Positions 1-64,000 of a stretch of DNA of 64,000 bases are shown here, in pieces; the stretch's first letter is position 1, and each line of letters begins with the position of its first letter. The notes below the pieces were generated by a model, which was given only the letters and a program-made list of their open reading frames with translations, was not told the origin of the DNA and made no database searches. This stretch comes from Beroe forskalii (taxonomy: Eukaryota; Ctenophora; Nuda; Beroida; Beroidae). The position numbers were made by a program, and so were the translations under genes. The stretch spans positions 1 to 64,000 of the forward strand of contig WFMF01000147.1 of NCBI GenBank assembly GCA_011033025.1. The letters are read 5' to 3'.

Positions 1-170
1 GGTTTCACAACAACAACAAAATTTTATTCATTTTGATGAAATGAGAGCTTTGAGCCAACAAAATAAAACATTAAACAGGTTTTGAAAGTAACTCGCCGCA
101 CCCTTTTCAGAAATCTGCCTACGCCCCTGATTTGAAGAAACTGCAAAATAACATACAATGAAGTCCTAAC
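1..170 (-). other. Intron of the MCC homologue, donor side
   Basis: This stretch begins at the 5' splice site that follows the large MCC exon (gttagg on the minus strand, immediately left of base 171). It holds no coding sequence I can recognise. The remaining C-terminal exon or exons of MCC must lie left of the window, because the human protein continues for roughly 80 residues after the equivalent point. Confidence 0.6.
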
Positions 171-1519
171 CTTGTAAGAGCATCGTTAGTCCTCTTCAAG
201 TCTGCAATGAACGTGTTCTGCTGGCCGTTCCTCATTTCCGCATTCCTTGACAACCTCTCAATGTTCTCTGTCAACTCCGCCATCTTCAGTTTCAGCTTCT
301 TCTCCCTCTTGAGCGCCTCCGATAGCTCCATCTCCAGAGTAAACTCCTCCGGGTTGGGCTCGCCTGCACTCTTCGCCTTGGCCTCCTTGGTGAGGCGGCG
401 CCTCTTCCGCAGCTCCTCCCGCCACTCCGTCTTGTAGTAACTCATCTGCGTCTTGTAGCCCTGCTCTTGGAGCTTGGCGGCTTCCAGCCGGAGCTCCAGA
501 GTCCTCAGCTCCTGCTGCGACAGGTACGCCATCGCCTTCATCTCGGCGCGTTCCTCCTTGGCGCAGTTGAGCTCCTGCAACATGACTGCGTGCTCCAAGT
601 CCAGGCGGAGGTCTGTCTTGGAGCTGCCGCTTCCAGTCGGCTCAGTGTCCTGGGTCAGGATGTTCGTATCCAGTTCAATGTTAACGGAGGCTTTCAGCGC
701 GTTCTTGTGGCCCTTCAGTTGTTCCTTGTACTCCTTCAACTTGAGCATTTCCGTCTGCGAAATCTCAATCTCCGCGGCTGCTGAGCTCTGAGACCCGACA
801 CTACTGGCGCCATTGCTATGTCTGCTGGTGTGAGTGCTGTTGCTCATCGTTTCCCACACCCCAGAAGGGTCTTCTAGTGTTTTCTCGAGTTTCTGGAGTA
901 AGGATTTCGCCCTCATTTCCACTTGCCGGCGACTGTTCATTGCCCGCTTTCTTTCGATGGTAACCTTACCCGACGTCAGAGCTCCAACCTTGGAATCCTG
1001 CCCCGACTTGTTACAGTTCGCAATGAGCAGATTCTGTTCGGAGTCTGACAAAAGGTTCAGTACTTCTGACACCTCCAGGCCCATCTCTGAATATTTGAGA
1101 GCCAGGGTAAGAGCACTGTTCGCCGCATCGTATTGGCCCACTAGCATGCTCAGTCTGTTCGCATACCCCTTACTCTCAGCCAGAGTCAGCGCCATCACAT
1201 CTATCTGGCTCTTGAGATGCTCCACTTTGGTGTTCTGTCGCTCTAACTGCAGTTCCCGCTCCTTCATCTTCTTATCCACCTGTGCGGAGCCGTGACTGAA
1301 GAGAGTTTTGATGACATCACGAACTGAAGCACAGTCCTGAAGAGCTTCAGAGAGGGAGGAAGCGGTGTCAGTGTCCATGACACCGGTGTCAGCTGCCCGT
1401 GACACCTCTGTGTTGATGACAGCTTTGTCTGCCAGCTGCTGCTCCAGGGTAAGTTCCTCACCCTTCTCCTCTTCTACTGCCTCATCTTTAATAGAGGCTG
1501 GTCCTCGCTTCAACAGCTC
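171..1519 (-). CDS. MCC: MCC homologue, large coiled-coil exon
   Basis: This internal exon of 1349 bp has a clean acceptor (ctttctcag, 1520-1521 on the minus strand) and donor (gttagg). It encodes about 449 residues. The match to human MCC is strong and collinear: LQDC, then TLFSHGSA, VEHLKSQ, RLSMLVGQY, LALKYSE and SDSEQNLL in the first third; DLEHAVMLQEL in the middle; RREKKLK-type and DLKRTN near the end. MCC is a mostly coiled-coil cytoplasmic and nuclear scaffold that binds PDZ proteins and modulates Wnt/beta-catenin, NF-kB and cell-cycle signalling in vertebrates. The reading frame is open throughout and joins in phase to the upstream exon (EKQ|ELLKR). It ends in phase 2, so the gene continues beyond the left edge. 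The GC-rich codon use contrasts with the AT-rich introns. Confidence 0.93.
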
Positions 1520-1524
1520 CTGAG

Positions 1525-1795
1525 AAAGGAGTGAGAAGTTAGAGCTTTAGAGAGGCGGAGTGAGGAAAAGAGGAGTTAGAGGGGAAGGAGTGAGGAGTCA
1601 GAGCTTTAGGGGGGCGGAGTGAGGAAACGAGGAGTTAGAGGGGAAGGGGTGAGGAGTCAGAGCTTTAGAGGGGCGGAGTGAGGAAACGAGGAGTTAGAGG
1701 GGAAGGGGTGAGGAGTCAGAGCTTTAGAGGGGCGGAGTGAGGAAACGAGAAGTTAGAGGGGCGGGGTGAGGAAACGAAGAGTTCGGTGGACTAAA
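1525..1795 (-). repeat. 59-60 bp pyrimidine-tract minisatellite beside an MCC splice acceptor
   Basis: About four tandem units of roughly 59-60 bp begin immediately next to the acceptor of the 171-1519 exon. Read on the transcribed (minus) strand, each unit is very pyrimidine-rich and contains ctctgactcc and ctctaactcc, which fit the metazoan branch-point consensus yUnAy. The array therefore extends the intron's polypyrimidine and branch-point region from tens to hundreds of bases. Units differ by a few substitutions, including aag/aac and agg/ggg variants. Confidence 0.85.
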
Positions 1796-1884
1796 CACGT
1801 AATTTTTTTTGCCACAGAATGAAAACAAATAAACCAGAAAAGAAAGAATTTAAATATTGCAGAATGAAGACTCGAGTAGGGCGC

Positions 1885-2000
1885 GAGGTAAGGCAAACTT
1901 TGGCAAACTATGGCAAACTTTGGCAAACACTTTTTTTGGCAAACTCCAAAAAAAGTGGAAGCATTTGCCAAAGTTTGCCAAAGTTTGCCAAAAATAAAAC
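1885..2000. repeat. Foldback of 10-bp tttggcaaac units
   Basis: Several ggcaaacttt units on the left are followed by a short spacer and then by the inverse units (gtttgccaaa) on the right, so the segment folds into a hairpin with a loop around agtggaagc. A second copy with the same spacer is at 8243-8365. Both copies lie in the same MCC intron. The class of element is unknown. Confidence 0.75.
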
Positions 2001-2203
2001 ACCTTTTTGAGCACTTTGGCAACACTTTAGGTACCCATAATGTGCTTTTCAAGGATGCTGAATCGATTCCCAAGGTCTGTTTCACATTTTGACGTTATCC
2101 AGAAGCTGTAGCACAGACCACATCCACATTGAATTGAGTAGAAGGCTACAGTAACAAATATACGATATTTCATTGCCTCTTACTTTAAGTTTTATGGATT
2201 TAA

Positions 2204-3688
2204 AGGTGCATGACGCGATAATCATGAAAAATTAACATATACATTTTATGGGCTTAATGTGATCCTTATAGCATAACAAAAACTTGTGGTAAGTATGGGC
2301 GTGTAAATTTCATGTATTACCGGTCTAATTGGATAAACTAATTTGTGCCGGATGCAGCAATACAGCACCTTCGCTTCTGCGCATGTATTGTTTACATTGC
2401 GTTCCATGTTTCTGTTCGTGTTTAGTGTCATGTTGTGCTGTAAAATACATGTTTCTCGTTTTAGACACCTCGGCTAATTATGTAATCTTGTTAACACACT
2501 GTAATAAGGTTTTTTCGAACTTTTTAATTATCGTAATAATAGCTTAATAGTTACAAACGAATTAAACTATGCATTATTTTCAAGTTTCAACAATAACGAA
2601 TCTTCAGCGATCTGACCAGTACACTCAGACACCAGCGCACTCTTAGACCAGTGCACTCTGAAAACAGTGCACTCTGATCTGAAACCAGTGCACTCTGACA
2701 CCAATCGGTTCTGACACCAGCGCACTCTTAGACCATAAGACCAGTGCACTCTGACACCAGTACACTGCAACACCAGCACTCTCTTATACAAACACACCCT
2801 GAGTCTGACACCACATTGAAACTCTTATTATAGTGCACTCTAGCACCAGTATACTCTGACTCTTTGAGTCTGGAGTGCACTCTGACACCAGCGCACTCTG
2901 CAGACACCACATCACTCGGAAACCAGCGCATTTGACAACAGTACACTCTGACACCAGTGCACTCTAACACCACGTCACTCTGAAATATGAGTGTGCTTTG
3001 AAAGCAGCGCACTCTGACACGAGTTTACTCTAACACCATTACCAGTGCATTCTGATACAAGCGCACTCTGAGCCTGACACCAGTAAACTCTAATTACAGT
3101 GACACCATTAATTGCACTCTTGACACCATTCACTCTGACACTGGTGCCTTCTGTCAGCAGTGCGCTTGGGCACCAGCACCCAACTGGGACACCAGTTCAA
3201 TTTCACACCAATGTCCAATGCACCCTGAGAGCAGTGCACTCTGACACCAGTTCGTTGAGCATCTCCACACTCCAACACCAGTTCACTCTGGACCCACATG
3301 GAAATTACACTGGCTGTAGTAATCCAGTCAAAAAAGATTGAATTGACTGTTGAAACTGTTCATTTTTTCGCATAAAGCATTTGTTTTTTAAAATTTTTCA
3401 GCCTGGTGAATCAAATGATATTAATCAATGCCATAATTATGCGGGTGAAAAGTGGAATGTAGTACCAAGACTGTGATTATAATGCAATTAGCCTCGCTGT
3501 ATCTCTAGCGTACTGTTGTTGATATTGATATGCAGCGCAGGGTGCTGTATTGCTGCAGAAATCGGAATCTTTGAGGGCTCTAATGAGGGTGATCTAATTA
3601 GGCACGCGTTGCGGGATATACGTAGAAGTGATCCACTAGTGATCTGCTACTATTTTAAGCAAAGTTGTTTTTTTCGCGTCATGCACCT
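2204..3688. mobile_element. Non-autonomous DNA transposon with TTAA duplication
   Basis: The ends are exact inverted repeats (aggtgcatgacgcga at the left, its complement at the right). Both are flanked by TTAA (2200-2203 and 3689-3692). TTAA target sites are typical of piggyBac and Kolobok transposons; the purine start (agg) suits Kolobok better. The 1485-bp interior has no transposase, only AT-rich sequence and an internal minisatellite at 2615-3300. It shares its first seven bases and target site with the element at 40661-42197, so the two are probably related families. It sits in an MCC intron. Confidence 0.85.
2615..3300. repeat. Degenerate 17-20 bp minisatellite inside the TTAA element
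   Basis: The core ccagtgcactctgacac recurs dozens of times with variable spacing and many substitutions (for example gcgcactctgac, ccagtacactc). The irregular unit length and divergence suggest an old array. It is wholly internal to the transposon-like element at 2204-3688, so it probably travelled with it. Confidence 0.85.
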
Positions 3689-3714
3689 TTAACTGCTAAG
3701 TAGTCCGATCAAAC

Positions 3715-3800
3715 CATTGTATAAAGCCCTAAAACCGAAGTATCCACGCTTCATAAGTCTGTTCCAGCCGAATAAAAATCAATAGTAAGGCCCTACCATG
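3715..3800. repeat. 85-bp segment, first of two direct copies
   Basis: The stretch from aaccattgtataaagccc to the start of the aggct array is repeated almost exactly at 4594-4682, again directly in front of a gaggctgagtgg array. The array plus its leader was therefore duplicated as a unit, or the leader is the end of a repeated element. Confidence 0.8.
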
Positions 3801-4593
3801 ACCACTGAGCCTAGAAGAGGCCCACTGAAGACTAGTGGAGGCTGAGTGGAGCCTAGTGGAGGCTGTGTGTAGCCTAGAGGAGGCTGTGAGGAGCCTAAAA
3901 GAGGCTTACTTAAGACTATTGGAAGCTGTGGTGAGCCTAGTCGAGGCCTGTTGAGCCAAGTGGAGGCTGAGTGGAGCCTAGTGGAGGCTGAGTGGAGCCT
4001 AGTGGAGGCTGAGTGGAGCCAAGTGGAGGCTGAGTGGAGCCCAGCGGAGGCTGAGTGGAGCCTAGTGGAGGCTGAGTGGAGCCTAGTGGAAGCTGAACGA
4101 GCCTAGTAGAGGCTCTGAAGAGCCCAGTGGTCCACTAGGCTACACTCAGCCCCACTAGGCCCCACTAAGCCTCCATAAGGCTCCACTCAGCCTCCACTAG
4201 GCTCGACAAAGCCTCGACTAGGCTCACCACAGCCTCCACTAGTCTTGAGTAAGCCTCTTCTAGGCTCCTCACAGCCTCTTCTAAGCTACACACAGCCTCC
4301 ATTAGGCTACACTCACTCTCCACTGTGCTCAAATCAGCCTTCACTAGTTGTAGTAGAGCCTAGAGGCTGAGTGGAGTCTAGTGGAGCCTTCGTGTAGCCT
4401 AGTGGAGGCTGAGTGGTGCCACAGCCCTACTAGGCCTCACTCAGCCTCCATTCACTCTCCACTATGCTCCACTCAGCCTTCACTAGTAGTGGGGGCTGTG
4501 TGGAAGCTGAGTGGAGCCTAGTGGAGGCTGTGGGGGAGCCTAGTAGAGGCCTTATAGTGCCTAGTGGTCCACTAGGCTCCACTCAGCCTCCAC
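3800..4593. repeat. 21-bp aggct array in both orientations (left block)
   Basis: The unit is close to gaggctgagtggagcctag. Plus-oriented units fill about 3830-4130, then the complement (ctaggctccactcagcctc) fills about 4130-4340, then mixed orientation follows. The unit itself contains inverted aggct/agcct, so single strands can fold at many registers. No coding capacity is credible; the open frames here only reflect the absence of stop codons in the unit. Confidence 0.9.
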
Positions 4594-4901
4594 AAACCAT
4601 TGTATAAAGCCCTAAAACCGAAGCATCCACGCTTCATAAGTCTTTTCCAGCAGCCTAAAATCAATAGTAAGGTCCTACCATGACGACCGAGCCTAGAAGA
4701 GGCTTACTGAAGACTAGTGGAGGCTGAGTGGAGCCTAGTGGAGGCTGTGAGGAGCCTAAAAGAGGCTTACTTAAGACTATTGGAAGCTGTGGTGAGCCTA
4801 GTCGAGGCTTTGTCGAGCCTAGTGGAGGCTGAGTGGAGCCAAGTGGAGGCTGAGTGGAGCCTAGGGGAAGCTGAAGGAGCCTAGTAGAGGCTCTGAAGAG
4901 C
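4594..4901. repeat. Second leader copy and aggct array
   Basis: This is a repeat of the 85-bp leader followed by about 200 bp of the gaggctgagtgg array. It is interrupted on the right by the insertion at 4910-5851; the array resumes at 5852 directly after the target-site duplication. Confidence 0.85.
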
Positions 4902-4909
4902 CCAGTGGT

Positions 4910-5851
4910 CCCAGTGGAATAATATGAGGAATGTTGGAGCGACAATCCCAGCCAAAATTTGTCCAAATCGAAGCAAAAAAGCCCATTTAGGTTGACAGAA
5001 ACTTGATATTAATATTTGGCTATTTTACGCCGCGCAATTATTATCATGGTCTCAACTCGCTAGTTTTGATAAAGGAGCAATTTCCAAACTGCGTCAGAAT
5101 CCAATTAACGCGCACAAAACGCGTCATTCATTCCTAAAAAAAGCTACCAGGATCCTAATCTAGCCAAAATATTCCCAAACTAGCTGCCAGACTCCAAAAG
5201 TAGCCAGGGACTCCTAAAATCCGCTGCAAGGATTCCATTGCTTGTTTATACATCCAGGAACTCATTATATCAACTTTTTGTCGAAGCAGTGTTTTGTGAT
5301 TCATTGGAATGTGGGAACCTTATCAGCCATATGGCTCAATATGTTTCGAAATAATGTACTTAGCAATGTTGACTTCGAGGTCCCTGTTTGGATAGTGAAA
5401 TCCCTTATGACGCAAAAAGGCATTTTTGCTACTTTATGACTCCATGATAGTATAAAATATAATGAACGTGCAGCTCTTTGCGTTATATCGCCCGAGTTCC
5501 AAGCTTAATTGAGTAGTGTTGCGCGCGCTGACGCGCGCAAACACACTCACTAATAACATTACTTGCTTTGCATACGAAGTAACCTCCGCAGAACTTCCAT
5601 CTTTGCCTGATACATACTAATGCGCGGCGCATGTAGTGAAAAGAAAGTGATTTCACATTATTCCATTTGTATCTGTTATTTCGTAACTTCATCGTCTCAT
5701 GTTGCCTAGTGAAGACATGTAATTCAACGGTATCGAGAATGAAATCATGACTGAAGTAGTCTTAGACACGCCGCCGGCCGCTAGACAGAAAAAAGCCGTT
5801 TTTCCCGCGAAATCCCCATTCCCAGCCACTTATAAAAATTATTCCACTGGG
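4910..5851. mobile_element. Non-autonomous DNA transposon with 8-bp target duplication
   Basis: Terminal inverted repeats cccagtggaataat / attattccactggg are flanked by a perfect 8-bp duplication ccagtggt (4902-4909 and 5852-5859). An 8-bp duplication is typical of hAT and some P/Merlin-type transposons. The 942-bp interior carries no transposase that I recognise. It inserted into the aggct array, so it is younger than that array. Its first seven terminal bases (cccagtg) are the same as those of the element at 35988-38145. Confidence 0.88.
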
Positions 5852-7910
5852 CCAGTGGTCCACAAGGCTACACTCAGCCCTACTAGGCCTCACTCAGCCT
5901 CCATAAGGCTCCACTCAGCCTCCACTAGGCACCACTCAGCCTCCACCAGGCTCAACAAAGCCTCGACTAGGCTCACCACAGCCCCCACTAGTCTTCAGTA
6001 AGCCTCTTCTAGGCTCCTCACAGCCTCTTCTAAGCTACACACAGCCTCCATTAGGCTCCATTCACTCTCCACTATGCTCAACTCAGCCTTCACTAATTGT
6101 AGTGGAGGCTGAGTGGAGCCTAGTGGAGCCTGCGTGTAGCCTAGAGGAGGCTGTGGGGAGCCCAGTCGAGGCTTTGTAGAGCCTAGTGGAGACTGTGTGG
6201 AGCCTAGTGGAGGCTGAGTGGTGCCTAGTGGAGGTTTTGTCGAGCCTAGTTGAGGCTTCACACAGCCTCCACTAGGCTCAACACAGCCTCCACCAGGCTC
6301 CACTCAGCCTTCACTTGGCTCCACTCAGCCTCCATTAGGTACTACTCAGCCTCCACTAGGCTCCACAGAGCCTCCACCAGGCTCCACAGAGCCTCCACTA
6401 GGCTCCACAGAGCCTCCACCAAACTCACAGAGCCTCCTGGCTCCACTCAGCCTCCACTAGGCTCCACAAAGCCTTCATTAGGATCCACTCACTCTCCACG
6501 AGGCTCCACTCAGCGTTAACTAGTAGTGGAGGCTGTGTGGAGCCCAGTAGAGGCTGGAGACACTCAGCCTCCGCTGGCCTCTACTCAGCCTCCACTGGCC
6601 TCCACTAGGCTCCACTCAGCCTCTACTAGGTACGACTCAGCCTCACTAGACTCACACAGCCTCCACTATTAGTGAAGGCTGAGTGAGCAGTGAGATTGAG
6701 CTATTGAGTGGAGCCTAGTGGAGGCTGAGTGGAGCCACACAGCCCTACTAGGCCTCACTCAGCCTCCACTCACTCTCCACTATGCTCCACTCAGCCTTCA
6801 CTAGTAGTGGGGGCTGTGTGGAAGCTGAGTGGAGCCTAGTGGAGGCTGTGGGGAGCCTAGTAGACTAGTAGAGACTAGATGCCTTGTAGTGCTTAGTGGT
6901 CAACTAGGCTCCACTCAGCCTCCAATAGGCCTCACTCAGCCTCCATTAGCCTACACTCAATCTCCACTATGCTCCACTCAGCCTACACTAATAGTGGAGG
7001 CTCTGTGGAGCTTAGTGGAGGCTGAGTGGAGATTAGTGGAAGCTGTGTGGAGCCTAGTGGAGACTGAGTGGATCCTAGTGGACCACTAGGTTCTACAAGG
7101 CCTCTACTAGGCTCCCCACAACTCAGCCTCCACACAGCATCCACTACTAGTGAAGGCTGAGTGGAGCATAGTGGAGAGTGAGTGGAAGCTGAGTGAGGCC
7201 TAGTAGGGCTATGTGGCTCCACTCAGCCTCCACTAGGCTCCACTCAATAGCTCAATCTCCACTATGCTCCACCCAGCCTTCACTAATAGTGGAGGCTGTG
7301 TGGAGTCTAGTGGAGGCTGAGTCGTACCTAGTAGAGGCTGAGTGGAGCCTAGTGGAGGCCAGTGGAGGCTGAGTAGAGGCCAGTGGAGGCTGAGTGTCTC
7401 CAGCCTCTACTGGGCTCCACACAGCCTCCACTACTAGTTAACGCTGAGTGGAGCCTCGTGGAGAGTGAGTGGATCCTAATGAAGGCTTTGTGGAGCCTAG
7501 TGGAGGCTGAGTGGAGCCTAGTGGAGGCTCTGTGGAGCCTGGTGGAGGCTCTGTGGAGCCTAGTGGAGGCTCTGTGGAGCCTGGTGGAGGCTCTGTGGAG
7601 CCTAGTGGAGGCTGAGTAGTACCTAATGGAGGCTGAGTGGAGCCAAGTGAAGGCTGAGTGGAGCCTGGTGGAGGCTGTGTTGAGCCTAGTGGAGGCTGTG
7701 TGAAGCCTAGTGGAGGCTGAGTAGAGCCTAGTAGAGGCTTAGTAGAGCCTAGTGGAGGCTGAGTGGTGGCCTAGTAGAGCCTAGTGGAGGCTGCCTGGAG
7801 CCTAGTGGAGTCATTTGGAGGCTGAGTGGAGCCTAGTGGAGCCTCCATGAAAATGTTACATTTCAGTTTCCGTGGAGGCTTAGCCTCCACTTAGCCTCCA
7901 CTCAGCCTCC
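5852..7910. repeat. 21-bp aggct array in both orientations (right block)
   Basis: About 2 kb of the same unit as at 3800-4901. Inverse-orientation units dominate 5870-6090, 6250-6520 and 6560-6660. Forward-oriented units dominate 7290-7830, and short blocks flip between them. It ends with aggcttagcctcc at about 7905. The flips make it a very large set of potential cruciforms in one MCC intron. Confidence 0.9.
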
Positions 7911-8242
7911 ATGGATGCTAATGGTACCATTTTGCCCAAGACACGTTAGCAGATGAACTGGTAAGAGATAAGTAGATAGTAGATACATGGATCCATGCCT
8001 GGGAATTATAATCTCTTTCTCGAACCAAAATGTTCTCGAAATTTCTAAACCTGGTCCTTTAGCCACAGGATACCTTTTTGAAAACAAAACGGTGCTTGGA
8101 GGGGAAAGGTTCAGGCGTAAAGCCTCGAAGGGGAAGGTCTGAATGAAATTTATCATTGGAAATCGATTCAGCTCCTTAGAAAACCATTATGCACATGTCC
8201 TGCATGCACTGTGGACAACAAATCAGAAATTAAAAAAATTTG

Positions 8243-8367
8243 GAGTATTTTTGGCAAACTTTGGCAAACTTTGGCAAACTATGGCAAACTTTGGCAAACT
8301 TTGGCAAACACTTTTTTGGCAAACTCAAAAAAGTGGAAGCGTTTGCCAAAGTTTGCCAAAGTTTACC
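8243..8367. repeat. Second tttggcaaac foldback
   Basis: Six forward units (ggcaaacttt), the spacer cacttttttggcaaactc and aagtggaagcg, then inverse units gtttgccaaa. It ends in a homopolymer of about 13 C. The same architecture and spacer occur at 1885-2000, so this is a dispersed foldback family. Confidence 0.75.
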
Positions 8368-8452
8368 CCCCCCCCCCGAGTAGTATAGGGCGCGAGAGCC
8401 TCTAAGATTTGTAAACTTCTGCAGTAAAAGCGAGTAAAACCCTAATTCTAAC

Positions 8453-8604
8453 CTGTTTTTCATCAGTGAGCTGTTTGACATGTTCCTCCAGGTTGTTTAT
8501 CTTCCAGATCAGTTCCTCCCTGGTTTCGCTCTCCGGACCTAGGGCAGCCTCGGAGTCCAGCGTCAGGGGCTCCTTCATCACCCGCTGTACTCCTTCCAGA
8601 CTTC
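8453..8604 (-). CDS. MCC: MCC homologue, coiled-coil exon
   Basis: This 152-bp exon has acceptor ttccag (8605-8606) and donor gttaga (8451-8452) on the minus strand. It encodes SLEGVQRVMKEPLTLD through NNLEEHVKQLTDEKQ, an acidic linker followed by heptad-like sequence. It begins two bases into a codon, completing the glycine started by the upstream exon. It ends in phase 0 and joins EKQ to ELLKR in the large exon. It corresponds to the region just before the strongly conserved LQDC segment of vertebrate MCC, which is poorly conserved in sequence. The assignment rests on phase continuity and position. Confidence 0.85.
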
Positions 8605-8763
8605 CTGGAAACGTGAAACACAATTCAGAGAGAGGTGATGGAAGGAAGGAGTAAAAAGGAGTGAAATTTATGAGTAGAGGCCAGAGTCTACGTGAGTGCT
8701 TTTCCTTTCAACACTTTCAATTTCTCCGGACATTATTCTTTATACTCCCACAGTCGCACATAC

Positions 8764-8947
8764 CATCATTTATTTGTTCCTCAATGTCTTTCCTCTGTCT
8801 GAGGTAAGCCTCACACTTCTTCCTGTAGACATCCTTGAGTTGCATGGCCTCCGTCTGTCCTGACTTGGCTGCTCGGAGCTCTGCCACGGTCTGCTCCATC
8901 TGAGCCTCCACCCTCTCCAACTCTGCTTCCGTCTTACTCAGCTGCTC
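8764..8947 (-). CDS. MCC: MCC homologue, coiled-coil exon
   Basis: A 184-bp exon between acceptor ctcccag (8948-8949) and donor gtatgtg (8762-8763). It reads EQLSKTEAELERVEAQMEQT, then AELRAAKSG, then YRKKCEAYLRQRKDIEEQIN. This is a long uninterrupted coiled coil with regular hydrophobic spacing. It begins in phase 0 after DSLK of the upstream exon and leaves one base for the next junction (ND-G). Its phase fits both neighbours. The start methionine of the longer open frame here lies in the intron and is not used. Confidence 0.88.
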
Positions 8948-9114
8948 CTGGGAGGCAGGAGTAACACGGTGAGAGAATGTCTGGGGCAACATCCCACCAA
9001 TCCCACGAGATAAGGAATGTAGTTCGCTCAGTCAGTTGTTCATGAAACGAACTCTGAGCGAGATATACAGGTTTTCTCTATTATATGTAGTAGGTGAGTA
9101 GGTGAGATTCAAAC

Positions 9115-9280
9115 CTTGAGACTGTCGAAGAGTTTGTTGTTCTTGCGGGCCTGCTGCACCTCCGGGAGGATGTTCACCATTTCGCCCTCAGCCCGCGCCA
9201 GCTCCTGCTGCAGCTTGTGGCACTGCCCGCACTTCTCAACCCCATCCTTAAAGAGGATCACCCGGTCGTCTTGTGAGTAC
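9115..9280 (-). CDS. MCC: MCC homologue, exon whose acceptor has been amplified
   Basis: A 166-bp exon with donor gtttga (9113-9114) and acceptor ccccag (9281-9282). After one carried-over base it reads YSQDDRVILFKDGVEKCGQC, then HKLQQELARAEGEMVNILPE and ARKNNKLFDSLK. The CGQC motif followed by a coiled coil fits the middle of MCC. The first five codons and the 3' splice site are repeated about 19 more times upstream (9283-10066), so the true start of this exon is ambiguous. The acceptor at 9281 keeps phase with downstream exons, and the outermost copy at 10065 also has a good acceptor. Confidence 0.82.
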
Positions 9281-10066
9281 CTGGGGAATGTAGAGGATCA
9301 CCCGGTCATATTGTGTGTACCTGGGGGAGGAGAATTAACAAGGTCATCTTGTGTGTACCTGGGGAAGGAGAATTAACAAGGTCATCTTGTGAGTACCTGG
9401 GGGAGGAGGGGGAATTAACAAGGTCGTCTTGTGAGTACCTGGGGGAGGAGGGGGAATTAACAAGGTCGTCTTGTGAGTACCTGGGGAGGAGGGGAATTAA
9501 CAAGGTCATCTTGTGAGTACCTGGGGGAGGAGGGGGAATTAACAAGGTCATCTTGTGAGTACCTGCGGGAGGAGGGGGAATTAACAAGGTCATCTTGTGA
9601 GTACCTGGAGTATGGGGGGAATTAACAAGGGCGTCTTGTGAGTACCTGGGGAATGAGGGGGAATTAACAAGGTCGTCTTGTGAGTACCTGGGGGAGGAGG
9701 GGGAATTAAAAAGGTCATCTTGTGAGTACCTGGGGGAGGAGGGGGAATTAACAAGGTCATCTTGTGAGTACCTGGGGGAGGAGGGGGAATTAACAAGGTC
9801 ATCTTGTGAGTACCTGGGGAATGAGGGGGAATTAACAAGGTCATCTTGTGAGTACCTGGAGTATGGGGGGAATTAACAAGGTCATCTTGTGAGTACCTGG
9901 GGAATGAGGGGGAATTAACAAGGTCGTCTTGTGAGTACCTGGGAGAGGAGGGGAAATTAACAAGGTCATTTTGTGAGTACCTGGGGGAGGAGGGGGAATT
10001 AACAAGGGCGTCTTGTGAGTACCTGGGGGAGGAGGGGGAATTAACAAGGTCGTCTTGTGAGTACCT
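9281..10066 (-). repeat. 42-bp minisatellite of complete 3' splice sites
   Basis: Twenty acceptor copies are spaced 38, 40, 41 or mostly 42 bp apart: 9281, 9321, 9359, 9397, 9439, 9481, 9521, 9563, 9605, 9646, 9688, 9730, 9772, 9814, 9856, 9897, 9939, 9981, 10023 and 10065. On the transcribed strand a unit has cttgttaatt (a good branch-point match), then ccccctcctcccccag, then gtactcacaagatgac. The last part repeats the first codons of the adjoining MCC exon (YSQDD). The innermost unit also copies the exon's gaggatcacccggtc. The outermost unit differs, with a t-rich tract (aatttttcag). In the exon's frame a 42-bp unit reads YSQDDLVNSPSSPR; the 41-bp units shift the frame. Confidence 0.95.
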
Positions 10067-13000
10067 GAAAAATTGTGACAGGATTAGGGCACTGAGGAAA
10101 TGAGGGGGGAATCAGGGCATTGAGGAAATGAGGGGATTTTATTGAGGAGAAAATCAACCACTTGGTCACCTTATGAATAGCTCGGGTAGCATTATAGTAC
10201 TTATAAGGTGAGGCAAGGGAGAGATAGGCTCGGGGGAAGTGAATTGACTGAAGGTAAAGTTGGTAACATAATATACGCTTTCGCCTCACATCCTGACACA
10301 CTTTGAACGGTTTTATTCTTGAATGGTGGACTGGGGTGGACTTATTTTGTTTCAATGACCTTGCATTACATAATTTTCTATTGGTTTCAAAAACAGCATG
10401 GCCATTCATGATTCAAGACGTCTGGTGCCATAGCCCATATCAGTATAACATGCTGAAGGAATAACGTCATCATATTGGAAATTGGAAATATCATTTCCGT
10501 AAAACAGCATTTTAATACCAACGTCTTTAAAATTGATGATTTGACCACATTGCATGTTCAGCTATGTGGCCAATATCCCACTGCCACAATAGGTCGCAAA
10601 GAGAGTGACGTCATTATCATAGTTGAAAATGGGGAGTTAATGACGTTTAAACCGTGTATTGAGCACGCAGAACCACCGCCATGTGGCTGGCATACAGTAT
10701 CAAGTGCGAAATAGTGTTAATACTGTGCATGTTACTAACGACAATCCTGCACTTCAAGGGTTTAAATGACACCCTGTGAAACAGCCGTTTTAAAACAGCC
10801 CAGGAAAGGCGAGACAACAACTTGGGGAGGTGTCATAGGCAGTAGGAACATGCCTCCAAAATGGTTTGTTCCTTCCTGAATACTCAATGCTCATGTCTCC
10901 ATCCTGAAAACTCATGTCGGAGAAGTGTTCAGGAAGTAACACGGAATAATCACCAAGAACTAAGAATGCTATACCTATTCAACTTACCTCTTCTTTTTGC
11001 TCCTTCGCGGAATACTCTTATTCAGCGCATTGATTTGCGCTTGTGATTCAATGTAACACGGCATTTTACATTCTCCTTCTGGTGTATATTGGAAAATAAG
11101 CAATAGGGTAAATGAAAATTTAATAACATCATCTGCTTATATCATTTTTTGAAAATAAAAACCATATGCGGAAAGGTAGAGAAGTCAGAAATGTCATTTC
11201 AAAGTTTCGGAGTACTAGCACTATGAAAACATCACGGACAAAGGCCATTGCTACCGACGTGAGTGCGGTTCTTTTGGAAACTTTCCAGATGAATTAGACC
11301 AAATAAATACCAAAGTATTATAATAATACAATTGACGAAAATTTTTATCAATAGTAAGTAAGTTGCAATGATGAACAAATTGCAGGCATCTCTTAGTCTT
11401 CAGAGCTTAATTAATTTATCGCCAGTCAACAGTGACAAATTAACGCAATTAAATCAAGATAATGTAGTGGTGAAATTGCGACTCTGAGTGCAGCAAAGAT
11501 TGGGGAAAGAAGCCCTATCATTTCCTTTTTTTGATGCATAAGAGTAACTAATTATTCTATTAAAACTCAGGGACTGCACAAGTGTTATTTTCGAGCTCTA
11601 AAATGTGATAAGAGGAGCACAAAATTCAGAACATTCCGTTTGAAATACCAAATCACTGGGTTACACGAAGGATAAATGCTGGGAAATTGCCACAATTAGG
11701 AGTACAACAAATCTGGCAAAATGAGGGGAAATCTTGTCGCCGCAGAATAAAATATGTATGGAGAGTTAAGAATTGAGGAAAATGCACAAACTTCAGACTT
11801 GAATTTGAGGCAAATGCAAAAGCAACCAGACGTGAGAAGTACAGCAGATACAGCAAACCATGGGAGTGGAGTAATGACTTCCAATTTATTGACCCAGTTT
11901 ATACCCGTACCAGACATGGTCAAAACACTCAGGTTATATTGTATGCTGAGACTGATAGTCAACTGTGCATGGCTAACAGGAGGTGATCAGCAGTGTCTTA
12001 CTTCGAACCCTGATAATAGTGCCGCCAGGTAAAGATAATATCACGCCAATAAGGACAATGTACCACGTGACCAATACAGCCTATAACGTTAGTGGAACCG
12101 ACAGTGGAAGTAGTTTTGACTCTAGCTCTCGACACTCAAACCGTCCGCAGAGGGTATTTCCAAACTAGCTTAAACGTCTTTAGTCACTTAGTCTTTACTT
12201 TGACAACGACCGCCCCGAATCCTTCTTAGAAATAATAATAATTCAGGCAGAATTACGCTTTACATCATGAGCCGAAGAGGGTTGTACGGACTAAACATCA
12301 GCACAATTATACCTGACAAAATGAATGGAAATTTCAAATGATGTTCAGTTGTTCAAATTTCTGAGCAACTGTTTCAAAGCACCAATCCACTGATGATCAG
12401 TGATCCGGGGCAGATTCTCGGTAGGGGACGAATAACACTCACCAGCCAGTGAAAAACCGACAAATACCGTACACTCGATATCAGCAAGAACATCAGTCAC
12501 CGCCAACATGAAAGTCTTGGCCATCTAAACCGTAATTATACTCATTTATAACCTCAATTGTAAAAATTCCATCAATGCACAATTAATTATAATGAAATGA
12601 CTTCTGAAAACTCAGTTCACGTAAAATTACAAAGTGTAATTAATAATTAAATAATTTATCCAAAAAAAACTGTTCACGACTTCACTATCATACAAACATG
12701 CAATCTGAACTTGAACCCTTGAAGACTTGCACTCAGTTAAATTCACTTGAACATCAACAGTACCCACATATTATCAAAACCTGATCTGTCCCGTTTAGAC
12801 ACTAATAAATTTGTTGTTAATGAAGTAATGAATGGAACAATAGGGAAAGATTCTCAGTAGAAATTTAATTATCCACTCACAGATGCAAACCAAACAATGG
12901 TCTACTCGGTTGAGTGATTTATTGGAAAACTGCTTACACCTCTTATCAGTTATCAGGACGTGGAAAAAGTTCAAAATATTTCCAGAAAGAACGTATCCTG

Positions 13001-14359
13001 TCCTACAGACAGAGTAGGGGGGAAGGAGAAGCCAAAAAGAAGGAATAAAGAAAATGGAACGAGGGTTTGAATAATGGCTAAAGATTACAAATATGTGTGA
13101 TAGAAAGATAACAGGGTGCACAAATGACAGTAATTCAAAAGATAATTCAACATGGCAAATTTGATTTTAAATACTGCGATAACCGGCTGCCGTTGGTAAA
13201 GGGGTATTGTGAAAATATAACGATACTTTGACGACGAATACCAGCGACAAGAATATGGAAAACTTTAATAATAGAAAATACTGTGTTAAACTTAAGATTG
13301 GAGCATTTTAAAAGTTAAGCGTAGAAAACGAATACGAATTTAGCAAGAAAAGTATAAAACAACACCTGCCTTGAGCAGCCCATTATCATGAGGCTTAGAT
13401 CAGGTGCCCCGGTTTGAGTAAGCTTCAGCTGATGAGGATGGAGCAGGTGGGTTAGGATAAAAAGTAAATGCATTACTAAAAAGACCATTTGGCATTCAAA
13501 CCTTATCAGCTTGTACTATTAGAGTTATAGGATCACGGAATCCTCTTGACATTAACCAATCAGCTTGGAAGTTGAGGGTCAACACGCTGGCTGATTGGCT
13601 AGGACCGAAGGAGTTGTAGGTAAGCTAATACACCACTCATAACGAATCAGTAACGATCTCAATAAACGACAAAATAACCAACATCATCATCAAGTTTCAG
13701 AGTACTCTTGAATTTACAAACCACACGAGTTTATTCTTAAAACTACGATGCTAAAATATTGAATAATAAAGACAAAGTGGATGATCTTAGCAACTAACAG
13801 CTTCTACTCATAGAATAGTGGTCGACGAATACCAATATCCACGAACGGACGATAGGCGCCTGTCTACGTCATCAACTAGCACATTTAAACCATGACAATG
13901 ACATCATTTCCAGAAGGTTCTGTTATTGGTGCGCGCGCGGCGTCTTAGACATTCCATTTCTAGGCGTACACATACCAGTAATAGGACAGCAGCAGTAGTA
14001 GTAGGACAGTCCCAAGCAAAAACCGTATACACAGTAAAATGTGTGTACAGCTTCAGAGCCGCTGTGTGGCGTTGGTGGACAAAGATGTGAAAATACTACG
14101 CAGGATCATGGTAAAGATGGGCGTGTTATGGCATGTAGCTCTCTTTCAAAGAATCGGATTAAATAACAGCTTCAAAAAACTCTTGAGCAGAGAAAATGTA
14201 ACTTTTCGATACAAAAATGGTTTCATGGTGAAATTCAGAGAAATAACCATCAAAAAGAGGAACACGTATTCCAGTGAGCTGAGCACTCTAGACTGATCAG
14301 TCACACATTGACAAGGGCAATTTATCTGCTAATACTTGCACCATCCCGGGGACAAGGCT
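10067..14359. other. MCC intron, no recognised gene or element
   Basis: About 4.3 kb of AT-rich sequence. I see a short direct repeat (aatgaggggg, tgaggaaatgagggg) at 10090-10135, and an inverted pair aaccaatcagc / gctgattggc at 13554-13602. Nothing here matches a protein family. A few short open segments with splice-like borders are listed among the rejected items. Confidence 0.5.
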
Positions 14360-14367
14360 GTAATTAG

Positions 14368-15376
14368 CTGGTAACCTTTCACGAACGCAAATCCTTGCAC
14401 TTAGCAAAAACTTAAGTATAAATTTAAGTACTGCTTGCCAATTGTTGTTCACGAAACTGAACTTAAGTACTACTTTTTACTTAACTTTTTTTACTTAAGT
14501 ACAAGATGAAATATTTAAGTGCAACTCCTCCTCTCGCACTTAACCTGTACTAAACTCTGCGTGACACTCCTTATATGGTGCGTTATGCTCGCGTGATGTA
14601 ATGGACACCGCACTTAACTCCGGAAAAATACTTAAGTACGCACTAAACTAGGAGAGATTTAAGTAAAAAGTTAAGAGCGGTCTATACCGCTCTTAAACCG
14701 TACTTAACTTGCACTTAGCAAAAAATATGTGCAAATGTATCACAATTCAGAAATCCTTGCGGCATACAGCATACCTATAACAAACACGGATGATTTCAAA
14801 CAATTTAATTAAATATCAAAAGGTACCTATACAGTAGTTTCATGATTAAATAATGGGAGAAATATTTTGTTTAAAATTCGCGTCTGACCAATCCTTAAAT
14901 AAGTAAATGATTAAATATTATGAATAAGTTATAAGATAATGAATTATCACTATGACCAATGTTCAGTCAAGACATGAAAGAATTTATGACGCTATCTCTG
15001 GCCACTCGTGTTATCTTGTTGTTTACGAGCTGTTACCAAAACAAGCGAGAAGGTTACCGATATCTCGATGATAGGTAAAACCAGAAACATAATCAACGAG
15101 GTTTCCCAATTCCCGCTAACAACAACTTCCTATTTCGAGCTCTCTCATTGGTTAGTGTTTCGATCACGTGACCTACGTTACCATGATCACGTGTAAGTTA
15201 AGTGCGGTTGGTTGAGGGCGTTCGTGAACACCAATCTTTTGCAATCTTGTACTTAAGTACAAGTCACCCCGATAGGATTTTGTTTCGTGAACAACAGAAT
15301 TTAGTGTACTAACTTTAAGTGCGCACTTAACTTTTAAGTAAAAAATTTAAGTATAAGTTTCGTGAAAGACACCCTG
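14368..15376. mobile_element. hAT-like non-autonomous element rich in acttaagta
   Basis: The right end, read inward, is cagggtgtctttcacgaa, a hAT-like terminus. The left end ctggtaacctttcacgaac matches it after the first bases have diverged. Flanking 8-mers gtaattag (14360-14367) and gtaactgg (15377-15384) agree at six of eight positions, consistent with an old 8-bp duplication. Within about 350 bp of each end the motif acttaagtac and its variants recur many times in both orientations, giving dense subterminal repeats. No transposase is visible. Confidence 0.65.
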
Positions 15377-15384
15377 GTAACTGG

Positions 15385-16060
15385 TAAGAAATCACGTGAC
15401 CTGAAGGAGCGCATCTCATTGGACGGAGATGAGAGCACGTGACGGGAAGGGATCAACTTCATTGGTTGATTATCAGGGTACAACAACTGGGGAGGCCGCG
15501 TCATTGTTATAAATAAAGACGGTAACCAAAACACAAATCTCCCTGCAGTGCATAAAAGCTCGGTGATTCAGTGGCTCGGAATCGTCAGTTGACCGTTTTA
15601 AGTGATAACAATGACGTCACACCAGTGATTATTCGTAATCTGTAGCATGTTATTACCGTGATAACACATGTGAGCCCGGTGTTTCTAAACACCATTTTAA
15701 CGAGATACGAACTGTGGGAAAATCAGGGGAAATAATCCGGGGAATTAAATTAATGGAAGTTTATGTGGGAACTTGTTGTTTTGGTTATGAGGGAAATAAT
15801 GCAAGAATGTGTTGCTGTCCTCAAGATTATAAACGCTTTTATGAGAGAAGTTTCATATCAAGAATCCGCAAAATTCGTTCCTATGCAGTATTCCAAGACT
15901 AGCCTGTTGATGGAACAGGTGAAAAGGTAGGACGTTTTCAACTCTAAAAAGTAGATCAAGGTTTTTTAATTTGTTTTTGGCAGTTTTGTTTTTGTTTTTT
16001 TTTGTTTTTTTTTCGAATTTGACGTGTGCAGAGTTTGTAGCGAATATTTGTAAAAAAAAT

Positions 16061-16091
<31 letters not shown>

Positions 16092-17600
16092 CACGAACTA
16101 CACGGAGTAGAAAACATTCCGCAGGATCTCCAGAAGTAACATAACACACACAGTCCGCCTAATAAAGTACACGATGTGGCAGTCAGCGAATGAGTGGCCA
16201 ATGCTATAATCAGCTGCAGTCTGAGGCTAGGACAGCTGCAGTCTGATGGCATAAACCGGAGGCTAGGACAGCAATTACCAGACAGTAAACAAGAACGCGG
16301 GATACATACGAGTAGTTTTGTGAGCATTGCTGAGGCTAGCGTCCGGTGACCATGTTAGAATGAGGAGAATGTTCTGTGAGCATTGCATTGCTGCTGAGGC
16401 TAGCGTCCGGTGAAGGTTCTGAGAGCCTGAACAAACCACAACATTCGCTGATACTTGGAGGACAAGGAGGACTAAAGTATGTGAGCTCATCAGGAGAAAG
16501 TCAGTTGAGGAGAAGTACTGGGATACATTGTACCAAGATAGGTAGTAGGTACGAAGTAGTAAGTACCTGTGAAACGAAGTACAATGATACGAAATAAAAG
16601 GATGCGTTGTACTAAGATGAAGATGCAAAATACCTACTTAGATTATTTGTCATTGATCAGGTAGTGACGCTAAAGATCTGAACGTATTCTGAAGTAGAGG
16701 AATATACTAATATCTTCAGGAGGAGTAAATGCCGACATACACTCCCTGAGTATGTGTAATAAGATCTAAATCACGTGACATGTCACGTGACATGGTGACG
16801 GGGAGGTACTTGAGGTACTAATTTGTTAAACCATCCCCACTAGTGGCCCACAACAGCAGTGGGGTGCGGTGGGACAATGATAAGTACTGTCACAGCACTG
16901 TCTAATGAGCCTTTAGGGTGGGTAATGGGTATATGCACTGTGCACTGTCATGGAGTCGCTCTAAACAGACAGAAAATATGTGTTTTGTGGGGGACTATCA
17001 TGTTATCGGTTGTTTGGATACAGCCATCTGATTTTCACGAATGACGAAAGAGCAATAGAAATGCACAATTTGGAAGTGAACAAAGGCTGTACTGGTTTTG
17101 CAGTTCGCTCAGGATGGCATTGACATACATAAGTAAGTCTAATTTCCTTGTACCCATGACCTAATAAGCCAATAATGAATGAACATAGCGAATAACGATA
17201 TCACTAAACGATCCGTCATCAATACCGCAAACTAATGACTAGGAACCAAGCGGAAAAAGAACAGAATCATCCCTTGCAGAGAAACGCAGAAACTTAATGG
17301 AAAACTTTTTTGAAAGCTAAAATATCACAAAGCCCCAAATTTGAGGGATAAATTCCGCACATTAGTTAATAAAACACATATCGTTGGTAGAGTAGAACAC
17401 ATATAATTGCATATCACAAATCACCAAGTCCCATCTGTTGTAAAGCAATACACATCAAGGAAGAGGCAGGTAGTTAGGGGTACGAGTAACACTCATCAGG
17501 GAGAACCTGGTACTGAGTGCCAGGTCTCACTCAGGAGTCCCTAATTCCTCCCCATCCACAGACGGAGAAAACCTGTAAGCCTTGCACATGATTAACTTAG
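15385..17600. other. MCC intron, no recognised gene
   Basis: No protein family is recognised here. It contains a low-complexity T/A run (15990-16095), a near-duplicate pair of about 30 bp around gctgaggctagcgtccggtga (16328-16415), a similar pair cagctgcagtctgaggctaggacagc (16210-16270), and the palindrome cacgtgacatgtcacgtg (16773-16790). Confidence 0.45.
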
Positions 17601-17611
17601 TGACATACACT

Positions 17612-17675
17612 AGGTTACACATGGTAACACAAGGTTACACATGGTAACACAAGGTTACACATGGTAACACCAGTG
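17612..17675. repeat. Short 19-20 bp tandem repeat
   Basis: About three copies of aggttacacatggtaacaca. The unit is itself an inverted repeat (ggttac/gtaac). A similar catggtaacg occurs at 17805. Confidence 0.8.
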
Positions 17676-20600
17676 CAACACCATTACAAAATATGACAAT
17701 CGACAACTCCACTGCACCTCCATTACATAACCTGGTAACATTTACACAATTCAGTTCTTGGAATGCCCCACACATGGCTACACAGTCTGCTCATTCCCTA
17801 GCTCATGGTAACGTTACTCACCATGTACATGGTAAGGTGGTGAGCACACTGTGCCCAACTCTGCTCCACTCAGCAGGATTTTATAACAATGTGTCTAAGA
17901 CTCGCCCTCCTATCACGAAATGGATCCAGCAGTTCCTGTAACAGCCACTGAGATTGAGATTTACCAAGCACTCAGCGAATATAAAAACAATCGGCACAAC
18001 AACTGTCACCCTGGCACAGTCATCCTGGCCTAGTCATGCTGGCACCAGTCCAATCACGCACGGAAACAGATTACCAGTGTTACTATGAATAGCATGAAAG
18101 GATATGTGGCAGGGATATGCAGCAAGTGAGACAAAAAGTCCATGAACTTATCAGAAAGTTGAGCGGGGACAGTGAACATATCCGTAGACAGTCTACAAGT
18201 CCCAATCCAAACAGTTGCAACTTGAACATTAGCTCTGAAGGATACAATTTAAGGGGCTCCAGAGATTCGCAGAATTCCAGGTAACAAGATCCAGGAAGTT
18301 ATTTGATCAGGAAGTTACCTTCATTCAGACTAGGTACAGAGCTTGTCGAAGGAGGAGCATTAGTTTATCATCACGAGTTGACACAATAGTTGACGTGTTC
18401 GATCCCCGGAAACGAAAAGAGATACAGATAATAGAAGTCGCAGATCTCAGAGATACTGATCTGATGTCAGAGATACTATGATTAAATTCCTTATAATGCA
18501 GATGTCAGATACGGAAAAAAGACTACAGAGCTCGAGATATAGAACTGCTTTAGACAGAGGCAGGAGACTAGAAATCATTTGGCATGGTGCCCACTTCCCT
18601 AACTGCCCCTTACAAGGATTACATTATCATGTTGTTTACTTGCTGCTGTCAAGCCTCACAGACTCCTGCACAAGCTAATAAGTAATTACATTTGCTAACG
18701 ATTATTAATTACAAGGGAAGGGGGCAGTAAATGGAAAAGAAATGATAATGCCATTATATCAGGAGATTGAAAAGTCTTGCCACGGGCGAAGTGTTTAAAA
18801 AACTTGAACTGTGTTACAAAACAGTCGTGCGACAAAGGTGGAAAAGTTAAACAGGTCAAAGGATATGTGATACCTCATTTAATTTGTCAACAAAGATTTA
18901 TTGACAATTTGTATAGCCGATACAGTTAATGAGAGGGTTCAGTAACGTAAAAAATGAAGATGAAGTATACGCGATCATATTTATACTAGACAAAAAACTG
19001 AGTCTAATCGTAATGACTGAGTTATCATCAAAGACTCTTCAATTTGAAGAGTCTTCTGTAAGTTCAAATTCATTAGAAATGCCCTCCTGCAATGGAACCA
19101 TTGCGGTGAGGTTATCAAGAGCAAGGCGTTCATGGGAGATCTTGGAGTATTATTCATTATTTCATTACCATTTTGAGTTGATTGAAACTTGCGGGCATGT
19201 CCCCATTATAAGATGCATTTGATCAGAAGGGTTGAAGGGGCTGTGAATGATATTTTCAATGAAGACTTGGATGAAAAGAAAGACTTTCCGTGTAGCTGTG
19301 TACGATGTGAGCTGTCCACTAAACAGTGTATACGGTTACTTGTGGTAAGATGTATAATGTACAGTGTATACTGTAATGTACTCTACACGACGCTGAAACT
19401 TACACTCATTCGGTTTATTAATTTTGCATTAATTTGTCAAATTAACGGCGGTATTATGCAGTATAAAGCGCGGGGGAGTCCGTCAAAAAGAGTCGGAGCC
19501 GCCTCGGGGCTCGAGTATGGCGTAATAAATTGATCGAACGTTTTGACGATGACAAAATGGTATAACTTATTATACTGCGTTTATTAACAAGAAAATAAAA
19601 TGGTTATTGTCATAGATCCGGTATTCTGAATTAGGATACTGACGTCATACTTTCAGCCATCAATATGAGGTATTTAAGCCGTGGTACAGAAGGCTGAAAA
19701 AAGCAAGTATAAATAGGGCTTTTGAGTCAATAACTGTGTCTAAAACCAACCGCATCAAAAACCATGTACATTTCCTACGCTTCTAGTGGATCAGAGAGTA
19801 GTATGAAAGTATGAAGTGTATTCGGTCATCAATCAAATACAATATACCAAGATTCATGAATTAATTATTTATTGATTATTGATAACTGCATAGTGCATAT
19901 TATGCTCAAAAGAAATCTGACGAAATCGCTACACAGATCACCTTTACTCAGTCCAAGATTAATTGGATGATGATAAAACCAAGTTTTCATTATGATTGTC
20001 AAAACTTGCCGGGCAACGGAAAGTAGGCTGTTTTATAGTGGCGGGTAATGATACACACATTACGTCACGCGTCAAGAGAGCAACAGTTGTGGGAACATAG
20101 AACTACTTTCCTTGGGTAACAACCAACCAATGGGAAGTGGGTAAATCAAGCCGTCTGACTTCTTAGTTCTCACCAAAAGTAGGAAAAAGAGGAAGTTGGT
20201 ACCAGTTTTAAAATAGCCGACGGTTCAAACAGTCGAACAGTTAAACACGATGTTCAAAGAAAAGACGAGCCAGGGTGGGGCTCTTTGAGACCACTAAGTT
20301 TAAAAATGGGTTCGAAAAAAGGTAAGCACAAAAAGTTTAGTCGAACTGTTTACAAAACAAATCGCGCTATCAAGTTGATGATGGTTCCACCGTGAACCAA
20401 TCAACGATCGTAAACAAAAAACAAAGCAATCATCAGCAACATAATATGCAATCCATCGTGCACAATTAGGATTCCGTTAGCATAAATTAGAGCAAAAATC
20501 ATCAGACAAAGCTGATAAACCAATGGCCATCACGGCGACCAGATGACAAATTGAGTAAGTTAAAACCATTGTTACGAAATGGCGAAAGAGAATGAGTATG

Positions 20601-22767
20601 TCGTAAACAACAAGTAAAGCTGTGTTTTACAGTGATGATTATGATAGCTGTTTGAGTAGTCGGAGTTGAGTAGTATTATGATGTGTGTGTTAAGATTTTG
20701 AGAGTAATTGTAAACATCAAGCAATCACTACTCAGCATTAAAGCATTAACAACGATGTGTCGATATAACGTTAGACGCAGTGTAAACGAGTAGCTAAACG
20801 CAGTGTAGCTTAACTATTACACTATGACGAACTTGAATAGCATTATTCCTTGAGATATACCGATTGTTATGCAATTAACAGGATGAGCAAGTTCGTGAAG
20901 CATTACATAGTGAAGAAATATCGAGAAAAACAGTGGTGAGAATTAAAGTAGAATCAAAGTTCACGAACTTCCAGAAAATAACAAAATAAACAAGACATTA
21001 TAAAACTGCAATTCTGATGGCATAGAATTACTGAATTATTGAACTAACTAAAATCACGTAACTTCTGAGAAAACTAGCACCGCTGAACACAGCTGCCGAT
21101 CACATTAAAGAAGAATTATAATTCAAAGCCAAAACAGCGGCCCTGATATAAGCTACAAACGGAGTCCTCAGGATATATGATAACCTTGATAAACAAACAG
21201 GACCTTTCACAACAAAGACGAAGTAATTAGAGGCTAGGTTCGCATAGATACTCGGTGTGATGTCATCAACTCACCATGCTAAGCTATGATAACGACGTCA
21301 CTCCTAACGGTCACTTGATAAAGAGCAGCTTATATCAACTGATACATGATATTAACTCTAAACCCAATTGTCACAGCGATAACAATCAATACGTGATCAA
21401 ATTTGATTCCTTAATTTTGGCATGGGTTGAGCAGGAGCCTGGGACAGGGGTTTTTTCCCCGGCTCTATTTATGGAGCCAGGGAATAGTATCCCTTTTCCC
21501 CGGCTCAAATTTGACAAAATTTTCAACCTCATTTCCAGGCAATCTGGCCAATCTATAATTGTGTAAACATTCGCTTTTGTTATTTCAAGGCTACTTTACC
21601 TTGACCAAATAAGATTATGACATCATTAACCGATATAGACTAGATTCAGTGTGGTTACTGTACGCGACACTGTATGCCATTTGATAGGCGGTTTTACCAA
21701 TCAGTAATTCAGTGCTATAACACAATATGATGATGTCACTTCCATATCACATATGCCTATCATTTTTGATATGCTGTCACATGAGAACATGTAGATATTC
21801 ATCCGACCTGATTGCTTTAGGAAAACAAACATCCTTGGAACTGGGAGTGGGAAGCTAATGTTTCATACAACTATGTTACTGTTCGTCTTTTGTGATCAAA
21901 AATGTTGTTGGACTGCTATAATTAAATTACCATAATTTTCGAGATAAAAATTCCCCGGCTCAAAAATCAACTTTGCTCCACCTATGAATTTTGGTGCTAT
22001 AAAAATAAAATTCGATAAAATTTAACCTTATTATCAGCACTATTATTTTAGTGTCATTAACTCCGTCTGTCATGAGAATATCTTAATATTTTAATATTCT
22101 AAAAACGCACCCGAGTGCACAGCTCCCACAGACAGACAGCTTCCTACTTTCTAGCTCTCGGACCTTTCTAGACCTCATCATCTTAGACTCGATCTAGTGT
22201 GTTCTGCAAAACCAGTTCGTGGCAAATCTCAAGAATAATAAAATGAGAGAATCAGGATTCAGGAATTGAGGGTCACCGCAGATATCTTGATATTTTACTT
22301 TAAACCCCCAAGACATGACATGGTCTATTCGCTGCAACTTTGTACTGTGTTTTATAGATTACAATACAAATGAGGACCTATGAATCTGAGCAAAACACTG
22401 TGATAATTATATTGCAGCAACTGTATCAACTGGCTAATAAAATCTTCCATAAGTTTGGCATAATAGTGTCCGCAGCTCAGCAGAACAACACGTAACTCTG
22501 AACACAGAGCCGCAACGAAAATAATAAATCTCACACGTCCCGCACAAATGCGTGTAGTTCAGGGCTGGGAAATAACGTAACCAATAATTATACAGATTTT
22601 TATTTCGATTGATGACACCAAACGATATATTTCAGCCCGTGTCCTATATGATCATATTACATGCTTATAAAGTTATAATGACAGTGCAATGCTGTGACAC
22701 TTCAGCAAGTCCTCCACGGACAGCCAGCCAAAAACACCTCTGTTCACAAGCCGTGGAACAGGGTGTC
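17676..22767. other. MCC intron, no recognised gene
   Basis: About 5 kb without a protein family I can name. The motif ttccccggctc occurs three times (21458, 21497, 21950), the last two followed by aaa, in what may be an old repeat. Short plus-strand open frames at 18929-19222 and 19189-19533 look non-coding: low complexity, no homology I recognise and no splice context. Confidence 0.45.
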
Positions 22768-23078
22768 TGAAGCTGCTAAGTAGACAGCAGCTAAGTCGAC
22801 AACTGCTAAGTCGACAGCAGCTAAGTCGACAACTGCTAAGTTGACAACTGCTAAGTCGACAGCTGCTAAGTCGACAACTGCTAAGTAGACAGCAGCTAAG
22901 TCGACAACTGCTAAGTCGACAGCAGCTAAGTCGACAACTGCTAAGTTGACAACTGCTAAGTCGACAGCTGCTAAGTAGACAGCTGCTCAGTCGACAGCTG
23001 CTAAGTCGACAACTGCTAAGTCGACACCTGCTAAGTCGACCGCTGATAAGTCGACCGCTGCTAAGTCGACAGCCGACA
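22768..23078. repeat. 15-bp minisatellite gctaagtcgacaact
   Basis: About 20 copies of ctgctaagtcgacag / ctgctaagtcgacaact, with tagac and ttgac variants. The 15-bp period is a multiple of three, which explains the long open frame on the minus strand (leucine-serine-cysteine-arginine repeats). I do not regard that frame as a gene. Confidence 0.92.
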
Positions 23079-23552
23079 TAGCTCAAGTTTTCAAGTGGCT
23101 TCGGTTCCTGTTCAGCTTATTTACACAAAATTAAGGCTTTCAAACGGCTCGCAGGAGAGGCCAGTGACACCAGCTACAGTACATTATGACACTATGTGGA
23201 TTGTGGTATGTGGGTGTGAACGTGAGGAGGGAAACCTAACCCACTTACTCTTTATTGAGGTAGATAACAGGGGCAGCAGATGGGAGTGAAGCGAAGTGAG
23301 TGGAAGTTAGGTTGAAGTGAGTGGAAGTCAGGTAGTAGTTAGTGGAAGTAAAGCGGAACCTCTCTCTAACGAGACACTCATATTGGGGGAGGGGGTCTTA
23401 ATGTAGTGACAATTGGGCTGAACACATCAAGAGCCAAGAAATAAATGGAACATTTTACTTACATATAACAATAAATTATGAGACACAGAGTTCACTGCTT
23501 TCGTGGAGAAAGCTGAAACAATCACATCAACAAAGAGACTAGGCGGGAAATA

Positions 23553-23687
23553 GGGTTATCTTATCCTCAAAGCTTTCAGAAAAGGGAGCTAGGGTTATCT
23601 CGCTCTAGGTCTACTCCCTAAAGCTTTCAGAGAAGGGAGCTAGGGTTATCTCGCTCTAGGTCTACTCCCTAAAGCTTTCAGAAATGG
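23553..23687. repeat. 51-bp tandem duplication
   Basis: Two and a half copies of a unit running from agggttatctcgctctaggt to cagagaagggagct. The first copy is shorter. Neighbouring sequence at 23735-23790 repeats its ttctcagaaat part loosely. Confidence 0.8.
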
Positions 23688-25008
23688 AAGATACTTCAAT
23701 GGCGTACCTCCAACTTCAATTCTCAGATTTCAGAAGAACCAACTTAAATGGGGTTATTTTTCCTTAAATCCTTTCTCAATTCTCAGAAATGATCGAATTC
23801 TCCGAATACAGTACACCATACCTGTTAGATGAGGAGCAGCAGAGGACCTCCTTAACGAACTCCAAGACAAGGTTACGCATACCACTAATAAACTTGTTGT
23901 AAAACCACTCGGTCACAGTAGTAACGATAACAATGAAAAACGCAGATTCTGTTTTACTGTTACGCATAGTCAAGCACAGCAACACGACCCGTTTACTCTC
24001 TAGGTGGCACTCGATGGGGCAGACATAAAAATGAGTGATGTGTACTCAGAACTCTCCGTGTTAAAAATACACACGATCTAGATGATAGAAGTAGATGAAT
24101 CTTCTCACGATATATTTGTATATATCGGGCGCCCTTCATTCAAACAAATTACCATTTTGTACACGTCAAAAAGGGGGAGAACAACAACAGATTCAGTTTA
24201 TATATGTGTTTTATCATACGAGGTGTGGGAAAGTGTGTCAAAAACACACATCTTACGCTGCACGTTCATCACAGACACCAATTGTTAGGAACTTGTGTGG
24301 CATATCAAGCACACGACCCGCTCACATGTGTTTATATTATACGAATATTCTCAGAGGGAGGAGGAGAGATGTTTAAATTATAAGAGGTTGAGATGACGTC
24401 ACGATCATTAAACAAAGCGGTATGTTGATGACGTTGAAGCGCCAAGTTTCGGAGAAGAGGAGGGAGATTGGGAGCTTTAATAAACACATGGAGTAGAACT
24501 TGGCATCCTTCCTACGTGATACAAACAAGTGCTTACTATAGCCTCCTTGCAACGAGAGAATAGCACTGCAGGGGAGAAGCGAATGAAGTGAGTCGGGTGA
24601 AGTAGTAGAGGGAGATAAGGTGCAGTAAGCTGGGTCATCCTCCAATGGCATTTAAGACAATGAGTAACTTTGAATTCAGTAACTTCAAGAGACAACTTAA
24701 TGACTCATATGAGGGTGGGTAACATTTTACCCCCGTAACATCTTACCCTCTAAAATTTTAACCCCTGGCACCTTATCCCCTGACGTTTTACCCCGAAAAT
24801 TCAACATTTTAACCCATGCTTATTATACACAGAGAGTCCGGACTGCGAGGCCCGCAAGAGGATAGTCCCAAGATGGGCCTGACTCTAACCCCGTGCTTAT
24901 TCTACCCCGTGCTTATTGGAATTCAACACTGATTTTTCACTCATACAGTATTAAAGTATGATAATATAGTTCACACATAATAATATCACTCATAAAAATA
25001 ATGTAATA
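23688..25008. other. MCC intron, no recognised gene
   Basis: No coding sequence is recognised. A block at 24715-24925 repeats short motifs of the type ttttacccc and ccccgtgcttattctac, suggesting a decayed simple array. Confidence 0.45.
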
Positions 25009-25850
25009 TCACACAAATCTACACCATGAGATAGTTGTAGGCAATCCCTCGGAGGAAGTCGCAGTTGCTCTGGTGTAGCTTGCAATTAGGCTGGTGATCC
25101 TCTCGTTCCTTCTCCTCTCCTTAGTCCTTTGCTGAAGGCCAAGGCTTGAAGTTGTCTCCTCTGTTGACCTTGAGGAATGAGCTCCGAGAGATGTTCTGCT
25201 GGGCTTGAAGAGAGTCAAGAAGGGAGTTGAAGTTGCGTGGTGGAAGGCCCAATTAGGGAGATGGTTGTCCTCGTAGCACCAGCATAGGAGCGGTCCAGGA
25301 CGTTCCACATGTACTGAGGGAATGTGGCAGTAAGTCTAACAGAGTAACAGCAGGAAGGAACCGTATATCCGCTCTTCTGTCCATGGATGGTGTAGAGTTG
25401 GGTCCACAGAGCCTTAGGAGCTGCCTTAAAAGTCCGTGTTTGCAGAGACAGCGTCCTTCTTTCTTTTCCGGCGAATGATCTGCTTCAGTGCTGGGGGCTC
25501 AGGAAGGTGGTAGTGAAGGTGCTCCGGTACGTTGTCAAGGGCATCTCAAACTATCCGGTGGGGCTTGGCAGTCCGGTCTGTTGCTCCGGCTGTCTTGATG
25601 CTGTTCTTCAGGATGAGGGCTCAAATGGGTCCGGTGGGAGGAGGGTGGGAAGAGACCGTAGCAGTCATCCCAGTAGTCATAGCAGTGGAAGGACAGCCGG
25701 ATCCCTTGTCCCAGGCAGCCTTGTTGTTCTGGTCGCATCTCCAGGCATTGTTCCCGCTTGACCTCATAGTGTGGTAAACGTAGGTGTACCCGTCGTGGAC
25801 AAGTCTAGGCTTTCCTCTGGTGGAGGAAATGGACTTGATCTGTGTTGAAG
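25009..25850 (-). pseudogene. FLYWCH/MULE-type transposase remnant
   Basis: Translated on the minus strand from about 25850, one frame gives GKPRLVHDGYTYVYH, then NNAWRCDQNNK, then GCPSTAMTT, then SSHPPP. This is the FLYWCH zinc-finger pattern (GYxY, WRC, C-P, with the final H-x-H damaged). Two stops later the same frame has NVPEHLHYHLPEPPALKQII followed by RRKRKK, the linker often seen after FLYWCH in Mutator-like (MULE) transposases. Near the end comes LPNWAFHHAT, resembling the MULE catalytic region, and in a shifted frame RRQLQALAFSKGL. At least four in-frame stops and one frame change show that it is dead. Upstream the frame runs into the proline-rich repeat at 25870-26650. Confidence 0.72.
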
Positions 25851-25869
25851 GAGCAGGAGGTGCTGCAGT

Positions 25870-26660
25870 AGGGTGAGTAGGAGCAGTAGGTGTGGGAGCA
25901 GAAGGCTGAGCAGGGGTGGGAGCAGAAGGCCGAAGAGAGGTGGGAGCAGAAGGCTGAAGAGAGGTGGGAGCAGAGGGCTGAAGAGAGGTGGGAGCAGAAG
26001 GCTGAGCAGGGGTGGGAGCAGAGGTGGGAGCAGAAGGCTGAGGAGAGGTGGGAGCAGAAGGCTGAGCAGGGGTGGGAGCAGAAGGCTGAAGAGAGGTGGG
26101 AGCAGAAGGCTGAAGAGAGGTGGGAGCAGAAGGCTGAGGAGAGGTGGGAGCAGAAGGCTGAGGAGAGGTGGGAGCAGAAGGCTGAGGAGAGGTGGGAGCA
26201 GAGGGCTGAAGAGAGGTGGGAGCAGAAGGCTGAGGAGAGGTGGGAGCAGAATGCTGAGGAGAGGTGGGAGCAGAAGGCTGAGGAGAGGTGGGAGCAGGAG
26301 GCTGAGCAGGGGTGGGAGCAGAAGGCTGAGGAGAGGTGGGAGCAGAGGGCTGAAGAGGTGGGAGCAGAAGGTGAGGGTGGGAGCAGAAGGCTGAGGAGGG
26401 TGGGAGCAGGGCAGAGGTGGGAGCAGAAGGCTGAGCAGGGGTGGGAGCAGAAGGCTGAGGAGAGGTGGGAGCAGAGGGCTGAAGAGAGGTGGGAGCAGAG
26501 GGCTGAGGAGAGGTGGGAGCAGAAGGCTGAGGAGAGGTGGGAGCAGAGGGCTGAAGAGAGGTGGGAGCAGAACGCTGAGGAGAGGTGGGAGAAAAAAGCT
26601 GAGTGAGGTGGGAGCAGAAGGCTGAAGAGAGGTGGGAGCAGAAGGCTGAGCAGGGGTGGG
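25870..26660 (-). repeat. 24-bp minisatellite, SPQPSAPT-coding on the minus strand
   Basis: About 32 copies of gtgggagcagaaggctgagg plus agag, with c/g and a/g variants. On the minus strand, in the frame that enters the FLYWCH remnant, each unit encodes TSPQPSAP. The array therefore looks like an expanded proline/serine/threonine-rich N-terminal segment of the transposase open frame. Indels around 26355-26420 break the frame. The long plus-strand open frames (tryptophan-glutamate-glutamine-lysine repeats, arginine-glycine-serine repeats) are by-products of the stop-free unit. Confidence 0.88.
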
Positions 26661-27010
26661 TGGGAGCAGGGGTGGTTGAGGGGAAGGGGGTGGGTATGCT
26701 AGCAGGGGTGGGTTGAGGGAGGGGTGGGTGAGGAGCAGGGTGGGTTGAGGGGCAGGGTTGAGGGCAGGTGGGTTGAGGGGCAGGGGTGGATTTGGTAGCA
26801 GGGGTGGGTGTGGTAGCAGGGGTGGGTGGTAGCAGGGGTGGGTATGGTAGCAGGGGTGGGTGTGGTAGCAGGGGTGGGTGTGGTAGCAGGGGGTGGTGTA
26901 GCAGGGGTGGGTTGAGGGGCAGGGGTGGGATGAGGGACAGGGGTGGGTTGAGGGCTAGGGGTGGGTTGAGGGCCAGGTGTGGGTTGAGGGCCAGGGTGGA
27001 GGGTGGAGGG
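26661..27010 (-). repeat. Second G-rich minisatellite (ggtgggtgtggtagcagg)
   Basis: Irregular units of about 18 bp (ggggtgggtgtggtagca and ggggtgggttgagggcc) directly abut the 24-bp array. On the minus strand they encode PTPATTPTP and PQPTPGPQPTP. Together with the 24-bp array this makes about 1.1 kb of proline-rich coding-like sequence ahead of the FLYWCH remnant. The strong purine/pyrimidine strand bias could also favour triplex or quadruplex structure. Confidence 0.85.
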
Positions 27011-30000
27011 TTGGCAGTTCAGAAAGGATGCCAGGAGCAGGTTGCATGGTAGGAGGTCCAAGAGGAAGTTCGTTGGAGTTCACCAAGTTCACGAAGGTTT
27101 GTTGAAATCACTGCATTTTGCAACTGAACTAATGATGCTAGGATGTTGCTTATGGCACTCCACATTTTATATCGTAGAAGGTGTTACTCATATTTCAGTC
27201 TAACAGTTTTAGCATTGCCTAGGGAATGCTGATTATCACTGATCAGGAACCATTCGTTAGATTTGACGACTCAATAGAATTGACTTACCTGTATGGTGCG
27301 ATTTTGAAAACATGCACTGCAGCTCATATTTCAATATAACAGTTACTCAGTTATAACATAGTGATTTGTGCCAGTCGTGCCATTTAATTCATTTTTACAC
27401 GTAGCAATTAGCTGCAAACATGCAATTGTCTCCTAAGTCCCAGGTCTCATCTCACGTAAAAGTCTGTCATGCCGACATATATTGAATTCGCATCTTTCTA
27501 TCTTTATTAAATCAAATTTAACAGTGAAATTCGTAGCTTTTGAATCAAAAGAAAGTTGTTGGAGACGCAAGACATCAGAGAATGTCAAGCAATTAGCAAC
27601 ATGGGATCATTTTGTGATTTATTTGCATGTACACGGACATACTGTTTTGCATGTACACGGACATACTGTTTGTAATCTAATTTCCTGCATGTGGCTCAGC
27701 TCGCTCAGCTCCATGCAGGGGTCAATTTTATATTGAAAGCGAACATTGCGCGCGCATATACGTACGTTTATTATTCGTGTTCTTTTCCGTGCCTCTCCAT
27801 ATCTTAGCCAATTTAATCCTATTCCACCCATTTTCTATTATTTTCATATTTCAGCACCGTTTGTCTATTCCATTTATCATTATTTCCTATTCTTTTTCCA
27901 GTTCCATTCTAAAATAGACAGTAACTAGACCGTTCCCTTTTTCCCTTCCGACTATCACTATCTTAGGGCCGTAACTCTTTAAAAAACAACTCACCCTCTC
28001 AAAAAATTACCCCTTACCAACGGACTTCTTTATTAACCTTTTAATTTATTTCCTTGTGTTTAAATCAAACGCTGTTCTGTTGCTTGTTTGAGACGAATTT
28101 CGTTTTGGTCACACATATAGAAGATCAAAGACAAGCCTTGGAAAATAGCTGATGGGTTAAATCCCGAAAGACCACTAAAGAAAAGCAAATAGGAAAAGGA
28201 TGAGTGTTTTTAACGCATTTTTAAATTCTTATTTTCTTATATTATTTTTTTTCTTTTAATATTTTTAATATCTACTTAGTACACACTTACTCTGGGGGGG
28301 TTGCCGTCCTGGCCAGGACGGAAGTAATCAATTTTCCCCTAGTAAAGAATAATTAATTTTGGGAAGGGTTAGCAGAGATCGAGTTTCATCGAGTATGCGC
28401 CCAGCGGCATACGCCATGCACGCTATAACCTAAATAATCTCCAACTACAGCGCTAGATATTTCATGTTATTTTACCGCTTTCAAAACTACTGTGTACAAT
28501 CAAATTCAGATGACAGGTACAACGAGTAGCAACGAATCAACTACTTCCTGCTTTCCTGTTAACATACCAGTTTTCTACTTCATTTAGAGTATGCATTTTT
28601 TTCGCCACTAGGTGCCGAAGTATCATTATTTTGTGGAATCGTTTTGTGTATCTTCTATAAAAATATATTAATTAAATTTTCATGACGGGTGCATTAATTC
28701 ACAATAGTTCTTCTTACTTATTAGGAATAAGCTAATAGACTAAAAAGTATTCATTACATCAGGCAGTAAAATCGTTTATCTACTCATTTTTCTCGTCCGA
28801 ACAACCTAAGCTATTCTCACGTATAAGACTCAGGATAGTTAATATCTTTTAATCCAGTACAACCCTCCCGTAACGGGCGTATAAGCGTATTTTTACTAGC
28901 TGTTTCTTTTTATAATCAGTCATAATTCTTTATCGCATCGACGCAACACTATATCTCATGGTTCGCTACGTTTAAAGTATCTTTTACTTAAATCATCACC
29001 ATTTTAGGTGCCCTGACACAGTATGGAAATTATTAATATCTTTACTTAAGAATAGTCTTAACGATGGGCACATTGGTGCAGTACCTCTTTTCGGCTTGCT
29101 AAGATTAATTATCGCTTTAATAATCTTCCACTCTACTTGATTAATGGGTTAAGGGCGTACGGGTAGGTTGGTAGGGTATTTTATCTCGAATATCTCTGTC
29201 ATCCATAATACTCCTTATGATGATCATATAATACATGCTGGTGCAGCCTTTTTCCCGGCTAGTTTTGCCAATTTATCTTCAATTAGCATTGCTGAATTAA
29301 TCTGTTCCGATACCCCTCATGATGGGCGCAATGGCGCAGTATTTCATTGATTAACTATAATGGGCATTTGTAGCGTTTTTCAGCATTTTCTTGATAATGA
29401 TATGCAGGGGTTGCATTGGCGTTGATATTCTAAACATTCACAAGCTTTTCCTACTTATCTTTTCAATAGACTAGTTAAGTCAATTGGTAGTATTTTCCAA
29501 TTAATTCAGAAGATTATTCGGAAAACACTTTAGAATTACAATAACAATACGCCAGAAAACTATACTGGTAGTCTCCCCATGGATGTGCCTGAACATGAAT
29601 GACGATTGGGCACCCACAGTAGCTTGAGAAAATATGCTACGGGCGGTCGTGGAACTTTGGAATGAAACAAAAACAACGAAGGACTAGATTGATTCTCTTA
29701 GACATCATAGAAGCATTGAACTCAGTTGACAATTGAAGCCTCGAAGAAGAGAAATCGCACTTATTGCTAAGACTACCAGTCTCAACGAGTATACCAAAAG
29801 AAATAAGGGAAATACAATGGAAAACAAAAACAAAAACACAAATGAAAAAAAAACACAAATCAACAGTTTGGTCGTCTGTCTTTAATTTGAACTTTTGCAT
29901 ACCGTTCTTCCTACTTCATAGCTACGTCAAATACCTATTTCGTCTAGAATTTTCATAATACCCCAGATTTCTCATAAGTTCACGGCCCATCTTGCAATAG

Positions 30001-30213
30001 ATTGAAGTAGTGGAGGTTTACTTAGATTTTGTCTTGGACTTAAGGCATTCTTTTATAAGCAGTGCACTGTCGTGATAAATCCTCCTCATTATTAAATGTG
30101 GCCCGCCTTACTCTCAATATGATCATCACTTTCACTTAATAAATGCCATTATATGTTGATTTTTCTAGTATTGGTATGTTAACAGCTTCCTCTTCGACCT
30201 TTCTCTTGTTCCA
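27011..30213. other. MCC intron, mostly unrecognised
   Basis: No protein family is recognised. A direct duplication of 24 bp (tgcatgtacacggacatact plus gttt) lies at 27624-27671. From about 28980 to 29430 several diverged segments share gatgggcgcaatggcgcagta-like cores (29065, 29225, 29318), probably an old tandem repeat with a period of about 90-150 bp. Confidence 0.45.
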
Positions 30214-30214
30214 G

Positions 30215-30268
30215 CTTCATCGTAATCAGAGACTGTCTGCCAGACTAGAGAGTGTGGCGACTCTCCAG
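30215..30268 (+). CDS. Candidate 18-codon exon, plus strand
   Basis: Fifty-four bases lie between a strong acceptor (ttctcttgttccag) and a strong donor (gtaagt). They encode LHRNQRLSARLESVATLQ in phase 0-0. This heptad-like peptide would suit a coiled coil. The splice signals are the best plus-strand pair I saw between 10 and 44 kb. I cannot tie it to a gene: the surrounding MCC gene runs on the other strand and no neighbouring plus-strand exons are evident. It could be an exon of an unrecognised nested gene, an inverted exon fragment, or chance. Confidence 0.3.
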
Positions 30269-30321
30269 GTAAGTGGCTCTCCTTTCCGGCATTGGATAAC
30301 ACTCCTAAAATTCAACACAAT

Positions 30322-31604
30322 CAGGGGCGGCTCGTATGGGTGTATGGGTGTTGAGATACACCCAAAGCAGATAAAAAGAAAATAAGAAAAAAAAATCAAA
30401 AAACAAAAATCTATTTTTTTTCTTTCTTCCATAGTCACGCGCGCGGCGCACGCTCGCGGAGAATCATTTAAAAAAAGCCGCGCATTAAATTCGATTTATT
30501 CTTGCTCGAAAATCGAGCGCTATTATATGGGTGTAACGCGCACACCCAAAATCAGGGATTTTACGTGTAAGTTGCAATGATCTCTTAGCGGCTCGTCAAA
30601 TCTGGGTGCGTAGTGTAATTTTACAATAGATGGGTGCGAGCGTACACCCATGGTTTGGCGGGAAACTTTCGACGAAAATTCTGGTAGAACTCTGCGATTA
30701 GCGCCATTTCTCTTGCGTCTGCTTGAATTACGTCACTCTTTTCTTTGTAGGCATTTAACTATCGGCATATGAACGTTATTTTCTAAAACTTAAAGATTGA
30801 ATTCACGAACTTTATTTCCGTTCTTACTTAATTTGAACACGAAATTGAAGTAAGTTTTCTGAGGATAAAACGATGAAACTTTCTTAAAATTAGTTGATTT
30901 AAAGTCGATCGGCATGTTAATCTTCAGATCATGCATTTCAATATCATTTTCGATTTTGTTTGTCAATCTTCATCACACCTCCATCTTCATCATCACACCT
31001 TCATAAAGACCATACAACTGTCCATCAGTTATTTATTTCTGTCAATTATTTATTAATCATAACCTAATACATCGTTAATTCAAGCAGGCTCAATCAACCT
31101 TAACCATATTTATTCATATTTATTCATCTTTAATTATATTTTTCTAATTCTGACTTTGGATTGGGGGTGCCTTGTGAAGGTATGTAATTGTAGTGAAGGA
31201 TTCAGATTGCCGGATTTTATTCTATTTTTGGACACCTTGACAATAAGGTGTGGAAACGAAGGATGAAGTTTAGTAGCTAATTTTATAGAATGAATCGTGT
31301 TATTTATTAGTAAAATTGTTATATTATTATATTATTATGATTTCGAAATATGATTTACAGTACAGTGATAAAATGTCGATGTGATATCCTTAAAATCGAG
31401 ATTTTAGCGTTGAAAAATTCGCTTATTTTTGGATAAATTTGACAATTTTAGACCATTTTCATTGTACAATTGAAGAAGAAAATCGTCGGGTCCGCCTACA
31501 GCGTAGGCCTCCGGCAGTTGGGGGGCCCGCCCCACAAACCCCCTGAGTCCCTCGAACCTCGGTACCCAAGCCCCCAATCCAGCCACCCCCACGAGCCGCC
31601 CCTG
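30322..31604. mobile_element. hAT-like non-autonomous element with 8-bp duplication
   Basis: Ends caggggcggctcgt / acgagccgcccctg are inverted repeats of classic hAT type (CAGGGG start). The flanks carry a perfect 8-bp duplication aacacaat (30314-30321 and 31605-31612). The 1283-bp interior has no transposase. Copies of gggtgtatgggtgttgag-like sequence and cacaccca recur near the left end in both orientations. The right 130 bp are GC-rich, in contrast to the AT-rich middle. Confidence 0.92.
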
Positions 31605-31612
31605 AACACAAT

Positions 31613-32149
31613 GGGCGCAAGACGCAAGAAAAGGGAAGGGAACCGATGTAAGGGGTGGAATTTTCGATAACTGCAGGAATACATATAGATGCAATGGGCG
31701 CTAAGACGCTAGTATATCGTTATAGAAGACACTCTAGGATCAGCAAATGCTCATCAATAGAAACCTAAATTAAGAAGTTTTTCAATATGGGGAAACCAAC
31801 GGGGAATGGGGAAACAAATTGGGAAATAAAAGGGGGTACAAAGATTGTCCGACGTTGTCGGACCCCCTAGCGGGGGCCAGACGACGTTTGACAATACAAG
31901 GAGAGTATTCCATAACCAAGCCCATTGCCCAAACACCCCAAAAGGGGAGTATCCGGCGAGTTTTGGCTAGTTAAATAAAAAAAAAAAAAAATATACGTAC
32001 GTGGAGCACTCAAAATTACAAATTGAATTGAACAAATGTCGTCGCGCGCTACTGCAACGTAAATAAAATTTGCCAAAAAAATTCGGCCCAAATCAAGTCT
32101 TTTTGGATATCAGTTTGAGAAAGTTACAGAACCCACAAGGGACGGTATG
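31613..32149. other. Intron sequence with one GC hairpin
   Basis: No gene is seen. The segment gtccgacgttgtcggac (31838-31854) is a hairpin, followed by cccctagcgggggcc, another short hairpin. An A run lies at 31976-31990. Confidence 0.45.
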
Positions 32150-32905
32150 AAGGACAAAGGAGTGAAGATGCTCAGAAAAGTAACTGACATTATTTCTAGT
32201 ACTTCTGATGATAAGTTGAAGAGGTCCATCAGTCTAGCCCAAGATGGGTGCTGAACAAGTATGAGTTTCGGGATGCAATCAGGCTCAGCTATGGATGGTA
32301 GATCCCCAACATTCCAGCACTATGTATTTGTGGAAAGAAGAATTCGATAGACCACACCCTTATGTGTATTGTTTAAAAATGGTGGTCACCTAATCTTCAA
32401 CCACAATAAAGTTCGTGACACAAAAGCTGCGTTTCTTGCGGAAGTATGCCATGATGTTACGACCGAGCCAGAGCTGATCCCAATCGCTCCCAGAGACCAC
32501 ATTCCAGGAAACTCCGAGTATAAGGCCCGCCTTGACATCTCTACTCGGGGTCTCTGGAGACTTTTTCAGAGAACAATGTTTGATGTCAGGATAGTTCATC
32601 CTAATGCAGACTCCTACAAGGTCAGAGACATCAAAGCAGTATACACACAACAGGAGGACATCAAGAGCAGCGAGTGATTCAAGTAGAGAAGTGCAGTTTC
32701 ACTCCTCTGGTTTATAGTACCTTGGGAGGGATGGCACCTCAAGCAAGTCTTCCATCGCAGACTAGCCGAACTTGTAGCTGAGAAGACCCATGAGGAATAC
32801 AGGGACGAGATGAGTTTGCACTTCTCAAGAGTGTGCTGATTACTGATATCAGTGAGGGGTTCCCGAGCGAGACAACTACGCAATGTTGAGCTTCCGATCT
32901 CTGAC
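32150..32905 (+). pseudogene. C-terminal remnant of a retrotransposon-type polyprotein
   Basis: Several frames together give a recognisable order: YEFRDAIRLSYGW, then CICGKKNSIDHTLMC (a Cys/His motif), then NHNKVRDTKAAFLAEVCHDV, then ARLDISTRGLWRLF followed by MFDVRIVHP, then VFHRRLAELVAEKTHEEYRD. This series is the conserved tail found behind reverse transcriptases in many invertebrate genomes. The R-x-D...FDVRV part resembles a PD-(D/E)XK-like restriction-type nuclease fold, though that is inference. The longest open piece is 32369-32677. Stops and frame changes before and after it show that the copy is dead. No reverse transcriptase core is left beside it. Confidence 0.65.
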
Positions 32906-33104
32906 ATATCGTTTAATCTAATTCCGGATGGGTTGTCAGAGAGTTATTCCTCGCCTAAATTCTAAAGTTTCATTTTCTGATATTGTTCGCCATATTAGTA
33001 AGATGATTAAATTGATGATTCTCGTTTATTTTAGAAGATAATTGCTGTAATATGTATGTATTTTTTACTCGCATTTTTTGCTCACATTGATGTCTTGAGT
33101 TCCG

Positions 33105-33800
33105 CCCAACCAGAAGACCCCACCCTTCCTTCAGATGACACAAACCATAAGAATCCACCCTTCCTCCAGATGACACGAACCAGAAGACTCCAGCTTCATT
33201 CAGATGACACAAACCATAAGACTCCACCCTTTCTCCAGATGACACGAACCAGAAGACTCCAGCTTCATTCAGATGACACAAACCAGAAGACTCCACCCTT
33301 CCTCCAGATGACACGAACCAGAAGACCCCACCCTTCCTCCAGATGACACGAACCAGAAGACTCCACCCTTCCTCCAGATGACACGAACCAGAAGACTCCA
33401 CACTTCCTCCATATGACTGATGACACGAACCAGAAGAATCCATCCTTCTTTCAGATGACACGAACCAGAAGACTACACCCTTCCTCCAGATGACACGAAC
33501 CAGAAGACTCCACCCTTCCTCCAGATGACACGAACCAGAAGACTCCACCCTTCCTCCAGATGACACGAACCAGAAGACCCCTCCCTCCCTCCAGATGACA
33601 CGAACCAGAAGACTCAACCCTTCCTTCAGATGACACGAATCAGAAGACTCAACCCTTCTTCCAGATGACACGAACCAGAAGACTCCACCCTTCCTCCAAA
33701 TGACACGAACCAGAAGACTCCACCCTTCCTCCAGATGACACGAATCAGAAGACTCAACCCTTCCTCCTGATGACACGAACCAGAAGACTCAACCCTTCAT
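33105..33800. repeat. 35-bp minisatellite ccagatgacacgaaccagaa
   Basis: About 19 units of ctccagatgacacgaaccag plus aagactccaccctt, with t/c variants (caaaccat, cttcattc). The period is 34-36 bp, so open frames of both strands drift through it. The minus-strand open frame of 268 residues is an artefact of the repeat. Confidence 0.92.
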
Positions 33801-33828
33801 AGGCACTCACTTTTTTCTATGCCAATAA

Positions 33829-33857
33829 AGTAGATAGATAGATAGATAGATAGATAG
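33829..33857. repeat. Tetranucleotide microsatellite (gata)n
   Basis: About seven perfect gata units directly follow the 35-bp minisatellite by some 30 bp. Confidence 0.95.
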
Positions 33858-34633
33858 GTGACGGGGCTTACTAAAGCACCCGTAGTGCCCCCAATAAACT
33901 AATAAAATAGCGAATAACTTATTAAAGAACGGTAAACTGAATACCTGTTATTGTCTTGATCCCCGCCGGCAGCTTTTTCAAATAACTCCTGAAGAATTGA
34001 GTATTAACGAAATCCAAAGAATTATCTTAAAAATTATTAGCACAGCGTACACCATGAATGTGGGAGTTGGCAAGGTGCAGCATTGTGGACTTACACTCAT
34101 CAGGGCACATACCTGACAGTCACACTACCTTCACTTGTAATTCAATACAGTGTGTCATCCGAGATGAATGATTCAGCTATAAATGTACAACTCCTTCACT
34201 GCCCGAACCATTAAGGTTGAAATAAGGGAGTAACTAATTAGAGGAATGTAGATTTGCAATGGATGAAAACCGTTTGAGTGACCTGTGATAATGAGATAAA
34301 ATAGGTTAATAGAATTTTTCGAGATCCAAAGGAATTGCAGTTTAGTTTTATCTTAACTCATTCGACGGCACTTCTGTCTCTTTTACATAAAAAGTTACCC
34401 AAGAGGCCAGGGTTTCAAACTTCCGAACGAATATATAAATTACAATGAAAAATTAATGCTGTAAACGTGTAATCACTCATATTCCGATGCTGAAAGTTGG
34501 GTGTATTAAGCACGGGTCTGGGGCGCAGCCTCTAAAAAGCTCAATGCCACTGGAGGTCGCGAATAAGTATACAAGTATACATTGCAATAAAATCACAATT
34601 GAAATCCAGCATAAGTACATTTCATGATTATAT
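33858..34633. other. Intron, nothing recognised
   Basis: AT-rich sequence without open frames, repeats or family matches that I can support. Confidence 0.45.
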
Positions 34634-34958
34634 TATGGTATGACAAAAAACAATTGGAAATTGTGTATGTTTCGCAGCGCCCTTGTAAATTTTTGCGATT
34701 AAAAGTGGTGATATGGACTTTAATCGCAGCGCTGGTGTGGTAGTGAGCTGTTTGCTGCAAGGAATATAGTCTAATTAATTCAATAAATTTAGAGGTTCAT
34801 TCATATACTACGGATTTCAATATATCTATTCCTTGCAACGACAGTCCACTACCACACCAGCGCTGCGATTAAAGTCCATATCACCACTTTTAATCGCAAA
34901 AATTTACAAGGGCGCTGCGAAACATACACAATTTCCAATTGTTTTTTGTCATACCATA
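34634..34958. mobile_element. 325-bp palindromic foldback MITE
   Basis: The arms tatggtatgacaaaaaacaa ... and their complement extend about 130 bp almost without mismatch, around a central loop of roughly 60 bp (34765-34825). The ends read tatggtat / ataccata. No clear target duplication beyond a possible TA is visible. Near identity of the arms suggests a recent insertion or gene conversion. Arms this long would form a stable hairpin in RNA. Confidence 0.85.
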
Positions 34959-34995
34959 TCATTCTATTTTGGTGTTTGACAAGGAGAAAAAGTTT

Positions 34996-35460
34996 CCAAT
35001 GCCGTTAGATTTAAGTCAATACCATGTTCCTGAAACGAGATATAAGCGATAATTGGTTTAATTGGCCAATTAACTAATTAAGCGATTTGTAATGAAAATT
35101 TTCACAGTGCTCACAACTCGCAATCCATGCCGAGGTTCACAATGCCGTTGGATTTTAGTCAATACCTTGTTCCTGGGACGAGATATAAGCGATAATTGGT
35201 TTAATTGGCCAATTAACTAATTCAGCGATTTGTAATGAAAATTTTCACAGTGCTCACAACACGCAATCCATGCCGAAGTTTTCAATGCCGTTGGATTTAA
35301 GTCTCTGCCATGTTCCTGGGACGAGATATGAGCGATAATTGGTTTAATTGGCCAATTATCCAATTAAGCAATTTGATATTAAAATTCGCATATAGCCTAC
35401 TACACGTGCCTTATGCCAAAGTTTTTTATACATTTGGATTTATGTCAATATCTGTTTTCG
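34996..35460. repeat. 143-bp tandem repeat, about 3.2 copies
   Basis: Units start at aatgccgttagatttaagtc (34998), again near 35140 and 35284, with a diverged fourth at about 35425. Each contains gagatataagcgataattgg and ttaattggccaattaac, an internal palindrome. Confidence 0.85.
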
Positions 35461-35839
35461 TTTCCACACAGACTTATTTACAAAAAAGTGTGGTGCCGAG
35501 AGAGAGGGCGAGAGACGACGATAACACTAATTTCCCGTGATTTTATGCTTTTTTTCACTAATTTTCCTGCCAAAACGGTGCGGTCGATTTTCATGAAATT
35601 TTCAGGGTTACTTAATCATGTGATGGACTAAACCTGTGCAAATTTTCGTGATCAACAAGGATAGTTAACGCCTTGAAAATGCGAAACAAAAATCGCGATT
35701 TTCGCAAATCACTGTATTTTTATATAATGGGCGCTGGCAAACAAGTTTTTCAATACTTGAAAAACGATTCCACTAACACTTTTAGCAGCACTTCATGCTG
35801 GTACTACCGGCTTGTTTGGAGTAGTTTGGCCAGAAGTCT

Positions 35840-35935
35840 CTGCCCTTCGGGCCGGGACTGCTGGCCAATTCTGCTGCCCTCGGCCCTTCGGGCCGAGGGC
35901 ATCTGCCCGAAGGGCAGATGCCTTGAGTTGTGTGC
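35840..35935. repeat. GC-rich tandem hairpins
   Basis: gccctcggcccttcgggccgagggc-type and atctgcccgaagggcagat-type hairpins lie back to back (about 35876-35921), preceded by cccttcgggccggg. They stand out from the AT-rich surroundings and have the shape of a transposon end or a structured element. I could not find a matching partner end. Confidence 0.65.
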
Positions 35936-36659
35936 AAACATGCGCTGCGGGCGCTTGCCAGCGCCCTGATTAAATGGTGTTGTTCATCCCAGTGACAGAA
36001 CCCTAGCGAGCGAGCGAGCGTCGCTCGACAACCAACAGCCACGTTTGCGGCGACCCAAGCGTCCAAACGACCGATTTTGTTTGAAATTAGCATTGAAATT
36101 CCCAATGAAATTAGCATAATAAACGAAACCAAATTGGCAATCAATCACTTACGATACTGTACAAAAGCCGCCAAATTATAACCGTGACTCATTTTAAGTA
36201 TTTCATTGTGTTTCACAAGTGTACAGGCTCATTTATGTCGTGGAGAGTAAGAATCATCCTGACAAAAGTCTTTAGTACATTTACGATGACTGCCTCAAGC
36301 CCTCGCAGCTGTATTGTACCGCAAAACTTGTGATAACGTACTCTAAATATCTATAAAAATGCGTGGGATATTTACTTGTGTTTGAAATAGACTTGTATTA
36401 ACGATACGTTAATTATTTGTAATATTTGACCACGTGGGGAAACTTCAAAGTAGTCTCGTTCAAATGTAAGTCCAAATGATAAAGACATACGCAGCTCTAA
36501 AATGTGCTGGTCGTCAGAAAAAAGCTGAAAAAGCTACGCTCGATATTGGTGGTCGCCACGCTCGACGACCACAATACAATTAATTACAGGTAAAATCTCA
36601 TCCTACGCTCGCTGGTCGTCAGCTGCGCTCGACGACCAGCGAAATAAATACTTACAATA

Positions 36660-37400
36660 TTCACTGTGTACACTGTTTTGGCTATAACTTGAGAAGGGAG
36701 CGATATTTTTTCAAAATTCTTTTTTCCTCTGGTAGATGAATGATTTACAAAGATGCTAAATATGCTTGAATATGTTCCTTATCAATAACAAACTATTGAA
36801 ACACAAGGAAATATTTAGTTTACGAAAATCCAAGTTTTAGCTATTACATTGCATCTGAGCAATATTTTTTCAAAATTCTTTTTCCCTCTGGTAGATGTTT
36901 GTGTTGGAAAGATTCTAAACATGCTCTAATGTGTTGATTATTAATAACAAGCTGTTGAAACACAAGGAGATATTCAGTTTATGAAAAAATCTAGTTTTGG
37001 CTATAACATTGCGCCCGGTCGATATATTTATTAAATTATTTTTTCATTAGTTGATAAATAATACATGAAATTTTTCATAATGCTTCAGAGGCAGAGTAGC
37101 AATGAAAAGCGGTTGAAACACAAGGGAATTTTTAGTTTCTAAAAGCTAACTTTGGCTGAAACATCGCGTCTGATTGATATTTTTTCAAAATTATTTTTTC
37201 CCTTTGATAGATGAATGTTTTTCGAAGGTTCTAAACATGCTTAAATAAGTTGAGTAATGCCAACCCAATGTTGAAACACAAGGAAATATTAAGTTTATGA
37301 AAACGTAAGTTTTGGCTCTAACACCTCGTCTGATCGTTATTTCTTCCAAATTCTTTTTTCCTCTGGAAGATGAACGTTCTAAACATGCCTCGATGTGTTC
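36660..37400. repeat. About 157-bp diverged tandem repeat inside the element
   Basis: Five units share ttcaaaattctttttcctct plus ggtagatgaatg, then ttgaaacacaaggaaatatt and ttttggctataac. They are clearly diverged from one another, which makes them older than the neighbouring 88-bp array. Confidence 0.85.
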
Positions 37401-37419
37401 CAAAAAAATTTTCGCCTGT

Positions 37420-38055
37420 GGCGGTCTGTTGTGATCAAATAATGTTTCTAAATTTATTTAGAGGCAGATTACTGAATTGATTTGGAGGCATATTCAGATG
37501 GGAAATACCATGAAATCTTTCGCTTGTGGCAAGCTGTTGTGATCAAATCAAATGGTACATTAACAAATTGATCTCAGAGGCAGATTCAGATGGGAAATAC
37601 CATAAAATTTTTCGCCTGCAGCGGGCTGTTGTGATCAAATTGTACATTACCAAATTGATCTTAGAGGCAGATTCAGATGGGAAATACCATAAAATCTTTC
37701 GCCTGTGCCGGGCGGTTCTTATCAAATTGTATATTACCAAATTGATCTTAGAGGCAGATTCAGATGCTTGGATGCGAAATACCATAAAATTTTTTGCCTG
37801 CGGCGGGCTGTTGTGATCAAAGTATACATAACCAAATTGATCTTAGAGGCAGATTCAGATGGGAAATACCATGAAATCTTTCGCCTGTGGCAGGCGGTTC
37901 TGATCAAATTATACATTTCCAAATTGATCTTTGAGGCAGATTCGGATGGGAAATACCGTGAAATTTTTCGCCTGTGGCGGGCTGTTGTGATCAAATTATA
38001 CATTACAAAATTGATCTTTGAGGCAGATTCGAATGGGAATACCATGAAATTTTTC
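37420..38055. repeat. About 88-bp tandem repeat inside the element
   Basis: Seven units contain gcagattcagatgggaaata, then tttcgcctgtggcgggctgt, then tgtgatcaaattgtacatta. Units are well preserved. The short open frames on both strands here are repeat by-products. Confidence 0.9.
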
Positions 38056-38153
38056 GACGGATAGAAAATTCTTGAAACGATGGCGACCAAATTGAGTAGT
38101 GAAAATCTGCGCTCGACGACCCACAAGAGGTATTCTGTCACTGGGTTGTTCAT

Positions 38154-38770
38154 CGACAACTATTATCAGCACGGTGAAATGCGGCACCAGATTCATTTTA
38201 AACTAAGTAACTAGAAGTTACATGAAGTTTTACAATGATTTGCACGTTAAAAACGGCAACATTGCACAAGTATTTATCGTGTTATGATGACCGTATAACT
38301 GAATTTAAACACAATTGCCATTTACGGTTTAAACGAATTTCAAATTATTATTGTCTCAGATATGCACTGATATCACTTTTCAAGCTTCAAATTCAACATT
38401 GAGTGAGTAGTACAAGTGTTTTTATTACTTTATTAATGCTGTGTACTATATATCTTGAGATACAACTAAAGTGATATAAAACTATCTTATAAAATACTCA
38501 AGTATGCTTTTAAGTATTAACATTACACAAAGGAAAACTTCAATAATTGTACGATTTCGTAATTCGTGTTCGATAACGATTAACGAACATCAAATTTAAA
38601 GCTGTGCTCTTTCTTTAATCTGTAATCATCTTATTAGGAATCTTATCTTACTATATATAATGCGTGTTGTTAATATATATATATTTATTTATGGCGATTC
38701 GTTTTCAAGTAGACAACGAAATTCTTTTTTCATCGTGTTGCAAAAACTTTATAATAAATCAGAAAAATAA
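38154..38770. other. Intron, nothing recognised
   Basis: AT-rich; only a short (ta)n tract at 38670-38682. Confidence 0.45.
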
Positions 38771-39340
38771 TATGAGATTTTTCCGGCCACCCTGAGGGGC
38801 GTGGTGGGCCACGCCCTTTTTTCCGCAAAATTAAAGTTTCGAATTTTCCAAAATTCTTTCGCCATCGAGTTGCTTATGATGAATAAAAATTTTGAGAATT
38901 TTGTCCGAATTATTGGGTCACCCTGAGGGGCGTGGGGCCACGCCCTTTTTTTCGCAAAATTAAACTTTCGAATTTTTTCAAAATTCCTTCGCTATTGAGT
39001 TGCTTATGATGAATAAAAATTTTGAGAATTTTGTCCGAATTATTGGGTCACCCTGAGGGGCGTGGGGGGCCACGCCCTTTTTTCACGCCCTTTTTTTCAA
39101 AATTCCTTCGCCATTGAGTTGCTTATGATAATAAAAATTTTGAGAATTTTGTCCGAATTATTGGGTCACCCTGAGGGGCGTGGGGGGCCACGCCCTTTTT
39201 TTCGCAAAAATTAAACTTTCGAATTTTTTCAAAATTCCTTCGCTATTGAGTTGCTTATGATGAGTAAAGGTTTTGAGAATATTGTCGGCAATATTGGGTT
39301 ACCATTGGGGGCGTGGGAAGCTTTTTTTCGCAGAAATTAA
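38771..39340. repeat. 120-140 bp tandem repeat with cacgccc hairpin
   Basis: Four to five units each contain caccctgaggggcgtggggg, then ccacgcccttttttcgcaaa, then ccttcgctattgagttgctt. The ggggcgtgg / ccacgcccc pair is a small hairpin within each unit. The third unit is shortened and has a duplicated cacgccctttttt. Confidence 0.88.
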
Positions 39341-40656
39341 AGTTTCGAATTTCCCCTCCAAACTCGCTCAGTCAAATCACTGTCAAAGGGACATGTGGCC
39401 GTTAGCTCATGCAGCTGCCATCATTCGCCGTCCGTAGGACGGGAACCGACTAGTATAACTAACAGAAAGTATATATAAGTACTACATATTTTGATGTTTC
39501 ATAGAATCAGCTCAACGCATTTGTATATTGTCGGCTTGGTCTCGTGACCTTACACTTGAAATTATTGCCCCAAGCCGGATCAAAGCTATGGGAAATTGGG
39601 TCGCATAAACAAGCCGGTACAATTCAAATGCGTCAACCATATTACCAGAGATCATGCATTTTAGAATTCCACATGGGAGATGTCCGTACTCTACTGCTCC
39701 AGTGTACATACCAGCGCTTAATGATTGTATGAACTAGGTATTATACCCCTCCCAAGCTTGTTTTAGCGACCGTGTAAGTTTGGTTATACGGTCTTCACTG
39801 AATTACAGTGCAAAATGACTTTAAATGAAATTTGATTTTATAAAGGAGCACTCAAAAATCTACTTAGGCGTAGAATCCCGACGAGGGTCGTCAGACCCGA
39901 GTGGGAAGAAATACTGTTGTTTGGTCAGAGAATAGTAAGTCCCAGCTGTTTCCGGTCAGGTATAATCCCGGTTCCATGATCTCAGCTGTGACCGTATACC
40001 TTCGATAATGAACTCGGCACGCCTCGTCCATTATCCAACTTACACAGTCTCGGCTGTCGCCTCGACCATGTAAGTTGCGGTATACGGCCACCACTTCGAC
40101 ATGTAACCGCTTATTATACTGTACCCAGTTTACACAACCCATCTTATAGTCTCACGTCTTATATGCCCTTTATAGCAGTTATTAAGCTTTTGTCATATTG
40201 CTGACAATATGAGAGGGTTCGGCTAATGAACGGAGCAACATCCCACCAATAAAACCACTGACAAAAAGCAGACTAATTTAAAGTACTGTAAGGAAAACAT
40301 GTAAACATGGTATATATTATGCCTATTGCATAATACATGAATTTGTGTAGAGCTATTTACATACATAATATCATGGATGCTCTGATAAATAAGTAAATAG
40401 CATGGTTAGTCCCCAAATGCCAGATTAATGAATACATAAATAGATTATTCGAATAACGAGTACTGAGTAAACATCTTACTTCCATTTTACGTTTATTGAT
40501 TTACTGTAAAAGCCAAAAGGTAAAAACTATATTTTCGAATGGAATATTGAAGTGACTGAAGTGTGTTCTTATACAGTAAGTCAGCCAATCTTCGTAAAAA
40601 CACCACTACTTCAAAGAGCGCCACCGTGTGTACCGTGTCCATAAAGAACATGCTAT
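39341..40656. other. Intron, nothing recognised
   Basis: No supported gene. A palindromic cgccgtccgtaggacgg lies at 39427-39443. A minus-strand open frame at 39891-40142 has no family resemblance. Confidence 0.4.
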
Positions 40657-40660
40657 TTAA

Positions 40661-42197
40661 AGGTGCAGTCCGGGATATTTACAACTTTAGCTAAATCGGT
40701 AGTAGGGCGTGAATAAACAACAAGTAGCGGGGTCTCGCGCGTCGAAACTAATTAGATCATGCTAAAATTAGCGTATCAAATTACACCCACAGACGCTTGA
40801 GCAGCGTCCCGGCATGGCGCGCAATACGAATAACATTGCAACAGCAATACAATTAGGGTCAGTTATGCTAACTGACATTGGAGGATTGAAAAACACACCG
40901 ATGATTGGTAGCAGTGCACTATAGAGTCACAGTCTCAACAATATATCTTTGTTTTAGCAGCACAGTCATTATAGTTTGGTGTCAAATAAGCTGTTAATTT
41001 ACACGAGATGTCATCCAGTACGCCAAAAATCGGGTTATGGAGTTATAGGCTTATAGCTAGGGAGTTCAATGAGGCAATGAGGCACTAGACTGTTATCATG
41101 ATGGACTGGTCAATAGTCAGATAGCAGACTGTTGTCAGACGTAGCTACCAGGCTCCGGTGAACGGTGAAACGACAAATGTATAACTTAGACCAGTCTTTT
41201 CAAGTAAGTTAGTAAAGACTAAAGAGCATTTTGCTTCCAGAATAGTATCGAATTCAAATACGGCAAAATCAAAGTTCTGATCAGTGATCAGGCTGGTTAG
41301 TTACTAAATATGTACTTATATTGATGCTTTGATTTTGCTCGTATCAGGTTTGGGCACAGTAAATATAACAATGGATTACAATAAAGCTTTCCTGATAAAA
41401 CAGTAGGACTGTCAAGTGTCAGTAGACATCAGGATACTGCTCTGATTATAGTCGAACTTTGATAACGGGCCGGTGTTAGTGACTGAATAACCTGCTTTCA
41501 GAAAATCTTGATAAGTCAGACTGTCATAGCAGCCTTGTTTCAGGGCACAACAAGCCGGATTCAAATTTTACCGAATCTGAGCTATTAAGTATCACGATAG
41601 ACTATGTTATACACAATAGACATGAGGCATTTGAAGTGTTGAATGGTTTTATGGCTGAACTGTGGCAAATTTGACTGAAAAAGGATATTCATTTACTTGA
41701 ATTTAGATTTAAAAGAGCAGTTGGCAAAGATATAATTTCAGAAAAGTTTGAGAAACGGGAAACATCGGGTAGATATGTGAATAAGAGCAGTAGCTATCAA
41801 AAAGAAGCTCGGGAAAATTGCCTGAAATACTTCATGGACCACATTGGGTTCTAATTAGTGGGTTCTAAAAAGTAAGTAAATTGCATGTAACAAGCAACCA
41901 ATAATCACACAACTGTCCTATGTTTGTGTAAGGACTGAAAACAAAACAGATAAAACAAGAAACAGTGTAGAGTGGTAAAATAACAACGAAACTACACGCA
42001 AATACATGAAATATAAGCTGAGTGTAGCGGGCGGATGCTGCTCAAGGATCACACGCGCGAACTTCAGTGGCCAATTAGACGATGATAGATTATTTTCACT
42101 CGAATTCCGTTTGTAGGATTAATGTTGGGCATCATACTAATGACTTGAGCGGAAATTTAGGAATTTTAATTTTTTGCCGATATCCCGGACTGCACCT
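40661..42197. mobile_element. Second TTAA-flanked non-autonomous transposon
   Basis: Ends aggtgcagtccgggatat / atatcccggactgcacct lie between TTAA duplications (40657-40660 and 42198-42201). The 1537-bp interior has no transposase. It shares aggtgca and the TTAA target with the element at 2204-3688. Piggybac or Kolobok type; the family cannot be settled without a transposase. Its right end is only 26 bp from the next insertion at 42223. Confidence 0.9.
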
Positions 42198-42222
42198 TTA
42201 AGTTGGTTATCTACCACCTACT

Positions 42223-44109
42223 CAGGCATGGATCCACCGGGGGCGTGCGGGGGCGTGCGCACGCCCCCATCAGAAATTTGGGGGCGTGCATGGGGGCGTG
42301 CAATTTTTGAAAATTTGATGCTTGTGATTTAATTCAAGATGCCAAATATAAACTTAGTGTAAAACTTTCATTCATTCGTTACTTCTAGAAGCATATTCTA
42401 AATTTGAATACCTCTGATAATGATATTTTTAACTACATAAAACAGTTCAGAGTAGCTTTACTATGATCAATCATATTTCTATAGTTAGCAAAGGGGAAAG
42501 GAAACAAAACAGAGGGCCCATGTGTTACGCATCAACAAAAAGCACACCTCCAGAACCATAACAAAAGGGTTACAGGAACTAAAAGTAATTTTTAATAGTA
42601 AAGTAATAAGGCTTGAAAAGTGAAAAAATAGCTCACGGGCAAAAACGGGTCATTTAGTTGTGCAAGGGTGATTGTGTAGTACAAAGTGTACTACACACGA
42701 TTTTTCGGCCTCCATCCAAAAAATAATATTCATGCCAATAGCCTTGAAGGCTTGAGACAAAAACAGGATTTAGAGTTTTTGAATCCTATTGATTCAAAAA
42801 CTCTACTGCCTTTGCAGTATTACAAAATCGAAAATAAAAGTCGCAAACAACAGGCACAATGCAATTGATTTCCAATTTCTTTATTTCTTAATACTTCAGA
42901 CCTCTAACTTCAGGGGGCTGCTGCCCCCAGACCCCTGTACTTTTGATTTTATATTATATCAATGAGATTTTGTACGACAGCATTAACAGCGCTGTTATAT
43001 TGAAAGCAATGCCCAAACACTGTTGAGTTGCAATTTCTTTATACTTCAGACCTCTGGCTTCTGGGGGCTGCCGCCCCCAGACCCCTGCTGCTCCTTTGAT
43101 TCTAAATATAATATTCATTGTAATTTCGTACAACAGCAACAACAGCGCTGTTAAGTTGAAAACAATGCCCAAACACTATTGAGTTGCTAATTCTTTATAC
43201 TCCAGACCTCTGGCTTCTGGGGGCTGCCGCCCCCAGACCCCTGCTGCTCTTTTGATTCTTAGTATAACATTTATTGGAATTTTTTATAACAGAAACGACA
43301 GCGCTGATATTAAGTTGAAAATAATGCCCAAACACTATTGACTTATCATTTCTCTATACTTCAGACCTCTGGCTTCTGGGGGCTGCCGCCCCCAGACACC
43401 TGCTGCTCTTTTGATTTTGTATTTATTGAGATTTCGTACAACAGCATCGAGAGCTTCGTTAAGTTGACAACAATGCCCAAACACTATTTAGTTGCTAATT
43501 CTTTATAATTTTATACTCCAGACCTCTGGCTTCTGGGGGCTGCCGCCCCCAGGCCTCTGCTGCTCTTTTGATTCTTAGTATAACATTTATTGGAATTTTT
43601 ATGACAGAAACAACAGCACTGTTATTAAGTTGAAAATAATGCCCAAACACTATTGAATTACCATTTCTCTATACTTCAGACCTCGGGCTTCTGGGGGCTG
43701 CCGCCCCCAGACCCCTGCTGCTCTTTTGATTTTATATTTATTGAGATTTCGTACAACAGCAACAAGAGCGTCGTTAAGTTGACAACAATGCTCAAACACT
43801 ATTTAGTTGCTAATTTTTTATACTCCAGACCTCTGGCTTCTGGGGGCTGCCACCCACAGACCCCTGCTGCTCTTTTTATTCTTAGTATAACATTATTGGA
43901 AACACTAAAGAGTTGCCATTTCGTTATACTCTATACTCTAGACCTCTGGCCTCTAGGGGCTGCCGCCCCAGACCCCTGCTTACCCATACTTTAATTATCT
44001 TTCAAATATTGAAAAACTTCCTATGTGCGAACAAGGTGCCGCGAAGCGGCGCCGAGTGAGCTATATAAATTTGCACGCCCCCAAAAATTCTGGGCTGGAT
44101 CCATGCCTG
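42223..44109. mobile_element. hAT-like non-autonomous element with 8-bp duplication
   Basis: Ends caggcatggatcca / tggatccatgcctg are inverted repeats, flanked by a perfect 8-bp duplication cacctact (42215-42222 and 44110-44117). The element is 1887 bp long. Gggggcgtgc motifs cluster just inside the left end and once inside the right end (gcacgccccc at 44073). The right end also holds a small hairpin ggtgccgcgaagcggcgcc. Its right half is an eight-copy tandem array. No transposase is present. Confidence 0.93.
42890..43990. repeat. 155-bp tandem repeat inside the hAT-like element
   Basis: About eight units start near cagacctctggcttctgggg, contain gggggctgccgcccccagac (a strong hairpin), then ctgctgctcttttgattct and caatgcccaaacactattga. 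Unit length varies from 105 to 160 bp, and the last unit is shortened. Confidence 0.92.
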
Positions 44110-44509
44110 CACCTACTCACACAGTCCTACATAATATGGATGCCTAGGAGCAATGAAGTGTGGTGACAAGCTGTGATTTAATGTGTGTACCTGGCCACTG
44201 GAACGTGTGCACATAATATGTGATGCATATATGTACATTATCTCATGTACTGCAACTAGGCAACAAATGAACTTTCACTTTAATGACTTTCCTGTGACTG
44301 AGATCTCAAGAGGAAACTTGCTGTACATTCGTATGGTCATGATATGTTATAAAACAATTTTCTAATATCAACTTATCAAGGGATTAATGCTGAATTTTAC
44401 AATATTAGGATCTGGATACTCAAGTCCCAGATACTTATAATTTAGGCCTAGGGGACTGCGAATTGTGATCAACATTAAAGCTGTCTGCTCTTTAATACAC
44501 TTCACTAAC

Positions 44510-44623
44510 CTGTGACTGTTTATCGAAATCCCAAGCACTGGGAACGTTCGGAGGCCACGCTTGATCAGCCGGCGTGTCATTTCCATCCCAAATATCAGCT
44601 CTATCAGATATGTTGTCACCTAA
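44510..44623 (-). CDS. MCC: MCC homologue, exon 3
   Basis: A 114-bp exon (38 codons, phase 0-0) with acceptor tgctttcag (44624-44625) and donor gttagt (44508-44509). It reads LGDNISDRADIW, then AWPPNVPSAWDFDKQSQ. It lines up with the RDRIASWP...ESWEYDSG stretch that follows the EF-hands in the long form of human MCC. The SAWDFD / ESWEYD similarity is the main anchor. It is the last MCC exon I can identify before the 34-kb gap. Confidence 0.82.
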
Positions 44624-44738
44624 CTGAAAGCAAACTCAGTCAAGAACAAGATGTTTTGACAATTAATATAAATCACCTTTTGTCAATGTAAAAATTATTC
44701 TCGTACAGTACAGAAGCACTTAGATTATATAGACTTAC

Positions 44739-44877
44739 ATCTGCAGCAAGGAGAGCTAAGTTTGACTGAGCAAAGGCATCATATGAAATGTATCCATCCT
44801 GTCCGATCTGGTTGAGCATATCATCTGCATAATCATCATCATATCCAAGATGCCTACATACTTCGACCAAGTCAGTC
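44739..44877 (-). CDS. MCC: MCC homologue, exon 2, second EF-hand half
   Basis: A 139-bp exon with acceptor ttcatccag (44878-44879) and donor gtaagt (44737-44738). After completing the arginine codon of exon 1 it reads TDLVEVCRHLGYDDDYADDM, then LNQIGQDGYISYDAFAQSNL. This matches the DLLAVCRRLNMEE...MNQLG..GKISFQDF part of the N-terminal EF-hand pair of long human MCC. The second loop is shortened and lacks a full set of calcium ligands, as in vertebrates. Confidence 0.93.
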
Positions 44878-45238
44878 CTGGATGAATAATTTCAAATATG
44901 TGGGTGTATATAATTTCAACAAACAACAAAATACTTGCCAGGGGAATGTTCATGATCAAATAATGTTTGAGGGGGATTCCGTTCTCACATAATTTCTGGC
45001 AATGTAATCAGAATGTATATATAAACCAAAAAATGGAAGAGAAAGATTGGCAAGAATAGAAAGGTTAATGAAATTCAATAATCGTTAGTCGCAGTCCAAT
45101 ATACCAAAAAACATATAATCAATAAATAGCAGAAAATTGGGCAGTTTATTATTTAACTAAGTAACTATGAAAAGTTTCCTGTGATATATATATATATATA
45201 CACCTATCTATAAACCGTTAATATTTCACAATAGGTAC

Positions 45239-45393
45239 CTATCTATATATCCATCTCCATCTGTGTCAAAGCAGTTGAATATTTGCTTTATTGCTTGTAG
45301 CGGATCATTAAGGTCAAATTCACTTTCCGATTCAGATATTTCCACTTCTGGGTTATTGTCAAAGTCAGCAGCTCCTGCTCCTTTGCTATTCAT
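45239..45393 (-). CDS. MCC: MCC homologue, exon 1 with start codon and EF-hand
   Basis: The start is taken as the ATG at 45393 because a stop lies in frame a few codons upstream and no better ATG precedes it. The exon encodes MNSKGAGAADFDNNPEVEIS, an acidic ESESEFD stretch, then IKQIFNCFDTDGDGYIDR. The DTDGDGYID sequence is a canonical EF-hand calcium loop and aligns with FDSCDGDGDGFISR at the start of long MCC. The donor is gtacct at 45237-45238, phase 2, joining to RTDLVEV. The promoter should lie in 45394-45985. Confidence 0.9.
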
Positions 45394-45985
45394 CGTCACC
45401 ACAAACAATCATCTATTAATATTAATGAGGTAACTTAGTTCAGATAAATCATAAGAACTGATGAAAGTGATTTAAGGTAAAACATTTCAAAATAATGCTT
45501 CAATCACATTGAGAATCTTAGACTGTCAAATCAAAAATAAATGTTGGCAATTATAAAGCACTTCATTTAACACAGAAGTGAAAATGGGTAGAAAGAAAAA
45601 AGGCAAGTTCTGTTTTTTCGAAAGTAGGAATATAGAAACTTACACTCTGGAACTATCAACCCCTTATTACTACTTAATGGGTTAGGGAACTATCAATCAC
45701 TTACATCACATAAAAATTGAAAATACTGCATTGGCCCTGTTTTAAATTTAAGGTAAAGAATTATATCTACTTGGTACAGAGTGTACCTGCTTATATTTTC
45801 AGACATAGGTAGAAGCATTGAGCATCTCTGATATCAATTCAATTGCTAAAACGTTAAAACTTATCATGGATAAATAGTTATATACGGTAAATACACACTT
45901 GGGTGTGTAATTACCACATTAATTCCACGAGCTTGCGAGTGGAATTCATGCAATAAATGCACGAGCTTGCGAGTGCATTTATTGG
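45394..45985. other. Upstream region of MCC with twin hairpins
   Basis: About 590 bp of AT-rich sequence lie between the MCC start and the transposon block. At its left-strand end are two adjacent hairpins with the same 10-base loop gagcttgcga: stem aattccac/gtggaatt (45921-45946) and stem caataaatgcac/gtgcatttattg (45951-45984). I see no CPSF4 exon and no clear core promoter motif. Confidence 0.6.
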
Positions 45986-48045
45986 AGAGCCCCCTGCCAG
46001 ATTAGAACAACGCCACACTAGGTATTGAATTCGCCACACTATATAAATAATCGCATTGTTAAGATTATATTCGCCACAGGCCACACCCTATGCGTTAACT
46101 TTCTAAGAATGCGTGTAAAGTAGCGGGTAATATTCGCCACACTAGCATTATATTCGCCAAAGTGGTCGAAAGTTTATGAATACACGCAATGCTAAGGAAA
46201 TATTCGCCATGTTTATAAACAATATTCGCGTAGACTATTTTTCGCTGTGCTATGAAAATATTCGCCTACTAGGTAACACATTTATTATTACAGAATATTT
46301 CGCCGTGTTAGGAAAATATTCGCCTATTGGGTAACACATTTATTCTTAGAGAATATTTCGCCGTGTTTGGAAAATATTCGCCAGTTGGGTATCAAATTTC
46401 TTCTTGGAAAACATTTCGCCGTCTTAATAAAATATTCGCCGTATGTTATGATAACATGTACAGTAATCTCTAAGTTACACACATCAACCCCACCCTGACC
46501 TTGATTCACATCTGTACAAAATGTGTTGTAACTTGACTCCTGAAATTTTTCTATTTCATATTATTATCAGATGATGTATTGTTGTACACAAAGTTGCACT
46601 TAGCAATACAGACCAACTGTGTTTAATGTAAATTCAAGCATTTATATTTTTCGGATTAAACACGTCATCATAATGTCATATTGGTTCGTTATAGCCTTAC
46701 GGAGAGCCTAACAGAGAGCCTGTTTTCATATTATCATGGGGGCATAACATAGCGAGGTTTAGAACATAGGAACCAGATTGACTACGAGGGCAGAGCGACT
46801 TAGAAGCAGTATTGGGATTCGGAGAGCTCGGCTTAGTTTGGCGTGAAAGAGCCCAACTTAGTATTGGGTATCCTAACTTAGTGTGGGGAGCCAGAATTTT
46901 TATGGCCAATGGGGTAGCCCGACTTAGTATCATATGGATCCCGACCTACCATCATGGGCAGCCCGAGTCAGTATGTGGAGCCAGACTTGCCGACAGAATT
47001 GACATAGAAGTGACATAGGTAGTGACTTAATATGTGGAGCCCGCCTCATCTATTATGGGGAGCCCAACCCAGTATCATGGGAAACTGCAACTTAATTATT
47101 TACTAATCCCATACTAATTCAGGCTCCTCATACTATTACTAAGTTGGGCTCCCTCATACTAAGTCGGGCACCCCGGTACTATGTTCGGCTCCCACATACT
47201 AAGTCCGGTGTCCCCATGGCCCATATTATTAAGCCAGGCTCCCCATAAGTTAAGACATTAGGTGGGTCTCCCCCATACCAAGTCGGGCTCTCGGCTCTTC
47301 CATGCAAATTAGGGCTCCCAGTATACTAAGTAGGGCTCCCTCGTACTAAGTCGGGCTGCCCGTATTAATTCAGGCTCCCTATACTAAGTTGGGCTCCCTC
47401 GTACTAAGTCGGGCTCCCCCTACTATGTCGGGCTCCCCCTACTATGTCGGTCTCCCTCGTACTAAGTCGGGCTGCCCCTACTAAGTTGGGCTCCCCAATA
47501 CTAAGTCGGGCTGCCCGAATTAATTCAGGCTCCCTATACTAAGTTGGGCTCCCTCGTACTAAGTTGGGCTCCCCCATACTAAGTCGGGCTCCCCCTACTA
47601 TGTCGGGCTACCCCGTACTAAGTTGGGATCCCTTATACGAAGTCGGGCTCCCCATACTATGTCGGGCTCCCTCGAACTAAGTCGGGCAGCCCCTACCAAG
47701 TTGGGCTCCCCAATACTAAGTCGGGCTGCCCGTATTTGTCTAGGCTCCCTATACTAGGTTGGGCTCCCTCGTACTAAGTCGGGCTCCCCCTACTATGTCG
47801 GGCTCCCCGTACTAAGTTGGGCTCCCCCATACTAAGTCGGGCTGCCCGTATTAATTCAGGCTCCCTATACTAAGTTGGGCTCCCTCGTACTATGTCAAGC
47901 TCCCCCATATGTCGTGCTCATACTTAGTCCACATACTAAGTTGGGATCCCCATACAGAGTCGGGCTCCCCCATACTAAGTCGGGCTCTCACATACTAAGT
48001 CAGGTTGCCCATACTAAGTCAGTTTGCCCCTACTAAGTTGGGCTA
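45986..48045. mobile_element. Partial copy of the long-inverted-repeat element
   Basis: It begins agagccccctgccagattag and continues with a field of aatattcgcc motifs (46020-46440), an AT-rich spacer, a short stretch of agcccgacttagt units in one orientation (46840-47080) and about 950 bp of the opposite orientation (actaagtcgggctccc, 47100-48045). It differs from the two arms of the complete element at shared positions (agcgggtaat instead of gatgggtaat; aggtattgaa instead of aggtgttgaa), so it is a separate copy. Its right end is missing. Confidence 0.8.
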
Positions 48046-48205
48046 CCCATTACATTGTGCTGTCATCCTTACACCTTTATTTCAAACACCCTATTACCCC
48101 AATAAACATTGTGCTGTCATCCTTACACCTTTATTTCTAACACCCTAATACAGCCCTAAACATTGTGCTGTCATCCTTACACCTTTATTTCAAACACCCT
48201 TTTTT
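48046..48205. repeat. About 55-63 bp tandem repeat, three copies
   Basis: Three units of cattgtgctgtcatccttac followed by acctttatttcaaacaccct lie between the partial and the complete long-inverted-repeat elements. Confidence 0.9.
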
Positions 48206-49399
48206 TTATTTCAAAATTCAAATTTTACATGAAATATATTTTACAATGTCATTCAGGTTAAAATATTCTGTCATTCCTACTTAACCAAAATAGCACAGAA
48301 AATATAAATCAAGTGCAAAATCTGCCCCCTGCCAGATTAGAACAACGCCACACTAGGTGTTGAATTCGCCACACTATATAAATAATCGCATTGTTAAGAT
48401 TATATTCGCCACAGGCCACACCCTATGCGTTAACTTTCTAAGAATGCGTGTAAAGTGATGGGTAATATTCGCCACACTAGCATTATATTCGCCAAAGTGG
48501 TCGCAAGTTTATGAATACACGCAATGCTAAGGAAATATTCGCCTGTTTTATAAACAATATTCGTAGACTATTTTTCGCTGTGCTATGAAAATATTCGCCT
48601 ACTAGGTAACACATTTATTATAACAGAATATTTCGCCGTGTTAAGAAAATATTCGCCTATTGGGTAACATATTCATTCTTAGAGAATATTTCGCCGTGTT
48701 TGGAAAATATTCGCCAGTTGGGTATCAAATTTCTTCTTGGAAAACATTTCGCCGTCTTAATAAAATATTCGCCGTATGTTATGATAACATGTACACTCTA
48801 AGTTACACACATCAACCCCACCCTGACCTTGATTCACATCTGTACAAAATGTGTTCTAACTTGACTCCTGAAATTTTTCTATTTCATATTATTATCAGAT
48901 GATGTATTGTTGTACACAAAGTTGCACTTAGCAATATAGACCAACTGTGTACAATGTAAATTCAAGCATTTATACTTTTCGGATTAAACACATCATAATG
49001 TCACATTGGTTCGTTGTAGCCTAACGGAGAGCCCGTTTTCATATTATCATGGGAGCATAACATAGCGAGGTTAATAAGAACATAGGAACCATATTGACTA
49101 CGAGGGGGGAGCGACTTAGAAGCAGTATTGGGATTGGGAGAGCTCGGCTTAGTTTGGCGTGGAAGAGCCCAACTTAGTATTGGGGATCCTAACTTAGTGT
49201 GGGGGAGCCCGAATTTGTATGACCAATGGGGGAGCCCGACTTAGTATCATATGGATCCCGACCTACCATCATGGGCAGCCCGAGTCAGTATGTGGAGCCA
49301 GACTTGCCGGCAGAATTAAAGTGACATATGTGGAGCCCGTCTCATCTATTATGGGGAGCCCAACCCAGTATCATGGGGAACCGCAACTTACTTATTTAC

Positions 49400-50356
49400 T
49401 AATTCAGTCTCCCATACTAATTCAGGCTCCTCATACTATTACTAAGTTGGGCTCCCTCATACTAAGTCGGGCACCCCGGTACTATGTTCGGCTCCCACAT
49501 ACTAAAGTACTAAGTCCGGTGTCCCCATGGCCCATATTATTAAGCCAGGCCCCCCATAAGTTAAGACATTAGGTCGGGCTCCCCCATACTAAGTCGGGCT
49601 CTCGGCTCTCCCATACAAATTAGGGCTCCCAGTATACTATGTAGGGCTCCCTCGTACTATGTCGGGCTCCCCTGTACTAAGTTGGGCTCCCGCGTACTAA
49701 GTCGGGCTGCCTGCATTAATTCAGGTTCCCTATACTAAGTTGGGCTCCCTCGTACTAAGTCGGGCTGCCCCTACTATGGCGGGCTCCCCCTACTATGTCG
49801 GGCTCCTCCGTACTAAGTTGGGCTCCCCCTACTATGTCGGGCTACCCCGTACTAAGTTGGGCTCCCCCATACTAAGTCGGGCTGCTCGTATTAATTCAGG
49901 CTCCCTATACTAAGTTGGGCTCCCTCGTACTAAGTCGAGCTCTCCCATATGTCGTGCTCCACTGTCCCCATACTTAGTCCACATACTAAGTTGGGATCCC
50001 CATACAGAGTCGGGCTCCCCCATACTAAGTCGGGCTGCCACATACTAAGTCGGGCTCCTTATACTAAGTTGGGCTCCCCCATACAAAGTCGGGCTGCCTG
50101 CATTAATTCAGGCTCCCTATACTAAGTTGGGCTCCCTCGTACTAAGTCGGGCTTCCCGTACTAATTAAGGCTCCCTATACTAAGTTGGGCTCCCCCATAC
50201 TAAGTCGGGCTGCCCGTATTAATTCAGGCTCCCTATACTAAGTTGGGCTCCCTCGTACTAAGTCGAGCTCTCCCATATGTCGTGCTCCACTGTCCCCATA
50301 CTTAGTCCACATACTAAGTTGGGATCCCCATACAGAGTCTGGCTCCCCCATACTAA
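49400..50356. repeat. 20-bp array actaagtcgggctccccc
   Basis: About 45 units with t/c variants (aagttggg, tatgtcgggct, aattcaggct) and spacers of variable length. The same array fills 47100-48045, 52718-52965 and 53430-53575, and in reverse 53576-54240. The split at 50356/52718 is the insertion point of the Harbinger-like element: the broken unit is ccatactaa / taagtcggg. Confidence 0.9.
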
Positions 50357-52717
50357 GGGCCAAATCGCACGGGGACAAAAATCGTGGAAACTTTCATATC
50401 TCACCAAAATTCGGATTTCACCTATCGTGCGATTTCATTTTTTTAAGGCCACTTTTCGTGAGATCTGAAAACGTGGTGAGAAAAGTGGTGAAAAGTATCA
50501 CCGGCCTCAGGAGAGGTGACAGTTTTCACCACAATCAAATGAAATCTTTGTGGTAGAATCAAAACTCCGTCCGTTTTCAATATCGGTGAGATTTGTCACC
50601 ACTGATCACGTGCAGTGACGAAAAGATCACGCGCATGGTCACGTGATAGAGGTGGAAAGTTTCACGATGGTACAAAAACCAAAACGCACGTTCTGACGGT
50701 GAGATGCATAGCGTTACAACACACGCAGTCATTGACCAATCAGCGCGCTGCATTCCAAGTGCGGGAAACATAGTAATTAGTGGGAAACACAAATAGCACC
50801 AATCTTTTTAAATGTGTATCGTTCATATCTTGCTGTGCCTTCTCATTTCTATAGTGTTGCCACTCTGTATTTACTATTTTGTTTCTTCTCCTGTATTTTC
50901 TATCCTATACAATAATGGCATTCCATTGTAAGATTGTAGCATTGAAGGTTGTGTTAATTCCGACTGATTGATGTAGGAACTTTACTGTAACCAGGTATAA
51001 ACATCCTGCAAAAATATGTGGCCAAGAATAGACAAAGTCGAATCAGATAGCAGAGAAAACAGTGAACCGCAGTGAAAGCAGTGATAACAGCAGCCCCAAC
51101 TCTGTAAAAGCAATCATTTCGAGAAAGTTAAAATCATATTATGCAAGAAAGATATGTAAAAAGATATAAAACCAAAAACGAGAGAATGAAATACAATATC
51201 ATGAAATAAAGTGTGGAATTTGCATTTGATTTGTTTTGATCCAGTTGCATTGCCATGTTGCCATGGTAACACATTCTTCGGAAATAGCAATAACTGAGAG
51301 TGAGAGCAATACGTCATTATCATTAGTAACAATGGTGTATTACTTTTCTCACACATAATTGATATGGACGATAAATGTCGCTAATTACCGGTTTGCAGTT
51401 TGGTACATTGTGCAATTACTGTCCCGTGAGAAATGTAAAAATAGGCACTTTAAGTCATTGACATACCATATTCAACCATAGTAACTACGTCATTCTCATT
51501 TGTTTATTATTACTGTGCTGCAAAACAGAGTTTCACCAAATGTAAATTCGCTCATTTTAGCCATTTCCTTTCATCATTTTGTATCTCTTTCCAAGTTCTG
51601 TTGTAACTGAGGCGTTTCACAAAGTGACATGCTACCAAGATTAATTCATTTTCTCCTTTGTTTGTTTTCCAATTATCGTTTGTAACAAAAATTGCTAGTG
51701 TTTCATCTCAGCACATTTTAGCCAATAATCTTTCGATTGCAAGACCTTTGAGATTGATCCATGCTTTGATTCGATTCCTTAAAAATTTTCGTCCTCTAAC
51801 CATAGGCTTTGCCAGCCCCTTCGAGCCCTGCGTGCTACACGATTTATACTGTTTGCAGTTGCAGTACATTTTGCTTTTTAATTCTGCGTATCGAATGATT
51901 GTATTGCTGTGTATAGTCATGATGATGATGTATGATTCCGTCACATTTTAAGATCGGACATTTTAAGATGGGACGGGAACTACCATGACCCTGCGTTGTT
52001 TTGCAAGCCAGCGCACTGACTTTGTGATGGTATTAGAAATTTGTTTCTAACATGTTCACTGGCATGATGTATGCAGTTTTGAATTGACAGCTTGACTTAA
52101 AATGCTCACTGGGCACTGTCTCGTACCATACTGCTGACTGGTCATCGGTAGATACATTTTAATGCTCATGCCAGGCTGCTGACTGTTCACTGACTCCTAC
52201 CAGACTGCTGACTGTACACTGGGTGCGTTCAGGGTGCTTGGGGTGCACACTGATTTGAAGAGTTTATTCAGGGTGCTTCACCTATTTCAGTAATACAGCG
52301 GCCTGTAGTCATAAACTCAGATGAGCTGTTTAATATTGGACCTGAGCGACGAACCTCCTGAAGCAGAAGACATTTCGGATGCTCTGCAATTGAGCTATCA
52401 AACATGACATTTTATCCGCCGTGCGTTTTGGCGAAAAATAATATTTCCGTGATTCCGAGATCTAGGACGTGACAAATTACACGGATATTTTGTTACGCCG
52501 TGCGTTTTCGCGAAATATAGCAATTTTAGGGACAAATTACGTCGTGCGCTTTGGTGTTATTTTGTCTCCGTGAAACGCATTGAAAAGCTGTCGCCGTACG
52601 TTTTGATCATTTTTATACCGGCGTGAAATATTCCGCCGTGCGATCTCACGAAATTTGGACGTGACAACTGACCTGAGCACATTTTTTCACGATTTTTGTC
52701 CCCGTGCGATTTGGCCC
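50357..52717. mobile_element. PIF/Harbinger-like non-autonomous element, TAA duplication
   Basis: The ends gggccaaatcgcacggggac and its complement are perfect inverted repeats for at least 30 bp. They are flanked by a 3-bp TAA duplication (50354-50356, 52718-52720) inside an array unit whose empty form is known from its neighbours (ccatactaagtcggg). A 3-bp TWA duplication is typical of PIF/Harbinger. The 2361-bp interior has no recognisable transposase or Myb-like protein. Motifs such as cgccgtgcg and gtgcgattt recur near the right end. Confidence 0.87.
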
Positions 52718-52965
52718 TAAGTCGGGCTGCCACATACTAAGTCAGGTTGCCCATACTAAGTCAGGTTGCCCATACTAAGTTGGGCTACCCATTCTAAGTT
52801 GGGCTACCCATACTAAGTTGGGCTACCCCATACTACAACTCGAGCTCCTTCGTACTGCACTAAGTAAGGCTTCCACATACTAAGTTGGTTCCCCTATGTT
52901 GAATACTAAGCCGGGCTCCCCCATTCTTATTCGGTATCCCCGCCACGTCAGGCTCCCCGTACTAT

Positions 52966-53429
52966 CTTATCGGACATAATGATCACGGACTTTAGTTTCA
53001 CGGACCTAAAACTTCACGGACATTAATATTCACGCCCGATCCAGCCACTTCAAATTTCAAGAAAACTTCGAAATTATCGGCTCGATTTTTCCCATTTTCT
53101 TCCACGATTTGAATACTTGAATAGAAGATTTTTTCAATGTTTTTCGTTAATTGATATGATAAATTTCCATATTGCAGGTACTAAGCATGAAAAAGAAGAT
53201 TAATTTCCTTAAAAATTTTATTATTGGTGTAGTGTATTTAAAGAGATAGGGTCAAAATTTGGCGTCTCAACTCTAGAAATTTTAGGAGGAAATACCGGAC
53301 TTAATTTTCACGGACCTGAAAATCACGGACATTAGTATCACGGACAAAATTTTCACGGACATTAATATACCTATATACGTTGAGGTGCTCAGCGTGAATG
53401 TAATGTCCGTGATAATTATGTCCGATAAG
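52966..53429. mobile_element. 464-bp MITE with cttatcggacataat ends
   Basis: Inverted ends cttatcggacataat / attatgtccgataag are followed inward by repeats of tcacggac in direct and inverted forms (about ten copies). It interrupts the same 20-bp array. I cannot define a target duplication (flanks actat and gttta). Confidence 0.8.
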
Positions 53430-54764
53430 GTTTATTGGGCTCCCCCACGATATAAGCCAGGCTCACCCGCACTAAGTCGGGCTCCCAACTTACTGGTTCC
53501 TAAGTCGGGCTCCCCCATAAAGAGTCGGGCTCCCAAATGCAAAGTCGGGTTCCCATATGGCCCATACTAGAGTACTGTATAGTACTTTACTAAGGAGCCT
53601 GAGTTGTAGTATGGGGTACCCAACTTAGTATGGGTAGCCCAACTTAGAATGGGTACCAAGCCCATCTTAGAATGGGTAGCCCAACTTAGTATGGGCAACC
53701 TGACTTAGTATGGGCAACCTGGCTTAGTATGTGGGAGCCCGACTTAGTATGGGGGAGCCCAACTCTGTATGGGGATCCCAACTTAGTATGGGGACTAGGT
53801 ATGAGGTGCCTGACTTAGTATAGGGACAGTGGAGCACGACATAATATGAGAGAGCTGTACTTAGAGACTTAGTATGGGGACTGGGGAGCCCAACTTAGTA
53901 CGGGGAAGCCCGACATAGTAGGGGGAGACCGACATAGTAGGAGGAGCCCGACTTAGTACGAGGGAGCCCAAATTAGTATAGGGAGCCTGAATTAATATGG
54001 GCAGCCCGACATAGTACGAGGGAGCCCTACTTAGTATACTGGGAGCCCTAATTTGTATTCAGAGAGAGCCGAGAGCCCGACTTAGTATGGGGGAGCCCGA
54101 CCTAATGTCTTAACTTATGGGAGCCTGGCTTAATAATATGGGCCATGGGGACACCGGACTTAGTATGAGGGAGCCCAACTTAGTAATAGTATGAGGAGCC
54201 TGAATTAGTATGGGAGACTGAATTAGTAAATAATTAAGTTGCGGTTCCCCATGATACTGGGTCGGGCTCCCCATAATAGATGAGGCGGGCCCCACATACT
54301 AAGTCACTACCTATGTCACTTTAATTCTGCCGGCAAGTCTGGCTCCACATACTGACTCGGGCTGCCCATGATGGTAGGTCGGGATCCATATGATATTAAG
54401 TCGGGCTCCCCCATATGCCATAAAAATTCTGGCTCCCCCACACTAAGTTAGGATCCCCAATACTAAGTTGGTCTCTTTCTCGCCAAACTAAGCCGATCTC
54501 TCCCTATCCCAATACTGCTTCTAAGTCGTTCCCCCCTCGTAGTCAATCTGGTTCCTATGTTCTAAACCTCGGTTATGCCCAATCATGAAATATGAAACGG
54601 CTTAACCTCGCTATGTTATGCCCCCATGATAATATGAAAACGGCCTCTCCGTTAGGCTATAACGAACCAATATGACATTATGATGTGTTTAATCCGAAAA
54701 GTATAATAATTATAAATGCTTGAATTTACATTATACACAGATGGTCTGTATTGCTAAGTGCAAC

Positions 54765-55010
54765 TTTGTTTACATCAATATGATAATTAAATGAAAAATT
54801 TGTTTAAATCTTTTCTGTAAATGCCGCAATAGCAATAAATGCTTCGATTCCTTGTTTAACATGCCGTACAGCAAGGATCTACACTGAGTTCACCATGGTT
54901 AGTGACAAGCCAGTGTGTACAACAAATGTTTTATTTATACCCTCTGTCTAATGGAAATATTTCCTTACATTAATGAAAAATTTCATTTCATTTCCAAATG
55001 ATGTTATATA
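54765..55010. repeat. Dispersed repeat shared with 60525-60640 in inverse orientation
   Basis: The segment containing gccgtacagcaaggatctac and actgagttcaccatggtta matches the complement of 60530-60585 (aaccatggtgaactcagtgt), including flanking gattcc and caatagcaat parts. It lies inside the right arm of the long-inverted-repeat element but not in the left arm, so it is an insertion or a remnant of one. Confidence 0.7.
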
Positions 55011-55561
55011 AGCTAGTCTTTAGAACACATTTTGTACAGACGTGAATCAAGGTCAGGGTGGGGTTGATGTGTGTAATTTAGAGTGTACATGTTATCATAA
55101 CATACGGCGAATATTTTATTAAGACGGCGAAATGTTTTCCAAGAAGAAATTTGATACCCAACTGGCGAATATTTTCCGAACACGGCGAAATATTCTCTAA
55201 GAATGAATGTGTTACCCAATAGGCGAATATTTTCCTAACACGGCGAAATATTCTGTAATAATAAATGTGTTACCTAGTAGGCGAATATTTTCATAGCACA
55301 GCGAAAAATAGTCTACGAATATTGTTTATAAAACAGGCGAATATTTCCTTAGCATTGCGTGTATTCATAAACTTGCGACCACTTTGGCGAATATAATGCT
55401 AGTGTGGCGAATATTACCCATCACTTTACACGCATTCTTAGAAAGTTAACGCATAGGGTGTGGCCTGTGGCGAATATAATCTTAATAATGCGATTATTTA
55501 TATAGTGTGGCGAATTCAACACCTAGTGTGGCGTTGTTCTAATCTGGCAGGGGGCTCTAAT

Positions 55562-56132
55562 ACTATAAGGGATTTTGTTCCATATGACCATTGTTCTATA
55601 GAAAAATGAATTCCTAAAATTATCACAGTTGGGCCTTATGGTACATTTTAATCTTGAACAATCCTCTTTGCTCACAATATCATGTGTACTTCTGGTGCTC
55701 CTTACTTCAGTATGTTTAATGATATGAAAGCCTTCTGGTAAGGTGATGGAGATAAGAGAGTGTATGATTTTGAACATCATGATTAGGTCAGTTATGATAA
55801 ATTTGTGTTTTATTGGAGGGATATGCAGGGTTTTCAGTTTATTATAGTATTCAGTATCACAGATATGGTCATGGGGACGGCCTTCAATCCACTTAATGGC
55901 CCGCTTTTGGATGGCCTCAAAACCACTGAGCTGGTTGGAGCTGACTGGATGCCAAATTATAGAGCAATGCTCAAATAAAGACCTAACTAGTGTAAGGTAA
56001 AGGTTCTTTTTGTCTTTTATCACAGGTGAAATGACAAATACGTGTTACAAGTCCTAGACGGGAGCTTGCTTTAGATAAGAGACTGTTGCATTGTTCTGAC
56101 CATAAAAGTCTAGAGTTTACTGTGACTCCCAG
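55562..56132 (-). pseudogene. Truncated non-LTR retrotransposon (LINE) reverse transcriptase end
   Basis: On the minus strand one frame gives DLGVTVNSRLLWSEQCNSLL and ASSRLGLVTRICHF. After a frame change come KKNLYLTLVRSLFEHCSIIW, then FEAIQKRAIKWIEG, and finally WNKIPYSI. This is the post-polymerase (thumb and connection) tail of jockey/CR1/L2-type LINEs. The polymerase core with its YADD-type motif is absent. The open frame runs straight into the end of the long-inverted-repeat element at 55558, so the LINE was cut there. The frameshift and truncation make it non-functional. It lies in the intron before the first visible CPSF4 exon. Confidence 0.85.
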
Positions 56133-56225
56133 ATCTACTTACCCAGCTAGTTACGTATCTTACACGTTGACACACTGGCCACTCTAAGCCTTAATTCCCT
56201 TATCTAAAACACTCTATCACCCCAG

Positions 56226-56428
56226 TTGCGTGACTGTCCGTGGTATGACCGAGGGTTCTGTAGGCACGGTCCCACATGTCGGAACCGTCACATCCGTCGT
56301 GTGATGTGTACCAACTACATGTCAGGATTCTGTCCCCTGGGACCCAAGTGCAAGTCCATGCACCCGAGGTTTGAACTGCCCAGACTAGATAATCCAACGG
56401 GAGCGTCCAGCAGAGTCAAGTGTCATCA
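56226..56428 (+). CDS. CPSF4: CPSF4 (CPSF30) homologue, exon with CCCH fingers 4 and 5
   Basis: The exon begins after acceptor atcaccccag (56224-56225). It reads LRDCPWYDRGFCRHGPTC then RNRH, then CTNYMSGFCPLGPKC followed by KSMHPRFELP. These are two CCCH fingers of spacing C-x7-C-x5-C-x3-H, nearly identical to fingers 4 and 5 of CPSF4, the mRNA 3'-end processing subunit that recognises the AAUAAA signal. The frame goes on to SSRVKCHH and a stop at 56430. KCHH joined to the next exon (CNEPGHVITHC) would complete a CCHC knuckle, but no GT donor lies at that joint. A weaker canonical donor (gag|gtttga, 56368/56369) is also in phase but would delete RFELP and the first knuckle cysteine. Confidence 0.85.
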
Positions 56429-56598
56429 CTGAGTAGATCAGTGGGGATGGGATGGATCAAGTTTTAAAGTTTCTTGATGAAAATTGCATGTAACTACTGA
56501 TTGTCCATCCACTTCCTTTCGGTAATTAATCTTAATTTTGCCCCTGAACCCTAAGAGTTACATTGACAACATGCATATAATGATATCTTCCTTTTCAG

Positions 56599-56702
56599 CT
56601 GTAACGAGCCAGGCCACGTGATAACCCATTGCCCACTACGTAACATTCTACCCAACCACCCTAACAACCAGGCCAACAACCCCGCTATCAACCCTAACAT
56701 CA
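56599..56702 (+). CDS. CPSF4: CPSF4 homologue, exon with first zinc knuckle
   Basis: A 104-bp exon after acceptor ccttttcag (56597-56598), with donor gtaagt (56703). It reads CNEPGHVITHCPLRN, then an asparagine/proline-rich linker (LPNHPNNQANNPAINPN). C-NEPG-H-VITH-C is the last three-quarters of a CCHC knuckle. Human CPSF4 has one knuckle while fly Clipper has two, so this gene follows the two-knuckle plan. Confidence 0.85.
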
Positions 56703-56939
56703 GTAAGTGTCTTGGTTCTTACTTTTATGGGAAAGATACAAACTATTCGGCCTCTATTTCGAATGTACCTGAATTGTGCTCTGTTCTATTGAATGAGTCA
56801 ATGTCAGTACAATTAGAAACGCTTTCTAGCCCTAGACAATAATTTTATTGTTAATTACGCATAAATATTCCAAGTTTTACAGTTAATCGGCATGATGTAC
56901 TTCATTTACAATACCATTATCCTGAACCATTCATTTCAG

Positions 56940-57061
56940 ATTTAACTGAAAGGAAACCGATGCTAAGCTCTGAGAATAGCACACCATTTGATAACACTTT
57001 GGTGCCAGTAAACAACGCTGCTTTCGTTGCTAAACCACTGCGCGAAGTAACCTGTTTCAAG
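56940..57061 (+). CDS. CPSF4: CPSF4 homologue, linker exon
   Basis: A 122-bp exon between acceptor catttcag (56938-56939) and donor gttagt (57062). In phase it reads NLTERKPMLSSENSTPFDNT, a low-complexity linker, then PLREVTCFK. EVTCFK matches the EQVTCYK that opens the conserved C-terminal zinc knuckle of CPSF4. Confidence 0.87.
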
Positions 57062-57171
57062 GTTAGTTATCTTCAAATATTGAAACTTGATTCATATTGT
57101 TGTATCGATTTGGTTATATTTAGTGACGTAATACGTCATGATTTTAGCGAAATAACATAACATCATTTCAG

Positions 57172-57201
57172 TGTGGAGAAAAGGGCCACTATGCAAACGC
57201 T
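57172..57201 (+). CDS. CPSF4: CPSF4 homologue, 30-bp micro-exon
   Basis: Ten codons, CGEKGHYANA, lie between acceptor catttcag (57170-57171) and donor gtaagt (57202). With the flanking exons it completes C-FK-C-GEKG-H-YANA-C, the CCHC knuckle of CPSF4. Both borders fall exactly at codon boundaries. Such a short exon would be missed by most gene finders. Confidence 0.9.
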
Positions 57202-57764
57202 GTAAGTTATTATTTCCATTCTACATTCACTGTAAAGTCTCCAATTATCTGTTGGATGTACAGAAAATCTAATTTTCAAGACCAATGGCCTGATAATAAA
57301 AAGCTTTCTCAAATCTCCCACGCGGCGCGCGTTCTATTGCTAGTTTTTTGAAGATTTCTCGTGAAACAAGGACCCCAAACTTTTACGAGTTCCACGAGCG
57401 TGCGCGCCATTCAAATTGTAGATTTGTTTAAAACGAAACATGTATTTGAAAATTCGTTGTACCAGCCTTTCTTTTTTGGTACAAGAGAGATGTGTGGTTG
57501 ACAAAAAGTACATTCAATTACTTACGCAAGAATATTAGTTGGTTGTGTGTGACACTACTAATTGGTGAATATGTGACGTAGAACCGACTATTTTTCCGGC
57601 GCAAAAACGAATGAAATTGAGTTACCCATCGTTAATTGGGTTGTGATTCCAGCTTCACATACTCAAAGGTAAACATCTTTCAGCGCAGAGTTATTTAAAA
57701 CTGTTTTCGGAATACCCTGATGTCCGGTAAATTGGTTCCATAATATTATCTAACCCTATTTCAG

Positions 57765-57827
57765 TGCGCATTGGCCAAGAGAAACTTGAATCTATCTCAA
57801 AGTGGCGGTTATAAGATCATTAACTGA
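57765..57827 (+). CDS. CPSF4: CPSF4 homologue, last coding exon
   Basis: After acceptor ctatttcag the exon reads CALAKRNLNLSQSGGYKIIN and stops at 57825-57827. The first cysteine closes the second zinc knuckle. The short basic tail has the same length class as the tail of human CPSF4 (about 15-20 residues). Confidence 0.88.
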   Translation, partial: CALAKRNLNLSQSGGYKIIN

Positions 57828-59004
57828 GTTGCTGACAACTGTTACATCTTCTGTGCAAACTTCAGATCTTAAACGACATATGTGCTGTGTGAAGTGGAAT
57901 TTATTTATTTGCAGTTTTTCTGGAGATAACAATCTCTTGGACTTTTTGAAGCAGATTTGTGTGATTTGCTTTACAAAACAGTTTTCTGGTCTCTGGATTA
58001 TAGCAGCCCAGAGTTATATCTGGATCTAACGGCGAGTAGCATTCATATTGCCGACACAAACGCCTAATCTAACCAGTTTAGTTACTGTGTCGTCAATATT
58101 GATGTTACTTTCCTTCGTAGATTCAAAATATCACATGAACATTTATATTTCCAATTTTAACTGAGCAGATGATTTTGACTTATCCAGTTAATTTATTATA
58201 TATTGCTTTGTATTTAAAACTTCCAATAAGGATATCATTTTATCGTGACTTGAACCAACGTTTCCACTTATTATTACATGGAAATTTCTTCATTCCAATT
58301 AAAAGTTCAGAAGTAAAAAGTATCCCAAGATAGACAATACGCAACGAAAGTATTAAAAAGTACCATAATAACTAGTTAACACTGTATACTGCTGGTAATT
58401 GAAATTGACCGTTTAATTGTAAAGTTGATTCAGTAGTGAATGAACCAATTTATCAATAGAATTTAAATTAAACAATCGTATCAACTATTTAACTTAAATC
58501 ACTTGAAATATCCTGACAAACTATATAGTTAATTACAAAAACATTGTACTTATCAATTCGATTAACATCATGACAGATTAGTAGATGAATGAAATATATC
58601 AAGCGAACTAGTTCTTCAATTTCTAACTTTAACAAAGGCTTCCATTGTTCAAATACCATGGTATTGCAATTCTTTTCTCATAATAACTCAGTGTAAAATG
58701 CTTTGGAATATGGACGTCAGGTAAAGTAATGGATGTAGGGTGAAGTTGTTTTGGTTGGGGTGACTCCTTCAACTTGGAGAGTAACTGCATTTGGTGATGT
58801 GTGACAAGTTTTCAAACTGTCTTTCGTGTAACCTAGAAGAGAAAATAATCATAATACCGATTATTATAGAGTAGGGGATAAGGGGAGTATCGTATCCCGT
58901 TTTGAGTTGTCAGACAACGTCTAGATCTAGTGCGGTTTGCGTAATATTTGAATGAAATTCATTTCAGTGGGTAATTTTGAAAAGCCATTTTAGCGTTTAA
59001 AGAG
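57828..59004. other. Region between convergent CPSF4 and Sox gene ends
   Basis: It contains the 3' untranslated regions of two convergent genes (CPSF4 plus, Sox minus). It is AT-rich with no open frame of note. I could not pick polyadenylation signals with confidence. Confidence 0.55.
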
Positions 59005-59317
59005 TTAAAACTTCAAACCTGCGTGTGACGGCAGCCTGAAATCTGATGTTGTCCCTGGCAGAGAAGACAGGGAAGATATGATCTGGGGTTTGGGTGGAGA
59101 CTGGAGTTGAGTAAACGCAGTACTGGGATTAGTTGTAGCACACTGCGGAGCTGCTGCTGGGACAGTAGGGGATGTTCTTATGACGGATAGAGGATGGGGG
59201 CTGAAGGTGGAAGTAGGACTGGGACTGCAAGTGTTGGTGCTGGTTCGAGGGTTGTTTGGTATGATCTGGTAGTAGCCTTGGATCATATCTCTCTGATAGG
59301 GTGTCACATTGCTCGCA
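59005..59317 (-). CDS. SoxE-like gene, exon 5 (C-terminus)
   Basis: Acceptor ctgcatttcag (59318-59319); stop codon at 59005-59007. It encodes ASNVTPYQRDMIQGYYQIIP and then a serine/threonine/proline-rich tail (SPSPTSTFSPHPL, QSPPKPQIISSLSS). Tails of this composition are usual for the transactivation region of Sox factors, but I see no family-specific motif. Phase joins correctly to exon 4 (AG|T = serine). Confidence 0.8.
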
Positions 59318-59449
59318 CTGAAATGCAGAGGAATTGATTGAAATATAAACAGAGAAGATAATTAAGATGCTGTGTAAATATGTCAACTTTCCTACTCTGA
59401 AGTATATAGAACCTAATCTAGCTAAATTCTCACTCAGTCAAGTTGTTAC

Positions 59450-59619
59450 CTTTGATGAGGGCTGTGTTTGTCACTCAACTCCTCTTTCTCCATGGAACAC
59501 GCCCGCTGTTTCTTGGCGAGAACAGACATGTTCTCCTCCTTCACGATACTGCACAGGTAGTTAGGATGGGAGAGCTTAGCTCCGTCTAACCGGGAGCCGG
59601 GCGACACAGGACTCAGCAA
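59450..59619 (-). CDS. SoxE-like gene, exon 4
   Basis: A 170-bp exon between acceptor ttccctcag (59620-59621) and donor gtaaca (59448-59449). It reads LLSPVSPGSRLDGAKLSHPN, then YLCSIVKEENMSVLAKKQRA and EKEELSDKHSPHQ. There is no known domain; it follows the HMG box in phase 0. Confidence 0.8.
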
Positions 59620-59834
59620 CTGAGGGAAGTGGAAATTCTTCACTAATATCTTAGTGAAATAGCTATTAAATCCTCGGGAATACTTCAGAGTTTAGTGGAA
59701 TATGAAATGCAATTATTGACGACCGAGCGTGCTTAAACCTTTCGATTAATCGGCTTTATGCATCAGTGAGATTTGAATTGAACACATAAAAGTTTATAAA
59801 AAAAAGTCAATGGAATTACTCTTCGTTAACTTAC

Positions 59835-59975
59835 CTCTGGCGATGGGACTATGGCGTACTTGGAGTGTCTCTTCCGTTTGGGTCTGTACTTGTAGTTTGG
59901 GTATTGTGTTTTGTGCTGGATCCTCAACTGCTCTGCCTTCTTGATAAACGGTGTCTTCTGGTCTTTGTTCAGTTC
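59835..59975 (-). CDS. SoxE-like gene, exon 3 (end of HMG box)
   Basis: A 141-bp exon (47 codons, phase 0-0) with acceptor atacttag (59976-59977) and donor gtaagt (59833-59834). It encodes [20 protein letters not shown], then [16 protein letters not shown]. This is helix 3 and the basic tail of a Sox HMG box; [12 protein letters not shown] is diagnostic of the Sox family. The same sequence type in vertebrates carries a nuclear localisation signal. Confidence 0.93.
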
Positions 59976-60524
59976 CTAAGTATGATGAAATGCAGTGGAA
60001 TGATTGGCGGAGTTGGATTATTTGGGATGAAATACTCCGGAATCCATCAACAATAGTTGTAAATTTCTTATACTTTATAATTATAATCATCTCCATAGCA
60101 TGTCACGGTGGGGTTTCATAGGATTCATGTTAATAAAAGAGAGGACTGCCATTATAGAAATGCACGACATTTGGAGTTTATTATAAGTTGTAGATTTAGC
60201 TGGACCAAACTAGGTAATTTGTACTTGTAGCACCCTGTCACAAGCCGTTTAGATAACCAGAAAACTTGCACACTTGAGATTTGAATAGTTAAATTAAATT
60301 GAATTAAATGGTTGCAGGGATTTAGGAAGTGGCAGCTAGATTTAGAGTGCGTTTAAGGCGAGCTAGCTTCTATAGTCTAATATGCAATGAACCACCGAAC
60401 CATGAGAAAAACTCACAGGCGAATTGAGCTGCCACTTCATCTAGAATATTCAACAAGGAAATTGAATTGATGAGACTCGTCCGCTAAAGTCCAATTATAG
60501 ATAAAGCGAGGTATTTATTATAAC

Positions 60525-60640
60525 CTAACCATGGTGAACTCAGTGTAGATCCTTGCTGCACGGCATGTTAAAAAAGGAATCGAAACTGAGGGGCTCCGTA
60601 CAGGACATTGCTATTGCGATGAATGTGATTATACAGCCAA
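60525..60640. repeat. Dispersed repeat shared with 54765-55010
   Basis: The sequence aaccatggtgaactcagtgt and the following ttgctgcacggcatgttaaa match, in inverse orientation, a segment inside the long-inverted-repeat element. It sits in Sox intron 2. Confidence 0.65.
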
Positions 60641-60762
60641 GATTTAGATTGGATGGAAATTCAAATGTAGGGATCAGCGGCCGTGTTAATCCCTACCACC
60701 TCCTTAAAAAGTGTAAAAAATTCAAATTGTACAATTTTAAGATGAGAAATTTACTGAACTAC

Positions 60763-60843
60763 CTTCCACATCTGGCCTAGGATTTTGCTCAGCTCCGTAT
60801 TCCGTAATTCTGGTTTTTCGTCCGCTAATCGTCGTCGTGCAAT
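60763..60843 (-). CDS. SoxE-like gene, exon 2 (middle of HMG box)
   Basis: An 81-bp exon (27 codons, phase 0-0), acceptor tggcatttcag (60844-60845), donor gtagtt (60761-60762). It reads IARRRLADEKPELRNTEL then SKILGQMWK. WAQ (exon 1) joined to IARRRLAD closely resembles the WAQAARRKLAD of group E Sox proteins. ELSK.LG..W is the shared Sox helix 2. The exon is absent from a simple start-to-stop open-frame scan because it lacks a methionine near its start. Confidence 0.92.
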
Positions 60844-61044
60844 CTGAAATGCCAAAATTAACAGCAAATTAGCATTGATCGATGGTCATCCTGATATTGC
60901 CTGTCACTCCAGAATAGTGTTTGTCCTCTAAATGATAAAAAAGTATCATTTTTTTGATGAAGTATCATTTTTTGTTCGTTATTTCCGGCCTCGAAATGGT
61001 TTTTGATCTGTGGGCCTTTCCTGAAATGATACTATGATGAAGTA

Positions 61045-61245
61045 CTGCTCATTTTAAGGGTGGGCGACATCTCATCTCACGACATTTCATCTCAGGTTCA
61101 TCTCCTGTCCTGAAAACCATAACCCTAAGTCAAAACGATGTTTGAAACCTTATTCTAACCCAGACCTTACCTTTGGGATTCCGAGAGATGAAGTGTCCTG
61201 AGATGAAGTGGTGAGATGAAATGTCCGTTCCCCATTTTAAATGCT
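61045..61245. mobile_element. Small MITE-like repeat of catctcatctcac motifs
   Basis: The left side has gacatctcatctcacgacat and tttcatctcagg; the right side has cctgagatgaagtggtgaga followed by tgaaatgtccg, its imperfect inverse. A short AT/GC-mixed core lies between. Borders are uncertain (ttttaaggg on the left, ccccatttta on the right). Confidence 0.5.
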
Positions 61246-61841
61246 CCCCCTCAGTTTAAAGCTGTTAAACAAGGATATGAAATAAGTCAAAACGATTTAT
61301 ATCCAATATCCATTTATTGTTTAAGTTTATCCATTATCCATTTAACTTTATTTGGGATCTAAATCTGAAAAAATAACTCCCTTTTCTCATGATCACGATG
61401 TGATATCAAATTGTCAACTACTTAAATGTTACGTGACGTTCAGAATTTTATTACAACTTCTGATCTGATCACTATCGCAGTTATAATAATAAGATCAAGA
61501 TAAAGATAAATGATATTGAGAAATAAGAATCCTATTTTCTCTCATATTTTCAATAAAATAAGGTCTAAGTAGTACGATTGACCGGACCTAATATGAGTCT
61601 TGATATAAGCGGTATTTACCTTAATTTTCAGTTTTAATTTCTGCCAAGACGTGTCTAAACATTTAGCTCCTTTTCTAGACAGGAGAACTAGTTTTTATAT
61701 TATGTCAATTTTCTGTGAACCTAATGCAGTTTAAGCTGTGAAATTTAATTTAAGTAATGCGGAACATTAAGTCCCCTAGATTAACCTGATTCCTAGAATT
61801 GCCATGAGTATTTGAGAGAAGTTTAACTATATTGCGTTTTG

Positions 61842-61949
61842 AGTCTCGTGTCTAAAAAGTAAATCTTTATTGAGACTTAAAAAACAATAGTCAAACATTT
61901 GCTCCTCAATCAACTCAGCAATAAAGATTTACTTTTTAGACACGAGACT
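61842..61949. repeat. Hairpin with 31-bp perfect arms
   Basis: Arm agtctcgtgtctaaaaagta plus aatctttattg is followed by a 46-base loop and then the exact complement. It lies in Sox intron 1. The perfect arms suggest a recent origin or selection; no flanking duplication is evident. Confidence 0.85.
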
Positions 61950-63273
61950 GATGTCAGTATGAATGAACTATTGATTATTGATCATTCAGATGAAGTCATC
62001 AACTATGAATGGCAATTGACAAGTTTGATAATCAACCAGGCAATTCGGGACATCAGCATCCAATGAATCTGTCACTGAAATTTTGATCACAATATCATGT
62101 CCATTTTCTTGTGTGTGTGATTCAAGAATTGATTTTTTGAAAATTTAGTAAATCAATTAATTCTGACTGTTGATTAATTCGGTGTATCATTTTATTGAAT
62201 TTAATATTCTTATTCTGAATCACATTGATGTTCATCGATTCATCGATCATTTTTATTTTACTGATCATTTATAGGACCAAGGATGACAATTGGTGGCTGC
62301 AGTGGCAGCATGCATTATGTCAAGCGGTTCCAGCCTCATTTACTAATGAGTGATGTTGATTAAAGACCTCTTCCGACAGACAGCATCATTCATCAAATAA
62401 TATGATGATCCAGAAGACTTTAGTATAAATCAGGCTGCGAACCTATTTCCCCCAAAAAATGATCTGCAGGAGCTTGTGCGTGGTAAGTGAACTGCGATTT
62501 TAAACTGATAGACATTCAATAATGAATATTTGTAATATTCAATTTATCAAGTCTTGATTGGAAGGCCAATATTTTAGCAGTTTATTAAACTGGGTACTGA
62601 ACCATATGGGTTCCAAGAACCCAATCAGTGAATCAAGTTCGTACTTCGTACCTAAAATACTTGGCCCTTTAGATTTTCATATTCTTGATCTAATACTATG
62701 TTTAATTTGAAGCCAAACTCCCCATAGGTGCACTATCCAGATGGTGATTAGCTGCGACGGATGTTGTTTTCTCCATGAAATCTTAGCAAGATCTCACGTT
62801 GACAAGGTGAAAATATTCGCATTCATAAAAATATTATAGGCATTTTGAAATATCTCGTTAATTATGCACAAAAACTTGAACAGGGAGGGGTGAAAAAATA
62901 AGAATCAGTGCCCGTTATTGATTAAAACGGTAGGTATAGGAATCCAAATTCCTGCTGTCAATAAAATTAAATCCCTGAACTAACCATTTTGTCAAGAAAT
63001 AGATGTTAATATAGGGATAGCACAGAATTTATTCCGGTCAATATTCTGTCGAATTCCGTAACTCTAAGATTACGTATCCTTTCAGTCCCGCCATAATTTT
63101 GTGTCAGTTAAAAGGTGTTGGAATTCTGTTAAAAGGTTCAAACATCTACCTCGAATAACGTAATCAGTAAATCTCGCCGCGTATGCGCCACGTAACCAAT
63201 TATGTCGGTCGTTTCAACTATTTTTAGCATATTACATAGATCGACATTTCTTACAAAAGAATAAATTACTGAC

Positions 63274-63435
63274 CTGTGCCCAACACATGAAAGCATTCAT
63301 TGGTCTCTTGATGTGAATGTGTTCTGGCATCAAGCCAGGAGGGGCCTGAAACCCTCCATGGTCCTCCCCCAAGCTATTTGGGGCCTGAAATCCTGCGTCG
63401 CCCAAGCTACTTCCATTACTATGCGTGTACATCAT
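63274..63435 (-). CDS. SoxE-like gene, exon 1 (start and beginning of HMG box)
   Basis: The start is taken at 63435 (ATG ATG); an in-frame stop lies ten codons upstream. It encodes MMYTHSNGSSLGDAGFQAPN, a second GGFQAPPG copy of the same short motif, and then HIHIKRPMNAFMCWAQ. RPMNAFM is the N-terminal signature of Sox HMG boxes. The donor is gtcagt (63272-63273). The protein would be about 289 residues, short for group E. A cysteine replaces the usual valine in FM(V)WA. Confidence 0.9.
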
Positions 63436-64000
63436 CCCGAAACTTAAGGGGATAACTTAATAAGGGGATAACTTCCTTATTGTGATAAGATGTAAGATGG
63501 TTCTTATTGGTATTGACTATTGATAGATAAGAATTAAGATCAGTTGTATCGGGCAATATGGTGGATTCATTGATTCAAAAACAGCTTAATTGTTTAAAAA
63601 TCAGCTGTTATCGTACAATTGCACTGCAAGTCCCCTTGGGAATACATTGAATTCCTCAGAAGACTAAAGCGCATTGTTACATCCTGATTTCAATTTATTG
63701 TATGAGATTACAATTTAATTGTATGTGAAAGAACTAGAAGGTATATTAATCCTGAAAACAATGTACATTGTTCTGAGGGTCCAAACAATGTCCAGAGCAC
63801 CGAACAATGCCATTATTTCGTAGTATTCAATGAGAGAGGCACAACAAACAACAATGTCATTGATCATCATCTTATATTGGGAGAGATGAAGAGGGGACAA
63901 GACAAAGAAACAAATATTATACGAATTACTGATTCATCATTGGGCAGATTGAGATGCCTCAAGAAATTGTGGAAAATCCTTTGCATGAAATTCATATTAG
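63436..64000. other. Upstream region of the Sox gene
   Basis: AT-rich; it should hold the 5' untranslated region and promoter of the minus-strand Sox gene. A direct repeat of taaggggataactt (about 63446-63474) sits just upstream of the start codon. No further gene is recognised. Confidence 0.45.

Follow-up and report, generated by a model that had tools for sequence, protein, structure and literature searches.

The window (the whole stretch of DNA that we analysed, 64,000 nucleotides from Beroe forskalii) carries a set of coding exons on its minus strand. The C-terminal exon (119..1519, with the open frame ending in a stop at 119) encodes a USHBP1_PDZ-bd domain (Pfam PF10506, E 1.3e-14), so we assign it to the MCC/USHBP1 family. 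Upstream of it in the sense of transcription are two exons that were read by eye and have a single ordinary acceptor each (8452..8604 and 8764..8947, the latter EQLSKTEAELERVEAQ...), followed by the exon that concerns us most, 9115..9280, which starts with YSQDDRVILFKDGVEKCGQCHK... and has the donor AAG|GTTTGA. Farther upstream, a candidate exon was identified by eye and by phase from its 3' part (10988..11062, ...KSIPRRSKKKR, donor AG|GTAAGTT), and the phase at its donor fits exon 9115-9280. The original prediction spoke of an MCC exon; the family assignment holds for the C-terminal exon, which is encoded by that strand too, while strand and order suggest that both exons belong to one gene. 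The C-terminal exon has a tandem array of its own, at 1520..1772 on the minus strand (1526-1772 according to TRF), which runs into the acceptor at 1520; its units (CTCTAACTCCTC...) are branch-point-like and pyrimidine-rich and include no part of the exon.

At 9281..10065 on the minus strand, next to exon 9115-9280, lies a minisatellite of 3' splice sites, with 20 acceptors; its 19 units are 38-42 bp long (TTGTTAATTCCCCCTCCTCCCCCAG|GTACTCACAAGATGACC). TRF reports a single array at 9264-10067 (period 42, 19.5 copies, 90% matches), and if the minus strand is cut at AG|GTAC, then the last intron bases of the 20 acceptors run from 10065 to 9281. So the predicted array of border units is real. Thirteen of the 19 units are 42 bp long, and there are two each of 41, 40, and 38 bp. 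The repeat unit spans the border of the host gene, as it joins the end of the intron to the beginning of the neighboring coding exon, whose first 17 nt recur exactly in 5 of the 19 units. This agrees with the proposal that the array arose by tandem duplication of the intron/exon border. Rfam gave no match at gathering scores over 8000-12000.

The units were also described as complete 3' splice sites, with 18 nt between the branch A and the AG. This is nearly right. All 19 units end in AG and 18 of them contain TTAAT, and the distance from the putative branch A to the G of the AG is 14-18 nt, so that 18 nt is within the range but is not the only value. (Such spacings are short but possible.) Of the 12 nt tested for pyrimidines, 10-12 are pyrimidines at the acceptors of the 18 TTAAT units, as compared to 8 at acceptor 10065 and 10 at acceptor 9281. 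A branch-point match is present for 19 of the 20 acceptors, and the exception is the exon's own acceptor at 9281: the innermost unit (9281..9320) has no yUnAy match, as the exon-like sequence CCGGGTGATCCTCT stands in the place of TTGTTAAT. Contrary to what had been claimed, the acceptors are therefore not near-equivalent, since the site that can make the protein is the poorest of them in its branch-point match.

We say that this site can make the protein because of the reading frame. Given the phase of the candidate upstream exon, all 19 outer acceptors lead to a premature stop, and the 166-nt exon stays open from acceptor 9281 only. Four of the outer acceptors add a multiple of three nucleotides, and each of these four additions contains a stop. 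Furthermore, about 20 nt upstream of 9281 the frame of the exon itself is closed by a TGA, so exon 9115-9280 cannot be extended upstream in its frame, whatever the upstream phase. Only acceptor 9281 can yield the protein in this allele. It had been suggested that whole units would insert YSQDDLVNSPSSPR peptides in frame; for this allele, this is refuted because the product of every outer acceptor runs into a stop. A coding repeat was dropped as a description of the MCC array, given these stops.

The two ends of the array hint at its history. The outermost acceptor is preceded by intron sequence that is not part of the array (10065..10089, minus strand, ccctaatcctgtcacaatttttcag) and that carries its own CTAAT, and this is probably the ancestral acceptor. 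A 21-nt C-rich stretch just upstream of this CTAAT resembles the intron part of the units (4 of 500 shuffles did as well), so perhaps the intron end was already repetitive before the array formed. At the other end, the innermost unit has a tail whose alignment to the tail of the array is better than that of all 500 single-base shuffles, with a contribution from the CCCCAG end that they share. Exon bases 18-33, when compared to the array on their own, were unremarkable (89 of 500 shuffles were as good). That the branch-point part of the unit descends from exon sequence is only suggested. When we compared the array to the 216-Mb genome, with very common words skipped, the only match besides itself was a weak one (66%) in another gene. 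So the array looks to have been born at this locus rather than being a member of a dispersed family. A dispersed satellite was considered and dropped, as searches with the MCC array and with the dynamin unit that we describe next both point to single loci. Growth driven by G-quadruplexes was another idea that we considered and set aside.

An intron of a dynamin gene is a stronger case than the MCC array. This intron (L025:5296-9688 on contig C283, minus strand) is 4,392 nt long. Its donor is duplicated at a distance of 44 bp, and the rest of it consists of a 22-bp unit (CAACTAACATCCCACTCCCCAG) in about 197 copies. AG|CAAC occurs at 186 outer acceptors and at the exon's own, which makes about 187. 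Because the exon itself also starts with CAACTAAC, codons of the exon double as the branch-point match in this array. If the flanking exons are joined at the exon-proximal sites, then 86 residues align to dynamin-1 without a gap at the junction. Of the 186 outer acceptors, 62 add a length that is divisible by three, and none of these additions is open. The signals are not perfectly preserved: the final AG is missing from 22 of the 197 units, and the U of the branch-point match is the position that is most often changed (20 of 142 indel-free units). A search with four of these units gave 51 matches, all of them within C283.

A third gene (L030:6874-9360 on contig C383) has a 180-nt exon with an acceptor array before it and a donor array after it, and the next exon lies behind a further acceptor array. 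The first array (6874-7116) has 5 acceptors in units of 47-49 bp; the donor array has 19 donors in units of mostly 30 bp (GAATGTGGATATAGAG|GTGGGT); and the third array has acceptor units of 32/64 bp. For both acceptor arrays, the identity between the unit and the start of the exon is just five to eight bases. All 18 of the outer donors reach one and the same in-frame TAG. The first array is different: three of its four outer acceptors add open in-frame sequence made of 16-residue units. No other acceptor array gave such products (0 of 7 for the array at 8897-9261, 0 of 19 for MCC, 0 of 186 for dynamin, and 0 of 15 for the gene discussed below). The predicted protein had no Pfam match above the cut-off.

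The remaining gene (L002 on contig C198; L007 is the same place) was found by its similarity to the MCC array. In front of its coding exon, a 32-bp unit with a branch-point-like TGATAAC, pyrimidines, and CAG|GGACC is present in 18.8 copies. The identity between the unit and the start of the exon is five bases, and the nearest acceptor in a unit is 147 nt from the exon. The pattern of arrays at exon borders thus recurs in three genes besides MCC, and each of these has its own unit.

Such arrays are not new, and the statement that no system of this kind had been described does not stand. Minisatellite-like duplications of intron/exon borders were named "mirages" in the Adh3 gene of amphioxus and are also described in its globin genes BflGb6 and BflGb9 (PMC3087553), and lancelet PGBD5 and troponin C provide further cases (PMC3902484). 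As in our arrays, the amphioxus mirages are tandem copies of 3' and 5' borders, and many of the repeats carry AG/GT signals; the units are 10-72 bp in Adh3 and about 150-160 bp in the globins (PMC3087553). For the globins, RT-PCR is reported to suggest regular splicing, and mirages were proposed to be a source of new introns (PMC3087553). Similarly, PGBD5 has tandem repeats of 60 and 108 bp over its 5' and 3' splice sites, which are said not to disturb accurate splicing, and that report cites the mirages of Adh and TnC (PMC3902484). Our cases differ in their host, which is the ctenophore Beroe forskalii rather than a cephalochordate, in agreement with its mitochondrial code and its glutamate receptor (see below), and in having arrays on both sides of one exon (in L030). 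They also differ in copy number, with 20 and about 187 acceptors here as compared to 6 and 3 units in the two haplotypes of BflGb6 (PMC3087553); for PGBD5, the copy number that is named is a triplication, which is imperfect (PMC3902484). Local tandem duplication is also the source of splice signals in the Rogers model of intron gain from AG/GT proto-splice sites (cited in PMC3087553), although in our genes an existing intron is lengthened and we observed no new intron. Finally, the CeRep25B minisatellite of Caenorhabditis elegans is intronic and associated with splicing, but it is a named repeat near many alternative exons, and the abstract of that report is silent about copies of the host exon's border (PMC4039745). 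In the open-licence literature, we found no border arrays outside of lancelets among the listed titles and starts of abstracts, including a subset that was aimed at ctenophores. Our arrays are probably mirages, a kind already published for amphioxus, and what we add is a distant group of animals and some extreme examples.

We also sampled the genome blindly at 20 places chosen by contig number. Seven of these contigs were too short, and the other 13 gave pieces of 10 kb. Mirages lie in 2 of these 13 pieces; they number at least four and belong to two genes (the dynamin gene and L030). This is a lower bound, as we read the flanks of 11 of the 21 local arrays in the blind pieces; the arrays in L021, L022, and L029 were inspected and left out of the count. 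If borders were spaced at one per 0.5, 1, or 2 kb, we would expect 1.7, 0.8, or 0.4 of the 21 arrays to straddle one, as compared to the four that we found, but these spacings are assumed. We do not claim a hot spot, because three of the four blind mirages share one locus. Four mirages per 130 kb (interval 1.1-10.2) would scale to some thousands in the genome.

A larger sample of 234 kb comprises the window, the 13 blind pieces, and four pieces next to known loci. Its 98 arrays make up 13.6% of the sequence. Fifty of these arrays belong to families with inverted copies, which are foldback-like, and 48 are direct only; 6 of the 48 are mirages, including the MCC array, which was our starting point, and the L007/L002 array, which was found by similarity. 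If we look for motifs alone, there is no excess: 5 of the 98 consensus units contain a complete acceptor, as compared to a mean of 4.2 for shuffled units (91 of 200 shuffles were as high) and 5.6 for random cyclised segments (136 of 200 were as high). Motif content does not set the MCC array above chance; what does is the presence, in its units, of the exact border of the neighboring coding exon.

The window has other arrays as well. Tandem repeats of 19-21 bp and 58 bp form large families that include inverted copies (3802-7841 and 46240-55346) and resemble foldback elements with repeat-filled arms, and elsewhere, L021:8201-10000 has a tandem-repeat core inside inverted end sequences, which is also foldback-like. 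A 24-bp pyrimidine-rich array at 25892-26996 (CTCTCTTCAGCCTTCTGCTCCCAC on the minus strand) possibly lies within a minus-strand coding stretch.

How could a gene tolerate such an array? The explanation that we favor, and that we consider reasonably probable, is that the MCC array is a mirage: a minisatellite that grew in place by duplication of an intron/exon border, with the true exon kept by use of the exon-proximal acceptor. A duplication across the border would add a border with its own signals, and the old piece of exon would become intronic if the innermost site is used. As most copies bring a branch-point match, a pyrimidine tract, and an AG, growth of the array would leave the true exon intact, provided that the exon-proximal acceptor is used. 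Minisatellites may be tolerated here because a splice site comes with each unit and the protein is made from the exon-proximal one. Splicing might pick mainly the innermost acceptor if the exon is recognized as a unit together with its downstream donor (exon definition), and the outer acceptors would therefore be bystanders for the most part, although some leakage would give stop-containing transcripts. Under exon definition, which is associated with large introns, the sites that are closest across the exon are reported to be preferred, while for short introns it is the sites that are closest across the intron (PMC9225289). The exons beside our arrays are short (166 nt in MCC, 180 nt in L030, and 152 nt in dynamin).

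Several observations fit this explanation: the exact copies of the exon start, the confinement of arrays to single loci, the stops from outer sites, and the gap-free junction in dynamin. The eroded AGs in dynamin fit a bystander role of the outer acceptors, although the 19 intact AGs of the 19 MCC units do not discriminate. The choice of the innermost acceptor is not obvious for MCC, because 9281 is the weakest in its branch-point match and has 18 better neighbors, and innermost-only use is not forced at L030 6874-7116, because three of the four outer acceptors there are open in frame. Also, stops are expected by chance in long repeats, so they mark which product is usable and not what the spliceosome chooses. 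We are more doubtful about a broader reading, in which minisatellites are born preferentially at the intron edges of this lineage, thousands of exons are flanked by their own acceptor or donor in tens to hundreds of copies, exon definition makes the arrays tolerable to the spliceosome, and array length tunes the amount of unproductive transcript, and we consider this combination rather unlikely.

Alternatively, the array could be a device for regulated unproductive splicing, in which the strong outer acceptors are often used, the transcripts with stops are degraded, and the length of the array sets the dose of the MCC-family protein. This would account for two features of MCC: 18 of the 19 outer acceptors carry a branch-point match and no fewer pyrimidines than 9281, and every one of the 19 leads to a stop. 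But a device that is maintained should not look like the dynamin array, with AGs lost from 22 of 197 units and the branch-point U changed in 20 of 142, nor should the products of L030 6874-7116 be open in frame. So we consider this explanation improbable. That the assembly collapsed or inflated a repeat, so that the copy number is not real, is less probable still. Assemblies do err at tandem arrays, but the MCC units vary in both substitutions and length, and such arrays occur in four genes with a different unit in each.

Recursive (ratchet) splicing, with CAG|GTACTC units acting as both acceptor and donor so that the intron is removed stepwise, is slightly less probable again. As at ratchet points, a GT directly follows the acceptor, and GTAC is found after all 20 of the MCC acceptors. 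Unlike ratchet points, these would be weak donors, judging from the CAG|GTAAGT type of consensus, as GTACTC (or GTACAC, which occurs at two sites) differs from it at +4 to +6. Moreover, in 3 of the 5 acceptor arrays there is no GT after the AG (CAAC in dynamin, ATAG in L030, GGAC in L002), so the juxtaposition of acceptor and donor is not general. Least probable of all, and refuted for the MCC reference allele, is the insertion of in-frame peptide repeats by alternative acceptors, which suits the divisibility of 42 bp by three and the open insertions from three of the four outer acceptors of L030 6874-7116 but not the other four acceptor arrays (MCC, dynamin, L030 8897-9261, and L002), none of which gave an open product.

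Whichever sites are used, arrays of near-identical acceptors or donors beside one exon are the natural counterpart of experiments with duplicated splice sites, which serve to tell scanning, intron definition, and exon definition apart. For this purpose, the dynamin intron is a clear-cut example: it has about 187 acceptors, the protein encoded on either side of it is conserved, and a single junction agrees with that protein. Should mirages prove common in a non-chordate animal, then the amphioxus cases would not be a quirk of cephalochordates, and the idea that border duplication leads to longer or new introns would become testable across many loci.

We also made some observations elsewhere in the genome. 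Contig C1134 (L004 and L005) is mitochondrial, with 13,339 bp, 17.5% GC, and COX1, and its proteins are divergent. Its first 10 kb gave no tRNA when scanned by ARAGORN under the bacterial code. In COX1, TGA encodes tryptophan, and AGA encodes arginine at the motif PRINN. The combination of TGA for tryptophan and AGA for arginine corresponds to code 4, unlike the codes of cephalochordates or other bilaterians. Another gene encodes an intronless glutamate receptor of 979 residues. Its best relative of solved structure is the ionotropic glutamate receptor ML032222a, which is presumably from the ctenophore Mnemiopsis leidyi (219 bits over a chain of 256 residues), and the runner-up is a full-length kainate receptor (213 bits).
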